From Roseofilum casamattae BLCC-M143 (GTDB lineage: Bacteria; Cyanobacteriota; Cyanobacteriia; Cyanobacteriales; Desertifilaceae): 64,000 nt of DNA. Position 1 is the first letter of the stretch; every line of letters begins with the position of its first letter. The stretch lies in assembly GCF_030068455.1 (NCBI RefSeq), contig NZ_JAQOSQ010000006.1, forward strand, positions 1 through 64,000, read 5' to 3'. This document shows, one piece after another, positions 1 to 64,000 of this stretch. The notes below the pieces were generated by a model. It did no database searches. It had not been told where the DNA came from and was given only the letters and a program-made list of their open reading frames with translations. Position numbers and translations under genes: made by a program.

Positions 1-414
1 ACTGGTAGATAGCCTGGGATTAGTCATCAAGGTGCTTGTGGCTGAAGGCAACAGTAGCGAGCGCACCTTGGCCAGCTATGCATTATGCGAACTCGTGGAA
101 GAGCAACCACAAGTGTTGGAAAAAGTACAAGTTATCTGGGCAGATTCGGGTTATAGTGGTGATAAATTTGCTTTGGGAGTTTGGTTAATGACTCAGGCCA
201 GAGTAGAGGTGGTGAAACGTAAAAGTAAAGAATTTGAGGCCTTACCGAAGAGATGGCTCGTCGAGCGAACATTTGGCTGGTGGAATCGATATTACCGTTT
301 GTCTAAAGATTATGAGAAGTTACCGGAAGTGAGTGAAGCAGCCATTTATGCTGTCATGACCCACCTGATGTTACGTCGTTTGGCTTCCTAAATCTTTTCT
401 TTATAAATAGGCTC
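1..414 (+). mobile_element. 3' end of an IS5-family insertion sequence
   Basis: The first 414 bases hold the end of a DDE transposase gene followed by a short untranslated tail ending in ATAGGCTC. The next four bases, TTAG (415-418), match the YTAR target preferred by the IS5 group, so I place the element boundary at about 414. The left end and its terminal inverted repeat are outside the window, so neither the boundary nor the target duplication can be confirmed. The following reading frame is open across this junction, as expected if the element landed inside a gene. Confidence 0.7.
2..391 (+). CDS. IS5-family transposase, C-terminal part (5' end off window)
   Basis: Catalyses cut-and-paste movement of the IS element. 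The frame is open from base 2, where it reads VDSLGLVIKV, a typical IS5 core segment, so the gene starts outside the window. Visible motifs are the second catalytic Asp in WADSGYSGD and the C-terminal catalytic Glu in WLVERTFGWWNRY, followed by the R and K of the Y(2)R(3)E(6)K-type signature. The C-terminus looks complete and ends in a normal stop, so the copy may be functional. The first catalytic Asp cannot be seen. Confidence 0.88.
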   Translation: MVDSLGLVIKVLVAEGNSSERTLASYALCELVEEQPQVLEKVQVIWADSGYSGDKFALGVWLMTQARVEVVKRKSKEFEALPKRWLVERTFGWWNRYYRLSKDYEKLPEVSEAAIYAVMTHLMLRRLAS

Positions 415-438
415 TTAGATAGCTGTCCTACTGATGAA

Positions 439-1011
439 TTGCACGAACGATTGATTGAAATTCAAGATTTGTGCGATGGAGGATTAGTAGATATTAAAAT
501 GCTAATCGAACAACTGTATGAAATTAACGATCGCTGGGGTTCAAAACCTCTGGACAGCCTTAAGTCTGTATCCTCCATTACTCAATCAAAAATATCTCCT
601 CTATATTCTCGTACTAAGACTTCTACCACTAACACAGTTGGAGAGAACTCAGACTCTCTAGCCTTCGCTAAAGACGAAATCAATGGAGGAATATTTAACG
701 AGACTTGCATCAGTGAAGTTCCATCTAATCTAAAAGGAATTTATCATATCTGGGAGTCTCCGGAAGTCCAATATGTCGGCAAATCTGATGACTGCATACG
801 CGGACGGTTAGAAAAGCATTTAGCGGGAGAAGGTAACCCAAGAATTGCAGAAGCTATTAAATCCGGTAAAGAATTAGTCTTTGCTTACTGGGAATCTGCG
901 CATCCAACCTATGAGGAAGCTCTGGAAATTACTCGCCTGAAAAATACCGGACTTTTGGACAATCAGAAGCGGGAGCGAAAACCATTAATTACTTATTTGG
1001 ATGATAATTGA
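439..1011 (+). CDS. GIY-YIG nuclease-domain protein, probably cut at its 5' end by the IS element
   Basis: The C-terminal ~90 residues form a GIY-YIG-like domain: GIYHIW, then QYVGKSDD with a following Arg (GRLEKHL), and a downstream Glu in YEEALEITRLKN. Such domains cut DNA in homing, repair or restriction proteins. The first ~100 residues are unrecognised and partly low in complexity (Ser/Thr-rich). The only nearby start is TTG at 439 without a clear ribosome-binding site, and the frame stays open upstream to the IS end at about 414. I therefore think the true N-terminus lies on the other side of the insertion. The stop is 6 bases before hicA, so the genes may once have been co-transcribed. 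Confidence 0.6.
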   Translation: MHERLIEIQDLCDGGLVDIKMLIEQLYEINDRWGSKPLDSLKSVSSITQSKISPLYSRTKTSTTNTVGENSDSLAFAKDEINGGIFNETCISEVPSNLKGIYHIWESPEVQYVGKSDDCIRGRLEKHLAGEGNPRIAEAIKSGKELVFAYWESAHPTYEEALEITRLKNTGLLDNQKRERKPLITYLDDN

Positions 1012-1017
1012 CTAAAT

Positions 1018-1275
1018 ATGAGTAAACTCGACAAACTAATTGAGCTGTTTTTAAGAGATCCTCCTGAAGTTCGATTTAATCAAGTGCAATATCTTTTGGA
1101 ATCATTTGGTTTTGAAGAAAAACGCTCCAAAGGCAGCCACCATACATTTCGCAACCCAGATGGACTAAAAATTACAGTTCCAAAAACCGGTGGCAAAATG
1201 GTGAAGCGAGTCTACGTCCAACAAATTGTTAAACTTCTCAATCTGGAAGCATGGAATGATGAAGATCGAAATTAA
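1018..1275 (+). CDS. hicA: HicA-family toxin (mRNA interferase)
   Basis: An 85-residue protein with the HicA double-stranded-RNA-binding fold. The signature is GSHHTFRNPDG around residues 38-48, where the His in GSH is the catalytic residue of the family, followed by the basic strand ITVPKTGGKMVKRVYVQQIVK. HicA toxins cleave mRNA and are neutralised by HicB. The gene is slightly longer than many HicA proteins (about 60-80 residues) because of an N-terminal helix. It overlaps the downstream hicB start by about 20 bases, the usual toxin-first HicAB arrangement with translational coupling. Confidence 0.85.
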   Translation: MSKLDKLIELFLRDPPEVRFNQVQYLLESFGFEEKRSKGSHHTFRNPDGLKITVPKTGGKMVKRVYVQQIVKLLNLEAWNDEDRN

Positions 1276-1489
1276 GCCGCAAACCTTGAAAGACTATCTC
1301 CAGTTAAAGTATCCCATTACACTATACCCAGAAGCGGAGGGAGGGTATACTGTGGCGATCGCCGACTTACCCGGATGTCTTTCCCAAGGAGATACCCTAG
1401 AAGAAGCAGTTGCAAACATCCAAGATGCGAAAATGGCTTGGATTGAAACTGCGTGGGAATGTGGCGATGATATTCCGTTACCCAGTTAG
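1256..1489 (+). CDS. hicB: HicB-family antitoxin
   Basis: A 77-residue partner of HicA. The core YTVAIADLPGCLSQGDTLEE is the partial RNase H-like HicB fold, with the typical LPGC..GDT..EA pattern. I chose the ATG at 1256 (a second ATG follows at 1259) rather than the more upstream TTG-type start, because the family begins shortly before the KYPITLYPE strand. No C-terminal DNA-binding helix-turn-helix or ribbon-helix-helix is visible, so this is the short HicB form. It should bind and inhibit the HicA encoded immediately upstream. Confidence 0.85.
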   Translation: MMKIEIKPQTLKDYLQLKYPITLYPEAEGGYTVAIADLPGCLSQGDTLEEAVANIQDAKMAWIETAWECGDDIPLPS

Positions 1490-1502
1490 ATCTCTCCGAC
1501 GA

Positions 1503-1577
1503 ATGAAAGTGAAATGCGATCGCCAAGTCGATGTCCTGCGCATTACCCTCAAAGAAACAGTCATTTTTAGAGTTTAA
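1503..1577 (+). pseudogene. DUF2283 gene fragment truncated by a small repeat
   Basis: A 24-codon frame begins MKVKCDRQVDVLRITL, matching the start of DUF2283 proteins (MKxxYDxxxDVLYIxL). These are short, about 60 residues, and often lie near toxin-antitoxin genes. After that the similarity stops, and the TAA at 1575-1577 coincides with the left edge of an inverted-repeat element. I infer that the element interrupted or replaced the rest of the gene. The 13-base gap after hicB suggests it was once part of that operon. Confidence 0.5.
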
Positions 1578-1657
1578 TACCAAATCCAGTAGAGACAAGG
1601 CATGCCTTGTCTCTACGGCAGACCCCGAAAACATCCTCAATAAAACGGATTTGGTAT
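1577..1657. repeat. 81-bp MITE-like inverted-repeat element
   Basis: The ends are perfect 11-base inverted repeats (ATACCAAATCC at 1577-1587, GGATTTGGTAT at 1647-1657). Inside lies a perfect 28-base palindrome at 1589-1616, centred on GCATGC. There is no coding capacity. This layout fits a miniature inverted-repeat element mobilised in trans. It sits where a DUF2283 frame ends and just downstream (minus strand) of gvpG, for which its palindrome could act as a transcript-end hairpin. Confidence 0.65.
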
Positions 1658-1661
1658 AAGG

Positions 1662-1901
1662 TTACGATATTTCGGAATCTTGGAGTTCTTGAATCGCGAG
1701 TAGGAGTTCTTCCTCGCGCTCTTCAAACTCTTCTTCAGAAACCTCTCCCATATCAAAGGCAAGTTGGAGAGTGAGTAGTTGCTTGTGCAAATCTTCCTTA
1801 TCGTTAACTTCAGCATTGGCATGTTCCAAAACTTGCTCGCCAATCCAGAGCATTCCCTCAATCGGCCCGGTGAGAGGCAAGGTGAGTAATCGTAAAATCA
1901 T
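1662..1901 (-). CDS. gvpG: Gas vesicle protein GvpG
   Basis: A 79-residue acidic helical protein. It starts MILRLLTLPLTGPIEGMLWIGEQV, the conserved GvpG N-terminus, and continues into a charged coiled-coil-like helix rich in Glu (VSEEEFEEREEELL). GvpG is a minor gas vesicle protein needed for assembly, probably as part of the GvpF/G/L-type chaperone set. It lies 21 bases downstream of the gvpF/L gene on the same strand, so the two are likely co-transcribed. No gvpA, gvpC, gvpN, gvpJ or gvpK is present in the window. Confidence 0.85.
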   Translation of the reverse strand: MILRLLTLPLTGPIEGMLWIGEQVLEHANAEVNDKEDLHKQLLTLQLAFDMGEVSEEEFEEREEELLLAIQELQDSEIS

Positions 1902-1922
1902 AGCTAAATTTCCTACTAAATT

Positions 1923-2660
1923 CTATAATTTAGCAAAGTTAAATGGAGCGGTAAAATCATTGTAGCGGATGCGCAGGCGTTCTTCAAACACGAGATCTAA
2001 TTCCTCAACTTTCTCTGCAAACTTTGGTTCGTCATCCCAAGGAATCAGATAGGCAGTATTATAAATCATGGCATCAGTCAGAGTCTCATTTTCAATGGTG
2101 GCGATCGCCAACGGATCGAGAACCTGTTGGAAGCGAGCAATAATGCTCTGTTGATGATGGTAAAGTGCTTCTTCTAAGGCTTGGCCGATCGCAATAACTT
2201 GTTCCATGGCTAAAGGCTTTCCTTCCATGCGATCGCGCTCCGCTTTCAGTTGAGGATCGTCCTGTAAAACCAACTGTAATTCTGCCTCCATTTCCCATAA
2301 TATCTTAATACTAACCTCCCGGTTTCCATCCAACTTCTGCAATAACTGAGTCAGGCGCTCTCGATACGGGATCGCCAACTCAGATTGAATCTCCTCCCAA
2401 CTCTCGACAGTCAAACCAAATTGCAAAGGTAAAACCGTGCGATATCCGGCTTGCATCGCCTCTTCTAAAACTCTCTCGTGCTGCAAAAGATTGCGACGAC
2501 TGGCTAAATAGCGCTCTTGCATCGCTTCCGAGTAAAGAAACGTAAATCCCTCCACCTGATGGGTCGCAACCGGTTGTTTGTCTAACCCCACCAACTCCAG
2601 AGTTTCCGGTCCGGGAGCCGGAAAAATCCCATAGAGATAAAAGCAACAGGAATTCTTCAT
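1923..2660 (-). CDS. Gas vesicle protein GvpF/GvpL family
   Basis: 245 residues matching the GvpL/GvpF family. The N-terminus FYLYGIFPAP begins the first alpha/beta domain. PLQFGLTVESWEEIQ follows around residues 95-110, then the central segment with EMEAEL, then a second domain with the family-typical LTDAMIYNTAYLIP and a C-terminal EELDLVFEERLRIRYNDFTAPFNFA. GvpF binds GvpA and helps nucleate vesicle assembly. The upstream neighbour is divergent, with 58 bases between starts, so the promoter for gvpF-gvpG must be in that short gap. GvpF and GvpL cannot be told apart confidently here. Confidence 0.88.
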   Translation of the reverse strand: MKNSCCFYLYGIFPAPGPETLELVGLDKQPVATHQVEGFTFLYSEAMQERYLASRRNLLQHERVLEEAMQAGYRTVLPLQFGLTVESWEEIQSELAIPYRERLTQLLQKLDGNREVSIKILWEMEAELQLVLQDDPQLKAERDRMEGKPLAMEQVIAIGQALEEALYHHQQSIIARFQQVLDPLAIATIENETLTDAMIYNTAYLIPWDDEPKFAEKVEELDLVFEERLRIRYNDFTAPFNFAKL

Positions 2661-2718
2661 AAATTTAGACCGTCAATGCGTTAAACTAGATTGGTGCTTT
2701 TGATACTCTCTAAACAGA

Positions 2719-3336
2719 ATGGCTCGAAGAAAAGCAACTGTCAATTATTTAATCGTCGATGACCTGAGCGTTCCTCCCGAAGAGCAAAAAGGAACGCTGA
2801 TTGCCGTTGAAGGTCGTCAAGATACAGAGGCCAATCGCAAGAAAGCCCTAGAAACGGCCATGCAATTATGGGAAGAAGGAGAACTAGAGGGTTTTGCCGA
2901 TGGGTTATCGTTAGACAATGTGATGTTTGCTCCTGGAAATTCGGCAACCAGCGGCTCGAAAGTGGCGGCAACAGCGGAATTGCCATTATTGCCATTACAG
3001 AAAGCCGCGCGAGATGCGGTAGCGCTGATTAACTTATCCATCGATCGCGCCGAAGCAATTTCCGAAGCCACGCCTCTTTTACCTATTTTAGAAGCCGCAG
3101 AAAAAGGAGAGCGATTAACCGAAGAACAAAAAAATCAAGCTCGCGATAAATCCTTTAGCAAAATTCTCACCCGATTAGCCAATTCGGTCGCCGAACACCA
3201 GCAATTTTTAGAGACCCCCGGAGTGGTGACCTCCATCCAAATGTTAATTGCAATTATCAAAGACGATCGCATGATGACCCCCGCCGAAATTTTGCCCCCA
3301 TCAGCTCCGGACTCCGATGAGGATGAGGTCGCATGA
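2719..3336 (+). CDS. Conserved hypothetical protein upstream of tsaC
   Basis: 205 residues with no signal peptide or membrane segment and no domain I recognise. The N-terminus (RRKATVNYLIVDDLSVPPEE) looks like a beta strand. The middle is an Ala-rich low-complexity stretch, and the C-terminal half is helical, ending in a very acidic tail (PDSDEDEVA). The stop overlaps the next gene's ATG by four bases (ATGA at 3333-3336), so it is translationally coupled to tsaC. The start at 2719 lies 58 bases from the divergent gvpF start. Function unknown; the coupling hints at co-expression with a tRNA-modification enzyme but proves nothing more. Confidence 0.7.
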   Translation: MARRKATVNYLIVDDLSVPPEEQKGTLIAVEGRQDTEANRKKALETAMQLWEEGELEGFADGLSLDNVMFAPGNSATSGSKVAATAELPLLPLQKAARDAVALINLSIDRAEAISEATPLLPILEAAEKGERLTEEQKNQARDKSFSKILTRLANSVAEHQQFLETPGVVTSIQMLIAIIKDDRMMTPAEILPPSAPDSDEDEVA

Positions 3337-3923
3337 CTCAGGGTTCTCTCGAGCAAGTCATTGCCGGCCTGCGGGAGGGAAAATTAGCCAGTTTTCCCAC
3401 AGATACCGTTCCCGCTTTAGCCGCGCGTCCCGATCGCGCCGAAGCCATTTATACCGCCAAACAGCGCAGTTTGGAGAAACCCCTCATTTTGATGGGAGCA
3501 ACTCCAGACGCGTTGTGGCCGTTTTGCCAGGGGACGCCAGCAGAACGGGAAATTTGGCAGGACATGGCGCAGCAGTACTGGCCGGGAATGCTGACTTTAG
3601 TCCTACCCGCATCCGATCGCGTTCCGCTAGCGATGCACCCCAAAGACCCGATCGCGATTGGGGTGAGAATTCCCAATAGTCCAATTGCCTTAGAAATTCT
3701 GGCCGCAACCGGCCCCCTAGCCACCACCAGCGCTAACCTGTCCGGCCGTCCGACCTTGTCTACCCTCGCCGAAATTGAAACCCAATTTCCACAAGTGTTA
3801 ACCTTAAATGCGAACGAAGTAACGACAGTTCGGACGGGAAGTGGCGTTCCTTCAACAGTTGCCCGCTGGATGGGAAACGGTTGGGAGATTTTGCGCCAAG
3901 GTGCCGTCACTCTGGAGTCATAA
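3333..3923 (+). CDS. tsaC: L-threonylcarbamoyladenylate synthase (YrdC/Sua5 family)
   Basis: 196 residues covering one YrdC domain. It makes threonylcarbamoyl-AMP from threonine, bicarbonate and ATP for the universal t6A37 tRNA modification. Visible landmarks are FPTDTVPALAARPD near the N-terminus (the substrate-binding KxR..SxN fold start), AKQRSLEKPLIL, WPGMLTLVLPAS, IGVRIPNSPIALEIL, and LATTSANLSGRPT with the conserved Ser-Ala-Asn. The C-terminal VRTGSGVPSTVARW and ILRQGAV are also typical. There is no Sua5 C-terminal extension, so it is the short TsaC form. The ATG overlaps the stop of the upstream hypothetical gene. Confidence 0.9.
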   Translation: MTQGSLEQVIAGLREGKLASFPTDTVPALAARPDRAEAIYTAKQRSLEKPLILMGATPDALWPFCQGTPAEREIWQDMAQQYWPGMLTLVLPASDRVPLAMHPKDPIAIGVRIPNSPIALEILAATGPLATTSANLSGRPTLSTLAEIETQFPQVLTLNANEVTTVRTGSGVPSTVARWMGNGWEILRQGAVTLES

Positions 3924-3961
3924 GAATTGACTAACCATTGGCGATCGCATAGGAGTTGGGT

Positions 3962-4888
3962 ATGATGGGTTGGGCAAATTGCGTTTATTTCATCTCCGGT
4001 ATTGTCTTGGGTATGGGAGGATCGGTTCTGGTATTGAAACTCAGACGCCGTAACCCTCAGCAGCACTCTTCCTCACCCGGACGTCAATCCTCTCGCGCGG
4101 CCTATCGAGACCGCTGCCAGCAGTTAGAGCTGGCCTGGCAAATGGCCGCCGATATGGCTCGGTTCAAGCAAGGATTTTTAGGACGCATTGCCCACGAATT
4201 GCGATCGCCCCTGAATGGTACGATCGGGATGCATCAATTAATCCTCAACGACTTGTGCGACTCCCCCGAAGAAGAACGACAGTTTGTCAGCAACGCTCAC
4301 GATTCGGCATTAAAGTTAATGAAGCTCATTGATGAAATGATTGTGGTTTCCAAAGCGCAGCAGGGAACCGATGTCATGGAAATCGAAACCATTGCTCTGC
4401 GGGAAGTATTTCAAGGCGTGTATGACTTAATCCATTTACAAGCAGCGAACCGCAACCTAAAATTGCAGATTATTATGCCCGAGCCAGATATTTACGTGCA
4501 AGCAGATTTACGCCGACTCCGGCAAGTGCTAACCAGCTTAATTGATAGCGCCATTTCCCACATGCGAGAAGGAGAGATTTGCTTGCAAGCCGATCCTACA
4601 GTACGAGAGGATCGGGTTTATCTCTATCTTGAGGATGAGCGATCGCCGGAATATTGGCAAGAACCCTTAGACTTAATGACTCTTCCCCCGACTCAAGATT
4701 TTGATTGGGATGGCAAAGCTCCCCCCGGATTGAGCTTAATTGCCAATCAATCCCTGTTAGAATTAATGCAAGGTAACTTAGAACTCTTAGAGCGGCCGAT
4801 GATGGACGAGCCAGAGTTACCCAGCAGAACTCGCCTCCAAATTACCTTACCTGCCGGCCGAGACAATGATGCGATCGAATCGGATTAA
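3962..4888 (+). CDS. Histidine-kinase-like protein with a degenerate ATPase domain
   Basis: About 308 residues. An N-terminal membrane segment (VYFISGIVLGMGGSVLVLKL) is followed by a HisKA dimerisation domain with an intact H-box, GRIAHELRSPLNGTIGMHQL. The catalytic domain is unusual. The N-box reads LRQVLTSLIDSAISHMREG, with Ser at both usual Asn positions; no DxGxG G1 box is seen (YLEDERSPEYW instead), and the G2 box is reduced to PPGLSLIAN. ATP binding may therefore be lost, giving a pseudokinase or phosphatase-type regulator. I chose ATG 3962 because AGGAG at 3951-3955 is correctly spaced. No response regulator is adjacent. Confidence 0.75.
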   Translation: MMGWANCVYFISGIVLGMGGSVLVLKLRRRNPQQHSSSPGRQSSRAAYRDRCQQLELAWQMAADMARFKQGFLGRIAHELRSPLNGTIGMHQLILNDLCDSPEEERQFVSNAHDSALKLMKLIDEMIVVSKAQQGTDVMEIETIALREVFQGVYDLIHLQAANRNLKLQIIMPEPDIYVQADLRRLRQVLTSLIDSAISHMREGEICLQADPTVREDRVYLYLEDERSPEYWQEPLDLMTLPPTQDFDWDGKAPPGLSLIANQSLLELMQGNLELLERPMMDEPELPSRTRLQITLPAGRDNDAIESD

Positions 4889-4907
4889 ATAACTGGCGAT
4901 CGACCGC

Positions 4908-4942
4908 TAATTATTCATTATTAACTATTAATTATTCATTAG
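4908..4942. repeat. AT-rich short tandem repeat (TTAATTATTCATTA unit)
   Basis: Two near-identical units, TAATTATTCATTA and TTAATTATTCATTAG, lie just upstream of deoC. The same doubled unit occurs at 18203-18231. It is probably a dispersed non-coding repeat and may contribute an AT-rich promoter context for deoC, but no specific function can be read from it. Confidence 0.5.
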
Positions 4943-4948
4943 ATTGAT

Positions 4949-5626
4949 ATGGCTCTAGACTACTCTGAAATCGATATTGCCGAATTTATCGACCATTCCT
5001 TATTGCATCCAACGGCAACTCCGGAACACGTCCAACATTGGTGCGAACAAGCCATACAAATGAACTTTCCCACAGTTTGTATTGCTCCCATCTACGTGCG
5101 CCAGGCAGCAGATATTTTGCAGGGTCAATCTCCCAAAGTTTCCACAGTCATCGGGTTTCCCACCGGAGCAACCACACCGCAGGCGAAACTTTATGAAGCA
5201 CAAGAAGCAGTAGAACATGGAGCTGTGGAGTTAGATGTCGTCATTAACTTAGGTTTATTGAAAGCTGGGAAAACCGATGCCGTTCACCGAGAAATCGCCG
5301 AAATTTGCGAAGAAACGGGACAAAAAGTGAAAGCCATCTTAGAAATGACCGTACTCACCGAGGCTCAAAAGCGCTTGGCCGCAGAACTTTGCTTGGATGC
5401 GGGGGTGGCATTCTTGAAAACCAGTACCGGTTGGCAAGGCGGGGCAACTATCGCAGATGTGTCTTTGCTCAAGGACATTAGTCGAGGATTGGTGGGAATT
5501 AAAGCTGCTGGCGGTATCCGTACGGTGGAGCAAGCTTATGAGCTGATTGCAGCGGGAGCCACTCGGTTGGGAACGTCGCGGGGAATGGAGTTACTGGAGC
5601 AGCGCGATCGGTTTTTTGCGGATTAG
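4949..5626 (+). CDS. deoC: Deoxyribose-phosphate aldolase
   Basis: 225 residues, the normal length for bacterial DeoC. It cleaves 2-deoxyribose-5-phosphate to glyceraldehyde-3-phosphate and acetaldehyde in deoxynucleoside catabolism. A TIM barrel is indicated by [11 protein letters not shown] (strand 1), [62 protein letters not shown] with the Schiff-base Lys in FLKTSTG, and IKAAGGIRT with the second active-site Lys. The ATG follows an AT-rich repeat. The downstream gene is convergent, with a REP-like hairpin between them. Confidence 0.95.
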
Positions 5627-5650
5627 TCACGGTTAGGATTAAATTCTATT

Positions 5651-5672
5651 GCCCTGAGCGGAGCCGAAGGGC
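5651..5672. repeat. REP-like hairpin, family CTGAGCGRAGYCGAAG, copy 1
   Basis: A 22-base inverted repeat with outer stem GCCCT/AGGGC around the core CTGAGCGGAGCCGAAG. It lies between the convergent deoC and pgsA genes, so it can act as a terminator for both. Two more copies with compensating stem changes are at 52024-52045 and 52064-52085. Confidence 0.7.
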
Positions 5673-5698
5673 TATTCCCTATCTCAATAAGTGCAGCA

Positions 5699-6211
5699 TC
5701 ATCGAGAAATGGTATGAGGTAAAACATAAATTAACCCGGAAACAATAGTTAAGAGAACGGCTAACCAAAATAAGACTAAAATCGGCATTTGCCAAGATAC
5801 GGGAGTGGGGGCAATGAGAAATGCGATCGCAATTATCTGACTGACGGTTTTCAGCTTCCCCCAAATATTCGCGCCAGAAATAGTTGGTTGATTGACGCGC
5901 CAGCCGGCGATCGCTAACTCTCGTGCTAAAATTAAAAACACTCCCCAACCGGGAATTTCTCCCAATTCAACTAACGATAATAACGGCGCTAACACCAACA
6001 GTTTATCGACTAAAGGATCGAGAAATTTTCCCATATCGCTGATTTGATTTAACCGTCGCGCCAAATATCCATCCAACCAGTCCGTCCCCGCAGCAATTAA
6101 AAATACGGTTAAGCAAAACCAGCGCCGCATTGGCGTTGGATCGAGTAAGCCATAGAGCAGAAAAGGGACGCCGAGCAAGCGAGAAAGAGTAATCCAATTG
6201 GGAATAGTCAT
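5699..6211 (-). CDS. pgsA: CDP-diacylglycerol-glycerol-3-phosphate 3-phosphatidyltransferase
   Basis: 170 residues, an integral membrane CDP-alcohol phosphatidyltransferase. It transfers phosphatidyl from CDP-diacylglycerol to glycerol-3-phosphate, the committed step to phosphatidylglycerol, an essential thylakoid lipid. The full catalytic signature D-x2-D-G-x2-A-R-x8-G-x3-D-x3-D is present, starting DWLDGYLARR and ending GKFLDPLVD. The start MTIPNWITLSRLLGVPFLLYG is typical. Several hydrophobic segments follow. It is slightly shorter than many PgsA proteins but complete. The acyltransferase gene upstream on the same strand ends up feeding the same lipid pathway, but the two reading directions place pgsA downstream by 35 bases, so co-transcription is plausible. 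Confidence 0.93.
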   Translation of the reverse strand: MTIPNWITLSRLLGVPFLLYGLLDPTPMRRWFCLTVFLIAAGTDWLDGYLARRLNQISDMGKFLDPLVDKLLVLAPLLSLVELGEIPGWGVFLILARELAIAGWRVNQPTISGANIWGKLKTVSQIIAIAFLIAPTPVSWQMPILVLFWLAVLLTIVSGLIYVLPHTISR

Positions 6212-6246
6212 ATTAATTACGAAAGAAATGGGTCTAAGAGGGAGAT

Positions 6247-7614
6247 CTAACTATCCATCAATTCTTGTAAAGCAGTTTGCAAATCTTGAGTCAGCTCGGA
6301 AACAGCATTGCGCCGGCTCTTTTTGTATTGGCTCCACCGCTCGTTTACCCATAAGGGTTCCCCGACTGTGAGAGCAGCCGCTTGGGCGCCTAAATCCGGA
6401 CGATCGCCCACTATCCCCGTCTTAATCCAGTTAATCACTTTCCATAAAATTAATAACGTTTCCGCAAACCGTTCTGCCGTTTGTTTTTCGCGCACGTATT
6501 TCCCCGTTACCGCACAAACTCGCTCCACAATTCGCATATGTCCCATGCGCAAACTTGCCTCTTCCGCAATCCAATTTCCCAATCCGCATTCCACGGGAGA
6601 CAACGTATCGATATCCGAGCGATAAATCCGTTCCCAACCCGCCTGCTCTAAGCGACGACAGCGATCGAGAAACGTCCCTTTTGGCGTAATTTTAAAGTAA
6701 CTTTCAGAAACATTAAGAGCGGCTTCTAACAGTCGATGCAACCGTTGCGAAAACGCTTGATTCACATCCTCAACTTCTGGCAATTCGGGAAACGTAATAT
6801 CGTAAAATTGCACGTAAAATGCTTCCATTAATCCTAGTAGTGCTTGCCCGATCCGCAAGAGCTGTCGATAGCGAATCATTTCGGGAGGAGTATTCGCCGG
6901 AACCGAAATGGGCGCCAGATTTAAGTCATTTTCGAGAGTCGTTAACAGAGCGTCTACTTTTTCCCAAGGGGGTTGTACGAAGGAATAGCGAATGCCAATG
7001 GGAACGATCGCCACTTGTTCCTCGCGATTCGCTTTGTATAAATCGTCAAGACACCAAAACGCCAACTGAGCTAAACCCGGTTCCAAAGGACTCATTAATT
7101 CGCTATGATCGTTAACTCCTCCTTCTGGTGCTAAGGCTAGAGGAAATCTTCCGTCCACTAACAAATTGCGAGCGCACTTTAAGCCTTCCCGGTCTAATTT
7201 TCCCCGTTGAATTGAGGTTCCGCCCAATCGAGAAAATAAATTCCCGGTCATTTTTCCCGCCCACAGCGCAATCCCGCGATCGTACATAAAATGACAATGA
7301 ACTGGAGATTTGAGAGCAATTTTTTCTCGTTTGGCTGCTTTCGGAACGGCATTCCAGAGCAAATGAGCCATGGAAAACGGATCGTTGGTGCTCGGGTGGC
7401 GAAAGGCGAGGAGCAAGCGAATCTGGCGTTGCTGAAATTGTCGATACAGTCGAGCGAGGTTCTCCACATTGTGCGTCTCTACTTTCGAGATGCCGCAGCG
7501 ATAGCGCAACCACCAGGGTAAGACAAACTGTATGCTGCGCAGAACCCAAGGATTGAACTGGGGAGGAAGATGGTTTAGGGGAGGTTGGATGCGATCGATA
7601 ATGGATTCAGACAT
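6247..7614 (-). CDS. 1-acyl-sn-glycerol-3-phosphate acyltransferase-like protein (PlsC domain)
   Basis: 455 residues from the ATG at 7614 (MSESIIDRI). A longer frame extends to 7842 but would overlap the divergent PsbP gene, and its extra residues look non-coding. The PlsC domain shows the catalytic H-x4-D motif as RHPSTNDPF and motif III as LALAPEGGVND. These enzymes acylate lysophosphatidate or related lipids at the membrane. The C-terminal ~200 residues are helical and belong to the longer cyanobacterial subfamily, not classical PlsC (about 240 residues). It is followed on the same strand by pgsA, consistent with a phospholipid operon. Confidence 0.85.
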   Translation of the reverse strand: MSESIIDRIQPPLNHLPPQFNPWVLRSIQFVLPWWLRYRCGISKVETHNVENLARLYRQFQQRQIRLLLAFRHPSTNDPFSMAHLLWNAVPKAAKREKIALKSPVHCHFMYDRGIALWAGKMTGNLFSRLGGTSIQRGKLDREGLKCARNLLVDGRFPLALAPEGGVNDHSELMSPLEPGLAQLAFWCLDDLYKANREEQVAIVPIGIRYSFVQPPWEKVDALLTTLENDLNLAPISVPANTPPEMIRYRQLLRIGQALLGLMEAFYVQFYDITFPELPEVEDVNQAFSQRLHRLLEAALNVSESYFKITPKGTFLDRCRRLEQAGWERIYRSDIDTLSPVECGLGNWIAEEASLRMGHMRIVERVCAVTGKYVREKQTAERFAETLLILWKVINWIKTGIVGDRPDLGAQAAALTVGEPLWVNERWSQYKKSRRNAVSELTQDLQTALQELMDS

Positions 7615-7741
7615 AGAGGCTTGCTCGGGTGGAAAGAGGAGTGGTGGAGAATTTGTCTTCTCGCTATTGAGCAATTCCCCGAACCTCCTTGTATGATACT
7701 CTGGGCCCTTGAGGATTGAGGATAGTAGAGGATCGTAACTT

Positions 7742-8284
7742 ATGTTAAAGCGCTTAGCGATCGCAGTTTTCATGACATGCAGTCTAATGTTAGCGGGATG
7801 CGTTTCGGGGGCTGGCGGACTGCAACAGTATGTGGATGCCACGAAAGGATATGAGTTTTTATATCCGAACGGTTGGGTTGCGGTAAATGTGAGTAACGGG
7901 CCGGATGTGGTCTTCCACGATCTAGTGGAAAGAACGGAAAATGTATCGGTAATTGGTTCTCCCGTGAGTGGCGAGAAACAGTTAGCAGATTTGGGAACGG
8001 CGAGCGAAGTTGGGTATCAATTATCGAAAAGCGCGATCGCTCCCGAAGATTCCGGACGTACGGCAGAACTGGTGAATGCGGGGTCGAAAACCGTAGGCGA
8101 TAAGGTTTATTATCTCCTGGAATATGCAGTAGAACTGGCAGATGGTTCGACTCGGCATAACTTGGCGAGCGTCGCAGTTAGTCGAGGTAAACTGGTGACG
8201 TTTAATCTTTCTACCACCGAAAAGCGCTGGCAAAAGTTGCATACCTTGTTTGAAACTGTGGTGCAATCGTTTAAGATCTACTAA
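7742..8284 (+). CDS. Photosystem II lipoprotein CyanoP (PsbP family)
   Basis: 180 residues. The N-terminus [20 protein letters not shown] carries a lipobox with the lipidated Cys at 20. The PsbP fold follows: [21 protein letters not shown], then [16 protein letters not shown], and the C-terminal LYTFNLST-type strand ending VVQSFKIY. CyanoP is a lumenal, membrane-anchored accessory of photosystem II assembly. It starts 127 bases from the divergent acyltransferase. The Maf gene starts 16 bases after its stop, so the two are probably co-transcribed. Confidence 0.9.
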
Positions 8285-8300
8285 ATTCAGGAGTCAGGTG

Positions 8301-8921
8301 ATGATGGCAATTCCTCCTTTGGTGTTGGCTTCTGCCTCTCCCGCTCGCTTGCGTTTGTTGCAAGGGGCGGGAATTTTTCCGAAAGTGCATCCGAGTCACT
8401 TTGACGAATCCCAAGTTAGCAGTCCGGATCCGGAAGTGTTGGTCAAGACTCTGGCACTGGGAAAAGCAGAAACCGTTGCCAGGGAGTACCGAGAAAGCAA
8501 TCCGCAACCGTTGATTTTGGGGTGCGATTCAGTTTTGGCGATCGCCAATGAGATTTATGGAAAACCGGCCAGTGCTGCCGATGCGATCGCTCGCTGGCAG
8601 CAGATGCGCGGACGGAAAGGGTCTCTGTATACCGGTTATGCTCTTTTGGATTTGCAGCAAGAGCAGCAGGTGGTGCAAGCAGCGGTAACAGATGTTTATT
8701 TTGCTTCGGCCAGCGATCGCGCCATCCGAGCTTATGTCGCGACTCAAGAACCTTTGCACTGTGCCGGAGCCTTTGCTATTGAAGGGAAAGGAGGACTATT
8801 TGTAGACCGCATTGAAGGCTGTCATATGAATGTTATCGGTCTGAGTTTGCCTCTGTTGCGAGTGATGGTCGATGGTTTGGGATATGACATCACGCAATGG
8901 TGGGAGGGTGCTGCGATTTAA
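8301..8921 (+). CDS. Maf-family nucleoside triphosphate pyrophosphatase
   Basis: 206 residues. Maf enzymes hydrolyse non-canonical or house-cleaning nucleoside triphosphates (dTTP, UTP or m7GTP, depending on subgroup). The N-terminus [20 protein letters not shown] is the family's substrate-binding S-x-S/P-R-R region. [18 protein letters not shown] carries the conserved catalytic Asp, and [14 protein letters not shown] and [11 protein letters not shown] are conserved. I use the ATG at 8301, preceded by AGGAG, not the longer frame opening at 8250 inside the PsbP gene. The exact nucleotide preference cannot be read safely. Confidence 0.92.
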
Positions 8922-8979
8922 TCTTGCTAAACTAGAGAAATCGTGCCCATCTACCAAGCTAGCCCAGAGGACCAGGGAT

Positions 8980-10083
8980 ATGGCGAATCAAGATACCTCG
9001 AATAAGGTACTCGAGTTTCATCAGCTCGCTCAAACCGATACCTACCTTAGCCGTATTTGTGGGACGGATCGGTTGTTTCGCGATCGCTACCGCATTCATC
9101 GACTTCTGGGACGAGGTGGCTTCGGAGTCACCTTTTTAGCCGAAGACATCAGTAACAGTCAATCCCCATGGTGCGCGATCAAACAGCTTTGTCCTAAGGC
9201 AAAAAATGCAACTGCTTTAGCTCGCGCTCGTCGCTACTTTAAACGAGAAGCCAAAATTCTCAGTCAACTGGGCGCTCATGCCAATATTCCGCAAATGGTC
9301 GATTATTTTGAAGAAGATGGCGAGTTTTATTTGGTGCAAGAGTTTATCGAAGGTCGTACCCTCTCTCGCGATATCCGACATCACGGTCAGTATAGCGAAG
9401 CGTTGGTGAAGTCATTCTTGCGCGAGATTTTACCCATTCTCGAGTTCGTTCACGAACAAGGAGCCATTCACCGCGACATTAAGCCGTCTAACATTATCCG
9501 ACGGCGCAAGATTCGCAAGGCATCAGAGGGATCTCTGGTGCTGATTGATTTTGGGGCAGTGAAAGAGGTGGTTCGGCAAACGGAAGGCGATCGCACCATG
9601 ACGACAACAGCATCCACTGCCTTTGTCGGAACCTTTGAGTTCTCTCCCCCAGAACAACTCGCCATGCGTCCCACCTATGCCAGCGATATTTATGCCCTCG
9701 GTATCACTTGTGCTTATCTACTTGCAGGGAAAGGGGCGCTGCAAAACGATTTACCGCATTTTCGTGACAAGCAATGGTGGCGTCAAACCGTGGATGTTAG
9801 CGATGAGTTTGCCGAGATTCTCGATCGCATGGTAGCAGTGGATCTGAGGGAGCGATACAGTTCGGCTCGCGAGGTTCTCGTTGCCCTCAATAGCTCCACT
9901 CTCGGTCTGGAAACGTTAGAAAATAGCCCCCTCGAGCGATCGCATCCCGAACCCGCAGCCGTAGAAACCGACTCTTATGTGTCTCCCGTACAACGACGGG
10001 CACGAGCCATTAGAGCGCGCATGGATCGGTTGCATCAGCATCAAAAGCGAAGTAATCTGCATTTGTACCAACCTTGGCAATAA
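8980..10083 (+). CDS. Serine/threonine protein kinase
   Basis: 367 residues from the ATG at 8980. The longer frame from 8872 overlaps maf and adds no domain sequence. The kinase domain spans about residues 38-300: glycine loop GRGGFGVTFLAE near 44, the ATP-anchoring Lys in CAIKQL, catalytic HRDIKPSNII near 164, DFGAVKEV, and the APE-like FSPPEQLAMRPTYASDIYALG. All key residues are present, so it should be active. The C-terminal ~60 residues are basic and without recognised repeats. No membrane segment is seen, so it is a soluble Hanks-type kinase of the PknA/SpkB-like cyanobacterial class. Substrate unknown. Confidence 0.92.
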   Translation: MANQDTSNKVLEFHQLAQTDTYLSRICGTDRLFRDRYRIHRLLGRGGFGVTFLAEDISNSQSPWCAIKQLCPKAKNATALARARRYFKREAKILSQLGAHANIPQMVDYFEEDGEFYLVQEFIEGRTLSRDIRHHGQYSEALVKSFLREILPILEFVHEQGAIHRDIKPSNIIRRRKIRKASEGSLVLIDFGAVKEVVRQTEGDRTMTTTASTAFVGTFEFSPPEQLAMRPTYASDIYALGITCAYLLAGKGALQNDLPHFRDKQWWRQTVDVSDEFAEILDRMVAVDLRERYSSAREVLVALNSSTLGLETLENSPLERSHPEPAAVETDSYVSPVQRRARAIRARMDRLHQHQKRSNLHLYQPWQ

Positions 10084-10145
10084 GACGGCCAAACATGGAT
10101 AAATTCTATTGGGTTTTAGCTGCAAATAGCTATTAATTCTAGGTT

Positions 10146-10709
10146 CTATTCATCAGTAAAAACGGGAGGCCAGATTTGGTTAATTTGTATTGACCAACCG
10201 GGTAAGAGTTCGGGAATGGTTAACTGTTGTTTGTCTTGTAAAACAATAGGTTGAGCATTCGGACGATAAACCGTTAGTGTTTGTAAATCGGGATCGATTA
10301 AGAGACCGACTGTACTTCCCAGACTGAGGAATAATTTGAGCTTGTCTTCTAGGGGTTTAATGCGATCGCTTTGAGATTTGATTTCGACGACGAGATCGGG
10401 AACCAGATCGCCGAAATAGCGAGGGGTGGTTTTCAGTCGTGCCGCACGGACAAAGGAAACATCGGGGGCTGTCAGGTTGTTATTGGGTAAGATAAAGCCA
10501 CCAGAGGAATCAAAGACTCGTCCCAAACTCCGAGGATAAACCCAGGTAATCAGCAGACTAATAAAGATCGATCCAACTTCACTAGAAACAATATCTGAAG
10601 GCCCCATAACAATGATTTTTCCATCTTCAAGTTCTACGCGGTAATCTCGACCAGATTCTTGGAGATTAGCCTGGACTTGTTCTAAGTCTTTTACGGTCAT
10701 CAATGACAT
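10146..10709 (-). CDS. Uma2-family (DUF820) putative restriction-endonuclease-fold protein
   Basis: 187 residues. Uma2/DUF820 proteins are abundant in cyanobacteria and have a PD-(D/E)xK nuclease-like fold; their role is unsettled. The core is visible as LTAPDVSFVRAARL, then PDLVVEIKSQSDR with the E-x-K motif, then KLKLFLSLGSTVGLLIDPDLQTLTVYRPN. It stands alone, convergent with the upstream kinase gene and divergent from the phytol-kinase-like gene. A second Uma2 gene in this window (52129-52752) is a different subtype with V-instead-of-I spacing, so this is not a recent duplicate. Confidence 0.85.
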   Translation of the reverse strand: MSLMTVKDLEQVQANLQESGRDYRVELEDGKIIVMGPSDIVSSEVGSIFISLLITWVYPRSLGRVFDSSGGFILPNNNLTAPDVSFVRAARLKTTPRYFGDLVPDLVVEIKSQSDRIKPLEDKLKLFLSLGSTVGLLIDPDLQTLTVYRPNAQPIVLQDKQQLTIPELLPGWSIQINQIWPPVFTDE

Positions 10710-10870
10710 AATTGAATCTCCTGGATAGGTTACAAGAGTTACGTTAATTATAAGCTTGACTTAGGGAGCGATCGCTGGAGTTTTATTCGCGCACGATCGC
10801 CAAACTCTGTAATAAAACTTAACGGTCTGGAATGAGATACCCTCAAGATCGATCGCCATTTTGAATTGAT

Positions 10871-12229
10871 ATGATTCCCCCTGCTTCACTGTTTCCGCCT
10901 TGGGTGGGAATACTCCTGGTTTTATCGGCTCTGGCTGGATTAATGCTGGGGTTGCGCCTCTACCAGCAGATTTATTCTCCCCATCCCGAGTGGGTGCGGA
11001 AACTGCTGCATATTGGCATGGGACTGGTGACTCTCAGCTTTCCCTGGCTATTTGATTCTCCAATACCCGTCATTGCCTTAGCGATCGCCGCGATCGCATT
11101 TCTCGGTGGTATTAAACTTATCTCTCCACTGCGCGATCGCCTGGGCAGCGTGACGGGAGGGGTTGCGCGTACCTCCTGGGGCGAGATTTATTTCCCTATC
11201 TCCGTCGCTCTCGTCTTTGTCTTTGCCGATGGGAACTTAGTTTGCTATCTGGTTCCACTGCTCATCCTCACCCTCGCCGATGCCGTGGCTGCCTTAATTG
11301 GAATTGGCTACGGGTTCCATACCTATAGTACCTCTGAAGGAGGAAAAAGTGCCGAAGGCTCCATCGCATTCTTTACCGTTGCCTTTTTAAGCACTCATAT
11401 TCCCGTGCTCTTACTTACCGATACCGGACGGGCAGAAAGCCTGCTCATGGCCATAATTATCGGTTTGCAAGTTATGGTCTTAGAGGCGATCGCGTGGCAA
11501 GGGTTAGATAACTTATTCATTCCCCTCGGCGGGTTAATCATGGTTAAACTTTTTCTTCCCATGGGTATCCCTGCCTTAGGATTTCGCGTCATCCTCACCT
11601 TAATTCTCGGTACTCTCACCCTCAGTTTGCGCCATCGCACAACTCTCAACGATAGTGCCGTACTCGGAAGTGCTTGGTTGGGTTATTTAACCTGGGTATT
11701 GCGAAGCTGGCACTGGTTTATTCCTCCCGCTATTTTGTTTGCGGCCTATTCCCTCTGGTGTCCCTGGACGCAACGATATAAACAACGGCGACACGACATG
11801 CGAGCGGTATTGAGTATTGGCATAACCGGAATGTTCTGGCTCTTGTTGGCGAAAACGGGACAACTGGGGGATGCATCCCTTTATTTTTATCCTTATACCG
11901 TGACGTTTGCGGCTCATCTGGCCCTCATTGACATTGCCGTACCTCAAATTCATCCTCAACTGCCAACGATCGACTTTATCGGGCAATCTGTTGTGAAAGC
12001 ATGGGGATTGCTCTTTTTTCCGTTTGTGTTGATGCAAGGATGGAGCCAGCATACATTGATGTTAACAGGAGTGGCGTTCCTTCTTGTGGTGGCGATCGCC
12101 CTGACCTTCGCTGGGGTACAGAAACAATGGCGCCATCAGAGCAAGGAAACCTGGATGTGGGCGAGTCGCTCGGCGATCGTAACCATTGGTTCGGCGATCG
12201 GGTTGTGGGTTAATCTGAGTTTAGGTTAA
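10871..12229 (+). CDS. Phytol/dolichol-kinase-like integral membrane protein with an extra C-terminal membrane half
   Basis: 452 residues, strongly hydrophobic throughout. The first ~230 residues resemble the VTE5 phytol kinase / phosphatidate cytidylyltransferase-like family: PEWVRKLLHIGMGLVTL near the start, LADAVAALIGIGYG, and YSTSEGGKSAEGSIAFFTVAF, the usual signature for CTP-dependent phytol phosphorylation in tocopherol and chlorophyll-phytol salvage. The remaining ~220 residues form another set of membrane helices (starting near TTLNDSAVLGSAWLG) that the short VTE5 enzymes lack; they faintly recall DUF92/VTE6 but I cannot confirm it. A hairpin-like AAACCCGGTTTTTT follows at about 12271-12285. 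Confidence 0.75.
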   Translation: MIPPASLFPPWVGILLVLSALAGLMLGLRLYQQIYSPHPEWVRKLLHIGMGLVTLSFPWLFDSPIPVIALAIAAIAFLGGIKLISPLRDRLGSVTGGVARTSWGEIYFPISVALVFVFADGNLVCYLVPLLILTLADAVAALIGIGYGFHTYSTSEGGKSAEGSIAFFTVAFLSTHIPVLLLTDTGRAESLLMAIIIGLQVMVLEAIAWQGLDNLFIPLGGLIMVKLFLPMGIPALGFRVILTLILGTLTLSLRHRTTLNDSAVLGSAWLGYLTWVLRSWHWFIPPAILFAAYSLWCPWTQRYKQRRHDMRAVLSIGITGMFWLLLAKTGQLGDASLYFYPYTVTFAAHLALIDIAVPQIHPQLPTIDFIGQSVVKAWGLLFFPFVLMQGWSQHTLMLTGVAFLLVVAIALTFAGVQKQWRHQSKETWMWASRSAIVTIGSAIGLWVNLSLG

Positions 12230-12333
12230 TCCCAAATCCAGTTACCACAGACTATCTTCAAGAATTAACCGAAACCCGGTTTTTTGGTAAAATTGGACAT
12301 TATTAAAGCGCCGCACGCGATAAGAGAACTTTT

Positions 12334-13356
12334 ATGTCAATCGTTAATATTTCCCGCCATTCTCTATTTCATTGGACAAGTGCCACTCTCCTGGTTGCCC
12401 TGAACTGGGGATGTACTCCCCAAACCCCTTCAGACTCCGCTAATTCATCGGCCGAGACGAAAGTTCCCGTTGTTGCCGTGACTCAGATTGTGGAGCATCC
12501 TGCCCTAGATGCGGCTCGCGATGGCATTCAAGACGAACTCAATGCCGCCGGATATAAACCCGGAGATACCCTAACATGGAAATGGGAAAGTGCCCAAGGT
12601 TCCCCAGCAACTGCCGCCCAGATTGCCAGTACTTTTGTTGCGGAAGAACCGGATGCTATTGTCGCGATCGCGACTCCATCTGCCCAAGCCGTTGTTGCAG
12701 TAAATTCCGATATTCCGGTGATTTTTAGCGCCGTTACCGATCCGGTGGGGGCAAAGTTAGTCGAGAGTTTGGAGCAACCGGGAGGATTAGTGACTGGCGT
12801 TACGGACCTATCTCCCGTGGACAAGCATGTGGAATTAATGCAGGATATTACGCCAAATCTGAATACCATTGGCGTGGTTTACAATGCGGGAGAATCCAAT
12901 TCGGTATCTTTGGTCAATCTCCTGAAAGCTAATGCCCAACAAAAAGGGCTATCGGTGGTGGAAGCAACGGCAGCTAACTCCAGTGCAGTAGCGGAAGCGA
13001 CGCGCAGTTTAGTGGGAAAAGTGGATGTCATTTACGTTCCGACTGATAATACGGTGGTTTCAGCGTTAGAAGCTCTGCTGCAAGTGGCGATCGAGAATCA
13101 AATTCCCGTCTATGCTGGAGAGACAACGTCAGTCGAGCGAGGGGCGATCGCGAGTTTAGGATTCGATTATTATGATGTGGGGCGACAAACTGGAAAACAA
13201 GTGGTGCGCGTTCTCAAGGGCGAAGCTCCTGCCGATCTTCCAGTTGAGTCTGTCGAAACCTTGCAACTTTATGTTAATCCGCCATCGGCGAAAAAAATGG
13301 GAGTCACGCTTCCGGCTTCAGTGCTAGAACAAGCTGATATTGTGGTTGAGAAATAG
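12334..13356 (+). CDS. ABC transporter substrate-binding lipoprotein (TrpX/ABC_sub_bind family)
   Basis: 340 residues. A signal peptide with lipobox-like LNWGC (Cys 27) anchors it outside the cytoplasmic membrane. The periplasmic-binding fold matches the PF04392 family used for aromatic amino acids and related ligands: VAVTQIVEHPALDAARDGIQ, IATPSAQAV, IPVIFSAVTDPVGAKLV, TIGVVYNAGESNS, VDVIYVPTDNTVVSAL and ASLGFDYYDVGRQTGKQ. No permease or ATPase gene is next to it; the following gene is convergent. It either works with transporter parts encoded elsewhere or has a sensing role. Confidence 0.88.
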   Translation: MSIVNISRHSLFHWTSATLLVALNWGCTPQTPSDSANSSAETKVPVVAVTQIVEHPALDAARDGIQDELNAAGYKPGDTLTWKWESAQGSPATAAQIASTFVAEEPDAIVAIATPSAQAVVAVNSDIPVIFSAVTDPVGAKLVESLEQPGGLVTGVTDLSPVDKHVELMQDITPNLNTIGVVYNAGESNSVSLVNLLKANAQQKGLSVVEATAANSSAVAEATRSLVGKVDVIYVPTDNTVVSALEALLQVAIENQIPVYAGETTSVERGAIASLGFDYYDVGRQTGKQVVRVLKGEAPADLPVESVETLQLYVNPPSAKKMGVTLPASVLEQADIVVEK

Positions 13357-13372
13357 TAAATTATACTTTAGC

Positions 13373-14245
13373 TCAAACGGTTTCCATCCATGCCAGGCAT
13401 CGCTCGAACCAGTCGCTCATGGTTTGGCGATCGCCGCTGTAGCGCCGGCCGTGACCGGGAAGCACCCACTCAAAGGAATAGTCTTGCAAGCGCTTCATAG
13501 AAACAATCAGTTCCGACCAAGAATACCAACAGTGATTTTTGAAGGCAATAGGGTGTTGCAGAACATCCGACCACGCTAAGTGATCTCCGCTAAAAAGAAA
13601 CCGGTTGTTATAGAGCAAGACGGTGTGACCTTTGGTATGGCCGGGAACGGGAATGACGAGCAAGTCGGAGGCGAGTTGAAAGGGTTCGTTTCCGGTCAAT
13701 TTAATCTCGACATTCGCGGTTTCGGGAGTAATATCGTCCTCGTGCAAAATGCGATCGCACTGAAACCGATCGCGATACTTTTGATGGTCGGCCACATCAT
13801 CTTGATGAGTCAGATATAAATATCGTACTCCTCCGAGGGCTGCAATTTGTTGGACGAGTTTGCCAATAAATCGAGGGGAATCGACTAAAACATTTCCCTC
13901 CGGCCGGATAATAAGATAGCTGGCCGCGCCATAAGAGTTGCGGGCATGATAGCCGCAATGATAGACCCCATCAGCGATCGCGATGGGAAAACTGTGATGG
14001 ACTTCGGCAATATCTGTCGGTTTGGCGATCGTACCGATGGAAGCCGTCGGACAGGAGAGCAGCGCTTGCATGGCTCGCAACCGCTCCCCTTCGTTTTCGG
14101 GCTGGCGAACTACTGCCGAGCGATCGCCAACCCGTGCAAATATCTCCGGAGCCATCCACCGACAAGTGTCGCAATCAATACAACTGCGATCGACATAGAC
14201 ATCGCCATCTACATTTTCTATCCGTTTTAGATCGACTCGAGCCAT
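13373..14245 (-). CDS. Ferredoxin-fused metallo-beta-lactamase-fold hydrolase
   Basis: 290 residues. Residues 1-75 form a small [4Fe-4S] ferredoxin domain with CIDCDTC (Cys 22, 25, 28) and a fourth Cys in LLSCPTASIG. The rest is an MBL fold. The metal motif is altered, THQDDVADH in place of THxHxDH, a form I associate with this ferredoxin-fused group, while PVPGHTKGHT, FSGDHLAW and LPGHGRR are present. Glyoxalase II-like or redox-linked hydrolysis is possible, but the substrate is unknown. It is convergent with the upstream substrate-binding protein gene, with only 16 bases between stops. Confidence 0.85.
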   Translation of the reverse strand: MARVDLKRIENVDGDVYVDRSCIDCDTCRWMAPEIFARVGDRSAVVRQPENEGERLRAMQALLSCPTASIGTIAKPTDIAEVHHSFPIAIADGVYHCGYHARNSYGAASYLIIRPEGNVLVDSPRFIGKLVQQIAALGGVRYLYLTHQDDVADHQKYRDRFQCDRILHEDDITPETANVEIKLTGNEPFQLASDLLVIPVPGHTKGHTVLLYNNRFLFSGDHLAWSDVLQHPIAFKNHCWYSWSELIVSMKRLQDYSFEWVLPGHGRRYSGDRQTMSDWFERCLAWMETV

Positions 14246-14281
14246 AGTTTTGCGGTTGCCACTGAGTAAGCAATATTCAGA

Positions 14282-14965
14282 TTAGCTTGGTTCTGACGAT
14301 GCATCGGGAGGAGTAGGAGGAGAAGACTTCGCTTTCGGCTTATTCGGCTTATTAAACTTGCCTCCGCCTTTCCCTTTGCCTTTCCCCTTATTGTGTTTGA
14401 GCTTATCCTTAATTTTAGTCGCTTCTAAGACAACTAAGCTATTGCCTTCACGACCCAAAATAAAATCCCAGAACTCGCCCAAACTCTCCCGCGATTCCGT
14501 CGGCAAGATACCATTAAAAGTAATTTTAAACGGTTTCTCTAACTTGGAGGTGGGATCTTTGCGATTGGGATTAATCCGCACCGCAATTTTCCCGCCGTAA
14601 TTATAAATTACCTGGCCGCGAACGGAGAACAAGTCTCCGCTGAGATTAGCTGGGATGGGATTGAGGGCATTGCGCAGGACAAAATGATAACCGGCTTCTT
14701 TATCCGGCTTCGTCCAACAGCGAAACCAGTGAAATTGCTCTATATTATTATCTTTTTCTAGCCATTTGAAAAAGTAGCCCCAACGAATTGAAGCTGGAAA
14801 GAGCTGATTATCCTCTGTGACAATTACACCCCTAAGCAGATGCCCCTTTTCATCGGGTTGTGGGATATAGCGTCCCAAAATCAGACCCGTACTCCGATAT
14901 TGGATATCAGATTCTGGCGGACAAATAAGATGGCTAATGTTACTGTTATCTTGACTACTAGACAA
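14282..14965 (-). CDS. Conserved hypothetical protein with basic Gly/Lys-rich tail
   Basis: 227 residues, no signal peptide or membrane helix. The first ~185 residues look globular and beta-rich (TGLILGRYIPQPDEKGHLLRG, DLFSVRGQVIYNYGGKIAVRI). The last ~45 are a strongly basic run of Lys/Gly followed by Pro/Ser (KGKGKGKGGGKFNKPNKPK), which often binds nucleic acids. The OB-like pattern and basic tail suggest an RNA- or DNA-binding protein, but this is inference. It lies 36 bases upstream (same strand) of the ferredoxin-MBL gene, so the pair may be co-transcribed. Confidence 0.65.
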   Translation of the reverse strand: MSSSQDNSNISHLICPPESDIQYRSTGLILGRYIPQPDEKGHLLRGVIVTEDNQLFPASIRWGYFFKWLEKDNNIEQFHWFRCWTKPDKEAGYHFVLRNALNPIPANLSGDLFSVRGQVIYNYGGKIAVRINPNRKDPTSKLEKPFKITFNGILPTESRESLGEFWDFILGREGNSLVVLEATKIKDKLKHNKGKGKGKGGGKFNKPNKPKAKSSPPTPPDASSEPS

Positions 14966-15167
14966 GGGTTGTTTCAGTAAGTAAGGTTGACAAGTCGCGA
15001 TCGCACCATGGAAAAGCTGAGGATTGGCTTCCTAGAGTGTCGAGCATTTATATTGTACCTTGTCAGTGGAATGCCTGGAGTACCGATCCTTGACCCCCCA
15101 ACCGTACTGTGCTCTCGAGTTACCACAGATAGTTGCATAAATTTTCACTCGGTTGTAGGGTGATAGC

Positions 15168-15617
15168 ATGGCAAATTCCCTGAAGCTAAATGTCAGACAT
15201 AGAACGATTCCAACAATGGCCAAGAAACGCATCCTAATTATTGATGACGAAATGGACATCCGCGAGATTGCTCGGATTAGTTTGGAAAAACTAAGAGGAT
15301 GGGAAGTTATCGCGGCCTCGTCTGGTAAAGCTGGGTTGGAACTGGCAGAAGCCGAACAACCCGATGCAATCCTCCTCGATGTGATGATGCCAGGTTGGGA
15401 TGGCAAAGAGACTTTAAAGCAATTGAAAGGAAATCTAAATACCCAACATATTCCAGTAATTTGGTTGACAGCCCAAGTCCAAACGACTCACCGCAGTTCA
15501 GCCGTGCTCGGTGTTAGCGCTGTATTAATCAAACCGTTCGATCCGATTGAGCTACCCAATCAAATAGAAGTTGCGTTAGATGCAAACAATATCGACAACG
15601 AGTCTTCAATTCGCTAA
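15168..15617 (+). CDS. Stand-alone response-regulator receiver protein
   Basis: 149 residues forming one receiver domain and nothing else. It begins RILIIDDEMDIREI with the acidic Asp pair, has the phospho-acceptor Asp in AILLDVMMPGWDG, the conserved Thr in VIWLTAQ, and the Lys in LIKPFDP. The domain could start at the ATG at 15216 (MAKKRILII). I keep 15168 because AGGGTGA precedes it at the right distance, but both are possible. CheY- or Spo0F-like, it passes phosphate to or interacts with a partner; the HisKA-EAL protein that starts 151 bases downstream is a natural candidate. Confidence 0.9.
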   Translation: MANSLKLNVRHRTIPTMAKKRILIIDDEMDIREIARISLEKLRGWEVIAASSGKAGLELAEAEQPDAILLDVMMPGWDGKETLKQLKGNLNTQHIPVIWLTAQVQTTHRSSAVLGVSAVLIKPFDPIELPNQIEVALDANNIDNESSIR

Positions 15618-15768
15618 ATTAGATTAAGATAACATAAATTATTAATTATAATCAATTCTTTGGGTTGTCACGATAACTTCACATCTAGTATCGATCGCAT
15701 AACATATCTATAAATTAAGGGAAGGCTGATGAGAAAATGGTTAAGAAAATAGTGGGGCGATTCGAGTT

Positions 15769-16824
15769 GTGAACGATCGGCACCTGAGTTCAGATATCAC
15801 TCATCTCACAAATGACCTATCCTTAGATCGAGTGATTGTGTTACTGAGTCACGAACTGCGCACCCCTCTAACATCAATCCGAGGTGTTGTGAGTTTAATT
15901 CAGAGCGGTCATGTCATTCCTAATTCAACGGAAGGCAAATATATGCTAACGATGGCAGAGAAAAATATTGCTCGCCTCGAACGTTTAGCAGAGACTATTG
16001 AAAATCATCCGACACTTCCGATGACTCTCTTTAATAAAGAGGATTTGGAAAAAATTCAGTTAGAAATCGAGTTGAAGCAGGCAACGGCACAAGGACAACT
16101 ACGGTTAGTGTATCAACCAATTGTTTCGGTAAAGGCGGAGAAAAAGATAGAGTTTGAAGCTCTCATTCGGTGGGACCATCCGACGAAAGGAGTCATTTCT
16201 CCCTATATTTTTATTCCTATTGCTGAAGAAAGTGGTGCAATTCACGAGATTGGGCAGTGGATCGTTCGTCAAGCTTGCAAACAAATGCGAGAATGGCAAA
16301 ATAATTTGGAATTAGAACATCCATTGAATCTTAACCTAAATTTATCTCCTCTGCAATTGTTGCATCCGCTTTTTGTGCCGAAACTGCGAAAAGTTGTCCG
16401 AGATTTTCAGATCGAACCGAGCCAACTGCGCCTGGAAATTACGGAAAGCTTGTTAATGGAAGATCTTGAAGGAGCAACCCGAACTATCCGACAGTTGCGA
16501 GAGGATGGATTTCGCTTTGAGATTGATGATTTTGGTACGGGATATTCGTCACTAAGTCGATTGAAAAATTTGGCGGTTGATGGATTGAAAATCGATCGCT
16601 GTTTTCTGAAAGAACAGCAGTGGAATTTAGTGAATGCAATTCTGTTAATTGCAGCGGATGTTGGTTTGGGAGTAATTGCAGAAGGAGTGGAAACCGTTGA
16701 TGATTTTGATAAACTGAAAGAGTTAGGATGTCATTCGTTTCAAGGCTATTGGTTTGCGAAACCAATGGATGCAGACTTGGCAACGGAGTGGATACAATAT
16801 AAGGGGTATTGTAACTATCAGTAA
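15769..16824 (+). CDS. HisKA-EAL protein (c-di-GMP phosphodiesterase with kinase dimerisation domain)
   Basis: 351 residues from a GTG. Residues 15-75 contain an H-box, LLSHELRTPLTSIRGVVSLI, as in histidine-kinase dimerisation domains, but no HATPase domain follows. Instead an EAL domain covers about 105-345. Catalytic residues are intact: EALIRW (residue ~130), NLNLSPLQL, LEITESLLM, DDFGTGYSSLSRL, LKIDRCFL, IAEGVET and FQGYWFAKPM, so it should hydrolyse c-di-GMP to pGpG. The His may accept phosphate from another kinase or receiver, linking phosphorelay to c-di-GMP breakdown. The receiver gene is just upstream. The GTG is preceded by only a weak ribosome site. Confidence 0.85.
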   Translation: MNDRHLSSDITHLTNDLSLDRVIVLLSHELRTPLTSIRGVVSLIQSGHVIPNSTEGKYMLTMAEKNIARLERLAETIENHPTLPMTLFNKEDLEKIQLEIELKQATAQGQLRLVYQPIVSVKAEKKIEFEALIRWDHPTKGVISPYIFIPIAEESGAIHEIGQWIVRQACKQMREWQNNLELEHPLNLNLNLSPLQLLHPLFVPKLRKVVRDFQIEPSQLRLEITESLLMEDLEGATRTIRQLREDGFRFEIDDFGTGYSSLSRLKNLAVDGLKIDRCFLKEQQWNLVNAILLIAADVGLGVIAEGVETVDDFDKLKELGCHSFQGYWFAKPMDADLATEWIQYKGYCNYQ

Positions 16825-16845
16825 TGGCGGTGCTCGGCAGGATTC

Positions 16846-18099
16846 ATGGTTATGTACGATCTCATTATTAAAGGAGGATACGGGCTGGATGGCGATCGCC
16901 AAGATCTAGCAATTTCTGGCGATCGCATTGCCAAGATTTCTCCGGAAATTAACGCGCCAGCCACTCGAGAATTATTCGTTTCCGGGAAATTAGTGAGTCC
17001 GCCATTTGTGGAATCTCACATTCATTTAGACTCAGTTCTCACTGCTGGAGAACCGCGCTGGAATAGCAGTGGAACGCTATTTGAAGGTATTGCAATTTGG
17101 GGAGAGCGCAAGCAAACACTAACCTATGAAGACGTGCAAGAGCGCGCTCTCAAAGCACTGCGAAACCAAGCAGAGCAAGGAGTATTATATGTCCGAACTC
17201 ATGCGGATGCGAGCGAGAAAACTCTAACGGCTTTAAAGGCATTATTGGACTTGCGCGATCGCGTGCGAGATTGGATGACGCTGCAAGTGGTTGCTTTTCC
17301 CCAAGATGGTATTTATAGTCACCCGGAAAACCAGAAACTATTGGAAACTGCGTTGCAACTCGGAGCCGATGTTGTCGGCGGTATTCCCCATTACGAATTC
17401 ACTCGCGAGGATGGAGTACAATCGGTTTGTCATATCTTTGAACTCGCACAACAATATAATAAACTCATCGATATTCACTGCGATGAAATTGATGACGACC
17501 AATCTCGATTTTTAGAAGTCGTCGCCGCTTGCGCTCTCCGTAGCGGACTGATGTCGCGAGTCACTGCCAGCCATACTACGGCATTTGGCTCTTATAATAA
17601 TGCTTATGCCTTCAAATTAATGGGATTATTGCCACGAACTGGAATTAATATTATTGCCAATCCATTAATTAACATTACCCTACAAGGACGCACCGACACT
17701 TATCCGAAACGACGAGGCATCACTCGCGTCAAAGAGTTATGGCAAAATGGTATTAATGTATCCTTGGGTCATGACTGCATTCAAGATCCTTGGTATAGTT
17801 TAGGGACTGGAAATATGCTCGAAGTCGCCCATATGGCCGTTCACGGTTGTCAGATGACTGGAATGACAGAAATTGCGGCATGTTACGAAATGATAACTAG
17901 TGGCGGAGCGCGGACTTTAAATCTAAACAATGATTATGGTTTAGAGGCAGGCAAACCGGCTAATTTAATTATTTTAGATGCGAATAGTCCCTACGAGGCC
18001 ATCCGCCGCCGCGCCACAGTTGAATATGTTATTTCCAGAGGAAAAGTTTTGGTGCAAACTACTCCGCCTCAGGTAGAGTGGTTGAACTCGCAAGGCTAG
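16846..18099 (+). CDS. codA: Cytosine deaminase / amidohydrolase family
   Basis: 417 residues. The metal-binding HxH is in ESHIHLDSVLTAGE, further ligands are in DIHCDEIDDDQSRFLE and ASHTTAF, and the late Asp is in LGHDCIQDPWYSLGTGNML, all matching CodA-type cytosine/isoguanine deaminases. The reaction is cytosine to uracil plus ammonia in pyrimidine salvage. The C-terminal LEAGKPANLIILDANSPYEAIRRR is typical. It starts 21 bases after the EAL gene on the same strand. Substrate could be a related base such as isoguanine or creatinine-like compounds; cytosine is the best guess. Confidence 0.87.
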   Translation: MVMYDLIIKGGYGLDGDRQDLAISGDRIAKISPEINAPATRELFVSGKLVSPPFVESHIHLDSVLTAGEPRWNSSGTLFEGIAIWGERKQTLTYEDVQERALKALRNQAEQGVLYVRTHADASEKTLTALKALLDLRDRVRDWMTLQVVAFPQDGIYSHPENQKLLETALQLGADVVGGIPHYEFTREDGVQSVCHIFELAQQYNKLIDIHCDEIDDDQSRFLEVVAACALRSGLMSRVTASHTTAFGSYNNAYAFKLMGLLPRTGINIIANPLINITLQGRTDTYPKRRGITRVKELWQNGINVSLGHDCIQDPWYSLGTGNMLEVAHMAVHGCQMTGMTEIAACYEMITSGGARTLNLNNDYGLEAGKPANLIILDANSPYEAIRRRATVEYVISRGKVLVQTTPPQVEWLNSQG

Positions 18100-18108
18100 A
18101 AACCCCCT

Positions 18109-18183
18109 GAGGCCAGAAACCGGGTTTCTAAATTTTACCTTAAGCCGAAGTCGCATCGGTCGCAGAAACCCGGTTTCTCAGAA
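18109..18183. repeat. Nested palindromic repeat, family AGAAACCSGGTTTCT, copy 1
   Basis: Left arm GAGGCCAGAAACCGGGTTTCT-type (18109-18129) and right arm AGAAACCCGGTTTCTCAGAA-type (18164-18183). Each arm is its own 15-base palindrome and the two arms also pair with each other. It sits between the convergent codA and ammonia-lyase genes. The second copy (56188-56262) is at another convergent junction with an unrelated 34-base spacer. Confidence 0.75.
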
Positions 18184-18202
18184 CCACCGATTCATGCCAT
18201 TA

Positions 18203-18231
18203 TTAATTATTCATTGTTAATTATTCATTAG
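18203..18231. repeat. AT-rich short tandem repeat, second copy
   Basis: TTAATTATTCATTG followed by TTAATTATTCATTAG, the same doubled unit as at 4908-4942. It overlaps the last codons and stop of the minus-strand ammonia-lyase gene (18217), so the final residues MNN and the stop are encoded by the repeat. Confidence 0.55.
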
Positions 18232-19188
18232 TGCTGGTAGTTGTTGCAAATCCAGATTACCTCCACTAATAATAACGCCAATGCGATCGCCCGCAGCTTT
18301 AACTTTGCCCTCTAACAGAGCTGCTGTGGCGAGAGCGCCTGTGGGTTCGACGACTAGTTTCAAGCGTTCCCAAAGAAACCGCAAACTCCGTTTAATCTCG
18401 TCTTCCGATACGACAACCATCTCATCAACCCATTGCAGAACTAGGGGAAAGGTATAGTCTCCCAGACAAGGGGTGCGCGCGCCGTCGGCAATAGTATCTG
18501 GATTGTTAACGTACTGCAAGGTTTTGGTATAAAACGAACGAGTTGCATCGTCTCCAAGAGCCGGTTCAACGCCAATAACTCGACAGTCAGGAGAGAGGGC
18601 TTTCGCCGCGATCGCACATCCCGAAAGCAGCCCGCCCCCGCCACAGCAGACAAGGAGAGCATCCAAGTTGCCGACTTCTTCGATCGACTCTTTCGCTACC
18701 GTTCCCTGTCCGGCAATAATACGCGGATCGTCATAGGGTGGAATTATGGTGATATTGCGTTCGTTTGCTAACTCTTGTGCGAGAATTTTTCTGTCGGTTG
18801 TTTTCGGATCGTAGAAGATAACTTGCGCGCCATACTCTTGCGTGGCAATTTGTTTCACCTTCGGCGCATTTTGTGGCATGACAATAGTGGTGGGAATATT
18901 GAGTAGCGTACCGGAAAGGGCGATCGCCTGAGCGTGATTTCCGGAGGAGTAAGTAATGACTCCGCGATCGCGCTCTGCTGCCGAAAGTTGCGATAGAGCA
19001 TTATAGGCACCGCGAAACTTAAACGATCCCGTTCGCTGCCAGTTCTCACATTTGAAAAAGACTTCAGCTCCCGTTCGGCGGTTTACCGTGCGCGACGTCA
19101 CCACTGGAGTACGGCACGCTTTGCCGAAAAGGCGATCGCTCGCCGCTCGAATGTCAGCATAGGAAGGGAGAATTAGGCGATCGGACAT
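18217..19188 (-). CDS. PLP-dependent threonine dehydratase / serine racemase-like enzyme
   Basis: 323 residues of the fold-type II PLP family. The Schiff-base Lys is in TGSFKFRGAYNAL, YSSGNHAQA binds the cofactor phosphate region, and the glycine loop VCCGGGGLLSG holds the PLP phosphate. It lacks the C-terminal ACT regulatory domains of biosynthetic IlvA and matches the short catabolic class: threonine or threo-3-hydroxyaspartate ammonia-lyase, or serine racemase. The exact substrate cannot be read from sequence alone. Its last three residues and stop lie in an AT-rich repeat. Confidence 0.87.
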   Translation of the reverse strand: MSDRLILPSYADIRAASDRLFGKACRTPVVTSRTVNRRTGAEVFFKCENWQRTGSFKFRGAYNALSQLSAAERDRGVITYSSGNHAQAIALSGTLLNIPTTIVMPQNAPKVKQIATQEYGAQVIFYDPKTTDRKILAQELANERNITIIPPYDDPRIIAGQGTVAKESIEEVGNLDALLVCCGGGGLLSGCAIAAKALSPDCRVIGVEPALGDDATRSFYTKTLQYVNNPDTIADGARTPCLGDYTFPLVLQWVDEMVVVSEDEIKRSLRFLWERLKLVVEPTGALATAALLEGKVKAAGDRIGVIISGGNLDLQQLPALMNN

Positions 19189-19378
19189 TTAGCGATCGGG
19201 TATATTTTCTCAATTGATTATATCAGATTCTTATCCCGTCTTTTCGCCCATCCTCGCCATTTCTGTCATATTTGTTTACAATAAAATTAATTTTTGTATC
19301 AATTTGCCTCTAGGATGCATAAAACAGAGGTCAAATCTCTGATTGATCTAATAGGAAACCCTTGTCTTTTTGCGGTGT

Positions 19379-20041
19379 ATGAACTCAACCGGCAACCCGA
19401 ACGACAGACTCAGACAACTGCTCATAACAGCCCGAGACTATCCTCCCAGAACTGTAGCTCGACAAAATGCTCTGGAGGAGTTCTTCAGCGTTCTTTTCAA
19501 TTGCGGGAGACTCTATCGTCCTCATCGTCAACGTTTGCCGGCTTCGTTCGCCGGATCTTATCCCGATGTTTATCGAGACGCACGACAAAATCTGATGCTG
19601 TATATCTGCGAGCATTTAGATAAATACGAACCCGAACGAGGGGAAGTATTAACCTGGGTCAATTTATTGCTCCAAAAACGATTTATTCCCGAACTCATCA
19701 AGACGATGAGTTCCATAGAGCAACAATCAATTACGTTCAAAGACATCGATTTAGATGCCTTAAAAGAACAAGAAATTCAGCAATATCTAGCCGCACAAGA
19801 ACCCTCATTTGCCGACTCTATTTTAGCTAAATTGCAGAGCCGTGAAGGAGAACGCTTTGCCGAAATTCACGTCACGGGATATCCGCAAGCCAATCTAAAA
19901 GCATTAATCATTAAACGTTTGGCAAATCAACCTTGGAAAGAGATTTCTGCGGAGATGGGGATCGGTATTTCTACCTTGTCCAGTTTTTATCGTCGCCAAG
20001 TCTTAAATTGCAAAGATAAATTGGGAGATTTGATTGCATAA
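19379..20041 (+). CDS. Small sigma-70-like factor of a sigma/DUF1822/CHAT module
   Basis: 220 residues from the ATG at 19379; the frame also opens with TTG nine bases earlier. A region-2-like core (DVYRDARQNLMLYICEHLDKYEPERGEVLTWVNLLLQKRFI) lies around residues 65-110. A region-4-like helix-turn-helix (LANQPWKEISAEMGIGISTLSSFYRRQV) lies near 180-210. Together they fit a divergent ECF-like sigma factor, though region 2 is short on the usual -10-binding residues. It is the first of a same-strand set with a DUF1822 gene 32 bases on and a CHAT protease further down. I infer that one of these acts as its regulator. Confidence 0.75.
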   Translation: MNSTGNPNDRLRQLLITARDYPPRTVARQNALEEFFSVLFNCGRLYRPHRQRLPASFAGSYPDVYRDARQNLMLYICEHLDKYEPERGEVLTWVNLLLQKRFIPELIKTMSSIEQQSITFKDIDLDALKEQEIQQYLAAQEPSFADSILAKLQSREGERFAEIHVTGYPQANLKALIIKRLANQPWKEISAEMGIGISTLSSFYRRQVLNCKDKLGDLIA

Positions 20042-20073
20042 ATGTTTCGTTCCACTACATGTCTGGGAGTTTT

Positions 20074-21000
20074 ATGATGTTTACTAACTCGACTCAACCT
20101 CTAATGAAACGATTTTTTTTGAGCGTTAGCGATCGCGAAATTGCGCGATCGTTCTTGCAACAGCAACGCCATCCAAAAAAAGCCAAACAAGTTTATCTAA
20201 ATACTCTGGCAGTATTAGCCGTAAAATTTCAACTCCAATGCTTGGGATTTACACCTCAATGGGAAAGTTGCGACAGCCACGATCTTCTCGCGCAATCTCT
20301 GTTCGATGCTGCCGATCTCGACTTAGAAAATATCGGTAAAATTGAATGTCGTCCGGTTTTGCCCGATGAGGAAATGATGCAAGTTCCAGCCGAGGTCTGG
20401 AGCGATCGCATTGCTTATATTGCCGTCGGCTTAAATCGAGAGTTAACGGAAGCCAAAATTCTCGGATTTGTGGAGAAGACAGAGGAAGAAGAAGTTCCGT
20501 TGAGTCAATTGCGATCGCCAGACGAGCTGCTCGAATTTCTCGATCGCAACATGGCCGAACCTCCGAGTATTTGTCTGAGTGAATGGCTCGGTCAATCGAT
20601 CGATAGTGCGATCGCGCGGGGATGGCAAGCCTTAGAGGATATTTCTAGCATCTATTCCCTACAGCCAGCCTATCACTTTCGCTCCAAAGGAAGCGCAGCC
20701 AAACGGGGAAAAATATTTAACTTAGAACGAGAAAATGCCTGCTTTGCCTTACTAATTGGTATCCAAGGCCGGGGCACAGATATGCATATTTCTGCAGAAG
20801 TTTATCCCACTGGCGAGCAAACTTATCTGCCACCCAACCTGAAACTGAATATTCTCAATGACGTCGGACTCTCAGTCATGGAAGCCATTTCGCAACAGAC
20901 GAAAAATATCCAAATGGAGTTTAAAGGAGAAATTGGCGAAATGTTTCAGGTGAAAATTTCCTTAGAGCAAATGTGTCTGATTGAGTCTTTTACGATCTAA
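20074..21000 (+). CDS. DUF1822 family protein
   Basis: 308 residues matching the cyanobacterial DUF1822 family, for which I know no experimentally defined function. I chose the ATG at 20074, with GGGAG at 20065-20069, over 20059. Landmarks are the N-terminal FFLSVSDREIARSFLQQQ, QVYLNTLAVLAVKFQLQCLG, WQALEDI, and the late ACFALLIGIQGRGTDMHISAEVYP with TYLPPNLKLNILNDVG. It has no membrane segment or enzyme motif. It is co-directional with the sigma-like gene and the CHAT gene, so a regulatory role such as sigma-factor binding or protease substrate is plausible but inferred. Confidence 0.85.
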   Translation: MMFTNSTQPLMKRFFLSVSDREIARSFLQQQRHPKKAKQVYLNTLAVLAVKFQLQCLGFTPQWESCDSHDLLAQSLFDAADLDLENIGKIECRPVLPDEEMMQVPAEVWSDRIAYIAVGLNRELTEAKILGFVEKTEEEEVPLSQLRSPDELLEFLDRNMAEPPSICLSEWLGQSIDSAIARGWQALEDISSIYSLQPAYHFRSKGSAAKRGKIFNLERENACFALLIGIQGRGTDMHISAEVYPTGEQTYLPPNLKLNILNDVGLSVMEAISQQTKNIQMEFKGEIGEMFQVKISLEQMCLIESFTI

Positions 21001-21112
21001 GCGATCTACAATAGGCTATGGTATTCCGTCCAAGTGCACCGATCGCCTATTGTCTGGAATACTAAAAGAAAGCTTCTTGAAATAATAGCTATGAATCTAG
21101 GAGAACAACATC

Positions 21113-21322
21113 ATGAATGCACATAAGCTAGCCACAACATTCATCGAAAATGGAACTCTAATCCTCAAAGATTTACCATTTCAGGCTGGAGACTCAGTCG
21201 AAATTATTATTCTACAGCAACCCCAACGAAGTGAATATCCCTTACAAGGAAAACAACCTTATCGGTACGATGACCCGTTTGAACCTGCTGTATCTGTTGA
21301 AGATTGGGACGTTCTGAAATGA
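21113..21322 (+). CDS. VapB-type antitoxin (AbrB-like, cyanobacterial class)
   Basis: 69 residues with a good AGGAG ribosome-binding site. The N-terminus MNAHKLATTFIENGTLILKDLPFQAGDSVEIIIL is the swapped-hairpin-like start of the small antitoxins that precede PIN toxins in cyanobacteria, and the tail YRYDDPFEPAVSVEDWDVL is the characteristic toxin-binding end. Its stop overlaps the ATG of the next frame by four bases, the usual layout for VapBC, but that toxin gene is destroyed. It sits between DUF1822 and the CHAT gene and looks like a later arrival. Confidence 0.75.
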   Translation: MNAHKLATTFIENGTLILKDLPFQAGDSVEIIILQQPQRSEYPLQGKQPYRYDDPFEPAVSVEDWDVLK

Positions 21323-21417
21323 TTATTTTAGATACACATATATTGCCAAACGATCGCGGAAGATCTACAATTAACCCAACTTGTGGCAAACAATGGGTGA
21401 ATAAGATTCACAACTAG
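21319..21417 (+). pseudogene. Remnant of a PIN-domain VapC toxin
   Basis: The 32-codon frame begins MIILDTHI, exactly how cyanobacterial PIN toxins begin (the Asp is a catalytic metal ligand), and overlaps the antitoxin stop by four bases. After residue 8 similarity is lost and a stop comes at 21415-21417, while a full VapC has about 130 residues. Another frame of the same stretch reads TIAEDLQLTQLVANNG, possibly from later in the toxin, so an internal deletion with frameshift is likely. No functional toxin remains. Confidence 0.6.
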
Positions 21418-21440
21418 CAATATATCCTCAACATGGTGTC

Positions 21441-23273
21441 ATGAATAAGCTGGTCAGTCTCGCCCTGGAAGGAGATCCATCTACCTCGGACTTACGCGTG
21501 ACTCTCGAAATCGGTAGTGAAGAGCAACCGCGTCAGATCCAACAAAAAGGAGAGCTTCCTCAATTTTCCCGACTCTACGCATCCTTGACACAATGGATAG
21601 AGGATTATCATCGCTTGGGTTTAGATGCGCGAATCGAACCTGGTAAAATTGTTTATGACGGTTCGATAACCCATCCCATCGAGCAATGCCGCGAATCAGC
21701 AAGACAACTCCAGCACGATTTCCAGCAATGGCTCAGATCGCCTTCCTTCCAAGACCTCGACCGACGGCTGCGGGAAGAGCTAACCCGCGACGATAACATT
21801 CGGTTTCTGATTCGCACGGAAGTTGCCGCCTTACACAAGCTTCCTTGGCATTCTTGGGATATAATCGAACGCTATCGCAACGCCGAAATTGGACTGAGTC
21901 AAATTAGCTTTGAAGCCTGCCATCAACAGCAAAAAACATCGCCCACTCCCGTGCGGATTTTAGCCATTTTAGGAGATAGTCGCGGTATTGAGGTCGATCG
22001 CGATTTAGAAATTTTGCGCGCTCTGCCTCATGCGGAGATTAACTTTTTAGTCGAACCCCAACGGCACGAACTGAGCGATCGCCTTTGGAGTCAACCTTGG
22101 GACATTATCTTCTTTGCCGGTCACAGCCGCACCGAAGGCGAAACCGGACACATTTACATCAATCCCGACGATGCTCTCCCCCTCGAGGAACTCTGGTACG
22201 GACTGCGACAAGCCGTCCGCCAAGGATTGCAACTGGCCATCTTTAACTCCTGCGATGGTCTGGGACTGGCAGGACGCTTAGACGACCCGCAAATTCCAGT
22301 CACTATTGTCATGCGCGAGTTAGTTCCCGATGCGATCGCGCAAGAATTTCTCAAATCATTTCTCTCCGCCTTTGCCAGGGGTCAATCCTTATACCTATCC
22401 ATGCGCGAAGCCAGAGAAAAACTGCAAGGTTGGGAAGATCGATATCCCTGCGCCAGTTGGTTGCCCATCATTTACCAGCATCCCAATGCTATTCCTCCCA
22501 CCTGGAGAGACCTCTGCGGCATCGGTCAATCTGACGGGAACTCAGACATTGGCGATCGCTCCATTCCAGTCCCCGCACCCAATGTCAGCGCGCAACATCC
22601 GAGATGGCGATCGCCAAAAGAACGAGCCGCTGCCACCATTGGTATCTTGACCTACCTCCTCTTCACCCCTTGGCTGTCTATGGGAGTCCACCAACTGGTG
22701 AAACATCAATATCAAAATGCCAACCACGGCCAAGCCCAATGGTTAAATAATATTGTCATTGCGATCGCTCCCTGGAGAACTGCTCCTTACTACAACCGCG
22801 CTCTCTTCTGCTGGCAAGAAAAACGAGATGACGCTCAATGCCTGCGCGACTACGAACGAGCGGCAAAATTTGGCTATTCCGACGCAAAAGCTCAAGCGGC
22901 ATATCTCAATATCCGTATAGGAGATTGGGTAACAGCCAAACGGTGGATTGCTGACTGTTTGGATAACCCCATGTATGCAGGCACCGAGGCCGCCTGCTGG
23001 AAAAATCGAGGCTGGTTACTGCAACTTCAAGGTCATCCCGACGCCGCAAAAGAAGCCTTAGAAACAGCTCTCGAGACCTATCCAGAATCTCCACATGCGG
23101 CTTGTCTGCTCGCTCAGATTTGGGAAGAGGAAGGAGATGATGCCAAAGCCTTAGACTATTGGTCTCAGAGTCTATCGGCTTACGAGCAAAAGAGCGAAAG
23201 AGCCATGTCTGAAGAAGATAGCGAATGCTTTCGGAGCGCGAAATCTAGACTCAAGCTCATCAGTCGTAAGTAG
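21441..23273 (+). CDS. CHAT caspase-like protease with membrane segment and TPR-like tail
   Basis: 610 residues. Residues 1-165 are unassigned and helical. A CHAT domain covers about 170-350 with both catalytic residues: His 228 in DIIFFAGHSRTEG and Cys 271 in LAIFNSCDGLGLAGRL. The family includes separase-like and caspase-like peptidases, among them TPR-CHAT of the type III-E CRISPR effector. A hydrophobic segment at about 395-415 (AATIGILTYLLFTPWL) probably anchors it in the membrane. Residues 440-590 form TPR-like helical repeats. It is the last gene of the sigma/DUF1822 group. Its trigger and substrate are unknown. Confidence 0.85.
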   Translation: MNKLVSLALEGDPSTSDLRVTLEIGSEEQPRQIQQKGELPQFSRLYASLTQWIEDYHRLGLDARIEPGKIVYDGSITHPIEQCRESARQLQHDFQQWLRSPSFQDLDRRLREELTRDDNIRFLIRTEVAALHKLPWHSWDIIERYRNAEIGLSQISFEACHQQQKTSPTPVRILAILGDSRGIEVDRDLEILRALPHAEINFLVEPQRHELSDRLWSQPWDIIFFAGHSRTEGETGHIYINPDDALPLEELWYGLRQAVRQGLQLAIFNSCDGLGLAGRLDDPQIPVTIVMRELVPDAIAQEFLKSFLSAFARGQSLYLSMREAREKLQGWEDRYPCASWLPIIYQHPNAIPPTWRDLCGIGQSDGNSDIGDRSIPVPAPNVSAQHPRWRSPKERAAATIGILTYLLFTPWLSMGVHQLVKHQYQNANHGQAQWLNNIVIAIAPWRTAPYYNRALFCWQEKRDDAQCLRDYERAAKFGYSDAKAQAAYLNIRIGDWVTAKRWIADCLDNPMYAGTEAACWKNRGWLLQLQGHPDAAKEALETALETYPESPHAACLLAQIWEEEGDDAKALDYWSQSLSAYEQKSERAMSEEDSECFRSAKSRLKLISRK

Positions 23274-23419
23274 AAAACCTCTCAGTGCAGGATAAAAGCT
23301 GGGAAAGCAGAAGTAGACGGGCGCTCTATGATGAGAGTCAGTATAAGCAGAAACTTAATATAAAGAAATAGTATGAGATGCCCCTATACTAGTGGCTGGC
23401 GGCCAATCTCCGATAGTCC

Positions 23420-24781
23420 ATGACTTATTCCGAAGAATTTTTTCAACCCTCCTTACTCGATATGGCACGAGAAGGTAACGCTCAGGCCATCGCTTACTGG
23501 ATGAACAGCTTGCTCGTTACTCAAGGAGTATCCGTGCGCGTTGAAAGTAGCGCCAATCGGTGTTTGAATATTCAAGTTGACTTTCATCAACCCAAACGCA
23601 AAGACGAGTGCCTGAGCTTGCAGCAGCGGTTGGTGAAGTTTCTCTGCTATCGCTTGTGGACGTTGAACTCTGCTGCTATCCACAACGTACGAATCATTGC
23701 CAGACAAGCCGGCGATCGCCGCGTCCTCTGGAAACAAGCGGTGCGCATCCTCACTCCAGCCACAGAAAAACTCAATCGCTTAGTTCGAGACACTCCCAGC
23801 ACCCCATCAGCCTCTTCAGCAACTCTCGCCTTCCGTTTGGCGCGCACCCTGCTCCTCTCTCGCGCCACAGCAACCGGCTTTATTCTCTGTTGTTGGGGAT
23901 TGTACGGTCAGTTGATCGGCAGCCATTGGAGCGGTGGTTGGTTGGGGACAGCATCTCAGACGACAGTACCCGTTGCGTCTCCAGATATCGCAGCTCCCGA
24001 GGTTGTCTCCCCAGAAACGGACTCGGCTCCCGTCGTTCCCCCTCCACCGCCAGAACCAATATTTACCGAACCTTCCTTTACTAACATTAGCGTTCCGGAA
24101 AAATTTCAGGGCCAAGTGATTGGCAAAGTCGAAGCCTTAGCCATGCCGAAAGTGGTCGCCCTTACCTTCGATGACGGTCCTTGGCCGGGAACCACCGAAC
24201 AAGTATTAGATATCCTCGAGCAAAATCAGATTAAAGCCACATTTTTTGTCGTCGGTCAACATATCCAAAACTATCCCGAATTGCTGAAGAAAGTCGCGCA
24301 AGCCGGTCATAGTTTGGGCAACCATACGCAACACCACTATACCCATACTCTCGATCGCCAAACGGCAGCTCGCGAAATTGAAACGACGGCAGACTTAATT
24401 TTCCAGATGACCGGAGTAACGACAAAGCTATTCCGTCCTCCCGGAGGCAATCTCTATAATGGATTAGCCGATTACGCGCAGTCGGAAGGATATGGAGTGA
24501 TGATGTGGTCGGCAGATTCGGAAGACTATTATGTTTCGACGCCAACTTTGATTGACAAAGTCTTGACCCAAACCACACCGGGAGGTATTATTTTATTACA
24601 CGATGGCGGCGGCGATCGCAGCAATACCGTCGAAGCGCTACCGCAAATTATTGCAGCGCTGAAACAGCAGGGATACCAGTTCGTTACCGTGCCCGAACTC
24701 TTAGAAATTGAGAGCGAACAAACTCCCTTCAATGAAACCAAATTCACTGAAGAGAACGAACCGAGTGATGCTAATTTCTAA
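23420..24781 (+). CDS. Polysaccharide deacetylase (NodB family) with a cyanobacterial N-terminal domain
   Basis: 453 residues. Residues 1-135 form a cytoplasmic domain found in several cyanobacterial envelope proteins (QAIAYWMNSLLVTQGVSVRVE). A membrane segment follows near 150-170, then a Pro/Val-rich linker, and a NodB domain from about 240 to 435. NodB motifs are complete: TFDDGPWPGTT with the catalytic and metal Asp, LGNHTQHH with the two metal His, LFRPPGGN, and the catalytic His in ILLHDGGG. It likely deacetylates peptidoglycan or an exported glycan on the outer face. It begins 147 bases after the CHAT gene; whether it is functionally linked is unclear. Confidence 0.9.
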   Translation: MTYSEEFFQPSLLDMAREGNAQAIAYWMNSLLVTQGVSVRVESSANRCLNIQVDFHQPKRKDECLSLQQRLVKFLCYRLWTLNSAAIHNVRIIARQAGDRRVLWKQAVRILTPATEKLNRLVRDTPSTPSASSATLAFRLARTLLLSRATATGFILCCWGLYGQLIGSHWSGGWLGTASQTTVPVASPDIAAPEVVSPETDSAPVVPPPPPEPIFTEPSFTNISVPEKFQGQVIGKVEALAMPKVVALTFDDGPWPGTTEQVLDILEQNQIKATFFVVGQHIQNYPELLKKVAQAGHSLGNHTQHHYTHTLDRQTAAREIETTADLIFQMTGVTTKLFRPPGGNLYNGLADYAQSEGYGVMMWSADSEDYYVSTPTLIDKVLTQTTPGGIILLHDGGGDRSNTVEALPQIIAALKQQGYQFVTVPELLEIESEQTPFNETKFTEENEPSDANF

Positions 24782-24823
24782 TCAATTCTCCAGCCTGGGA
24801 AGAGCGAGAGACTCGGGGCAAAA

Positions 24824-25261
24824 CTAATCTTGCGAACGTCGCTGGCTAGACCCCATTAACCCTCGATTTATCGGAAAACCAGGCACGGACATCACCTGAT
24901 ATTTTCGTTCCGCTTCTAATTGCTTCAGTTGAATATAATCAACCCAGTGAATACAGTCTACCGGACAAGTATCGATCGCCTCTTGAACCAGAGGTTCGGG
25001 GTCGCCATCTTGCTGAATGACTCGCGCTCTCCCGTACTCGTCCTCAACATAAAATGTATTGCGAGCCACGTGAGCGCAGTGCCTGCATCCAATACAAGTA
25101 ACTTCATCCACATAAACCCCCTTCTGGCGCAGGGTTCCGCCAAGTTCTGGCTCGAACCCCGTCCGTTCGGGTTCATCCCGTAAAATACCGCCGAGTTCGG
25201 GTTCAAACCCGGTTCGTTCTGAATGTCCGTCATCGGCAGATAGGGGATATAAATCGTCCAT
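24824..25261 (-). CDS. [4Fe-4S] ferredoxin with an internal duplication
   Basis: 145 residues from the ATG at 25261, which overlaps the upstream gene's stop by one base. The cluster ligands are CIGCRHCAHVA and the late CPVDCIHWVDY, as in the cyanobacterial ferredoxin paired with Ycf35. The N-terminus carries the conserved segment ERTGFEPELGG-LR twice in tandem (residues 15-28 and 32-45, bases 25127-25219), whereas relatives I know have it once. Role is probably electron transfer in the DUF2997-Ycf35-ferredoxin cluster, which is conserved but not characterised. Confidence 0.88.
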   Translation of the reverse strand: MDDLYPLSADDGHSERTGFEPELGGILRDEPERTGFEPELGGTLRQKGVYVDEVTCIGCRHCAHVARNTFYVEDEYGRARVIQQDGDPEPLVQEAIDTCPVDCIHWVDYIQLKQLEAERKYQVMSVPGFPINRGLMGSSQRRSQD

Positions 25262-25647
25262 TACGCGCTCCAACGTTGCAAGACAAGGCGAATAGAACCA
25301 TCTTGTTTATCCTGTTGCTCGGTTACTTGAAAGCCTTGCTTCGCCGTTTCTTGCAACACGGTGTGATAGGCATAGCGTTGAGTCACTTGGTTCAAAAATC
25401 CTTGGACGGAAAGATTTTGTTGCCAAAATTGCATATCGGAGACTAGTTCGTAGGATTGACCGTTCCAGCTAAAACCAATATCGTATCCATTCTCTTGAGC
25501 AATTGCGACTTCGGCGTTGTAGGTCTGTCCTTGGTATCCTCGAACTTCGGTCGGGCCTCCCTTCCAGTCAATCTCCAAGTCGGTTAAAGCTGTTTTTAAT
25601 GCATCCAGATTGCGAATTTGCGTTTTGATTTGACTAAAGTGTGACAT
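25261..25647 (-). CDS. ycf35: DUF1257 protein (Ycf35 homologue)
   Basis: 128 residues from the ATG at 25647 (MSHFSQIKTQIRNLDAL), the classical Ycf35 start. The frame extends farther upstream to 25809 but that part shows no family similarity and overlaps DUF2997. Typical segments are LTDLEIDW, VRGYQGQTYNAEVAIAQENGYDIGFSWNG, YELVSDMQFWQQNLSVQGFLNQVTQRYAYH and the Lys-rich KQGF...V tail. It is found in cyanobacteria and red-algal plastids; function unknown. It is sandwiched between DUF2997 and ferredoxin genes, all on the minus strand. Confidence 0.93.
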   Translation of the reverse strand: MSHFSQIKTQIRNLDALKTALTDLEIDWKGGPTEVRGYQGQTYNAEVAIAQENGYDIGFSWNGQSYELVSDMQFWQQNLSVQGFLNQVTQRYAYHTVLQETAKQGFQVTEQQDKQDGSIRLVLQRWSA

Positions 25648-25696
25648 GGTAAGCGATTTCAGGTAAATACTACAGAGTCTAATTAGCGATCGATAA

Positions 25697-25906
25697 CTAC
25701 CACTGGGTATAAGTGGTTTCTGTCGCTCTCGTTTCTTGCTCCTGTTGCACTGGGGCAAAATACTCGGAGGTGGGTTCGACGTTAAGAACCCGACCGAGTT
25801 GGGCTTCAATAGCAGCAGTTACCTCGGCACAGGAAGAGCCAACTATGCCAGTAACCTTTTCCATTACCCGACCATCGGGGTAAATAATGAACTCTAGAGT
25901 TTCCAT
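25697..25906 (-). CDS. DUF2997 protein
   Basis: 69 residues from the ATG at 25906 (METLEFIIYPDGRVMEKVTG), the typical start of DUF2997. Cys-containing GSSCAEVTAAIEAQLGRVL follows. The longer upstream frame adds no conserved sequence. It is the first gene of the DUF2997-Ycf35-ferredoxin cluster. Proteins of this family are small, possibly ferredoxin partners, but no function is established that I can state. Confidence 0.85.
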   Translation of the reverse strand: METLEFIIYPDGRVMEKVTGIVGSSCAEVTAAIEAQLGRVLNVEPTSEYFAPVQQEQETRATETTYTQW

Positions 25907-26219
25907 TGGATTTCTATCCCTGGGCGATCGAGTTGGTCTGGTTTGCCATCGCAGCACTTGAGGAATGGCATGGGGTCCTATCGTCGAGTGATGCAAATTT
26001 TAACAAAAATTATGGCACACTAGCAGTGTTTCCTCAATTTATCGATTAGTGTGACGCAAGTTCCTGTACTCGTCAAGATGAATGGGATTGAGAACTTCGG
26101 CTCTTCCCCTCTAATTGAACGAATCGTTATCATTTGTAATAATTTGTTATCTCATAATTGAGAATCTACCTCCTCAGATCGTGGAGAATTAAGCTGAAAT
26201 TAGAAATAAGGATCGAGAA
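25907..26219. other. Intergenic region between DUF2997 and the dehydrogenase gene
   Basis: 313 bases between divergent starts. A possible plus-strand promoter is TTGAAC at 26115-26120 with TAATAA at 26137-26142 (16-base spacing), which would serve the dehydrogenase. I see no hairpin, repeat or further coding frame. Confidence 0.35.
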
Positions 26220-27227
26220 ATGATCGCGAACGAAAAACAAACAGGGGTGATGCGCGTTGGTGTTTTAGGGTTTGGTGGTTTGGGACAAGCTGCTGCGAAG
26301 GTTTTGTCTCCGAAACAGGAGATGGTGTGGACGGCAGTTGCAGACCATAAGGGCTATGCTTATCATCCGGAAGGATTAAACATAGACGCTTGCACCCAAG
26401 CGAGTCGCGATCGCTATTCTGTTGGATACTTAGACTCAGTTGGTACTTTGAGCAACAATAGTATCGCCGACTTAATTCAACAGGCTCCTGAGGTTGATGG
26501 ATATTTCCTCGCGCTCCCCAATCTTCCGAATACGTTTATGGCGGATGTGGCGCGCCAGTTTATTGACTCCGGTTGGCAAGGGGTGCTGGTGGATGCGCTC
26601 AAGCGGACGAGTGCGGTGGAGCAACTTTTAGAATTACAATCGGATTTACAAGCAGCGGGCATTACTTATATGACGGGATGTGGTGCTACTCCCGGACTGC
26701 TCACGGCTGCTGCGGCTCTGGCGGCGCAAAGTTATGCGGAAATTCATCAAGTGAAAATTACCTTTGGCGTCGGTATTGCCAATTGGGAAGCTTATCGAGC
26801 AACCATTCGCGAAGATATCGCCCATATGCCCGACTACGATGTAGAAAAAGCCAGAGCCATGAGCGATGCAGAAGTGGCAGCTCTGTTAGATAAAACCAAC
26901 GGAATTTTAGCGTTGGAGAATATGGAACATGCCGATGATATTATGCTGGAGCTAGCCGGAATTTGCGATCGCTCCTGCGTGTCTGTGGGCGGCGTGGTCG
27001 ATACTCGCAATCCGAAAAAACCTCTAAGCACTAACGTCCAAATTACCGGACGCACGTTTGAAGGCAAAACCTCTACCCATACCTTTACGTTGGGAGATGA
27101 AACCAGTATGGCAGCCAATGTTTGCGGCCCGGCTTTCGGTTATCTCAAAGCGGGTATTGCTCTCCATCGTCGCGGGATTAACGGGTTGTTTACTGCGGCT
27201 GAAGTTATGCCGTTGTTCGTTCGTTAG
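26220..27227 (+). CDS. Saccharopine-dehydrogenase-like oxidoreductase
   Basis: 335 residues, with an N-terminal Rossmann fold: [19 protein letters not shown] gives the GxGGxG dinucleotide site. [21 protein letters not shown] in the middle matches the cyanobacterial saccharopine-dehydrogenase-like proteins, and the C-terminal part repeats the family's [16 protein letters not shown]. The true substrate is uncertain, since saccharopine or homospermidine roles have been suggested for relatives in other bacteria. It stands alone, followed by a convergent methyltransferase with a strong hairpin at 27264-27294 between them. Confidence 0.8.
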
Positions 27228-27263
27228 GCGGCTATCTCAACTGCGGATAACCCATTTAATTAT

Positions 27264-27294
27264 GTAGGGCGCGCGATCGCTCGGCGCCCCCTAC
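27264..27294. terminator. Bidirectional terminator-like hairpin
   Basis: GTAGGG and CCCTAC pair over an inner GC-rich stem with a small bulge, around a HIP1 sequence. It lies between the convergent dehydrogenase and methyltransferase genes. No long T-run follows, so it may rely on stem strength. Confidence 0.5.
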
Positions 27295-27324
27295 GAAAGA
27301 ACTAACTTAGAACGCCAACTGAGG

Positions 27325-28068
27325 CTACTTCAGTGCCTCAATTAACACCATTGGCGGATTTTCCAGAAGCTCTTTCCAGTATGCTTCGCCATGCTTCTCA
27401 ATTCCTTCCGGAGAGACCATAGGTTGATACCAGTTCACCTGTTTAAATCCGGCTTGCTTAAACGCAGATTCATAAGTTTCCTGACTCAGATAATAGTCAT
27501 CAATGAAATAGGGTTTGCCATCCAGCTCATAGGCTAATGAAGAAATCGGCACTCCATCTTTGAGCGCGCCCCCTTCTTCATGCTGGCGATGGTATTTATA
27601 TTTCTCTAAGTGACGGTAAGCATCAGGAGACAATTCGACATTATTGTTCAAACCCAAAAAGCGACCGTTGGGTTTTAAATTGTCATAGATAGTCTGGCAC
27701 ATTTCCGAAATGTCTTCTCGCGTTTTCGCATGATTGAGGGAAAACATTGCACAAGCCAGATCGAAGCTGCCAATGGTTCCCAGCTTCCGCATATCGCTCA
27801 GAATATACTCAATTCCCAAAGAATTTTGGGCTTCTTGTGCTTTCGCTTCTGCAAGCATCCCGGATGAAATATCGACTCCAACCACCTTGGTGGCACCACT
27901 TTCCTTGAGTTTCCGGCTGTATACCCCTTCTCCGCAACCGAGATCCAGGATAGATTTGCCGGAAACATCGCCGAGTTTATTGAAATAGGTATACAATTCT
28001 ATATGATTGTAAATTTCGCTTTGTCGGCTTTCTCTATACTGTTTGGCAATTGGATCGTAAACGGACAT
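27325..28068 (-). CDS. Class I SAM-dependent methyltransferase
   Basis: 247 residues. The SAM-binding motif I is SILDLGCGEGVYSRKL at about residues 38-53, followed by VVGVDISSGMLAEAK (motif II) and the MFSLNHAKTREDI post-I region. The C-terminal half (SYELDGKPYFIDDYYLSQETYESAF) is of the toxic-metabolite/sterol-like class, in which I cannot name the acceptor. It begins with MSVYDPIAKQYRESRQSEIY, typical of small-molecule methyltransferases. It is monocistronic between convergent and divergent neighbours. Confidence 0.88.
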   Translation of the reverse strand: MSVYDPIAKQYRESRQSEIYNHIELYTYFNKLGDVSGKSILDLGCGEGVYSRKLKESGATKVVGVDISSGMLAEAKAQEAQNSLGIEYILSDMRKLGTIGSFDLACAMFSLNHAKTREDISEMCQTIYDNLKPNGRFLGLNNNVELSPDAYRHLEKYKYHRQHEEGGALKDGVPISSLAYELDGKPYFIDDYYLSQETYESAFKQAGFKQVNWYQPMVSPEGIEKHGEAYWKELLENPPMVLIEALK

Positions 28069-28172
28069 TGGTCGCTCCTGTAGTTAAATAATTGGGAGAT
28101 CGGGTTCCCTTAATCGCAAACTCCAATATTCAATTCTACTTGTCAACGCGATCGCTGATAGTTAAGAAAATT

Positions 28173-28823
28173 TTAGTTATTGCGATCGCATCCTCCTAAA
28201 TTGACAACTCCACCCACACCGCTGGAAACCCATCCCCGTATGGGAGCGGTAATAGCAACCCAAACTCGCTCGTCGATGGTTCGTTCTCCATTTTCGGCTT
28301 TGACGGTCACTTCTTGCGGATAGGCAATTGAGCCAACACTATTTGCTTCGAGACTCGGTTCTTCGCGCACGATTAGTCCTTCTTGAATAATCACCTGACG
28401 GCATAAGCGATTTTGCTCTGGTTCGGTTGCAGGTGGCGATGGTGCCGGTTTTTCGGGTTCTGGTGTTTCTGGGATTTCTGGTTGTTCTGGTTCTGCTGGC
28501 GTTTCCGCTCCAGAGTTGGATGCTTCGGCGCACGACTTGAGATCGGCCACTTCCACGAATCCTGTCGTTGGAGAACTAATGGCAATCCAACCATTACTGC
28601 CTTCGTCGGCAAGGGTTACGGGTTCGTCCCGTTGCAGAGAACGGTGGCTTTCGCTGGTATTTCGTTCTCGATAGATAAAGATATCTCGTTTGGCAGCACG
28701 ACATTGACCGGCTAATCCTCGGGCAATGATTTCGGAAGAGGGCGATCGCGCAATGCTCGCCTGCGGTATTCCCAACCCGCTCAGAGCAATCAATGTTGCG
28801 ATCGCAATACCACTAACCTTCAT
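28173..28823 (-). CDS. Secreted protein with two bacterial SH3 domains
   Basis: 216 residues. A signal peptide (MKVSGIAIATLIALSGLGIPQASIA) is followed by an SH3b domain at about 40-95 (RDIFIYRERNTSESHRSLQRDEPVTL..GWIAISSPTTGFVEVADL), a Pro/Glu-rich linker of about 30 residues, and a second SH3b domain at 135-205 (GLIVREEPSLEANSVGSIAYPQEVTV..VWVAITAPIRGWVSSG). Paired Cys residues may form disulfides. Such proteins bind cell wall or envelope polymers; no catalytic domain is seen. Alone on its strand between a methyltransferase and sfsA. Confidence 0.83.
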   Translation of the reverse strand: MKVSGIAIATLIALSGLGIPQASIARSPSSEIIARGLAGQCRAAKRDIFIYRERNTSESHRSLQRDEPVTLADEGSNGWIAISSPTTGFVEVADLKSCAEASNSGAETPAEPEQPEIPETPEPEKPAPSPPATEPEQNRLCRQVIIQEGLIVREEPSLEANSVGSIAYPQEVTVKAENGERTIDERVWVAITAPIRGWVSSGVGGVVNLGGCDRNN

Positions 28824-28887
28824 TATCTTTCATTCCTACGGTTCCATATCATCTTAAATGGAACTGTTCCCACTCGCGCTTTTCTAA

Positions 28888-29604
28888 CTAAAATGCTAGT
28901 TGGGCTAAACCCAAATAGCGAATACCTGCAGGAGCGATCTGAAAGCGACAGGGAAGAACTTCGACTCCTTTGGATATCGCTTCTCGCAATAGTTGCCCGT
29001 AGACCGGATCGGCGCGATCGCCGGGAGTAAAGCGATCGCAGTCGTGGCGATTGATAAAATAAAGCATGACGGCGCGCGATGTTGGTGGCAGTTCCATGAG
29101 TTCGCGTAAATGCTTTTGACCGCGATCGCTTACGGTATCGGGAAACAGAGCTATACCATCTTGCTTCCAGGTCGTATTTTTCACTTCTAGATAAATGGAA
29201 GATTCTCCAGTTAAGACAAAGTCCACCCGACTGCGCTTGTCTTTTCCATAAACAACTTCTGGTTTCACCGCCTCATAATTCCCTAACTGGGGAAAGATGC
29301 GCGCTTCTAAAGCTAGCTTAATAACTTTATTCGGCAGTGCCGTATTGATGCCCACCCAAGTGGGTTCGGGCTGCTGCAGTTGAATCATTTCCCAGGTATA
29401 AGCCAACTTGCGCTTGGGATTATCGTGATAAGAGACTTGCACCGGTGCATCAATCTCGCACACATCTTTCATCGGACCGGTATTGGGACAATGGGCGGTA
29501 ATTAGTTCTCCGGTGTCTAATTCAATATCGGCTAAGAAACGCTTGTATCGACGTTTTAGCTTTCCTGGAAATAGAGGAGGATAGTGGTAGAGATAGTCGC
29601 TCAT
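28888..29604 (-). CDS. sfsA: DNA/RNA nuclease SfsA
   Basis: 238 residues, the usual SfsA length. Landmarks are LKRRYKRFLADIELDTGE, AHCPNTGPM, TWVGINTALPNKVIKLALE, RSRVDFVLTGESSIYLEVKNTTW with the acidic-x-Lys nuclease signature, FPDTVSDRGQKHLRELMEL, and the DPVYGQLLREAISKGVEVLPCRFQIA tail. The family was first described as a sugar-fermentation stimulator and later assigned nuclease activity. A terminator-like hairpin at 29641-29676 lies just upstream, on the opposite strand. Confidence 0.93.
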   Translation of the reverse strand: MSDYLYHYPPLFPGKLKRRYKRFLADIELDTGELITAHCPNTGPMKDVCEIDAPVQVSYHDNPKRKLAYTWEMIQLQQPEPTWVGINTALPNKVIKLALEARIFPQLGNYEAVKPEVVYGKDKRSRVDFVLTGESSIYLEVKNTTWKQDGIALFPDTVSDRGQKHLRELMELPPTSRAVMLYFINRHDCDRFTPGDRADPVYGQLLREAISKGVEVLPCRFQIAPAGIRYLGLAQLAF

Positions 29605-30103
29605 ATTTTCAGGATTAAATGGGATATCTTATGGGGTTGCAAACAGTCTATTACGATAGGGGACTGCTGTTTTTTTGTCAATCACTGTTTAAATCGTCTA
29701 AAAATTTCGGGAGTTTGGGTTAAGTAATGCCGATCGCGGTTCCCGATCGCTCTTTCTCTAGCAAAATCGCGCAAGGTCTTATCTGGCAATCCTTATCGCT
29801 ATTTTGGATAACTCTCTGATTTTCGTCACGAGTTGGCGGTGAGAGGAGAGTGCGATCGCCAAACTTTTACGATATTCTGGGAATAACAGAGATTTTTACA
29901 CTAAACGATTAAACGTGCCCGTAATGATACATGATTATATCCCAAAAATATCGCACTTTTTCTAAACTGACAAGAACCCCAGAAAAAAACAACTTATTTT
30001 CACATAGAAACCCAGCGCGCAAAGAAGCCTCTCCTCCATTCCTCTCGCCTTAGCTTGTCCAAAACGGACGTTCGCGATAATAACGTTTACCCCTACCACA
30101 CTA
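29605..30103. other. 499-base intergenic region between priA and sfsA
   Basis: Both flanking genes are on the minus strand, so this holds the sfsA promoter region and the 3' flank of... priA's downstream side. The part near 29641 has a plus-strand terminator-like hairpin. The rest is AT-rich with several HIP1-like stretches, and I see no convincing frame, tRNA or repeat. Confidence 0.4.
29641..29676 (+). terminator. Plus-strand terminator-like hairpin with no obvious plus-strand gene upstream
   Basis: AAACAGTC at 29641-29648 pairs with GACTGCTGTTT (a 3-base bulge), followed by a run of seven T on the plus strand. The nearest upstream plus-strand gene ends at 27227, so if real it may end an antisense transcript over sfsA. 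Evidence is only the hairpin. Confidence 0.35.
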
Positions 30104-32638
30104 TTACCCAAAACCGAGGGGATCGATATCCAAACTTAAACTAACGCTTGCCGGACAGCCCGATCGCAACTGAGCCAATTCCGGCAGTTCCACCTCTCGA
30201 TCTAACGGGAACTTCAGTAAAATCTGCCAGCGATAGCGATCGGCAATACGCATAATTCGAGCGGGAGCGGGACCGAGTAGCTCGTAGGGAGCATCGTCAT
30301 ATTTGAGAAACTCGGCCAGTTCGTAGGCTGTGGTTTGCACCGCGATCGCATCTAACCCAGCCAAGCGAAACAGAGCCAATCGTCCGTAGGGAGGATAGCA
30401 CAACTGCGATCGCTCCACCAATTCCCGATCCATAAACCCGGCATAGTTATTCTGTTGCACGGCTTGGATGGCGGGATGAGTGGGAGAATAGGTTTGAATA
30501 ATCACCCGTCCCGGATCGTCTCCTCGTCCCGCGCGTCCGGAGACTTGCGTCAGAGTTTGCACTGCTTGTTCGCCGCAGCGATAGTCTCCTTGGTGCAACA
30601 ACCCGTCAGCGGCAACTACCGCAACCAGAGTGACTCCAGGAATATCCAACCCTTTCGTCAGCATCTGCGTCCCCACCAACAGATCTGCTTCCCCTTGGAT
30701 AAACCGAGTTAACAGAGAACGATGGGCATCTTTCGTGCGCGTCGTATCGCTATCAAACCGGAGCGCGCGCAACTGGGGAAACTCTTTCGCCAGCGCGTGC
30801 ATCACCCGTTGCGTTCCCGTGCCAAAATGCTTCAGGTAAGGAGAGTCGCACTCCGGACAGCGCGGGGGTTGCAGTTGGCTGAAGTTGCAATAATGGCAGC
30901 GCAACCGTTCCGTCGCTCCTTCGTGGGTATAGTGATAAGCGAGAGAAACATCGCAGTGGGGACATTCCATAACGTGCCCGCAACTGCGACAGGAGACAAA
31001 GGTACTGTGACCGCGACGGGGAATGAAGAGGATGCCTTGTTCTTGGCGATCGCGCAGTTGGTGTAAGTGCTGTTGCAGAGAACGGCTGAAGATGGAGCGG
31101 TTTCCGGCTTGCAACTCCCGCCGCAGATCGACTATTTCTACGGGAGGGAGGGGACGAGAAGCGACTCGCTCGGGCAAACTGAGATAGGTCATGGCGGAAG
31201 TTTTGCGCGCGGCGATCCAGGTTTCCGAGGAAGGCGTGGCGCTTCCAAGAATGAGGGGACAGTTTTCCAGTTGCGATCGCCATTGTGCTACCATCCGCGC
31301 GTGATAGGTGGGCGCGGGTTGACTTTGTTTAAAGCTATGGTCGTGTTCCTCATCCAGGATAATTAAGCCCAGACGAGGCAGCGGCGCGAAAATTGCGGAT
31401 CGGGTTCCGATCGCAATTTGTGGCGTTCCTTGCAGCATCTGCCGCCAGGTATCGTAACGTTCGCCCTCTGATAGCTTGCTGTGGTAAATGCGAATTTTAT
31501 CGCCAAAACGGGCGCGGAAGCGATCGGTCAGTTGCGGCGTTAAGCCAATTTCGGGAACGAGGACGAGGGCAGATTTACCGCTTTCGAGGATAGGCGCGAT
31601 CGCTTGCAAATAGACTTCCGTTTTCCCCGATCCCGTTATTCCGTGCAAGAGAAATTGCTGCGCTCCCATTCCCTGTTGAATCTGGTGCAGCGCCTCAGCT
31701 TGAGCGGGAGTTAGAGGTTTCGGCACATCTCGGCGTTGTTCTGGCCCGGAAGCGTGGCGGAGAATTTCTTCGTCGGCAATAACCACCTGGTGTTTGTTCT
31801 CCAACGTTTTGATAACTCCAGAACTGGTTTGTCCCTGTTGCAGCAGTTGAGTTAACCACATTTGTCCGCCTTGGCGATGGAGCAAGGTTAAAATTTCCTG
31901 TTGTTTGCTCGTGAGCGTACCAATTTCTGATAGGCTCGTGTTGACTAAGGTTACGGCTTTTTGGCGTTTCGGTTGCGGCGGTTTCGGCGGTTCGAGATAA
32001 CTTTCTACCCAATTCCGTTTGAGCAGATGAGTTAATCCCCGTTTGGCATTGCGCACTTTCTGCTGCAAGTATCGCCAGGAATAGTCTCGGCTTTTGCTCG
32101 TTTGCAACAACTCCAGCAGTTGCTGCGCTACTGGATGTAAGAAAGCTGCCACCTCTGCCACCGGAGGCGCATCGGGATGGAGGCGAATGCGTCGTTGCGA
32201 TCGCTTCAACAGTCCTGGAGGCAGCGCGATCCGAACCGTCGTTATTAAAGGAGTGCGGTAGTATTGAGACACGCGCTCCAGCAGTTCCCAGTACGCTGGG
32301 GGAAAAAAGCCCGGACTGACAATATCCGAAACCGGTTTAATCCGATCGCGGGATAACTCTGCTGGCGGTTGCGCGAGAAGGCGAATGGCGATCGCGCCTA
32401 CCTGAGTTTTGCCAAACGAGACGCTGAGAATATCTCCCGGCGCGATCGCCAAACCGTCTGGGATCGCATAAGTATAAAGCTTCGGCGCTTCCGTCTCTTT
32501 CGCCACCGCATCCACCAAAACTTCCACCCACTGCAACGACTGAAGACCTTGGGGATCGCGATTATAAAACGATCGGCTTGTCGCTGCGATCGCCGGGGAT
32601 CGAGTCTCATCTTCAATCGCTAAGTCTGAATATCTCAT
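30104..32638 (-). CDS. priA: Primosomal replication-restart helicase PriA
   Basis: 844 residues, normal for a long bacterial PriA. An N-terminal DNA-binding domain (VEVLVDAVAKETEAPKLYTYAIPDGL) precedes the SF2 helicase: Walker A HGITGSGKTEVYLQ, DEEH box in LIILDEEHDHSFKQSQ, GSATPSSET, then the zinc-binding cysteines CRSCGHVMECPHCDVSL and CHYCNF..CPECDS, and ...TQMLTKGLDIPGV with GRAGRGDDPGRV. It reloads the replisome at stalled forks. The start MRYSDLAIED is chosen as the only full-length ATG; the divergent neighbour is a sigma factor gene. Confidence 0.96.
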   Translation of the reverse strand: MRYSDLAIEDETRSPAIAATSRSFYNRDPQGLQSLQWVEVLVDAVAKETEAPKLYTYAIPDGLAIAPGDILSVSFGKTQVGAIAIRLLAQPPAELSRDRIKPVSDIVSPGFFPPAYWELLERVSQYYRTPLITTVRIALPPGLLKRSQRRIRLHPDAPPVAEVAAFLHPVAQQLLELLQTSKSRDYSWRYLQQKVRNAKRGLTHLLKRNWVESYLEPPKPPQPKRQKAVTLVNTSLSEIGTLTSKQQEILTLLHRQGGQMWLTQLLQQGQTSSGVIKTLENKHQVVIADEEILRHASGPEQRRDVPKPLTPAQAEALHQIQQGMGAQQFLLHGITGSGKTEVYLQAIAPILESGKSALVLVPEIGLTPQLTDRFRARFGDKIRIYHSKLSEGERYDTWRQMLQGTPQIAIGTRSAIFAPLPRLGLIILDEEHDHSFKQSQPAPTYHARMVAQWRSQLENCPLILGSATPSSETWIAARKTSAMTYLSLPERVASRPLPPVEIVDLRRELQAGNRSIFSRSLQQHLHQLRDRQEQGILFIPRRGHSTFVSCRSCGHVMECPHCDVSLAYHYTHEGATERLRCHYCNFSQLQPPRCPECDSPYLKHFGTGTQRVMHALAKEFPQLRALRFDSDTTRTKDAHRSLLTRFIQGEADLLVGTQMLTKGLDIPGVTLVAVVAADGLLHQGDYRCGEQAVQTLTQVSGRAGRGDDPGRVIIQTYSPTHPAIQAVQQNNYAGFMDRELVERSQLCYPPYGRLALFRLAGLDAIAVQTTAYELAEFLKYDDAPYELLGPAPARIMRIADRYRWQILLKFPLDREVELPELAQLRSGCPASVSLSLDIDPLGFG

Positions 32639-32991
32639 GGGTCTTCTTGAAAGTTAGCAGTAAAGCTCATTCGCATTTGGACGTAACCCTATTCTACCCG
32701 AGTCAATTTCAATTCTAATGAGTCTAATGAAAACCATAATTCTTTCTGGAGAATTTTGCCGAAATAATGTATCGGATACCACAGAAAATTAACCAAAAAA
32801 GTCTGCACAATAATTTTTGTATCGTTTCGCAGAATCTACCTTGCCAACGACCGAGCCAGACCCTAAACTTAAGGGCAACAAGACGACCTGTAAATCCAAA
32901 TCGCCAGCCCCAAATTCTCCTAAGCGATCGCCACCTCAACTCTCCTAAAAAAGCTCATGGCGTAACGTCCAATCACTGTATTATTTTCCTT
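32639..32991. other. 353-base divergent promoter region between priA and the sigma factor gene
   Basis: The stretch between the two divergent ATGs. The longer sigma frame opens at 32767, but the family-like sequence begins at 32992, so most of this is probably the untranslated leader. I see no clear repeat or hairpin beyond AT-rich sequence. Confidence 0.4.
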
Positions 32992-34116
32992 ATGTTATAT
33001 CTACAAAACTCAGCCCGATTGCTCGATGGGGAAGCATCTGACGTGACCGTTGATTCAGACAAGCCTCTTGCGATCGCTAACTCCATTAAGGTTAAAGGAC
33101 GAGAAGAATTGGACTCCAAGCTCGAAGACTGGACCGGAAAACAATGGAGTGAATCCCTCTCCTCAATAAACGAAGACACCGTCGGGCTATTCCTCAAAGA
33201 AATGGCTCGCTATCCTCTGCTCAGTGCCGAAGAAGAAGTAATTTTATCCCGACAAGTCCAAGCAGGAATTGCCCTAAAAAAACTCAAGGCAAAATTAGCG
33301 ATCGATTTAGGACGACCTCCTCGCGAAATGGAATTAGCCGAATCCCGAGGCGTAACCCTCAGGGAAATTAGAGCCGCATTCCGGCAAAGCGAACTGGCCA
33401 AACAAAAGATGGTACGCTCTAATCTCAGATTAGTCGTATCAATCGCAAAACGATATTTAAACCGAGGCGTCCCTTTTCTCGATCTAATTCAAGAAGGAGC
33501 CTTAGGTTTAAATCGGGCTGCCGAGAAATTTGACCCGGAAAAAGGCTATAAATTTTCCACCTATGCCTATTGGTGGATTCGTCAAGGAATTACTCGTACT
33601 CTAGCAAACGACGGACGTACCGTTCGCCTACCCATTCACATCGTCGAAAAACTCAATCGCCTGCGCGCCATTCAGCAGCAATTGCGTCAGGAGTTAGAAA
33701 AATCGCCGACGGAAACCCAATTAGCAGAAGCCATGGGAATTTCTCTGGCTCAACTACAACATTTATATCAAATTCGCCGGCGCTCTCTTTCTCTCAATCA
33801 TCGTTTTGGCGAAGACAAAGATACAGAACTGCTAGACTTACTCGAAGATCGCGGAACTCAATCCCCCGAAGCAAAAATAAGCGAAACCATGATGCGTCAA
33901 GAAATTCTTTCCGTTTTGGGAGATGTGCTCACCACCCGAGAGAAAGATATTATTTCCTTGCGCTATGGACTCACCACGGGCAAGCCTTATACCCTGGAAG
34001 AAGTCAGTCATCTCTTCAACCTCTCTCGGGAGCGAGTGCGCCAAATTCAAACCAAGGCAATGCGCAAACTCCGCCGTCCGCAAGTCGCGCAGCGGTTGAA
34101 AAATTGGCTCCGTTAA
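32992..34116 (+). CDS. RNA polymerase sigma-70 factor, group 2-like
   Basis: 374 residues from the ATG at 32992 (MLYLQNSARLL). The 75 upstream codons of the open frame look non-coding. The architecture is region 1.2 (DTVGLFLKEMARYPLLSAEEEVILSRQVQAG), region 2 (NLRLVVSIAKRYLNRGVPFLDLIQEGALGLNRAAEKFDPEKGYKFSTYAYWWIRQGITR), region 3 (VEKLNRLRAIQQQLRQEL), and region 4 (GDVLTTREKDIISLRYGL...YTLEEVSHLFNLSRERVRQIQTKAMRKLR). There is no region 1.1 of RpoD. This fits the nonessential group 2 sigma factors of cyanobacteria (SigB-E class); the exact one cannot be assigned. Confidence 0.92.
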   Translation: MLYLQNSARLLDGEASDVTVDSDKPLAIANSIKVKGREELDSKLEDWTGKQWSESLSSINEDTVGLFLKEMARYPLLSAEEEVILSRQVQAGIALKKLKAKLAIDLGRPPREMELAESRGVTLREIRAAFRQSELAKQKMVRSNLRLVVSIAKRYLNRGVPFLDLIQEGALGLNRAAEKFDPEKGYKFSTYAYWWIRQGITRTLANDGRTVRLPIHIVEKLNRLRAIQQQLRQELEKSPTETQLAEAMGISLAQLQHLYQIRRRSLSLNHRFGEDKDTELLDLLEDRGTQSPEAKISETMMRQEILSVLGDVLTTREKDIISLRYGLTTGKPYTLEEVSHLFNLSRERVRQIQTKAMRKLRRPQVAQRLKNWLR

Positions 34117-34185
34117 TCCATATCTGGAAGTAAACGATTGCGATCGTCTTAAAGCTAAATTCACCTGTTCAACTCTGAAATTAAA

Positions 34186-35268
34186 CTAACGATCGCGATC
34201 GCCCCATTGTTGCGGATTTAGCCAGCGAGCGATCAATCGCTGTAATTCCATTCTACGAGTTTGCCATCGGCGATCGCGCTCTTGCTGTTCTCCAGCAGAG
34301 AAACGACTTACGGGGGGTTGCCAAGTACTTTCTCCTGTCGTTACCGCATGACGGCGCGGAACAATTTTCGAGCCGTAAGTATTCGCCCAAACTTGCGTAA
34401 ACTCCGCACCGATTAACAAAATTTGTGCCGTAAAAAAGATCCACAATAACAAAATAACAAACGAACCAGCGGCCCCATAAAACGAGCGCACGCTGCTATG
34501 ACCCAAATATAAACTAATCAAAGATTTTCCTAAGGTAAACACGATAGAAGTCAGCGTCGAACCGACCCAAACATCCGCCCAAGCTACTCTCGCATCCGGT
34601 AAAATCTTGTAGATCGAAGCAAACAATAACATTACGACGAAAAACGACACGGAAATATCCGTCCAATACCAAATACTAAGACTCGTTGGTGCATCGACCC
34701 ATTGATGCAACCATTGGCTCACCCCAGCTAATACCGAACTCACCACCAAAGAAACTAACAATAAAAATCCAATGGCTAAAATCATTAATACTGATAACAC
34801 TCTCGCCCTGAGAAAATTTAAAATTCCTCGTTCCGGTTTCGGCGTCACTCCCCAAATAATGTTCAACGCAACTTTTAACTGAGCAAACACCGTTGTTGCA
34901 CCAAATAATAACGTTGCGATCGCAATTATCGTCGCCATTTGTCCCGACTGCGGTTGATAGCGTTCGCGAATCAACGTTTGAATCGAGTAAGCGGCTTCCG
35001 GACTGATAAACTGCTGTAACTGCAGAGTCAGTTGCTCTTGCGCCGCTTCTCGACCGATAACAAATCCCGCGACGGCCACCGCCAGAATCAAAATGGGGGC
35101 GATGGAAAATACCATATAATAGGCAAGGGCTGCCGCCAAGATCGGAATCCGGTCTCGGTGCCATTGCACGAAAGTTTGTTTGAGCAATCTCCAAACGGCG
35201 TAAATTGTCACGGTAATTATGGGAATAGCACCGAGTTTATTATAACGAGATCGCAGTGAACCATTCAC
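34186..35268 (-). CDS. YihY/BrkB-family inner-membrane protein
   Basis: 360 residues with about six membrane helices. The N-terminal RDRIPILAAALAYYMVFSIAPILILAVAVAGFV is the family signature, and the core continues through SLYLGHSSVRSFYGAAGSFVILLLWIFFTAQILLIGAEFTQVWANTYG. A charged C-terminal tail of ~70 residues is soluble. The family was once called ribonuclease BN by mistake; its actual function, perhaps efflux or envelope transport, is unknown. It is convergent with the sigma factor gene, and both neighbours end nearby. Confidence 0.9.
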   Translation of the reverse strand: MNGSLRSRYNKLGAIPIITVTIYAVWRLLKQTFVQWHRDRIPILAAALAYYMVFSIAPILILAVAVAGFVIGREAAQEQLTLQLQQFISPEAAYSIQTLIRERYQPQSGQMATIIAIATLLFGATTVFAQLKVALNIIWGVTPKPERGILNFLRARVLSVLMILAIGFLLLVSLVVSSVLAGVSQWLHQWVDAPTSLSIWYWTDISVSFFVVMLLFASIYKILPDARVAWADVWVGSTLTSIVFTLGKSLISLYLGHSSVRSFYGAAGSFVILLLWIFFTAQILLIGAEFTQVWANTYGSKIVPRRHAVTTGESTWQPPVSRFSAGEQQERDRRWQTRRMELQRLIARWLNPQQWGDRDR

Positions 35269-35342
35269 TTAAAGAACATACAGGTCGATTATCTAACTCG
35301 ACAATAATTAAAAATAAAAGAATCCTTAACCTTTGATGTGGC

Positions 35343-36539
35343 ATGTTCCAAAAGATGAGGCAAATTATTATAACTTGGCGGAAACAGGTTTTCTTAGCGA
35401 TCGCCATCGTGCTGTTGGCCATCGCGCCAACCCTATCTCAACCCACATCAGCTCAAGCACCAGCCAAGATAGAAGATATTCAAGAAATTCGCGGCGTGTG
35501 GCTAACTAATGTTAGTAGTGCTGTATTATACAGTCCTTGGGGGATCGAGCGCGCACTGTCTCAACTCGCAGAATTGAAATTCAATACTGTCTATCCCGTT
35601 GCCTGGAACCGGGGCGTGACATTTTATCCCAGCGAGACCGCAGAAAAGGCGATCGGTCGCAACCAAGATTTCACCTTAGGAGCATTGCGTCCGGGGAAAG
35701 ATACTCTCGATGAAATGATTTTCATCGGCCATCAAAAAGGGTTGCGCATTATCCCTTGGTTTGAATATGGTTTTATGGCTCCGCAAAACTCCTTACTCGT
35801 CAAACGCCATCCCAGTTGGCTCGCTCAACCGCGAAATTCTGTTGCTTTAACCCACCATGGAAAATACGGTCTCGAATGGCTCAATCCCCTTCATCCGGAA
35901 GTCCAACAATTATTAATCGATCTCATTGCCGAAGTTGTGACTCGATATGACGTAGACGGCATTCAACTCGACGACCACTTTAGCCTTCCCGTCGAACTCG
36001 GTTACGATCCCTTTACCACATGGCTTTATCAACAAGAACACCAGGGAGAAACTCCTCCGGAAAACTACGAAAATGCCGAATGGATGCGCTGGCGAGCGAA
36101 TAAACTGACGCAAGTAATGCAACGCATTCACGATCGCATCAAAGAAATTAAACCCGACTGCATTATTTCTCTTTCCCCCAACCCCCATCAATATGCCTAT
36201 CGCAAATACCTCCAAGATTGGCCGACTTGGGTTAATCAAGGACTCGTTGATGAAGTCGTCGTGCAAGTTTATCGCAGCGGTCTCGACAGTTTCCAGCGAG
36301 ACTTAAACCTGAATAACGATCTACTGACTAAGTTGCAACAAAAAATTCCCGTCGCCATCGGTATTTCTAGTGGAACCGTGCGTACTCCCATTTCCATTAA
36401 CTTAATTGAAGAACAAGTCAAAGCCGTGCGCGATCGCGGATTCGATGGCTTTTCCTTTTTCTATTGGGAAAGTCTGTGGGGATATATTACCCCAGAATCT
36501 CCTCACGTCCGCCGCCGAGGATTCGAGAACTTATGGTAG
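35343..36539 (+). CDS. Secreted glycoside-hydrolase family 10-like protein (DUF187 class)
   Basis: 398 residues. A signal peptide (VFLAIAIVLLAIAPTLSQPTSAQA) is followed by a TIM-barrel: EIRGVWLTNVSSAVLYSPWGIERALSQLAELKFNTVYPVAWNRG, IIPWFEYGFMAPQNSLLV, DGIQLDDHFSLPVELGYDP with acidic residues in the predicted active site, DCIISLSPNPHQYAYRKYLQDWPTWVNQGLVDEVVVQVYR, and DGFSFFYWESLWGY near the end. It probably acts on extracellular or periplasmic glycan. It faces the 1803-residue kinase convergently with 28 bases between. Confidence 0.86.
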   Translation: MFQKMRQIIITWRKQVFLAIAIVLLAIAPTLSQPTSAQAPAKIEDIQEIRGVWLTNVSSAVLYSPWGIERALSQLAELKFNTVYPVAWNRGVTFYPSETAEKAIGRNQDFTLGALRPGKDTLDEMIFIGHQKGLRIIPWFEYGFMAPQNSLLVKRHPSWLAQPRNSVALTHHGKYGLEWLNPLHPEVQQLLIDLIAEVVTRYDVDGIQLDDHFSLPVELGYDPFTTWLYQQEHQGETPPENYENAEWMRWRANKLTQVMQRIHDRIKEIKPDCIISLSPNPHQYAYRKYLQDWPTWVNQGLVDEVVVQVYRSGLDSFQRDLNLNNDLLTKLQQKIPVAIGISSGTVRTPISINLIEEQVKAVRDRGFDGFSFFYWESLWGYITPESPHVRRRGFENLW

Positions 36540-36567
36540 AAGGCGATCGCGATCGGCACGACCAAAC

Positions 36568-39500
36568 TTATGTTGGCAACGCGATCTTGAAAATGCTACC
36601 TCGACCCAACTCTGAGGTGCAAGCGATCGCACCTCCATGTTTTTCGGTAACAATTTGATGGGCGATTGCCATTCCCAAACCCGTCCCTTTTCCGACTCCT
36701 TTAGTCGTGAACCCTTGCTCAAAAATCTTGGTTTGTACTGCGGCTGACATGCCCATTCCATTATCAGCAATTTTAATTATCACCTGTGTTCCATTGTCAT
36801 TTAATTCTGTAGCAATCCTAATCTCATTTGAGGCAATTTTAATCTCGGCAAATTCTTTCCCTTCATTGCTTTCTTCTAAAGCATCGATCGCATTAGCCAA
36901 AAGATTCATAAATACTTGATTGATTTGTCCGGGATAGCATTGCACTCGGGGAATATCACCATAATCTTTAATAATTTTAATAGCAGGACGGTTTTCATTA
37001 GCTTTCAGGCGATATTTTAAGATTAGTAAAGTGCTATCAATGCCTTCGTGCAAATTAAAGTCAGTTGGTCTATCCATGTCCGTGCGCGAAAAGGTACGTA
37101 AGGAGGTGCTGATGTAGCGAATGCGATCGCACCCCACTTTCATCGAGGCAATCAAGTTAGGAAAATCTTCGGTAATAAAATCAGCATCTAGCTCTTCAAT
37201 TTCTGTGCCGATCTCTTCTGGAAGAGTAGTATTTTCTTGATAGAGGGCAAGGATATGAAGCAAATCTTGCAAATAGTCTTGAGCGACACTAATATTTCCC
37301 CCAATAAACCCGACAGGATTATTAATTTCATGAGCAACTCCTGCAACTAAATTACCCAATATTGCCATTTTTTCATTCTGAACTAATTGTAGTTGTGCTT
37401 CTTTTAAATCCTGCAGAGCTTGTTGAGCTTGTTGATACAACTTAGCATTTTCTAGGGAGATTGCAGCTTGCACGCAAAGAGCATCTAAAATTTCCACGCG
37501 ATCGCGAGTAAAAGCATCGGCAGTCAGGTTATTTTCTAAGTAAAGAATACCGATTAAATTTCCACGTTCGAGGAGAGGAAAACAGAGTAAACTTTGAAGA
37601 GGAGAGTTCAGTAAATAGCGATCGGCAGGGAATTGATCTTGTGCAGTTTCGGCATCTAAAAGAGTAGTTTCCGTAGTGTGTTGAACATAATTAATCAATC
37701 CGGAAGGTAAGTCTGGATAGTTTTCCAAGAGAATAGATTGATGTAAGACATCAAGTTTTAGCTCGCCATCTGAATCCGTGCGAGTAGCAATTGCTTCTAC
37801 CATTAATCTTCGTTCGTCAGTTAATAATAACGCGCCTTTTGTTGCTCCGGCATTTTCGAGAATAATCTTCATTAGGGTGGACAGCAGGCCCTCGAGTTCG
37901 ATCTCTCCTGATAGAGTTTGAGAGGCCTTTAATAATGAAGAAGAATCGAGAATTTCGGAAAAGTTGGTAATGTTTGTGGTTTGATAATGAGAATTATCGG
38001 GCAATTTAGGGAGGCTAGTACTTAAAGATAACGATTGACGATCGCTTTGCACAATTGGCTTTAACAATTGAGGGTAGCGTTGTTCGAGATCGTTTGTTTT
38101 TGCTTTCGCTCCCCATTGCGCATAACAATAATAGGCTTTTTGTAAATAGGTCTCAGCAATTATTGTCTTACCCCATTCAAGATAAAATTTGGCAGCGAGT
38201 TCGTTCGCTAGAGCTTCTTCTTGGATGTATTCATTTTCTTTAGCTCCGGCAATGGCACGATCGTAGGCATCGATGGCGGCGGCGCGATCGCCCAAAACCC
38301 GCTGTTTCTCAGCTTCGATCGCTTCCCATTTATGTTGGTAGTTCATGGGGGCACGAGCTGCCCAATGAGAAAATAGGGTTTGAATCTTGCCGATTCGTTC
38401 TTCGATCCGGGCTTGGGTTTCTCCGTCAGCATCTTGCCAAATTGCCAAGTGTGCCAGTGCTTCATAATACAAAAATACCGGATAAAAAGCGACGGACTTG
38501 AGGCTGACAAAATAAGGCTCGGCGGCTTCAGCATAGGCGATCGCTTCTTGCGGACGGTCAAACAAAATACAGAGCCACATCCGCAAGGTTTGGCACACCA
38601 TGATCGCTCCGACACTGTTTGCTTCATAATGTTGGGGCAATCGGGTTTCTAAATCGTAGGCTCGTCCCGATAAGCAATGAGGTTGAGGGGAACCTCCGAG
38701 TAAATTCAACGCGAATTGATACTGCATTTCCAATTGATCCAAGACAATTTTTGCCTTAGTTTTTCGGCAAAACTCTCCATAGATCTGAATTTTTTTTACA
38801 TACTCCGATAGAAAATTTCCAGTCAGTAATAAGCTACAACAGTAAACATTGGCGGCGAAACCCGCCGACTCGAAATCTCCTACTTCCAAGCCTGTTGTAT
38901 AGGCTTCCAAACAAGGTTCGATGCTATTTCTCTGATGCTCTTGCCACAAACTGATAAAGGTAAAAAAAGTCATCCAGATTTTAGATTTCAGAGTGCAATT
39001 GCCCGATTGCTCCAAATAATCTAGCCCCAAGCGACCAAATTGATATGCCCCATCCAAATCTTCGACGATATTGCCCAACAACAAGCCATAGTTCAGATAA
39101 GCATAAGCAGAAAAATCGCTATTGCCATGTTTCAAACAGAGTTGCATCTGTTGGGTGAGAATCAATGGAAATAAGTTAGGATTAGCATTGGCCGAGGCAG
39201 GAAAAATCAAGCATAAAAGTCGCAGTGTCGCGATTTTGATTTCATCTTCAATGGGAGGTAGCGCGAGTATCTCTGCAAAGGTATATTGCTCGCACATTTG
39301 TGCTGTTTGCGCCAAGGCCTTTTGAATGTCTTCTTGGCTTGGAAATTCGGGAAACTCGATGCCCAAGAGTGCCAAAATTTCCAGTCCTGCTGCGAGGGAT
39401 TGCGAGAATTGATTGCGAACCATTGAGGACTGAATTTTGATTTCATAGAGCTTGACCCGATCTAAAGGAGAGCGCGCGCGACTCATTGTCCTCTCGAGCC

Positions 39501-41979
39501 AATCCTCCATGGTTTCAAAATCCGATTGCAAATATGCAGCTTCAGTTGCGCCGGTTGCCAAGTTCAAGGTGAGTTGATAGTCTCTTGTCCAAGCAGCTTC
39601 CCCTAGCAATTGATAACCTTTGAGACAATAATCGAACATGGCCTGATAAGCTGTAGCATTCTTGGCTTTTTGAGCGCCGCGCCAGTTGAGTCGAGCCAGC
39701 TTATCTTTTTCCTCTTGGTCGGCGATCGATTCTGCTCCCAGATTCATCTGTCCGATAATATTGAACAGTGCTTGTTCCTGTTGGGATTCTGGCGTATTTT
39801 GCCATAACAACCGCCCAATTTTGAGATGACTTTCTTGTTTTTGTTCCTCGGAAATCAAAGAATAGGCAGCTTGTTGCACGCGATCGTGTAAAAACCGATA
39901 GCGTGCGGACAATAACTCAATTGAGGGTTCTAATTCTTCTCTGACGGTTGTCTCTTGGAATAGAGTATAGTTTTTGTCAATCGGTAAGATTAAACCCTCT
40001 TGCAATCCCTGCCATAGATCGCCGGCTGATTTAGCGATAGATTGTTGAGAAACGATCGCTAATGTTTCCAAATCAAATGAGTTACCAATACAAGCTGCTA
40101 GTTTTAAGATGTTTTGGGTAGGTACTGAAATTTTCTGTAATCGCTTTGCCATAAAATCTGCGACATTATCATTCAATGAAGCATCTCGTATTTTGTTCAG
40201 ATCGCATTCCCAGCAGTCATTTTTGGCATTAAATATGATTAAACTATCTTCATATAAACCCTTCAAAAACTGAGTGGTAAAAAATGGATTTCCTTTTGTT
40301 TTTTGATAGGTAAATTCTGTTAGAGGTCTAGCTGAAAGTCGATCGCAAATTAGTGTTTCTGCCACCCATTGATTAATTTGGTCTAAATCTAAGGATTTGA
40401 GAACAATGGTGGAAATTGCAGCTCCTGCTTCTTCTAATTCTGCCAAACTCAACATCAACGGATGGGCTGGAAATACTTCATTATCCCGATAAGCTCCCAA
40501 TAATAGCAAATATCCATGCTTACTATCGCCTATCAATACTTTTATCAAGTTCAATGATGCTGAATCTGCCCATTGCAAGTCATCGAGAAAGATGGTTAGA
40601 GGATGTTGTGGAACAGCCAATACGCCAATACACTTTTGCAGGAGCAAGTTAAAACGATTTTGTGCCGCATTACCTTCGAGTTCGGGAACTGAGGGCTGTC
40701 GGCCGACAATTGCTTCGAGTTCGGGAATGACTTCAATTAGAACTTGGCCGCTCTCTCCTAGGGCAGCAAGAATTTGCGTTTTCCATTCCTCCAGTTGGGC
40801 ATCAGATTCGCTCAACAGTTGTCTCATTAAGTCTCGAAATGCTTGCACGAAGGCAGAGAAGGGAATATTGCGATTGAATTGATCGAATTTTCCTTTGATA
40901 AAGTAACCGCGTTGGGCAATAATGGGTTTGTGAACTTCATTGACGATGGCAGTTTTACCAATTCCAGAAAAACCTGCTACCAATATCATTTCCGTTCTTC
41001 TTTCGCTTTCAGGGTTGGCAATGCGATCGAATGCCTCTAGCAAGTTTTGCACTTCTTTCTCCCGTCCGTAGAGTTTTTCAGGAATAAGAAAGCGATCGCT
41101 CCTATCCTGTTCTCCCAAGGCAAAGGCAGCTATTTTTCCCGTTGCGTCCCATTGCCTCAAACATTTTTCGAGGTCGTATTTCAATCCCAAAGCACTCTGA
41201 TAGCGATCTTCGGCATTCTTAGCCATCAACTTCATCGCGATCTCTGTCAGAGGTTTTGGTATCGATAACTGGTGACTGATTAAAGGAGGCTTTTTCGCAA
41301 TATGTGCGTGAACTAATTCCATCGGATCGTCAGATTCAAACGGCAATCGACCCGTTAGGAGTTGGTAGAATGTGACCCCCAGAGAATAAAAATCGCTGCG
41401 ATAGTCGATGCCTCGATTCATACGTCCGGTTTGTTCTGGGGATATATAAGCGAGAGTGCCTTCTAAAACATTAGGCGTTTGAATTCCTTGAATTTCTTTG
41501 GGCAGGAGAGAAGCAATGCTAAAATCTATTAACCTGACTTCTCGAGTTTCTGGATGAATTAATATATTGGCGGGTTTGAGATCTTTATGAATGACGCAAT
41601 TTTGATGTAATCGATCGAGAATTGCGGCGATCTGCAAGGCGATCGCTAAGAATTCGGCAGTCGCAATGGGGGCATCCTGAGAGTATTCCTCCAGAGAAAT
41701 TCCGCCAAAATCTTCCATAATGAGAACGTAGCGGTTCTCGTAGCGCTCGAGAGCAATGGGTTTGACGATGCCTTCCACGTTGAGATTTTTCGCGATCGCA
41801 TACTGGTGAGGAAAGTGAGCTAATTCGCTAAAGGAAGGATATTCCTTGCGCATTAATTTGAGCACGATCTGTTGAGCATTTTGGATATTTCGTCCGCGAT
41901 AGACAAGAGTGCGCTCGCTTTCATAGATAAGATTGGTAAACTCATAGCAGGGGATATTAGGCTGACTTGCTAACGACAT
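36568..41979 (-). CDS. Trifunctional Ser/Thr kinase - AAA ATPase - GAF - histidine kinase
   Basis: 1803 residues. Residues 10-280 are a Ser/Thr kinase with HKDLKPAN at 131-138 and DFS in place of DFG, a swap usual in this family. An AAA/NTPase follows, with Walker A AGFSGIGKT at 336-344 and Walker B TIFLDDLQWAD. The middle ~800 residues are helical, TPR-like repeats. A GAF domain lies near 1320-1480. A HisKA with H-box GNLVAGVAHEINNPVGFIGGN and an HATPase with N-box NLLANAIDALEES and G boxes (DNGMGM, GKGTGLGMAIAH) end it. This is the multi-sensor kinase class common in filamentous cyanobacteria. No dedicated response regulator is adjacent. A degenerate copy of its 3' end is just upstream. Confidence 0.92.
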   Translation of the reverse strand: MSLASQPNIPCYEFTNLIYESERTLVYRGRNIQNAQQIVLKLMRKEYPSFSELAHFPHQYAIAKNLNVEGIVKPIALERYENRYVLIMEDFGGISLEEYSQDAPIATAEFLAIALQIAAILDRLHQNCVIHKDLKPANILIHPETREVRLIDFSIASLLPKEIQGIQTPNVLEGTLAYISPEQTGRMNRGIDYRSDFYSLGVTFYQLLTGRLPFESDDPMELVHAHIAKKPPLISHQLSIPKPLTEIAMKLMAKNAEDRYQSALGLKYDLEKCLRQWDATGKIAAFALGEQDRSDRFLIPEKLYGREKEVQNLLEAFDRIANPESERRTEMILVAGFSGIGKTAIVNEVHKPIIAQRGYFIKGKFDQFNRNIPFSAFVQAFRDLMRQLLSESDAQLEEWKTQILAALGESGQVLIEVIPELEAIVGRQPSVPELEGNAAQNRFNLLLQKCIGVLAVPQHPLTIFLDDLQWADSASLNLIKVLIGDSKHGYLLLLGAYRDNEVFPAHPLMLSLAELEEAGAAISTIVLKSLDLDQINQWVAETLICDRLSARPLTEFTYQKTKGNPFFTTQFLKGLYEDSLIIFNAKNDCWECDLNKIRDASLNDNVADFMAKRLQKISVPTQNILKLAACIGNSFDLETLAIVSQQSIAKSAGDLWQGLQEGLILPIDKNYTLFQETTVREELEPSIELLSARYRFLHDRVQQAAYSLISEEQKQESHLKIGRLLWQNTPESQQEQALFNIIGQMNLGAESIADQEEKDKLARLNWRGAQKAKNATAYQAMFDYCLKGYQLLGEAAWTRDYQLTLNLATGATEAAYLQSDFETMEDWLERTMSRARSPLDRVKLYEIKIQSSMVRNQFSQSLAAGLEILALLGIEFPEFPSQEDIQKALAQTAQMCEQYTFAEILALPPIEDEIKIATLRLLCLIFPASANANPNLFPLILTQQMQLCLKHGNSDFSAYAYLNYGLLLGNIVEDLDGAYQFGRLGLDYLEQSGNCTLKSKIWMTFFTFISLWQEHQRNSIEPCLEAYTTGLEVGDFESAGFAANVYCCSLLLTGNFLSEYVKKIQIYGEFCRKTKAKIVLDQLEMQYQFALNLLGGSPQPHCLSGRAYDLETRLPQHYEANSVGAIMVCQTLRMWLCILFDRPQEAIAYAEAAEPYFVSLKSVAFYPVFLYYEALAHLAIWQDADGETQARIEERIGKIQTLFSHWAARAPMNYQHKWEAIEAEKQRVLGDRAAAIDAYDRAIAGAKENEYIQEEALANELAAKFYLEWGKTIIAETYLQKAYYCYAQWGAKAKTNDLEQRYPQLLKPIVQSDRQSLSLSTSLPKLPDNSHYQTTNITNFSEILDSSSLLKASQTLSGEIELEGLLSTLMKIILENAGATKGALLLTDERRLMVEAIATRTDSDGELKLDVLHQSILLENYPDLPSGLINYVQHTTETTLLDAETAQDQFPADRYLLNSPLQSLLCFPLLERGNLIGILYLENNLTADAFTRDRVEILDALCVQAAISLENAKLYQQAQQALQDLKEAQLQLVQNEKMAILGNLVAGVAHEINNPVGFIGGNISVAQDYLQDLLHILALYQENTTLPEEIGTEIEELDADFITEDFPNLIASMKVGCDRIRYISTSLRTFSRTDMDRPTDFNLHEGIDSTLLILKYRLKANENRPAIKIIKDYGDIPRVQCYPGQINQVFMNLLANAIDALEESNEGKEFAEIKIASNEIRIATELNDNGTQVIIKIADNGMGMSAAVQTKIFEQGFTTKGVGKGTGLGMAIAHQIVTEKHGGAIACTSELGRGSIFKIALPT

Positions 41980-42037
41980 AATTTTTGGCTCTGAGCTAAT
42001 TGAGAAAAATTATCAACTACTTCATTCTAAACCAAAC

Positions 42038-42112
42038 TCAGGAATTGGGGCATGCGATCGCACCACCATGTTTTTTTGTAACGATCTGGTGGGCGATCGC
42101 CATCCCTAACTC
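42038..42112 (-). pseudogene. Fossil 3' end of a second copy of the trifunctional kinase
   Basis: On the minus strand the stretch reads ELGMAIAHQIVTKKHGGAIACPNS and then stops, closely matching the end of the neighbouring kinase (GLGMAIAHQIVTEKHGGAIAC). By hand alignment, bases 42054-42115 match 36623-36684 at about 51 of 62 positions. Nothing upstream of it continues the kinase. It is a relic of a tandem copy lost by deletion or recombination. Confidence 0.7.
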
Positions 42113-42186
42113 CGTGGTAACACTTTAAACTGCTATATTTTCTTGATAAACGATCCCTTAGCTTCGTTGCAAACCCCATCTTAAAA

Positions 42187-42822
42187 ATGAAGTCCACTTT
42201 CTCCAACTTTGACGACTCCGATTTTTTGTCAATTACTGAATCCGGGTTTAGCTTCCGCTGGACTCTCTATACCCTCATCGGATTTGTACTCAGCCTGTTA
42301 CTGATTGAAGTTGGCGAACGGCCCGATATTGGTATTATTGAAGGACTCATCGGCGGTACGATTATCGGAATCGTGCAATGGATTGTTCTCCAGCCTTATC
42401 TCAAAGGAGCATGGTGGTGGATTATTATCAGCAGCCTCAGTTGGGCAATTATGGGATGGAGCGGTTTGGGGGCCATTGGATGGACTGCTCCCCGAACCTT
42501 AAGTCTTTCCCTACGCTTCTTCTACGGAATGCTTGAAGGCGCGCGCACCGGATTTATCCTCAGTGTGGGACAATATCTGTTGCTCTCTCGCCACGTTCCC
42601 TATGCCTGGAGATGGGTGTTTCTTAATACTTTCATCTGGGCGATTTCCCTCACCTGTGGATGGACGATTGGCGGATTGCTGCGGATTCAGTTCAATCAAT
42701 TTCTTGGAGATGTGGTCGGTTTAGGTTTGCTGTGGCTTTTGACCGCTGCCCTCAATAGCTTTGCCCTCAAGATGTTATTCACTTATCCGGACTCTTCCTT
42801 TAACGACCATAGATCCAATTGA
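42187..42822 (+). CDS. Integral membrane protein of unknown function
   Basis: 211 residues with about four to five hydrophobic helices (FRWTLYTLIGFVLSLLLIEVGE, GLIGGTIIGIVQWIVLQPYL, WWWIIISSLSWAIMGWSGLG, VFLNTFIWAISLTCGWTIGGLL). Gly-rich paired segments of the GxxxGxxQ-type recur, as in small cyanobacterial membrane proteins. No recognised catalytic motif. Its last 40 bases overlap the end of the convergent MBL gene. Function unknown. Confidence 0.75.
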   Translation: MKSTFSNFDDSDFLSITESGFSFRWTLYTLIGFVLSLLLIEVGERPDIGIIEGLIGGTIIGIVQWIVLQPYLKGAWWWIIISSLSWAIMGWSGLGAIGWTAPRTLSLSLRFFYGMLEGARTGFILSVGQYLLLSRHVPYAWRWVFLNTFIWAISLTCGWTIGGLLRIQFNQFLGDVVGLGLLWLLTAALNSFALKMLFTYPDSSFNDHRSN

Positions 42823-43478
42823 GTCAGTTGCTCGTAAGCCGAGGGAATGGCTCCTTTAGAGCGCAGCAACCCACTGTTGGCTCCCGGACAAATATACTCG
42901 AGAGTTTCTGGAGTAAACTCATCTAAAATTCGTTGCACGCTGGCCAGTTGTCGCCACCAGTGAAAGGTTTTGCTCGTGCGTAAGGGAGTGGGAGATCCTT
43001 GCCCATTGGGAAGCAAATGCCGGCCGGCGAACAAAATCCCGCCAAAAGCGCCATCGTAAAGACAAGACGATCCCGGTGAATGGCCCGGAGTCCAAAGCAG
43101 ACGGATTTGTTCGTCGGAAAAGGTAAATTCGTGCTGGAATGAGGTTACACTCAGGTGGGGCAAGAGATATGCTTCCTGTTCTTGAATGAGAATTTCGCAG
43201 TTAAATGCGCGGTGAATTTCACGAACATTGGCGATCGCCCCCCGATGACTCAGAAACAGGAACTGTACGCCACCTTGAGTTTGCAAAAATTCACGATTGG
43301 TCGAGTTCCAAGCAGGAGTGTCAATCAAAATATTGGCGGAATTTCCTACAATGAAATAGGACGTTCCTCCCAATGTTTCCCGATTGGGAGGAAAGGCAAA
43401 TCGATTCTCGAAAATCTGTTTCGGTGGTTTTGCCAACCGTTCTTGCTCCTGAGTATTTGCACTGTGTAACGATGTCAT
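42783..43478 (-). CDS. MBL-fold metallo-hydrolase (glyoxalase II-like)
   Basis: 231 residues. The MBL core is GTSYFIVGNSANILIDTPAW, then FLFLSHRGAIANVREIH in place of a full THxHxDH, then LLWTPGHSPGSSCLY, GILFAGRHLLP and YICPGANSG. The first metal site is therefore degenerate, like the ferredoxin-fused MBL at 13373. Family hydrolases cleave thioesters, phosphodiesters or lactones; here activity is uncertain. The ATG (43478) overlaps the ATG of the divergent site-2 protease by two bases within CATG. Confidence 0.8.
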   Translation of the reverse strand: MTSLHSANTQEQERLAKPPKQIFENRFAFPPNRETLGGTSYFIVGNSANILIDTPAWNSTNREFLQTQGGVQFLFLSHRGAIANVREIHRAFNCEILIQEQEAYLLPHLSVTSFQHEFTFSDEQIRLLWTPGHSPGSSCLYDGAFGGILFAGRHLLPNGQGSPTPLRTSKTFHWWRQLASVQRILDEFTPETLEYICPGANSGLLRSKGAIPSAYEQLTQLDLWSLKEESG

Positions 43479-44970
43479 GACTTTGTTATTTCTACTGCTG
43501 CTCGGACTGATAACTTATTTCATTGTGCAACGCGGTGTCGCCAGTAGCACCACAACTCCGGTGTGGGTCTTATGGCTGGTCATGATGACTCCGGCGTTCG
43601 TCTGGACGGTGTGGATTGAAACAGCTCCAGAGGACCAGCCGCCTCCACTGGCGTTAACCATCGGGTTATTCGTCATTTGCTCCCTGCTCTACCTCTACCT
43701 GATTCAACTCGGACGCATTCGCTCGCCAGAAGAATCGCCCTCAGCCTCTCCACCTTCAGAAGAGCCAGCGGCAACTCCTACTCTTCCCCCTGCTCAACTC
43801 AATCCAGACGAAGAAAAACAGTTGCAACAGTGTTTTCCTTGGTCGGATTATGCATTGCATCAAACCGAGTACCGAGGTCAGGTCATCGTTTGTCGCGGGC
43901 AACTGCGTACTGAGTCTGCCAAGGCCTATCAAACCGTGCAAGCCAAGATTAAGGCAGTCTTTGGCGATCGCTTCCTGATTGTCTTCCAAGAAGGCTTTGA
44001 AGGCAAGCCCTTTTTTGCTTTAATTCCCAATTCGGAATGGAATGCTACCCCCTCTGAAGACGCGAAAAAACGGCAGCAAATGCAACCGTTAATTGCTTTC
44101 GGATTATTACTATTTACCTTACTCACCGCAACGGTTGTCGGAGCCGTCGGATTTAACGAGCTGCCGCCAGAACTGGCAGACAATAGCAGTCAACTCTGGC
44201 AAAACCTGCACCTTCTCGCCTCTGGTTTGCCCTATGCCATCGCCTTAGTGACGATCTTAGGAACTCACGAACTCGGCCATTACCTTATGGCTCGCCGCTA
44301 CAAGATTAAAGTCGCCTTACCTTGCTTTATTCCTATTCCCTTCTTTGTCGGTACTTTAGGGGCTTTTACGCAAATTCGCTCCCCCATTCCCCACCGTCGT
44401 GCCTTATTCGACGTGCAAATTAGCGGCCCCCTAGCTGGACTCGCGGTCACCCTTCCGGTGCTTTGTTGGGGACTCTCTCACTCCGAGGTCATTTCTTGGT
44501 CGGAAGAAACTAGCTTGTTTAATATCAACTCCCTGAACCCGACGGCAACATTCCTGTTAGCAATTTTGAGTAAACTGGCTTTAGGCGATCGCTTAATCCT
44601 CGATCGGGCCCTTGACCTGCACCCCGTCGCCATTGCCGGATTTCTCGGACTCGCTATTACCGCAGTCAGCTTAATCCCCGTCGGCCAGTTGGATGGAGGG
44701 CGCGTGGTTCATGCTATGTTCGGGCAGCGAACCGCTATGGTCATCGCCCAAATTACCCGACTGCTGATTCTGGTGCTGGCATTTGTCCGTCAGGAATTTC
44801 TCTGGTGGGCGATATTTTTGTTATTGATGCCCGTTGGCGACGAACCTGCCTTAAATGATGTGACGGAATTAGATAACGCTCGGGATATGCTCGGACTGAT
44901 AACCCTCGCTATTTTGGTGATGATAATCGTACCTGCCCCAGTTACTCTCATTCAATGGTTGTATGGCTGA
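43477..44970 (+). CDS. Site-2 protease family membrane peptidase (EGY-like)
   Basis: 497 residues, a multi-pass zinc metalloprotease that cuts within membranes. Zinc motif HELGH occurs in ILGTHELGHYLMARR (about residue 263), and the second motif LDGGR in PVGQLDGGRVVHAMFG (about 404). The N-terminal soluble stretch with DEEKQLQQCFPWSDYALHQTEYRGQVI resembles plant EGY proteins. Homologues in cyanobacteria/plastids act in thylakoid development and stress signalling. The start overlaps the MBL gene start. The last eight bases overlap the next gene (ATGGCTGA), so it is co-translated. Confidence 0.93.
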   Translation: MTLLFLLLLGLITYFIVQRGVASSTTTPVWVLWLVMMTPAFVWTVWIETAPEDQPPPLALTIGLFVICSLLYLYLIQLGRIRSPEESPSASPPSEEPAATPTLPPAQLNPDEEKQLQQCFPWSDYALHQTEYRGQVIVCRGQLRTESAKAYQTVQAKIKAVFGDRFLIVFQEGFEGKPFFALIPNSEWNATPSEDAKKRQQMQPLIAFGLLLFTLLTATVVGAVGFNELPPELADNSSQLWQNLHLLASGLPYAIALVTILGTHELGHYLMARRYKIKVALPCFIPIPFFVGTLGAFTQIRSPIPHRRALFDVQISGPLAGLAVTLPVLCWGLSHSEVISWSEETSLFNINSLNPTATFLLAILSKLALGDRLILDRALDLHPVAIAGFLGLAITAVSLIPVGQLDGGRVVHAMFGQRTAMVIAQITRLLILVLAFVRQEFLWWAIFLLLMPVGDEPALNDVTELDNARDMLGLITLAILVMIIVPAPVTLIQWLYG

Positions 44971-45427
44971 TAATATCCGCGAATGGTTAGATCGGATTCG
45001 TCAATTGCAGGAACAAGCCGTGCAATTGCAACAAGAGCGCGATCGCGCATACAAAAGTGCGGCCAATTGGCAGCAATTGTATGAAACTGAGTCGCAACAA
45101 CGGCGCCATGATAGTCAAATGGCTGGCGATCGCATTCGGGAACTGCAAAAGAAATTGGCGTCGTTACAAAAACCTATCGGTCAGTTACCTGGAGAAGCGG
45201 GTTCCGTTGCGCTCGAGGAAGAGATTGCTGGCTTAACGTCTCTGGAAGAGGTGAAACAGAAGTTGCTCGAGATGACAGTAGAGCGCGATCGTCTCGCACA
45301 AACCATAACCTCTCTGACCAATGCCTTGCAAGCCGAACAAGTGCAACATCAGCAAACTCGGCAGAATTTAACCTCTGCGCTTGCGGATGCGATCGATCGC
45401 CTCAATCGCGAGCGACATGTACTTTGA
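44963..45427 (+). CDS. Coiled-coil protein coupled to the site-2 protease
   Basis: 154 residues made almost wholly of charged, Gln-rich heptad-like helix (IRQLQEQAVQLQQERDRAYKSAANWQQLYETESQQRR). The stop of the protease overlaps its ATG by eight bases. No domain known. It may oligomerise or act as an accessory or substrate of the protease; this is inferred only from gene order. Its end meets the convergent sugar kinase by two bases. Confidence 0.7.
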   Translation: MADNIREWLDRIRQLQEQAVQLQQERDRAYKSAANWQQLYETESQQRRHDSQMAGDRIRELQKKLASLQKPIGQLPGEAGSVALEEEIAGLTSLEEVKQKLLEMTVERDRLAQTITSLTNALQAEQVQHQQTRQNLTSALADAIDRLNRERHVL

Positions 45428-45429
45428 TA

Positions 45430-46461
45430 TTATCCTTCAATTAATTCCGCCAAGGCTTGCTTCATCGCTTCTTGAGTCGTGGTTGCCGTGCCAAACTGTC
45501 GCACGACTAGGGAAGCGGCTAAGTTTCCCAGCACCGCAGCTTCCCAGAACGATGCCTCCAAACATAGGGCCAGAGTCACCGCAGCAATCACCGTATCGCC
45601 AGCACCGGTAACATCAAACACCTCAGTTCGATTAAAAGCTGGAATCTGTTGCATGGGTTTCCCCAGTTCAAACAAGCTCATTCCTTCATCGCCGCGAGTA
45701 ATTAATATTTTCTTTGCTCCAGTAATATTAAGCAGGTCTTTTCCGGCTCGTTCGAGTTGTTGGAGAGAGTTAATTGGATAACCAACCGCGAGTTCGGCTT
45801 CCGGTAAATTGGGAGTAAATAAGGTGGCTCCTCGATAGCGCTCCAGTGCTTTTTGCGTATCGACCATCACTTGAGAATGTTGCAATGCTGCGGCAATAAC
45901 TGGAGAAGGAGCGCGAAAGACGCCATCTCCATAATCGGAGCAAATCATCCCATCAACTTGGGTTAACTCCGAGGTAATATATTCAGCAAGCTGCTTCTGC
46001 AACGACAGATCGGGTAGAGCATCGGATTTGCGATCGATCCGGACAATTTGTTGGGTCACTGACTGGCGCGCATGACCGGAAATCCGAGTTTTAGTGACCG
46101 TGGGACGGGTTTCGTCGATGGCAATACCGTCAATATTTACTCCGGCTTCGGAGAAAATACGTTGCAGCGCGACTCCCTGGTCGTCATTGCCCACCAAACC
46201 CACTGCTTTAACTTGCCCGCCGAGCTTGGCGAGATTATAAACTGCATTGGCTCCACCGCCAGGAATTTGCTCGGTCTGCTCGTGGCGTAAAATCAGTACC
46301 GGGGCTTCCCTGGAAAGTCGCTCCACTTGACCGGAGAGAAATTCATCGAGGGTCAAATCTCCGATAACCAATACTTTGGCTTCTGTAAAGCGATCGATCA
46401 GTGCTTGCAAACGGGATTGTTCCCGCCGCAATTGAGGAATAATACCGTTCTGTAGAGTCAT
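45430..46461 (-). CDS. D-glycero-beta-D-manno-heptose-7-phosphate kinase-like PfkB sugar kinase
   Basis: 343 residues of the PfkB/RfaE1 family. Motifs: IPGGGANAVYNLAKLGG near the substrate site, NAVGLVGNDDQG, MVDTQKALERYRGATLFTPNLPEA, and ITRGDEGMSLF with the C-terminal DVTGAGDTVIAAVTLALC, whose Asp (GAGD) is the catalytic base. It resembles the kinase half of HldE (heptose-7-phosphate kinase for LPS core) and lacks the adenylyltransferase half, so it is HldA-type. Substrate could be another sugar phosphate. Confidence 0.86.
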   Translation of the reverse strand: MTLQNGIIPQLRREQSRLQALIDRFTEAKVLVIGDLTLDEFLSGQVERLSREAPVLILRHEQTEQIPGGGANAVYNLAKLGGQVKAVGLVGNDDQGVALQRIFSEAGVNIDGIAIDETRPTVTKTRISGHARQSVTQQIVRIDRKSDALPDLSLQKQLAEYITSELTQVDGMICSDYGDGVFRAPSPVIAAALQHSQVMVDTQKALERYRGATLFTPNLPEAELAVGYPINSLQQLERAGKDLLNITGAKKILITRGDEGMSLFELGKPMQQIPAFNRTEVFDVTGAGDTVIAAVTLALCLEASFWEAAVLGNLAASLVVRQFGTATTTQEAMKQALAELIEG

Positions 46462-46568
46462 GCTGGCCCGGCTTGGTTGATTCTCAACCCTCAGATTAAC
46501 CTATGATGGGGCAATGAAACTGGCTATATTGGGTTTATTCATATTCGGGTTTAAGGAGGAGTCGTCAG

Positions 46569-46946
46569 ATGAAAACTCGCAGTGTTTTCCGTTTATTGGT
46601 TGGTTTAGCGGTCTTATTCTCTCTGGTTGGATCTGCGGAAACTGCTTGGGGGAGAAGGCATCGCCGATATTTCCACCGATTGGTTGACCTCAATCCAACT
46701 CTTTATCGGCAAATCTGCGATCGCATTCAATCTAGCTCCGATAATTGCAGCAATACCTATCGCTTGGGCGTGCCAATGTATGTGGTTACTGGTAACCTAG
46801 GAGAGATGGCTTATGTGACGGTTCTCGATAAACAGCTTTATGTTTGGGACTGGGTGAATAGTAATTGGCTCCCTCAAGACGAATCTCCGGTGGGCACTTA
46901 CCGGTTTGTCTTGCTATTAAGAGAATGGGAACAACCAGCGCGTTAG
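46569..46946 (+). CDS. Small secreted hypothetical protein
   Basis: 125 residues after a strong ribosome-binding site AAGGAGGA. A signal peptide (LVGLAVLFSLVGSAETAWG) is followed by a short mature part with Cys residues (QICDRI..DNCSNTY) that may form a disulfide, and a Trp/Tyr-rich region (LYVWDWVNSNWLPQDESPVGTYRF). No known domain. Stop is 25 bases before the DUF1400 hydrolase, so they are likely co-transcribed. Confidence 0.7.
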   Translation: MKTRSVFRLLVGLAVLFSLVGSAETAWGRRHRRYFHRLVDLNPTLYRQICDRIQSSSDNCSNTYRLGVPMYVVTGNLGEMAYVTVLDKQLYVWDWVNSNWLPQDESPVGTYRFVLLLREWEQPAR

Positions 46947-46970
46947 TACGCAAACTAGAGCAGCAAAGTT

Positions 46971-48641
46971 ATGAGGGCTATCTTCAGTGCTATCTTATCC
47001 GTTCGCGGTTTCGGACTCTCGATCGCCGCGATCGCGCTTTGGGGCAGTTGCAACCAACCGGGAGTGGCAGCCGAAGCAATAAACATTCGTCTCGGACGAT
47101 TGCAAACCACCATTACCCTAGCCGAACTGGAAGAGTTTGGCAAAACGGGAGAGCTTTCCCCTGCTTTGCAACCTTACCGACGAGCGCTAACGCCCCAAGT
47201 GCGCTATCTGCTGCACTCTCGCTTGCCTATCGATCCGGAAATCGGCGATCGCATTTTGGGCAATATTCTCCAGTCTCCTCTGAGCCTGGAAATCTATCAA
47301 AATTTAGCCCCGATCTTTCCTCACAGCCGTTTGGATTACCTCCAGACCGCTGTATCGACCGCGTTGTCAGATGGTAACTTTACCGTTCTTTCGATTTTGG
47401 AAGCCTATCCCGGAAAGACAATCGCCGTCAATGCAACTGCTGCCCTCTCTTTTGCTCTGCAATTTAATGGAGATTATTGGAGAAGTCGCATTCTCGAACC
47501 GCTACTGATGAGTCAGGAGCGCCGAGAGACAGCAGAGATCGAAGAGTTGCCCCCAACTGTAGTACCGACGGCGATCGATCCCTCCCAACCGGGATACGAA
47601 CGAGTCCAAAAAACAACTCTCATGCTCCAAGATGGGAAACGAGAACGATCGATCCCGGTGGATCTCTATTGGTCGAACTATTCGGTTTCGTCCGGCCCTC
47701 TCGTGATTATTTCTCATGGGTTTGGATCGGATCGGTTTTATTTCGCTTATCTCGCCTCTCATCTCGCCTCTTACGGGTTAACGGTGGCGGCGATCGAACA
47801 TCCCGGTAGTAATGTTAACTGGCTCATCCAAGAGTCTACGGTCAAGCAAATGGCCACATTAGTTCCGCCAGAAGAATTTATTAATCGCCCGCAAGATATT
47901 AGTTTTTTGCTCGATCGCCTGGCGGAAGTGAATAACAATGCCGGCCCGTTGCAGGGCAAACTGAATACCAACCGCGTCAGCTTAATCGGTCATTCCCTGG
48001 GGGGTTATACGGCTTTTGCTCTAGCAGGCGCTCGGCTAGATTTAGCCAGTTTGCGTCAGTTCTGTCGCGATCGCCCAGCTTTGGGTCGCTCCCCGGCAGA
48101 TTGGTTGCAGTGCGCGGCGGCCGATTTGCCCGTCACTCCACAATCGTTACAGGACGAACGCATCGTGCAGGCGATCGTCATTAGTCCTCTCGTCGGTCGC
48201 CTCTTTGGGAAAAACGGCATTACCGGTGTTAAAATTCCAACTCTGATTTTAGCAAATACTAATGATGCCGTGACTCCAGCTCTAGAGCATCAAATCCGTC
48301 CCTTTGCCCAACTGCAAGGCTCCAAATATTTGCTCGCGGCGATCGGCGCTCCCCACCTCAGTGTCGGGAATCGTAAATCTCCCCATCCCGCTTCTCCTCA
48401 GTTTGTCCCGCTCAAACAAGTGCTACAAGGTTTATCCCTGGCATTTATTAAACAATTAACTTCAGAAAAAGACCGCTATCGCGATTTTCTAAGTCCTGCA
48501 TATACTCAATCTTTTTCCACCGAACAATTGCCGTTACACTTCTACCAATCGTCTTTACAACATTGGTGGAAACCCATCGATCTGCGTCGTTTATTACCCT
48601 CATTTCTTTCTCCACAAACTAGGAAAAAGCCCATGTTATAG
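46971..48641 (+). CDS. DUF1400 alpha/beta hydrolase (secreted)
   Basis: 556 residues. A signal peptide (LSIAAIALWGSCNQPGVAA) is followed by the DUF1400 domain (~residues 35-150, ITLAELEEFGKTGELSPALQPYRRALTPQVRYLL), which precedes many cyanobacterial lipase-like proteins. The alpha/beta hydrolase covers about 215-500. The nucleophile elbow is LIGHSLGGYTAFALA, the oxyanion region is VIISHGFGSD, and the late acid/His are near LANTNDAVTPALEHQ and GAPHLSVG. It likely cleaves lipids or esters at the envelope. Start chosen at ATG 46971 with a weak ribosome site. Confidence 0.87.
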   Translation: MRAIFSAILSVRGFGLSIAAIALWGSCNQPGVAAEAINIRLGRLQTTITLAELEEFGKTGELSPALQPYRRALTPQVRYLLHSRLPIDPEIGDRILGNILQSPLSLEIYQNLAPIFPHSRLDYLQTAVSTALSDGNFTVLSILEAYPGKTIAVNATAALSFALQFNGDYWRSRILEPLLMSQERRETAEIEELPPTVVPTAIDPSQPGYERVQKTTLMLQDGKRERSIPVDLYWSNYSVSSGPLVIISHGFGSDRFYFAYLASHLASYGLTVAAIEHPGSNVNWLIQESTVKQMATLVPPEEFINRPQDISFLLDRLAEVNNNAGPLQGKLNTNRVSLIGHSLGGYTAFALAGARLDLASLRQFCRDRPALGRSPADWLQCAAADLPVTPQSLQDERIVQAIVISPLVGRLFGKNGITGVKIPTLILANTNDAVTPALEHQIRPFAQLQGSKYLLAAIGAPHLSVGNRKSPHPASPQFVPLKQVLQGLSLAFIKQLTSEKDRYRDFLSPAYTQSFSTEQLPLHFYQSSLQHWWKPIDLRRLLPSFLSPQTRKKPML

Positions 48642-48798
48642 GCGATCGACTTATGACACGAAAAGCAGCATATCGCACAGCCTTATTCACTCCATAAATT
48701 GAATTAATCTGGAATTAATTTGGAATTTGTTTTTAGCGGGCAATCCCTGGATGATAAACTGAAACTGCAACTAATGCCACGAATATCGGGGGTCGATC

Positions 48799-51700
48799 GT
48801 GCTTCTCTCTCCCATCCAAAACCGCTTGGGTTTATCCAACGAACAACTCAAGCGCCTGGCTTCATTTCTGCTTCTGGCTCTAACTCTCGTTGGCACCCAA
48901 GCTCTTGCCTCTCTACTTTCTCGCTCCCTTTTTCTCTCCAACGCGGGAGCCGATCGCCTCGCCCTGCTCTATACCATTACTCCTATTGTTATTATCTCCG
49001 TCTCCACCGGATTTTCCCAGATTATTAGCAAAGTTTCGCACAAGAGGCTGTTGCAAACCTTATTGCTGTCTAGCTTATTTTTTGTGCTCGGCTTAAAGCT
49101 ATTGGGGGGCTTTGAACGAGGGATTGCCACCTACTTTATCTTTTATGTTTTTGCCGAAGTTATTAATGTTCTACTGATTAAAATCGGGTTTTGGAACTTA
49201 GTCTCCGACTATTTCACTACCCTAGAAATGAAGCGCTATACCCCATATTTGACCTTAGCTTCGAGTTTGGGATATTTACTGGCTAACAGCAGCGCCGGTA
49301 TTGCCTTGGAATACTTGCAGCCTCGCGACTTAGTGCTTGCATTACCTCTACTCTACGGCACGGCGATCGCGCAAATTCTTTATATCCAAGCCAAACAAAC
49401 CGACATTGAAATCAACGAACCCCAACAGCGATCGAGCAAACAAGCGGAAACCCTCAAAGACTCCCTGGCGCAATTTCCGCAACTGATCGGCCGCTATCCA
49501 ATTATTCTCTTTCTCACCGCCAATACCTTTCTGCTCTTGCTCTTGCGGCTCTTAGGGGAATATCAATACAGTACAATCTATGCTAATACCATCAACGACG
49601 CGCAGAAACTCGCTCGCTTTCTCGCCGTGCTCGCCACCGTACTCAGCTTATTAGAATTCGCCTTATCCTCCACCGTCACTCCCCTGCTGATTCAAAAATT
49701 GGGGGTGCGACGGATGAACCTCATTTATCCCCTCACCACTTCTCTCAGTTTTCTCGGCTTATTTCTCTTACCCGGTTTGGGTTCAGCCGTGGCCGCTAAC
49801 GTCAATCAGCGATCGCTCAATTATGGCATGGCCGAGTCCGTGCGTTTGCTTAACTATAACGCCGTTCCTCCCCGACTCCTCAGCCGCTTTCGGGTACTCA
49901 GCGAAGGATTATTTTCTCCCATCGGGCAAATTTTAGGCGGAGCTATTCTTCTGAGTACCCAGCAAATGAACAGCGCGAGCATCACTATTCTTCTGGGTTT
50001 GGGTTTGAGCTTATTTTATAGCGGGATAGGACATTTTACCGGGCGCAGTTATATGCAATCCTTGCTGGAAATGGTGCAAGAAGGTTCGGTTAACTTGGAA
50101 GCGGTGAAAATGGGATGGGTGACCTTGCCCTTATCCTATCAAGACGACGTCGAAGACATGCTCGAAAGTGGCGATCGCCGGACGCAACTGCTCGGCCTCA
50201 AACTGGCCAGTCGCCTGCCCAAACCCAGTCGCGTTCTGCCGCAAGTGCGATCGCTCTTTTCGCAAACCAGCCTGGAGATTCGCAATGGAGTCTTGAGCTT
50301 TCTCAGTCAAATCCCGGTTACCGACCAAACTTTTTGTACTCGCAACCTGCTCAACTCCGAAGACCATATCGCCCGCTCCGTCGCTCTCGAACTGCTTATT
50401 CTCTGCCAAGAACCCATTCCCGAACCCGAGCGATCGCAATTTTGGGAAACCGGAGACGAGGAAATCCGCGCCCTGATTACCCTGGCTTCCCTGCAAACCT
50501 CAAAATCTTCATTCACTCAAGATATCGCCACTTGGGCTGCCTCTCTCCAGGCGCAAACCAAACGTAACTTAATCGGGGTTATTGCTCGCAGCGGCCATCC
50601 GGAACTGTTGCTGCTGGCCAAACCCCTATTACGAGATACTCCTGCGGATCTCAAGCAACAAGGACTGGCTCTGTTGGGGACTCTCGATACTCAATTGCAT
50701 CCCGAAATTTGCGAACTGGCTGCCGCAGAATTAGGCCATAGCGATCCGGAAGTCCGGGCAAGTGCGATTCAAATTTTAGGGCGATCGCCAAAACAAGACC
50801 TGCTGCCCTATTTAGCCACAGCCCTGGAAGACTGCCATGCTCGCGTGCGTCAAGAAGCGGCCGCAGCCCTGGCTCGTGCGGGAGAAGGCGCTCTCTCTTG
50901 GGTCGAACCCCATTTCAGCTCCCATCGCTCGGAAGTAGTGAATGCTGCTATTACAACCCTCGGACAGATGGGCACCTCCCGCGCGGAAGACCGGTTATAC
51001 GAATACTTAGCCCCCGAGTTGCAGCAAGTGACTCTGACTTGGGAATGGTCGAAACAGATCCCCCGCGATCGCCCGCGCTGGAACTTATTGGCAATGGCAA
51101 TTAAGGACTATCAGCAGCGAGTCATCGATCGCGTGTTCCACACTATCTCGGCATTTGGCTGTTCCCAAACCCTGGATGCGTTTCGTCAGGCGATCCATTC
51201 TAATAATCTGCGCGATCGAGCTAATGCCGTCGAAACTATTGCTTCCATGCGCTATCGCCGCTTCATTCAGCCCTTATTGCCCTTGCTCGAAGCTCAAGCC
51301 AGGGGTCAGATGCCGGATGCGATGGTCGAGACGGATGCCGATTGGATGAAGTATACTGGCTCGAAGCTGATTTTAGAAGCTTTATCCTCTGGCGATCGCT
51401 GGCTGGAACTTGGAGCGCTAGTGGCGTTAATCGATCTGCCCCATAGCTTAGTTGAAACGTCCGATCCTCTGGTGCAAAGCGTTGCCCAAACTTTATTTTT
51501 AGGCGGACAAAATACCTGTCAGCAAGAACCTACCTTGAACCGCCTCTATTTGTTAAGCCATGTAGAATTATTCCACTATTTCTCCTTAGACGAACTCTTG
51601 GAAATTAACGATCGACTGGTGATGTTAGAGTTCGATCCTGGAGTACCGATTATTGCAGAAGGGACGCTTCGGCATCATCTCTATATTATTAGTTCCGGAA

Positions 51701-51975
51701 CGGCAATTTTAACGAAGAGAGTTGAGGGCGATCGCAGAACTCTGGGGAGTTTAACCACTGGAGATTATTTTGGCGAGTCGCAACTGTTTAATCAATCTCC
51801 GGCTTGGGTGACCGTCACCGCTGAAACCCATTGCCAAGTTCTGAAATTAGAAGCCCAACGGTTTATCGATCTCATCTATCAAAAACCGGATATGATTATT
51901 GAAATTTGCCGCCGGTTTAGTTCGTTTCTCAAGCAAAATATCCAGGAAACCGATTGGGCGAGCTTGCAAAAATAG
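48799..51975 (+). CDS. Npt1-like nucleotide/transporter domain fused to HEAT repeats and a cNMP-binding domain
   Basis: 1058 residues from a GTG. Residues 20-420 form about ten membrane helices like bacterial Npt1-type/ATP-ADP carrier proteins (LLALTLVGTQALASLLSRSLFLSNAGADRLAL). From ~440 to 830 there are alpha-solenoid HEAT repeats (GLALLGTLDTQLHPEICELAAAELGHSDPEVRASAIQIL). A cyclic-nucleotide-binding domain is at about 930-1040 (IIAEGTLRHHLYIISSG..GDYFGESQLFNQSPAWVTVTAE). The fusion suggests a membrane carrier or receptor gated by cAMP or cGMP. No other gene with it. Confidence 0.85.
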   Translation: MLLSPIQNRLGLSNEQLKRLASFLLLALTLVGTQALASLLSRSLFLSNAGADRLALLYTITPIVIISVSTGFSQIISKVSHKRLLQTLLLSSLFFVLGLKLLGGFERGIATYFIFYVFAEVINVLLIKIGFWNLVSDYFTTLEMKRYTPYLTLASSLGYLLANSSAGIALEYLQPRDLVLALPLLYGTAIAQILYIQAKQTDIEINEPQQRSSKQAETLKDSLAQFPQLIGRYPIILFLTANTFLLLLLRLLGEYQYSTIYANTINDAQKLARFLAVLATVLSLLEFALSSTVTPLLIQKLGVRRMNLIYPLTTSLSFLGLFLLPGLGSAVAANVNQRSLNYGMAESVRLLNYNAVPPRLLSRFRVLSEGLFSPIGQILGGAILLSTQQMNSASITILLGLGLSLFYSGIGHFTGRSYMQSLLEMVQEGSVNLEAVKMGWVTLPLSYQDDVEDMLESGDRRTQLLGLKLASRLPKPSRVLPQVRSLFSQTSLEIRNGVLSFLSQIPVTDQTFCTRNLLNSEDHIARSVALELLILCQEPIPEPERSQFWETGDEEIRALITLASLQTSKSSFTQDIATWAASLQAQTKRNLIGVIARSGHPELLLLAKPLLRDTPADLKQQGLALLGTLDTQLHPEICELAAAELGHSDPEVRASAIQILGRSPKQDLLPYLATALEDCHARVRQEAAAALARAGEGALSWVEPHFSSHRSEVVNAAITTLGQMGTSRAEDRLYEYLAPELQQVTLTWEWSKQIPRDRPRWNLLAMAIKDYQQRVIDRVFHTISAFGCSQTLDAFRQAIHSNNLRDRANAVETIASMRYRRFIQPLLPLLEAQARGQMPDAMVETDADWMKYTGSKLILEALSSGDRWLELGALVALIDLPHSLVETSDPLVQSVAQTLFLGGQNTCQQEPTLNRLYLLSHVELFHYFSLDELLEINDRLVMLEFDPGVPIIAEGTLRHHLYIISSGTAILTKRVEGDRRTLGSLTTGDYFGESQLFNQSPAWVTVTAETHCQVLKLEAQRFIDLIYQKPDMIIEICRRFSSFLKQNIQETDWASLQK

Positions 51976-52023
51976 TTTCAGTTATAGTTAATTTGATTAA
52001 CAGTGAGACAAGTAAGTATGTGA

Positions 52024-52045
52024 GGACTGAGCGAAGTCGAAGTCC
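52024..52045. repeat. REP-like hairpin, copy 2
   Basis: Outer stem GGACT/AGTCC around the core CTGAGCGAAGTCGAAG. Relative to copy 1 both strands of the stem changed together (GCCCT/AGGGC to GGACT/AGTCC), and the inner G..C pair became A..T. Lies at a convergent junction. Confidence 0.75.
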
Positions 52046-52063
52046 GGATTGCTGAGGGTGTCC

Positions 52064-52085
52064 GAGCTTCGGCTCCGCTCAGCTC
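52064..52085. repeat. REP-like hairpin, copy 3 (inverted orientation)
   Basis: Reverse-complement orientation of the same family; as read on the minus strand the stem is GAGCT/AGCTC around CTGAGCGGAGCCGAAG. With copy 2 it forms a head-to-head pair, an arrangement known from BIMEs, between convergent genes. Confidence 0.75.
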
Positions 52086-52128
52086 TCGCTGGCTTTGCAA
52101 TTTTATGTATCACTGCTATTTCAATTAA

Positions 52129-52752
52129 CTATAATTGACCTAACGCTTGATGGTAAGCGCGAACCATTTGCGGTTCCCGATCCGGATCCATAAACTGAGA
52201 TAAGAGACTAATATCTAAATTTGGTAGCAGTTGGCTGCGTTCGATTTCTCGATATCCGGTAGCGGAATCAATCAATTGATAGAGAGTAAAACCGTCGTTC
52301 TGCCAAAACCAAACTTCTGGAATTTCCAATCCTTGATAGATATCTAGTTTATCAATACCACCACTGGTAATAACGACTTCGATCGCCAGATCGGGAACGT
52401 CTCGCCGTTCTCCGATACAATAACTTTCATCAGCTTCTAAACCTCTGGCCGCCACTTCACTGCGAAACGTAGCAGAACCATAGCTATAAAAATCGAGATC
52501 TTCGACTGAGGCATAAGTTTCCAGCAGTCTCCGAATGAGGCTTTTAATAATTTCATGTTGCGTCGAAGTTCCCATGATTTCTAATAGTCCTTGGTTATAG
52601 CTCAGGCGTAAGCTTGGGGACGGAGAGAGTGTCGTTAGCAGAGTTTCGTACTGTTGCCAAGAAATATTATGCAATGTAATGCGCTGTTCGCTCAGAGTTG
52701 GAGCGACTAATTCTTGTAGCGCGATCGCCGGAATATCAACTGTAACTTTCAT
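52129..52752 (-). CDS. Uma2-family (DUF820) protein with a structured leader
   Basis: 207 residues. The N-terminus MKVTVDIPAIALQELVAPTL is typical of the larger Uma2 subtype; the core has LEIMGTSTQHEIIKSLIRRLL, ARGLEADESYCI, VPDLAIEVVITSGG with the E-x-V/K-like nuclease motif, and LEIPEVWFWQNDGFTLYQL. Function unknown (PD-(D/E)xK fold). A terminator and hairpins lie between 52788 and 52988 on the same strand, 38 bases before the ATG, so its expression may be attenuated. The other Uma2 gene (10146) lacks such a leader. Confidence 0.85.
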   Translation of the reverse strand: MKVTVDIPAIALQELVAPTLSEQRITLHNISWQQYETLLTTLSPSPSLRLSYNQGLLEIMGTSTQHEIIKSLIRRLLETYASVEDLDFYSYGSATFRSEVAARGLEADESYCIGERRDVPDLAIEVVITSGGIDKLDIYQGLEIPEVWFWQNDGFTLYQLIDSATGYREIERSQLLPNLDISLLSQFMDPDREPQMVRAYHQALGQL

Positions 52753-52787
52753 CAGATTCCACAGGGCAAACTTTCTTCACTATAACC

Positions 52788-52976
52788 CATACAAAAACTC
52801 CCCAGATCTATTGGTTTGGGGAGTTTGCTTTCTTTGTCGCGCGATCGCAATATCTGGCGCGATCGCGCAAAACTTTAAATGCTGTTTCCAACTAATCCGG
52901 TTTAACCCAACCGGTAGGGTGTTCGTCTGAGAGACCAGACGGGACAAGGGTTTCAGGCGGCGATTCCACACACCTC
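52788..52976 (-). ncRNA. Candidate structured RNA or regulatory leader ending in a terminator
   Basis: On the minus strand a TATAAT box (52983-52988) suggests a start near 52976. The predicted RNA then forms GGTGT/ACACC (52970-52974 with 52918-52922) enclosing hairpin CGTCTG..CAGACG (52936-52941 with 52924-52929), then hairpin CCGGTT..AACCGG (52909-52914 with 52897-52902), and ends in a 10-base-pair terminator stem with a U-run near 52795. Length is about 190 nt. It matches no RNA family I can name (not tmRNA, RNase P, SRP, 6S or a known riboswitch by sequence). It could be a stand-alone sRNA or an attenuator for the Uma2 gene. Confidence 0.5.
52795..52826 (-). terminator. Rho-independent terminator upstream of the Uma2 gene
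   Basis: A perfect 10-base-pair stem AAACTCCCCA/TGGGGAGTTT (52795-52804 with 52817-52826) with a 12-base loop. On the minus strand it is followed by a T-run. It ends the candidate RNA and lies 43 bases before the Uma2 ATG. Confidence 0.75.
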
Positions 52977-52982
52977 AACGAG

Positions 52983-52988
52983 ATTATA
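52983..52988 (-). promoter_or_regulatory. -10 box (TATAAT) for the candidate RNA
   Basis: Perfect TATAAT on the minus strand, with the predicted first RNA stem starting about 10 bases downstream. A matching -35 element is not clear. Confidence 0.45.
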
Positions 52989-53197
52989 GGAGTTTCAGCG
53001 ATTCCTCGAGGCGTGCGGGTTGGTATTCCAGATCGTATGCGATCGCCTAAAATCATATCTCTGTCTACCTTCTAACCATTTTCAGTCTGGCTACAATACC
53101 CCAAAAAAACCGGCTCCACACCGAGAGTGCAACTGGAGAAAGATGGAAGAGGAGGATTCCAGGTTATCGCTCCAGAAAGGTCGGCATTCATCGATCG

Positions 53198-53542
53198 CTA
53201 TCCGCCCGATCGCTTCACCTTATATCCCTTTTGCGCGAGGAACTCCATCACTTTCTGTCCGCAGTCTCCCTGAATTTCCATAGTGCCCTCTTTTAGAGTT
53301 CCTCCCGAACCGCACTGAGACTTGAGTTGCTTCAACAACGCCGTCAAAGAATCGCGATCGCCCTGAAACCCAGTAATAATTGTCACTGTCTTTCCCTTGC
53401 GCCCTTTTCGCGAAACTTCCACTTTTAAGTTTTGCTGCTGTGGAGGCACCTCAACACCACCCTCTTCTTCCACCTCCGTCGAAGAGCCAAACTCCTGATA
53501 AGCAATGCGATCGCCCGATTTAGAACTGCGCTTAGAAGCCAT
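53198..53542 (-). CDS. SUI1/eIF1-like translation factor (YciH)
   Basis: 114 residues. The C-terminal ~75 residues are the SUI1 fold: KVEVSRKGRKGKTVTIITGFQG, LKSQCGSGGTLKEGTMEIQGD and KVMEFLAQKGYKVKRSGG. The first 40 residues form a flexible acidic/Gln-rich tail. YciH proteins influence initiation fidelity. It is 13 bases before the pentapeptide gene in reverse order on the same strand, so they may be co-transcribed with sui1 downstream. Confidence 0.9.
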   Translation of the reverse strand: MASKRSSKSGDRIAYQEFGSSTEVEEEGGVEVPPQQQNLKVEVSRKGRKGKTVTIITGFQGDRDSLTALLKQLKSQCGSGGTLKEGTMEIQGDCGQKVMEFLAQKGYKVKRSGG

Positions 53543-53555
53543 AATCGATGATTCC

Positions 53556-55127
53556 TTAACTCAATTTCTCCAATACATAAAACCCGCGAATAAAATCCGC
53601 TACTTCTTCCACCGATGGAATAGCGAGCTGTTGCATTTTCGCATTGACAGCATCGTTGGTTTGGAAATACGCTGCCGAATCAATCAAGCGCTTGCCAAAA
53701 GAAGGATGGGAATAAATATTCAACGAGCGATCGCTAGAATTGCGTAAAGCCACCTGAGTCGGCACGGCAAAAAACTCATCCGCTCCCGCTGGTTTCGGCA
53801 GCCCATCGGCCACCTTCACCCGCACCACCCGACTCATCACCTGACTGAGCGCCTTACTAATCTGTTTAATCCGCTTCCGTTCTTTAATCGAAAGATGATC
53901 GTCCATATCCGGCGATCGAATAATCTCCATCACCTCAGTAATATTGCGTTGAGTAATCGCCGAGTCTTTAAACGGCAAAATCGCAAGATAGGCAATGGGT
54001 AACAACTCCTCATCCCTGTCTAACCGGAACACCAATGTCGTGCGCCGATAGCCCACCTTAATGCTCGGCGGCTGATTCATCCCCGGATATTGCTGGGAAA
54101 TATGATGATAAAGCGCCGAAAGAGCAAAACTGGCAGCATGATCCAGTTGCGAATCCACCGTAATAATTACCGTCGGCGGAGTCGGATTAAAAAATTGCTG
54201 AAACTCGTTCGGCGTAAAATGATAGACGCGAGTATGGTCGCCTTCGGGACTTAAATCCACCCACTCGCAGGTCATGCCATCCGTTTGCAAGCCAAACCGG
54301 GAAACGCCATAAAGCTTAGCACCCGTCAGCGTTGCGCCGCTCAAATCCGCCCCACTCCATTCCACTTCAATCAAATTCGCTTGGGTTAAATCAGCATGAA
54401 CCAAACTGCAATTGACTAAATTGGCATGACTTAAATCCGCGCCAATCAAATTCGTTCCGCTTAACTTGGCTTCGCTTAAATCCGCCCAACTGAGATTGGT
54501 TCCGCTCAGATCCACCCAGCGCAGATTGGCGCCGCTTAAATTGGCGCCGCTTAAGTTCGCGCGACTCAGGTTGGCATGACGCAAGTCCGCATCGCGCAAA
54601 TCCGCCCCGCTCAAATCCGCTCGAGCTAAATCCGTTCCGTGCAGGTTTGCTCCTTCCAAGTTCGCGGCAATCATGGAAGTGCCGCGCAAGTCCACTTCGC
54701 TTAAGTTGGCGCCGCTCAAGTTCGCTTGCCGCAGAGTTGCCTCGCGCAAATCTGCCCCGGTGAGGTTGGCTCGGTTCAAATTAGCATTGTTGAGCTGGGC
54801 GCGAATTAATTCGGCGCGAATTAACCCAGCTTGAATTAAGCTAGCTCCGCTTAAGTTCGCTCGAACCAGGTTGGCCACATTGAGAATAGCCCGATTAAAG
54901 TTCGTCTTGGTTAGATTGCAACCGCTTAAACGAGCCACATTCAGCTTGGCTTTGCTCATATCGGCGCCTTGGAGGTTCGCCCCGCTGAGATTGGCAACGC
55001 ATAGGTTAGCTCCGCTAAAGTTGGCTTCGCTGAGATTCACTCCACTCAGGTTAGCTTCTGGGAGTAAGATGCCCATGAAATCGCGGTCTCCGGTTTCATA
55101 CCGATTCAGTACTTCATCTTCTTCCAT
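53556..55127 (-). CDS. Pentapeptide-repeat protein with a C-terminal domain of unknown function
   Basis: 523 residues. Residues ~22-290 are roughly fifty consecutive A(D/N)LXX-type pentapeptides, which fold as a right-handed square helix. A linker leads to a ~230-residue C-terminal domain (FQQFFNPTPPTVIITVDSQLDHAASFALSALYHH...YLAILPFKDSAITQRNITEVMEIIRSPDMDDHLSIKERKRIKQIS) that I do not recognise. No signal peptide, so likely cytoplasmic. Function unknown. It ends 13 bases before sui1. Confidence 0.88.
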   Translation of the reverse strand: MEEDEVLNRYETGDRDFMGILLPEANLSGVNLSEANFSGANLCVANLSGANLQGADMSKAKLNVARLSGCNLTKTNFNRAILNVANLVRANLSGASLIQAGLIRAELIRAQLNNANLNRANLTGADLREATLRQANLSGANLSEVDLRGTSMIAANLEGANLHGTDLARADLSGADLRDADLRHANLSRANLSGANLSGANLRWVDLSGTNLSWADLSEAKLSGTNLIGADLSHANLVNCSLVHADLTQANLIEVEWSGADLSGATLTGAKLYGVSRFGLQTDGMTCEWVDLSPEGDHTRVYHFTPNEFQQFFNPTPPTVIITVDSQLDHAASFALSALYHHISQQYPGMNQPPSIKVGYRRTTLVFRLDRDEELLPIAYLAILPFKDSAITQRNITEVMEIIRSPDMDDHLSIKERKRIKQISKALSQVMSRVVRVKVADGLPKPAGADEFFAVPTQVALRNSSDRSLNIYSHPSFGKRLIDSAAYFQTNDAVNAKMQQLAIPSVEEVADFIRGFYVLEKLS

Positions 55128-55330
55128 AGCAATTTCCTAGGGTTTGGTTGGATGACACTCTGTGAGTATGGGCTTCTTATCGAGTTACGATCGCCATAAC
55201 GATTGGCAGCTTTAGATTTCTTTAGGAAATTTAAAAGCGCGATCGCACTACTTGCATTAATTTAACTCTAATTCCATCAGTTAATGGTGAATTAACCCTG
55301 GATAGAACTTAAGTTTAAGCGATCGTTGGC

Positions 55331-56167
55331 ATGAAAATTGGCATTATTGGTTTGGGTTTAATTGGCGGCTCGCTGGCGCTAACGCTGCGATCGCTGGGTT
55401 GGGAAGTGTTGGGAACCAGCCGCAATCGGCAGACGTGCACCCTCGCGGTAGAACGCTCGGTGGTCGATTCGGCTAGCATAGAATTGAGCCATTTAGCTGC
55501 TGCACGAGTCATTTTTATTTGTACTCCCATGGCCAGTATTGTTCCTATCGTGGAACAGTTGGCGGATTTATTATCCCCGGAGATAATTCTAACGGATGTG
55601 GGGTCGGTTAAAGCGCCAATTGTTCGTGGGGCGAGTCAATTCTGGCCCAATTTTGTGGGCGGCCATCCCATGGCAGGTACGGCAGAACAAGGCTTAGATG
55701 CGGCTCAATTGGGATTATTTTGCGATCGCCCTTACGTACTCACTCCTCTAGAAACTACGCCTCCGGAGTCCGTCGAACTCGTGGCGCAACTGGCAGAGTC
55801 TTTATCCGCGCGGGTGTATCGCTGCGCGCCAGAATCTCACGATCGCGCTGTAGCTCTCATTTCCCATTTACCGGTATTTATCAGTGCGGGGTTAATTACT
55901 ACCTGTTTGGATGAAACCAATGCTGAAGTGTTGCAGTTAGCCCAACAGCTCGCCAGTTCTGGATTTGCCGATACCAGTCGCGTCGGTGGAGGCAATCCGG
56001 AGCTGGGAACGATGATGGCCCGGTACAACCGCGAGGCTCTATTGCTCTCCCTGCGCCGCTATCGTCAGGTTCTCGATGGGGCGATCGATCGCATCGAAGC
56101 GGAAGACTGGCCGGGCATCATGGCCTCCCTGGAGCAAACAAAACAAGGGCGCTCTCCCTTTCTGTAA
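55331..56167 (+). CDS. tyrA: Prephenate/arogenate dehydrogenase
   Basis: 278 residues. Rossmann motif GIIGLGLIGGSLALTL at the N-terminus, then LTDVGSVKAPIVRG, FVGGHPMAGTAEQGLDAA with the substrate-binding His, and LISHLPVFISAGLITT; all are TyrA landmarks. In cyanobacteria the enzyme usually uses arogenate and NADP+ to form tyrosine. There is no ACT or chorismate mutase domain. A nested palindrome (56188-56262) lies right after it, between it and the convergent cyclophilin gene. Confidence 0.93.
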   Translation: MKIGIIGLGLIGGSLALTLRSLGWEVLGTSRNRQTCTLAVERSVVDSASIELSHLAAARVIFICTPMASIVPIVEQLADLLSPEIILTDVGSVKAPIVRGASQFWPNFVGGHPMAGTAEQGLDAAQLGLFCDRPYVLTPLETTPPESVELVAQLAESLSARVYRCAPESHDRAVALISHLPVFISAGLITTCLDETNAEVLQLAQQLASSGFADTSRVGGGNPELGTMMARYNREALLLSLRRYRQVLDGAIDRIEAEDWPGIMASLEQTKQGRSPFL

Positions 56168-56187
56168 AGATTGACCGGCACATAGGC

Positions 56188-56262
56188 GAGGCCAGAAACC
56201 GGGTTTCTGCAATCGATGGGACTTCTAGCTTCAGGTAGAATCAGAAACCCGGTTTCTCAGAA
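56188..56262. repeat. Nested palindromic repeat, family AGAAACCSGGTTTCT, copy 2
   Basis: Same arms as at 18109-18183: left at 56188-56208, right at 56243-56262, with an unrelated 34-base spacer. Again located exactly between convergent genes (tyrA and the cyclophilin), consistent with use as a bidirectional terminator. Confidence 0.75.
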
Positions 56263-56273
56263 TGCCCGATTCC

Positions 56274-57362
56274 CTAAATTTCTAGATTTTCCAGACCTTC
56301 AGTTACTTTAATCGAGAGAATGCGATCGCCTTTTTTCAGTTTGCGCAATACCTCTTTTCCCGCAACGGTATAACCAAAGGGAGCGTATTCTCCGTCCAAT
56401 AGATTTAATCCGGCCGGAGTTAATTCCGGTTCAAATAAGAAGAAGAAGAACTGCGAGGAACCCCCATTCGGGTCGTTACTCGGCCGGGCCATTCCCAAGG
56501 TCCCGTAAGCGGAAAAGGGCAGTTCTGGTTCTTCCCGATATAAGCCAATTTCCTCTAAAGTAAATTCATAGACGGGGTCGGGGTCGCCTTTGATCTTAAT
56601 TTCTAACGGAATCGCGCGATACTCTCCTGTAGCCGGATCGCTAAATCCATCATCCGGCCCGGGAGGGTCGCCCAACTGCACCACGTAAGACTCTTCAGCC
56701 CGAGTAACTTTTAAACCATCATAAAACCCGCGATCGACCAAATCGACAAAATTACCGGCGGTAATCGGAGCATTGTAACCATCGACGACCATCGTCACGT
56801 TTCCTTTCTCGGTTTCCATCTCCACTGTCGCCCGTCCTTTCAGTTGAGGCAGATCGCTATATTCGGCAGGAATCTCAAAGGGAAAGCCTTGCACCATAAG
56901 AGTTTCTAAGGCTCCAATCGTTGAGAGACATTCAGCTTGAGCTGCAAAAATCGGCAGTCTCTCTTGCTCGCTCACGCGATCGCGCAATTCCTGTAATTCC
57001 TCGTTCAGCTCGGTTAAATAAGCTTCTCCGTCCGCGCGTTTTTCATCGGGAACGTTGGCTAAAATCTCTTCGCTCCGTCGGGTTAACAAAAAGTTAGCTT
57101 CGCTCAAGCTCGAGGTGGCAGCGCTCCAGCGCCGTCCGCGCACCGGACCGCTAATTGATTCAATATCTTTTTGGATTTTAAATAGGGCGGGAGCATCGAT
57201 AGGAAGGGCATAGCGCAGCAGTGCTTCACCATCGGTAATTGGATCGCCTCCAGGTAAGCGACTTTCACGGGATGAAGCGGCCTGACTAGGCGAGATGAGA
57301 CCCGTCCAACAGGTGAGGATCAAAAGTAATACTAGAGTCGTTTTCAGCAGGGGCTTCAGCAT
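56274..57362 (-). CDS. Secreted cyclophilin-type peptidyl-prolyl isomerase (TLP40-like)
   Basis: 362 residues. A signal peptide (LLKTTLVLLLILTCWTGLISPSQA) is followed by a helical N-terminal region of about 140 residues (EALLRYALPIDAPALFKIQKDIESISGPV...), then a cyclophilin domain from ~175 (VDGYNAPITAGNFVDLVDRGFYDG, AIPLEIKIKGD, LGMARPSNDPNGGSSQFFFFLFEPELTPAGLNLLDGEYAPFGYTVAGKEVL). The active-site Arg and Phe of cyclophilins are partly conserved. Homologues in cyanobacteria and the TLP40 of chloroplasts sit in the thylakoid lumen. Confidence 0.88.
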   Translation of the reverse strand: MLKPLLKTTLVLLLILTCWTGLISPSQAASSRESRLPGGDPITDGEALLRYALPIDAPALFKIQKDIESISGPVRGRRWSAATSSLSEANFLLTRRSEEILANVPDEKRADGEAYLTELNEELQELRDRVSEQERLPIFAAQAECLSTIGALETLMVQGFPFEIPAEYSDLPQLKGRATVEMETEKGNVTMVVDGYNAPITAGNFVDLVDRGFYDGLKVTRAEESYVVQLGDPPGPDDGFSDPATGEYRAIPLEIKIKGDPDPVYEFTLEEIGLYREEPELPFSAYGTLGMARPSNDPNGGSSQFFFFLFEPELTPAGLNLLDGEYAPFGYTVAGKEVLRKLKKGDRILSIKVTEGLENLEI

Positions 57363-57571
57363 AGTGGTTATGGAACAGTTTCAAATCGCTGTGCGGCTAT
57401 TAGTTTGGGATTAGTCAACCCCAGTTTTCATCATCCCATCAATCGGGGAAGACGGGGAAGAGGGAAGTCGGAATCAGTAACGGGGGTGAAAAGCGCTATT
57501 AAGGAAATGGCCCCAGGGGGTTAAAATAGGGTGCTGATAATCGCACCCGCTAAATCAACCAGTGCATTCTT

Positions 57572-58132
57572 ATGACTTCTAGTAATGATTTCAAAACAGG
57601 CATGAACATTGAACTCGATGGCGGAGTATGGAAAGTCATCGAGTTTTTGCATGTGAAACCGGGTAAAGGGTCTGCTTTTGTGCGGACAAAGCTAAAAAAT
57701 GCGCAAACGGGAAATACTGTCGAGCGTACTTTTCGTGCTGGCGAATCGGTGACAACAGCGAATTTGGAGAAGACGGTCGAGCAGTATACCTATAAAGATG
57801 GCGAGCAGTTGGTGTTCATGAATATGGAGACTTATGAAGAGAGTCGCCTCAATGCCGATCAAATTGGCGATGGGGTTAAGTATTTGAAGGAAGGTATGGA
57901 AGTTGATATCCTGACCTGGAACGATCGGGTTCTGGGAGTAGAACTGCCAACCTCTGTTGTCTTAGAAGTGACTCAAACCGATCCAGGAGTGAAGGGAGAT
58001 ACAGCAACCGGAGGCAACAAACGCGCAACCGTAGAAACCGGAGCAGAGATTGTGGTGCCTTTGTTTATCTCAATTGGCGAAAAGATTAAAATCGATACCC
58101 GTAATGGTAGTTACTTGGGTCGAGAGAAGTAA
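57572..58132 (+). CDS. efp: Translation elongation factor P
   Basis: 186 residues, the normal three-beta-barrel EF-P. It rescues ribosomes stalled at polyproline. The loop that carries the modified residue is [17 protein letters not shown], where the Lys is at the tip; later motifs are [20 protein letters not shown] and [33 protein letters not shown]. accB starts 53 bases downstream on the same strand, the common cyanobacterial efp-accB pair. A long leader (57363-57571) separates it from the divergent cyclophilin. Confidence 0.96.
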
Positions 58133-58185
58133 TTGAACCGATTGCGCTGCACGCATTAGATTTAGATATATATATTGTAGGACGA

Positions 58186-58692
58186 ATGACTGTGAATTTA
58201 AATTTTGAAGAGCTTCGCGAACTCATCGTTACATTAGGTCAAACGGATATTGCTGAGTTTACGTTAAAGAATGATTCGTTTGAGTTAACGGTTCGCAAGG
58301 GTGTTGCTGAAGGAGCAGGTGTGATACAGCAAGTGGCGATCGCACCTCCAGTAATGGCCAGTGCTATGCCAACGGTGGCTGCTCCAGTGGTTCCCAGCGC
58401 CCCCGCTCCGGTGGCTCCCAGCGAACCTACCCCACCGCCTCTCGATCGCGATTTGCTGGAAATTAAGTCCCCAATGGTGGGCACATTTTACCGCGCGCCG
58501 GCTCCGGATGAAGCGCCGTTTACCAGTGTTGGCGATCGCATTCAGTTGGGCGATACGGTTTGTATTATCGAAGCGATGAAGCTGATGAATGAATTAGAAG
58601 CCGAAGTCGCCGGAGAAGTGGTCGAAATCTTAGTCGAAAATGCCGAACCGGTTGAATACGGCCAAGTTCTCATGCGCGTTAAAGCCAGCTAA
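58186..58692 (+). CDS. accB: Biotin carboxyl carrier protein of acetyl-CoA carboxylase
   Basis: 168 residues. The C-terminal biotinyl domain contains the biotinylation site EAMKLMNE, with the flanking [14 protein letters not shown] and [19 protein letters not shown]. The N-terminal [19 protein letters not shown] helix and the Pro/Ala-rich linker are typical of BCCP. With AccC it makes carboxybiotin for fatty-acid synthesis. It follows efp in one operon. Confidence 0.96.
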
Positions 58693-59013
58693 ACCCTGGG
58701 AGCAGTTTTGGGGGAGGTGAGTCCATAATAAGGAGCGGTTCTCTCGTAGAAAATCTCAGACTATTCTCCGCTTTTGTTTCCAGAAAACAGAAACGATATT
58801 CTCTTGTTTATTCGTTATTTTTACTGGGGAAAAGCATTGTTTTATTTAGCTCATTAACCTTAGGGCATTGAGCAAGCAAACTCGATGTCAGCTTGTTACA
58901 AATCTTAATCGATAGAGTTCGATTAACCCGGTCAGCCCGTCAAAAAAATCGATACACTAGAAGAAACTCCAATACACATTAACTGTAAACCTAACCCTCA
59001 ATCTTACACGGAC
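58693..59013. other. Intergenic region before the terD pair
   Basis: 321 bases. A promoter-like stretch with TACACT about 60 bases before the terD ATG could be a -10 box, but a clear -35 is not evident. No repeat or coding frame is supported. The nearby accB end has no strong hairpin. Confidence 0.3.
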
Positions 59014-59592
59014 ATGAGTAGTATTAGTCTGCAAAAAGGACAGCGCATCTCCTTAGACAAAGTTGCCCCCAACCTGCAAGCCGCCTTTGTCGGATTGGGA
59101 TGGGACGTGAAAGCAACGGATGGGGGTCATGACTTCGATTTAGATGCTTGTGCATTCCTGCTCGGGGAAAATGAAAAACTCGTTTCAGATAAGCACTTTA
59201 TTTTCTATAACAATACCACCAGTCCGGATGCGGATAAATCGGTCGAACATATGGGCGATAATTTGACGGGAGCTGGGGATGGAGATGATGAAGTCATTAT
59301 TGTCAACTTACAAAAAGTTCCCCAAGACATTAGCCGTTTAGTCTTTACCGTAACCATTCACGACGCTCAGAAACGCAAACAGAATTTCGGTCAAGTGGAA
59401 AATGCTTACGTTCGCTTAGTTGACGTGGCCACGAAAGAAGAATTGCTCCGCTATCCCTTGAGTGAAGATTACTCGATTGAAACGGCTTTAGTCATGGCAG
59501 AACTGTATCGCCGCGATGGTAGCTGGCGCATGAATGCGGTTGGTGCTGGGTATGAAGGAGGATTACAGGCCCTACTCGATCGCTATTTGTAG
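59014..59592 (+). CDS. TerD-family stress protein 1
   Basis: 192 residues. The full TerD core is visible: SLQKGQRISLDKVAP, LGWDVKATDGGHDFDLDACAFLLGENEKL, then HMGDNLTGAGDGDDEVIIVNL with the acidic calcium-binding loop, and VTIHDAQKRKQNFGQVENAYVRLVD. TerD proteins bind calcium and occur in tellurite/stress resistance gene sets, though cyanobacterial ones are often without the ter operon. Paralogue of the next gene, 122 bases on; a hairpin lies between. Confidence 0.93.
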   Translation: MSSISLQKGQRISLDKVAPNLQAAFVGLGWDVKATDGGHDFDLDACAFLLGENEKLVSDKHFIFYNNTTSPDADKSVEHMGDNLTGAGDGDDEVIIVNLQKVPQDISRLVFTVTIHDAQKRKQNFGQVENAYVRLVDVATKEELLRYPLSEDYSIETALVMAELYRRDGSWRMNAVGAGYEGGLQALLDRYL

Positions 59593-59613
59593 GCATATTT
59601 TTTCGGCAATACA

Positions 59614-59641
59614 TTAGGATGCAACATAAAATGCGTCCTAA
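59614..59641. terminator. Hairpin between the two terD genes
   Basis: TTAGGATGC at 59614-59622 pairs with GCGTCCTAA at 59633-59641. No long T-run. It may attenuate or separate the transcripts. Confidence 0.4.
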
Positions 59642-59714
59642 TGGCTCCGCTCCCGAGCGTCAATAGCTCTGTTAAACTCGTTCTGCATTCTCCAGCGCCA
59701 AGCGCTGTAAGCTA

Positions 59715-60311
59715 ATGACAATTAATTTAGAAAAAGGCCAGAGAATTTCTCTGGAAAAAGTCGCCCCAGGTCTGAAAAACTTAATGTTTGGGCTGGGATG
59801 GGATGTGGTGAAATCGGAAGGACTGTTAGGTTTTTTGACGAAAGGGCCTAACCTCGATTTGGATGCTTCTGTTATTTGTTTGAATAAAATGAATAAATTT
59901 AAGGGCGTGACTGACCTGGTTTATTTTGGAAACTTGCGTCATTCTTCTGGAGCCATTACTCATTTAGGCGATAACTTAACTGGGGAAGGAGATGGAGATG
60001 ACGAGCAAATTTTAGTAACTCTCGATAAGCTGCCGGAGGCCATTGAGAAACTCGTGTTTGTCGTGAATATCTATGAGTGTTTGTCCCGGAAACAAGATTT
60101 TTCGCAAGTGAAGAATGCATTTGTCCGATTGGTCGATCGCGCGACGAATCGCGAGATTGCTCGTTACGATCTCTCCGGAGAGTCTTATGCCGGAATGACG
60201 GGTATGTTAATGGCAGAAGTTTATCGCCAAGAGGGTCAGTGGCAAATGGCGGCGAAAGGAGAAGGCTTGCAAGTGAAAAATTTACAAGAAATGACGGAAC
60301 ATTTCAAATAA
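59715..60311 (+). CDS. TerD-family stress protein 2
   Basis: 198 residues, paralogous to the preceding gene but diverged: NLEKGQRISLEKVAPGLKNLMFGLGWDV, GPNLDLDASVICLN, GDNLTGEGDGDDEQILVTL and CLSRKQDFSQVKNAFVRLVD. The acidic calcium-binding residues are kept. The conserved KSEGLLGFLTKGPN insertion differs from copy 1. Together they likely form a small stress-inducible pair. Confidence 0.93.
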   Translation: MTINLEKGQRISLEKVAPGLKNLMFGLGWDVVKSEGLLGFLTKGPNLDLDASVICLNKMNKFKGVTDLVYFGNLRHSSGAITHLGDNLTGEGDGDDEQILVTLDKLPEAIEKLVFVVNIYECLSRKQDFSQVKNAFVRLVDRATNREIARYDLSGESYAGMTGMLMAEVYRQEGQWQMAAKGEGLQVKNLQEMTEHFK

Positions 60312-60479
60312 GTTGTTAAGTAGGTTTTATCATCTCATATTAGATTGTTCCACTGTTCTTATCCAAAACAGAGGTTAGTTAATTGCACGGTAGTGATGTG
60401 GATGACGATCGCAGTAATCTGAGTTAAGATACGCCATCGTCACTGAATACATCTCGTTAAGGATCGGTACAGTTAACCA

Positions 60480-61394
60480 ATGCATAGAAACTCATGGGCG
60501 ATCGCCATCAGTTTGGCTGCGATTGCTTGTTTTTCAGTTCTCTTTTTCTCCTCAGTCAGCCCAGCTTTGGCTCCTCCAGCTCAAATTGCCTTCCAGTCAG
60601 CACGAGAGGGTAGTTTATCGATCTACACGATCGATGCCGATGGTTCCGAACCCAAGCAACTGACCCGCGAACTGCAAGATGAAGGTCTGCCTTCTTGGTC
60701 CCCCGATCGGCAAAAGATTGCTTTTGTCTCCAACCAAGACTTAAATCGAGAAATCTATGTCATCAATGCCGACGGGAGCGATCGCCAGCGGTTAACCATT
60801 AATCCCGCTTGGGAATTTTCGCCCACCTGGTCGCCGGATGGGGAGAAAATAGCCTTTAGTTCCGATCGCGAAGGGAACCAAGATATTTTCGCCATGAATG
60901 CTGATGGCACTCGGCAAACCAATCTCACCAACCATCCTGCCGTAGAGCGATCGCCGGATTGGTCTCCCGACGGCGATCGTATTCTGTTTACCTCAAACCG
61001 AGCTGACGGACAAAGCGTCCAAATCTACATAATGAACGCTGATGGCTCGAATCCGATTCAACTGAGCGATCGTCCGGGCATTCATCGTACTCCCGCTTGG
61101 TCTCCCGATGGCGATCGTATTGCATTTAGCTTTGAACCCTTACAACTGAAACCGGGTTATTTCGTTCGCGATGCTGAAATCTATGTCATGAATGCTGACG
61201 GAACCAACCCCATCAACCTCACCCAAAATCCCAGCCGAGATCTCGAACCCACCTGGTCTCCTGACGGTCGTCAACTCGCCTTTCGTTCGACCCGCAACGG
61301 AAACGATTTTATTTATACGATCGATCGCGATGGCTCGAATGCGAAACCGATTATTGAATTTCCGCAAACCGGTGCGGCCCCCGATTGGTATTAA
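60480..61394 (+). CDS. TolB-like beta-propeller secreted protein (PD40 repeats)
   Basis: 304 residues. A signal peptide or membrane anchor (AISLAAIACFSVLFFSSVSPALA) precedes about six PD40 repeats, recognisable by the repeated IYVMNADGSNP...LT...PSWSPDGDRIAFxS pattern. This is the C-terminal half of TolB, without TolB's N-terminal domain. Such propellers bind protein partners in the periplasm. No Tol-Pal genes are near; the next gene is an MscS channel 43 bases on, same strand. Confidence 0.88.
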   Translation: MHRNSWAIAISLAAIACFSVLFFSSVSPALAPPAQIAFQSAREGSLSIYTIDADGSEPKQLTRELQDEGLPSWSPDRQKIAFVSNQDLNREIYVINADGSDRQRLTINPAWEFSPTWSPDGEKIAFSSDREGNQDIFAMNADGTRQTNLTNHPAVERSPDWSPDGDRILFTSNRADGQSVQIYIMNADGSNPIQLSDRPGIHRTPAWSPDGDRIAFSFEPLQLKPGYFVRDAEIYVMNADGTNPINLTQNPSRDLEPTWSPDGRQLAFRSTRNGNDFIYTIDRDGSNAKPIIEFPQTGAAPDWY

Positions 61395-61437
61395 AGAAAC
61401 TCCCACTGAAATCCCATCCTTTTTTTAGGAACAAGAC

Positions 61438-63087
61438 ATGCAAAATATTTATAACCTATTGCTCGTTGTTGGCGAACTCGCCGTAGTCTTAATTCTATTT
61501 ATCTTACTGCACTCAATTGTCCGTTTCGCATTCAAGAAATCCACCAACATTTCCTGGTTGCAAGATAAGGCCAATCAAGTCAATCAACTCAAGCGCGCGA
61601 GCAAGAAATTTCTCGCCTTTACTTGGTTTCTGATGAGCTTGGCGATTATTGCTGTCAACGGGCTGTTGATGTTTAAAGGTCAACAGAACTTACCTCAATA
61701 TACCCTCGATTTCATTCGCAACTTGCCTCAAGAAATCTGGCAAAATCTGCTGTTTGGGATGTTGCAAACCGTTGCGATCGTTATCGTTGCTCTCGCTCTC
61801 CTGCGCTATCTCGATCCCTTGCTAAAGGTCATTGGTGCAAAAGTGAAAAAATTTGCTCAATTCGCGATGCTTAATTCCGTTTACGAGCAAACTGACGATT
61901 TCTTAGCTGCGATTAAATTTCACGTCACCAACGAAATGTGGTTGGGAGTTCTGTTAGGAGCAGCTTATGCGTTCAAGATCCCAGATCGTCTCCTCAGTTA
62001 TCTTTCAACCATACTCGTCGGTTATGCGATCGTTGCCTTAAGCTTATTACTTTTAAAAGTTGCTTCCGCAACTATTGATAGTCTGGATAACTTAATTGAA
62101 TCGTTCTTTAAATCCGGAACGTTAGTCAACCGTTACTATACCAACCTGAAGCACTTAGTTCCCTTTGGCAAACGCTGTTTGGAAGCGGTTCTCTATGTCA
62201 ATATGGTGACTCAGGTCATTGGTTTAATTGAGGCAATTACGGGATTAGTTGATGTTGGCTCGAAGTTAGTTAACTTAATTGTGATTATTCTTTTAAGCAG
62301 GGTCTTTATCGAACTCGCTCGACTTCTAATTGAAGAAGTAATGCTCACCAACCAAAACTTATCGGACACCGATCGCCAACGCCGACTCACCATTACTCCC
62401 CTACTCCAAAGTCTCTCTCAATACATGATTTACTTTGGAGCGGCAATTTGGATCTTAGATATCTTTGATGTCGATCCGACTCCAATTTTAGCAGCGGCAG
62501 GTTTATTGGGATTGGCTGTTGGTTTGGGCGCGCAAAACTTAATTAATGATATGGTTAGCGGGTTCTTTATCTTATTTGAAAATTACTATTTGGTTGGAGA
62601 CTATATCGAAAGTGGGGATGCTTCCGGAATTGTGGAAGCGATCGAGCTGAGAACGACTCGCATTCGCCATCCCAACGGCCAGTTGTATATTATTCGGAAT
62701 GGTAATATTGAGGAGGTAGTGAATTTTTCCCGAGACTTTATCTATGCCGTAGTCGATATTCCGATTTCCTACAAACATGACTTGCAAGCGGTTTATAATG
62801 CGATCGAACAAGTGAGCGACGACCTGCAAAAAAATTATCCAGAAGTTCTCGAACCGGTTGACTTTAATGGCATTGAAGAATTTGCACCGACATTTATGGT
62901 CATTCGCACCATGACAAAACTACGGCCGAATGATAATCCTAGAGGGTTGCATGACGAGATGCAAGGGACAATTCGGGAAATGATTAAAAACATGTTCGAT
63001 AAGCAAGGAATTCCTCCCATCTTGCCCCAGCAAATGGTTCATCTGAAAATGGTCGAAGATCCTAAGATTAATTTGCAAAAATCATAA
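61438..63087 (+). CDS. MscS-family mechanosensitive channel
   Basis: 549 residues. Several N-terminal helices lead to the pore helix and MscS core: AAAGLLGLAVGLGAQNLINDMVSGFFILFENYYLVGDYIESGDASGIVEAIELRTTRIRHPNGQLYIIRNGNIEEVVNFSR, matching the TM3 glycine-rich helix and the beta-domain. The C-terminal domain ends near IPPILPQQMVHLKMV. It releases solutes under osmotic downshift, or mediates signals in thylakoids. A strong hairpin (63095-63119) follows. Upstream is a PD40 protein. Confidence 0.93.
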   Translation: MQNIYNLLLVVGELAVVLILFILLHSIVRFAFKKSTNISWLQDKANQVNQLKRASKKFLAFTWFLMSLAIIAVNGLLMFKGQQNLPQYTLDFIRNLPQEIWQNLLFGMLQTVAIVIVALALLRYLDPLLKVIGAKVKKFAQFAMLNSVYEQTDDFLAAIKFHVTNEMWLGVLLGAAYAFKIPDRLLSYLSTILVGYAIVALSLLLLKVASATIDSLDNLIESFFKSGTLVNRYYTNLKHLVPFGKRCLEAVLYVNMVTQVIGLIEAITGLVDVGSKLVNLIVIILLSRVFIELARLLIEEVMLTNQNLSDTDRQRRLTITPLLQSLSQYMIYFGAAIWILDIFDVDPTPILAAAGLLGLAVGLGAQNLINDMVSGFFILFENYYLVGDYIESGDASGIVEAIELRTTRIRHPNGQLYIIRNGNIEEVVNFSRDFIYAVVDIPISYKHDLQAVYNAIEQVSDDLQKNYPEVLEPVDFNGIEEFAPTFMVIRTMTKLRPNDNPRGLHDEMQGTIREMIKNMFDKQGIPPILPQQMVHLKMVEDPKINLQKS

Positions 63088-63448
63088 GTTTGATATCGCT
63101 CAAGCAAGACTTGAGCGATCTAATGCCGTTTATTTTTTTTGATGCGATCTCTAGAAACAATATATTCAATCTGTAGCAGGAATTTTTGAATTTTATATAA
63201 CCTTGGAACTTAATCCATATAATTGCACCTCAATTGAGTTCGCGATCGCATTTTGATGGTTTGTATTATTTTAAGTCCCTGCTTGCGCGATTGTAACTAC
63301 TTGTTAGATCCATTCAATGACGTTGACACCAAAGGGAAATTAAGGTAATATTCTGTATAAGTTTTTATATGAGAGGACAATAATCTTCGTTCCATCCTCT
63401 TGTGTTCTGGATGACACGAACTATTGGCGCTTTTATATCTAAAATCTT
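63088..63448. other. Intergenic region after mscS
   Basis: 361 bases. After the terminator hairpin at 63095-63119 the rest is AT-rich with no convincing frame; promoters for the downstream sensor may lie here but cannot be placed. Confidence 0.35.
63095..63119 (+). terminator. Terminator hairpin after mscS
   Basis: A 10-base-pair stem ATCGCTCAAG/CTTGAGCGAT with a 5-base loop; an eight-T run begins about a dozen bases on. Position 8 bases after the mscS stop. Confidence 0.6.
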
Positions 63449-64000
63449 ATGTACTATGGTTTCAGTGTGCTTAAAAAAGCCGAAAAAACAGATCCCTCAT
63501 TTAATCTGTCTCGCAAGTTTTGGCTGAATACAATTGTGGGTGCAACTTTATCAATCGTCGGTTTTTCCACATACTATAGTTACCAATTGCTCAGAACGTC
63601 TTTTTTGGAGACTTTAAAGCAAAATGCCATCTTAGAGGTGCAACAAGGGGTTGATAAGATCGATCGCTCGCTGGCGACTCAAACCGCTGACACCATATCG
63701 ATCGCCGATACGCCAGAGTTGCCAACCCATGCAGCGGGTAACCTTCAGTATGGAGAAGGAAGTTATGCGTTTGCGTTTAAATCAGACAGCGGAGCCGCCA
63801 TCAGCGATCGCGATCGCTCTAATGTTTGGTATCTGAGCGATCGCGCTTTCGCCAAGCAAAGGGGTATCGAACTGGTAGAAACCAACGGAGAACGGTACTA
63901 TATCGCTTATGTCCCCCTCGAACATGCCAATTGGTCCATTGCTTTAGTCATCCCTCAAGAGAATATCGAATCTCAACTGAGACCGCTACAAGCGATCGCC
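63449..64000 (+). CDS. Membrane-bound sensor N-terminus with a shortened Cache-type domain (3' end off window)
   Basis: 184 codons are visible. A membrane helix (NTIVGATLSIVGFSTYYSY) is followed by a helical stretch LKQNAILEVQQGVDKIDRSLATQTADTISIADTPEL, the usual start of a cyanobacterial double-Cache sensor, and then by QYGEGSYAFAFKSD and ...NWSIALVIPQENIESQLRPLQ, the usual Cache end. The ~150 residues normally found between the two Cache halves are missing. The downstream effector domain, probably histidine kinase or guanylate cyclase, is outside the window. Confidence 0.75.
   Translation, partial: MYYGFSVLKKAEKTDPSFNLSRKFWLNTIVGATLSIVGFSTYYSYQLLRTSFLETLKQNAILEVQQGVDKIDRSLATQTADTISIADTPELPTHAAGNLQYGEGSYAFAFKSDSGAAISDRDRSNVWYLSDRAFAKQRGIELVETNGERYYIAYVPLEHANWSIALVIPQENIESQLRPLQAIA

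What the first reader, a model, noticed from the sequence alone, without database searches (positions are those of the whole stretch)
52788..52988. Possible unknown structured RNA or attenuator in front of a Uma2 gene
A perfect TATAAT, a set of three supported stems (one enclosing another), and a 10-base-pair terminator with U-run line up on the minus strand over ~190 nt, ending 36-43 bases before the Uma2 ATG. The arrangement is that of a terminator-type leader or stand-alone sRNA, and no known family fits by eye.
Basis: seen in the sequence. Interest (0 to 1): 0.65.

Follow-up and report, generated by a model that had tools for sequence, protein, structure and literature searches.

The report
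A CRISPR array with no spacers
The structured stretch in front of the Uma2 gene is most likely not an unknown RNA switch but the remains of a bacterial CRISPR immune memory: a leader, a single repeat and a terminator, with no stored spacer left.

Summary
The features described are real but belong to a known kind. Window 52920-52884 (minus strand) is a 37-nt CRISPR repeat; 43 further matches to its core sit in five arrays elsewhere in this genome. The sequence before it is a CRISPR leader, 84-92% identical, leader and first repeat together, to three of those arrays. Related arrays lie near type III-B genes in G023, G004 and on a Nostoc plasmid; this genome has a III-B effector locus. The window unit is an array without spacers: leader, one repeat, trailer with HIP1 hairpin, terminator. 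Its leader lacks about 81 nt. Of 38 informative leader-repeat places in 291 genomes, only this one and one in G252 have a single repeat; in G252 the following sequence is the trailer of a nine-repeat array, which shows how such units arise. Nothing ties it to Uma2: two Uma2 relatives (80-83% identity) lack it. The repeat hairpin covaries, the leader hairpin does not; the other stems could not be tested. Most likely a contracted, probably inert array; expression is untested.

The parts
52964..53022 (-). Leader-distal segment of the CRISPR leader, ending in GAGGTGTGTGGAA (52976-52964), the short direct repeat at which about 81 nt are missing
   Evidence: BLAST to the far part of leaders of own arrays (C1a, C1b, C6), G004 and G001; 81-column gap in the MAFFT alignment
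52983..52988 (-). TATAAT, in the same register to the repeat as the -10 picked in most other leaders, without a good -35
52921..52976 (-). Repeat-proximal segment of the CRISPR leader, with the non-covarying hairpin 52941-52924
   Evidence: 84-92% identity, leader and first repeat together, with three own-genome arrays; hairpin counts
52884..52920 (-). Single intact CRISPR repeat (37 nt) of a type III-B-linked family, hairpin 52914-52909 / 52902-52897, 3' end GTTGGAAAC
52827..52883 (-). Presumed array trailer, in place of a spacer, with a hairpin made of two HIP1 palindromes
   Evidence: no second repeat; no other match in the genome better than E 0.066 among the candidates scored; HIP1 counts
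52793..52826 (-). Terminator-like hairpin and T run closing the unit, 40 nt before the Uma2 start codon
   Evidence: the scanner lists it on the + strand only
52129..52752 (-). Uma2-family gene, a neighbour and not part of the unit
   Evidence: PF05685, E 1.7e-14

Best explanation
It is a type III-B CRISPR array that has lost all its spacers: leader, one repeat, trailer, terminator. Shown: the repeat and both ends of the leader are homologous to those of multi-spacer arrays in the same genome; about 81 nt, which in own-genome leaders hold a -35/-10 pair, are missing; there is no second repeat. Inferred: the spacers were lost by recombination or slippage between first and last repeat, as the G252 case displays; transcription, if any, starts near 52976 from the TATAAT and stops at the terminator. 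The RNA could be cut once at the repeat hairpin by a Cas6-type enzyme (recalled mechanism) but carries no proper spacer, so it most likely guides nothing and does not regulate Uma2.
For: Own-genome arrays with this repeat: 10, 15, 14, 2 and 2 repeat matches, plus the window's one. Leader homology in two blocks about 81 nt apart in the relatives; in G004 two copies of GAGGTGTGTAGA stand 81 nt apart. III-B genes near such arrays: RT, Cas1, Csx3 and Cas10b in G023; three RAMP matches 5-9 kb after the array and RT, Cas1, Csx3 at the other end of the same contig in G004; Cmr3 and Cas10/Cmr2 annotated within 9 kb on Nostoc plasmid pNPM1. This genome has a III-B effector locus. Of 38 informative leader-repeat places 36 carry more repeats; the other single one, in G252, continues into the trailer of a nine-repeat array of its own genome, 98% over query 12-98 of 150. 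A terminator-like hairpin follows 5 of 9 multi-repeat array ends scored. Other stem variants are array-wide (C6, 14 of 14; G031, 12 of 12 listed), so a stem variant of its own fits a former whole array.
Against: The window's trailer was not found at the end of another array (both score only a capped list of candidates), so contraction here is by analogy. The repeat is intact at its 3' end, whereas several terminal repeats of other arrays are degenerate there. The two differences from the G001 repeat form one compensated base pair, which could mean that the lone copy is still selected. By the crude hexamer score the window's promoter (9) is no weaker than those of 20 of the 39 other rows, so loss of expression is not shown. 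RNAalifold did not return the repeat stem.
Confidence: 0.87

Rival explanations
1. Terminator-type leader (attenuator) or unknown sRNA controlling Uma2: a transcript from TATAAT folds into alternative stems that decide read-through into Uma2.
For: Order TATAAT, stems, terminator, Uma2 on one strand.
Against: Leader and repeat are CRISPR sequence found at arrays elsewhere. The two closest of 21 Uma2 loci (L107, L108) lack the unit; the other 19, at 28-51% identity, were not examined upstream. After SUI1 five same-genus genomes show neither unit nor Uma2 within 1.5 kb, in G003 only 0.35 kb being held. The leader hairpin does not covary.
Confidence: 0.03
2. A crRNA-like regulator as in CreA/CreTA: the repeat plus following sequence guides the Cas complex to a cellular promoter or RNA, perhaps Uma2.
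For: III-B effector present; CreA RNAs come from one or two ectopic repeats (abstract of PMC9458426).
Against: The first 16 nt after the repeat match the window, the III-B stretch L188 and the I-D stretches L128 and L129 no better than shuffles (39, 40, 35 and 32 of 40 shuffles do as well). In the genome the 42 other matches of the 96 nt after the repeat are all E 0.066 or worse and all but two overlap a HIP1 palindrome (capped candidate list). The presumed spacer folds on itself. CreTA repeats are described as degenerate; this one is intact.
Confidence: 0.03
3. A solitary repeat unit acting as RNA anti-CRISPR (Racr), brought by a phage or plasmid and binding Cas proteins as a decoy.
For: Lone intact repeat of a type present in the host, with a terminator; Racrs are lone repeats often just behind a promoter (passages of PMC10651486).
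Against: It carries a leader like those of the genome's arrays; 0 stretches of viral contigs hold the exact repeat pattern; no match in phages; the two plasmid records matched hold 32 and 5 places, the first near cas genes. The window was not scanned for a prophage.
Confidence: 0.05

Closest known systems
Type III-B-linked CRISPR arrays of cyanobacteria (cas-linked in G023 and on Nostoc plasmid pNPM1; this genome's effector genes lie on another contig)
   Same: Same repeat family, leader and strand order
   Different: No spacer and only one repeat; leader about 81 nt shorter
Lone leader-repeat unit in G252 (contig 259)
   Same: Leader, one intact repeat, trailer and terminator-like hairpin
   Different: There the trailer is also found at the end of a nine-repeat array; another family and genus
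Racr / solitary repeat units
   Same: A single CRISPR repeat outside an array, of a type present in the host
   Different: Carries a CRISPR leader; no phage match found
CreTA / CreA mini-CRISPRs
   Same: One repeat may be enough to make a crRNA-like RNA
   Different: No target match found, repeat not degenerate, type III-B where CreTA uses Cascade

Membership tests
CRISPR array (working), type III-B | Repeat belongs to a CRISPR repeat family with true arrays | tested here: met
   44 matches to the repeat core in the own genome, 43 of them in five arrays
CRISPR array (working), type III-B | Leader on the correct side | tested here: met
   84-92% identity with three own arrays through leader and first repeat; about 81 nt missing
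CRISPR array (working), type III-B | At least two repeats around a spacer | tested here: not met
   One repeat only; it is therefore filed as a spacer-less array remnant, not as a working array
CRISPR array (working), type III-B | Link to a III-B effector | tested here: met
   Cas10b, Cmr3, Cmr4, Cmr5, Cmr6 in L188 of the same genome, not adjacent; adjacency in relatives
CRISPR array (working), type III-B | Supporting, not defining: III-B adaptation genes in the genome | tested here: not met
   The single Cas1 match lies in a type I-D locus; assembly 98.2% complete; Cas2 and RT were not searched on their own
Racr (RNA anti-CRISPR) | Solitary repeat encoded by a virus or plasmid | tested here: inconclusive
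   Solitary; no viral or phage match; window not scanned for a prophage
Racr (RNA anti-CRISPR) | Inhibits the host Cas complex | not testable with these tools
   needs expression and interference assays
CreTA / CreA | Pseudo-spacer partly matches a target promoter | tested here: not met
   No match above shuffles in window, L188, L128, L129; none better than E 0.066 among the candidates scored in the genome
Transcription attenuator / cis-regulatory leader | Conserved in front of relatives of the gene | tested here: not met
   Absent upstream of Uma2 in L107 and L108, the two closest of 21 loci
Known Rfam family | Score at or above the gathering score | tested here: not met
   0 matches in the window

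The most novel reading that the evidence does not exclude
The lone leader-repeat-terminator unit is kept by selection: a host-encoded, spacer-free CRISPR RNA that binds Cas6 or the Cmr complex as a decoy or a brake. Not excluded by: the compensated base pair unique to this copy (1 of 44 repeat matches in the genome; the exact 31-nt variant in 1 of 388 genomes), the TATAAT in the usual register, the intact 3' tag and terminator, and a second such unit in G252.
Probability: 0.07. Interest if true: 0.6.

Novelty: new member of a known kind. Interest (0 to 1): 0.2.

Why it matters
It takes a supposed new riboswitch-like element off the list and shows a trap for structure-based RNA discovery: a contracted CRISPR array can look like a promoter, nested stems and a terminator. 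It also gives a view of how arrays shrink to nothing: two leader-plus-one-repeat units in one repeat family, in different families of one order, one of them with the matching trailer still present at a full array.

Tried and rejected
Rfam: no gathering hit; eight weak matches at E up to 10, best E 0.16 (ncr1175), judged chance. RNAalifold on the leader-repeat alignment returned three other pairs without covariation and not the repeat stem; the named repeat stem was counted instead, where five of 35 rows break the fifth pair and one of the three pairs changed on both sides owes that to the window alone. Search for a target of the sequence after the repeat: nothing above chance. Viral contigs and phages: no match. 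Exact stem variant in 388 genomes of the class: only the window. The direct repeat at the leader gap shows as an overlap of BLAST blocks against three of five leaders clearly (13, 15, 11 nt), 3 nt in C6, none in C1a. In one search two array ends (C1a of G000 and G023) were picked wrongly by the loose pattern and are left out of the count of 9. Papers: searches; I saw passages of PMC8616872, PMC10651486, PMC9458426, PMC2886076, PMC8047081 and PMC5513706, none in full. One search (five terms together) found no paper. HIP1, Cas6 cleavage and the 8-nt tag are recalled; no Cas6 was searched for. On checking, I weakened the claim of a lost promoter and moved the confidence from 0.88 to 0.87, the Racr rival from 0.04 to 0.05 and the novel case from 0.06 to 0.07.

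Full report
What is there. The stretch is more stable than its shuffles (z -4.94, 0 of 200). Part of that is trivial: the third stem is two neighbouring GCGATCGC palindromes, of which the window holds 128.

What it is. A BLAST of 53010-52760 against 39 genomes found about 52976-52884 at 84-92% identity in three places of the same genome and all or part of it at 76-88% in G001, G004, G023 and G031. The last 37 bases (52920-52884) recur there many times. Listing the repeats shows ordinary CRISPR arrays with a period near 72 nt. In the own genome 44 matches to the repeat core exist: arrays of 10 and 15 (contig 1), 14 (contig 6), 2 (contig 33) and 2 (contig 15), and the single window copy. The window stretch is thus a CRISPR leader and one repeat, in the order leader, repeat, trailer, terminator.

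Which system. The same repeat family lies among RT, Cas1, Csx3 and Cas10b genes in G023. In G004 three RAMP matches follow the array by 5-9 kb, and RT, Cas1 and Csx3 lie at the other end of the same contig. On the Nostoc plasmid pNPM1 genes annotated as type III-B Cmr3 and Cas10/Cmr2 lie within 9 kb; the second plasmid matched, of Fischerella, shows no cas annotation in the stretch fetched. The window genome has a III-B effector locus on contig 2 with two Cas10b, two Cmr3, Cmr4, Cmr5, Cmr6 and CARF proteins. Its only Cas1 match lies in a type I-D locus with Cas10d and Cas7d and a different repeat. So the effector is present, but no III-B Cas1 was found in an assembly that is 98.2% complete.

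How it got this way. Against intact leaders the window lacks about 81 nt. BLAST gives two blocks; their query ends overlap by 13 nt against own array C1b, 15 nt against G004 and 11 nt against G001, i.e. a short direct repeat at the junction, but by only 3 nt in C6 and not at all in C1a. In G004 both copies stand 81 nt apart. In own arrays C1b and C6 the missing piece holds TTGACG-17-TATACT. In the window a TATAAT lies in the same register, 52 nt before the reference point; in 32 of the 39 other rows the picked -10 lies at 51-56 nt. Its -35 is poor (TCGAGG, spacing 15), yet by that crude score (9) the window is no weaker than 20 of the 39 other rows, so loss of transcription is not shown.

How common it is. 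Among 291 genomes of the order, 17 have a leader-repeat match, 40 places in all. I looked at all 40: 39 and the contig-6 array. One (L163) lies inside an array and one (L171) is cut by a contig end. Of the other 38, 36 have further repeats; the window and G252 contig 259 have none. In G252 the repeat and the sequence after it match at 98% (query 12-98 of 150) the last repeat and trailer of a nine-repeat array in the same genome. That is what loss of all spacers between first and last repeat leaves. For the window no such parental trailer was found (both with capped candidate lists), so its contraction is by analogy. Two further lone repeats lacking most or all of the leader turned up: G001 contig 88, six differences, and G252 contig 249.

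Structure and selection. On 35 distinct leader-repeat sequences (40 places less one array-internal and four identical) the repeat hairpin pairs in 97.6% of cells against 94.5% in shuffles, with three pairs changed on both sides, and 0 of 500 shuffles reach these values. The leader hairpin behaves like its shuffles (64.9% against 64.8%). RNAalifold did not return the repeat stem. The HIP1 hairpin and the terminator have no aligned relatives and were not tested. The window copy is the only row with G-C at the fourth pair and differs from the G001 repeat only at these two partners. By a rough estimate of mine two random changes would do this about 3 times in 1000, so the hairpin was probably selected while they arose. 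Since other stem variants are array-wide (C6, G031), the simplest reading is that they arose when the array was still whole. They may instead show selection on the lone copy; this is the novel case.

Uma2. The neighbour is a Uma2-family gene. Of 21 related loci I examined the upstream sequence of the two closest, Roseofilum acuticapitatum (L107, 83%) and UBA2566 (L108, 80%): neither has the unit, and similarity begins at the gene's start. In five same-genus genomes similarity stops at the end of SUI1, with no unit and no Uma2 in the stretches held (1.5 kb; 0.35 kb in G003). There is no support for attenuation.

Function. The sequence after the repeat gives no target above chance in what was tested. 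Without a spacer and without III-B Cas1 the unit is most likely inert. Spacer loss by recombination between repeats is an established proposal (passages of PMC8047081), and one-repeat CRISPR loci were allowed for in a published survey (passage of PMC2886076). The finding is ordinary in kind.

Noticed in passing
L188 (G000 contig 2, 25000-44900): The own III-B effector locus holds two Cas10b and two Cmr3 genes, beside Csx1-like and CARF proteins.
   Followed up: no
L034 near 1954 and L035 near 8678: Two short own-genome arrays lie in copies of one segment: 588 nt of shared sequence at 78% identity that runs into the arrays, as if array and flank had been duplicated or moved together.
   Followed up: no
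L192 / G252 contig 259, 14062-14211: A second leader-plus-one-repeat unit whose trailer is that of a nine-repeat array in the same genome.
   Followed up: yes
L202 / G252 contig 249, 23592-23689: A single repeat with a related trailer and a strong terminator-like hairpin, not found by the leader pattern.
   Followed up: no
L198, Nostoc plasmid pNPM1 (NZ_CP026682.1): A plasmid typed as conjugative carries III-B genes near arrays with this repeat family.
   Followed up: no
L033 16137-16712 and 16906-17505: Two adjacent reading frames whose first 50 residues are nearly the same, on the same contig as the window.
   Followed up: no
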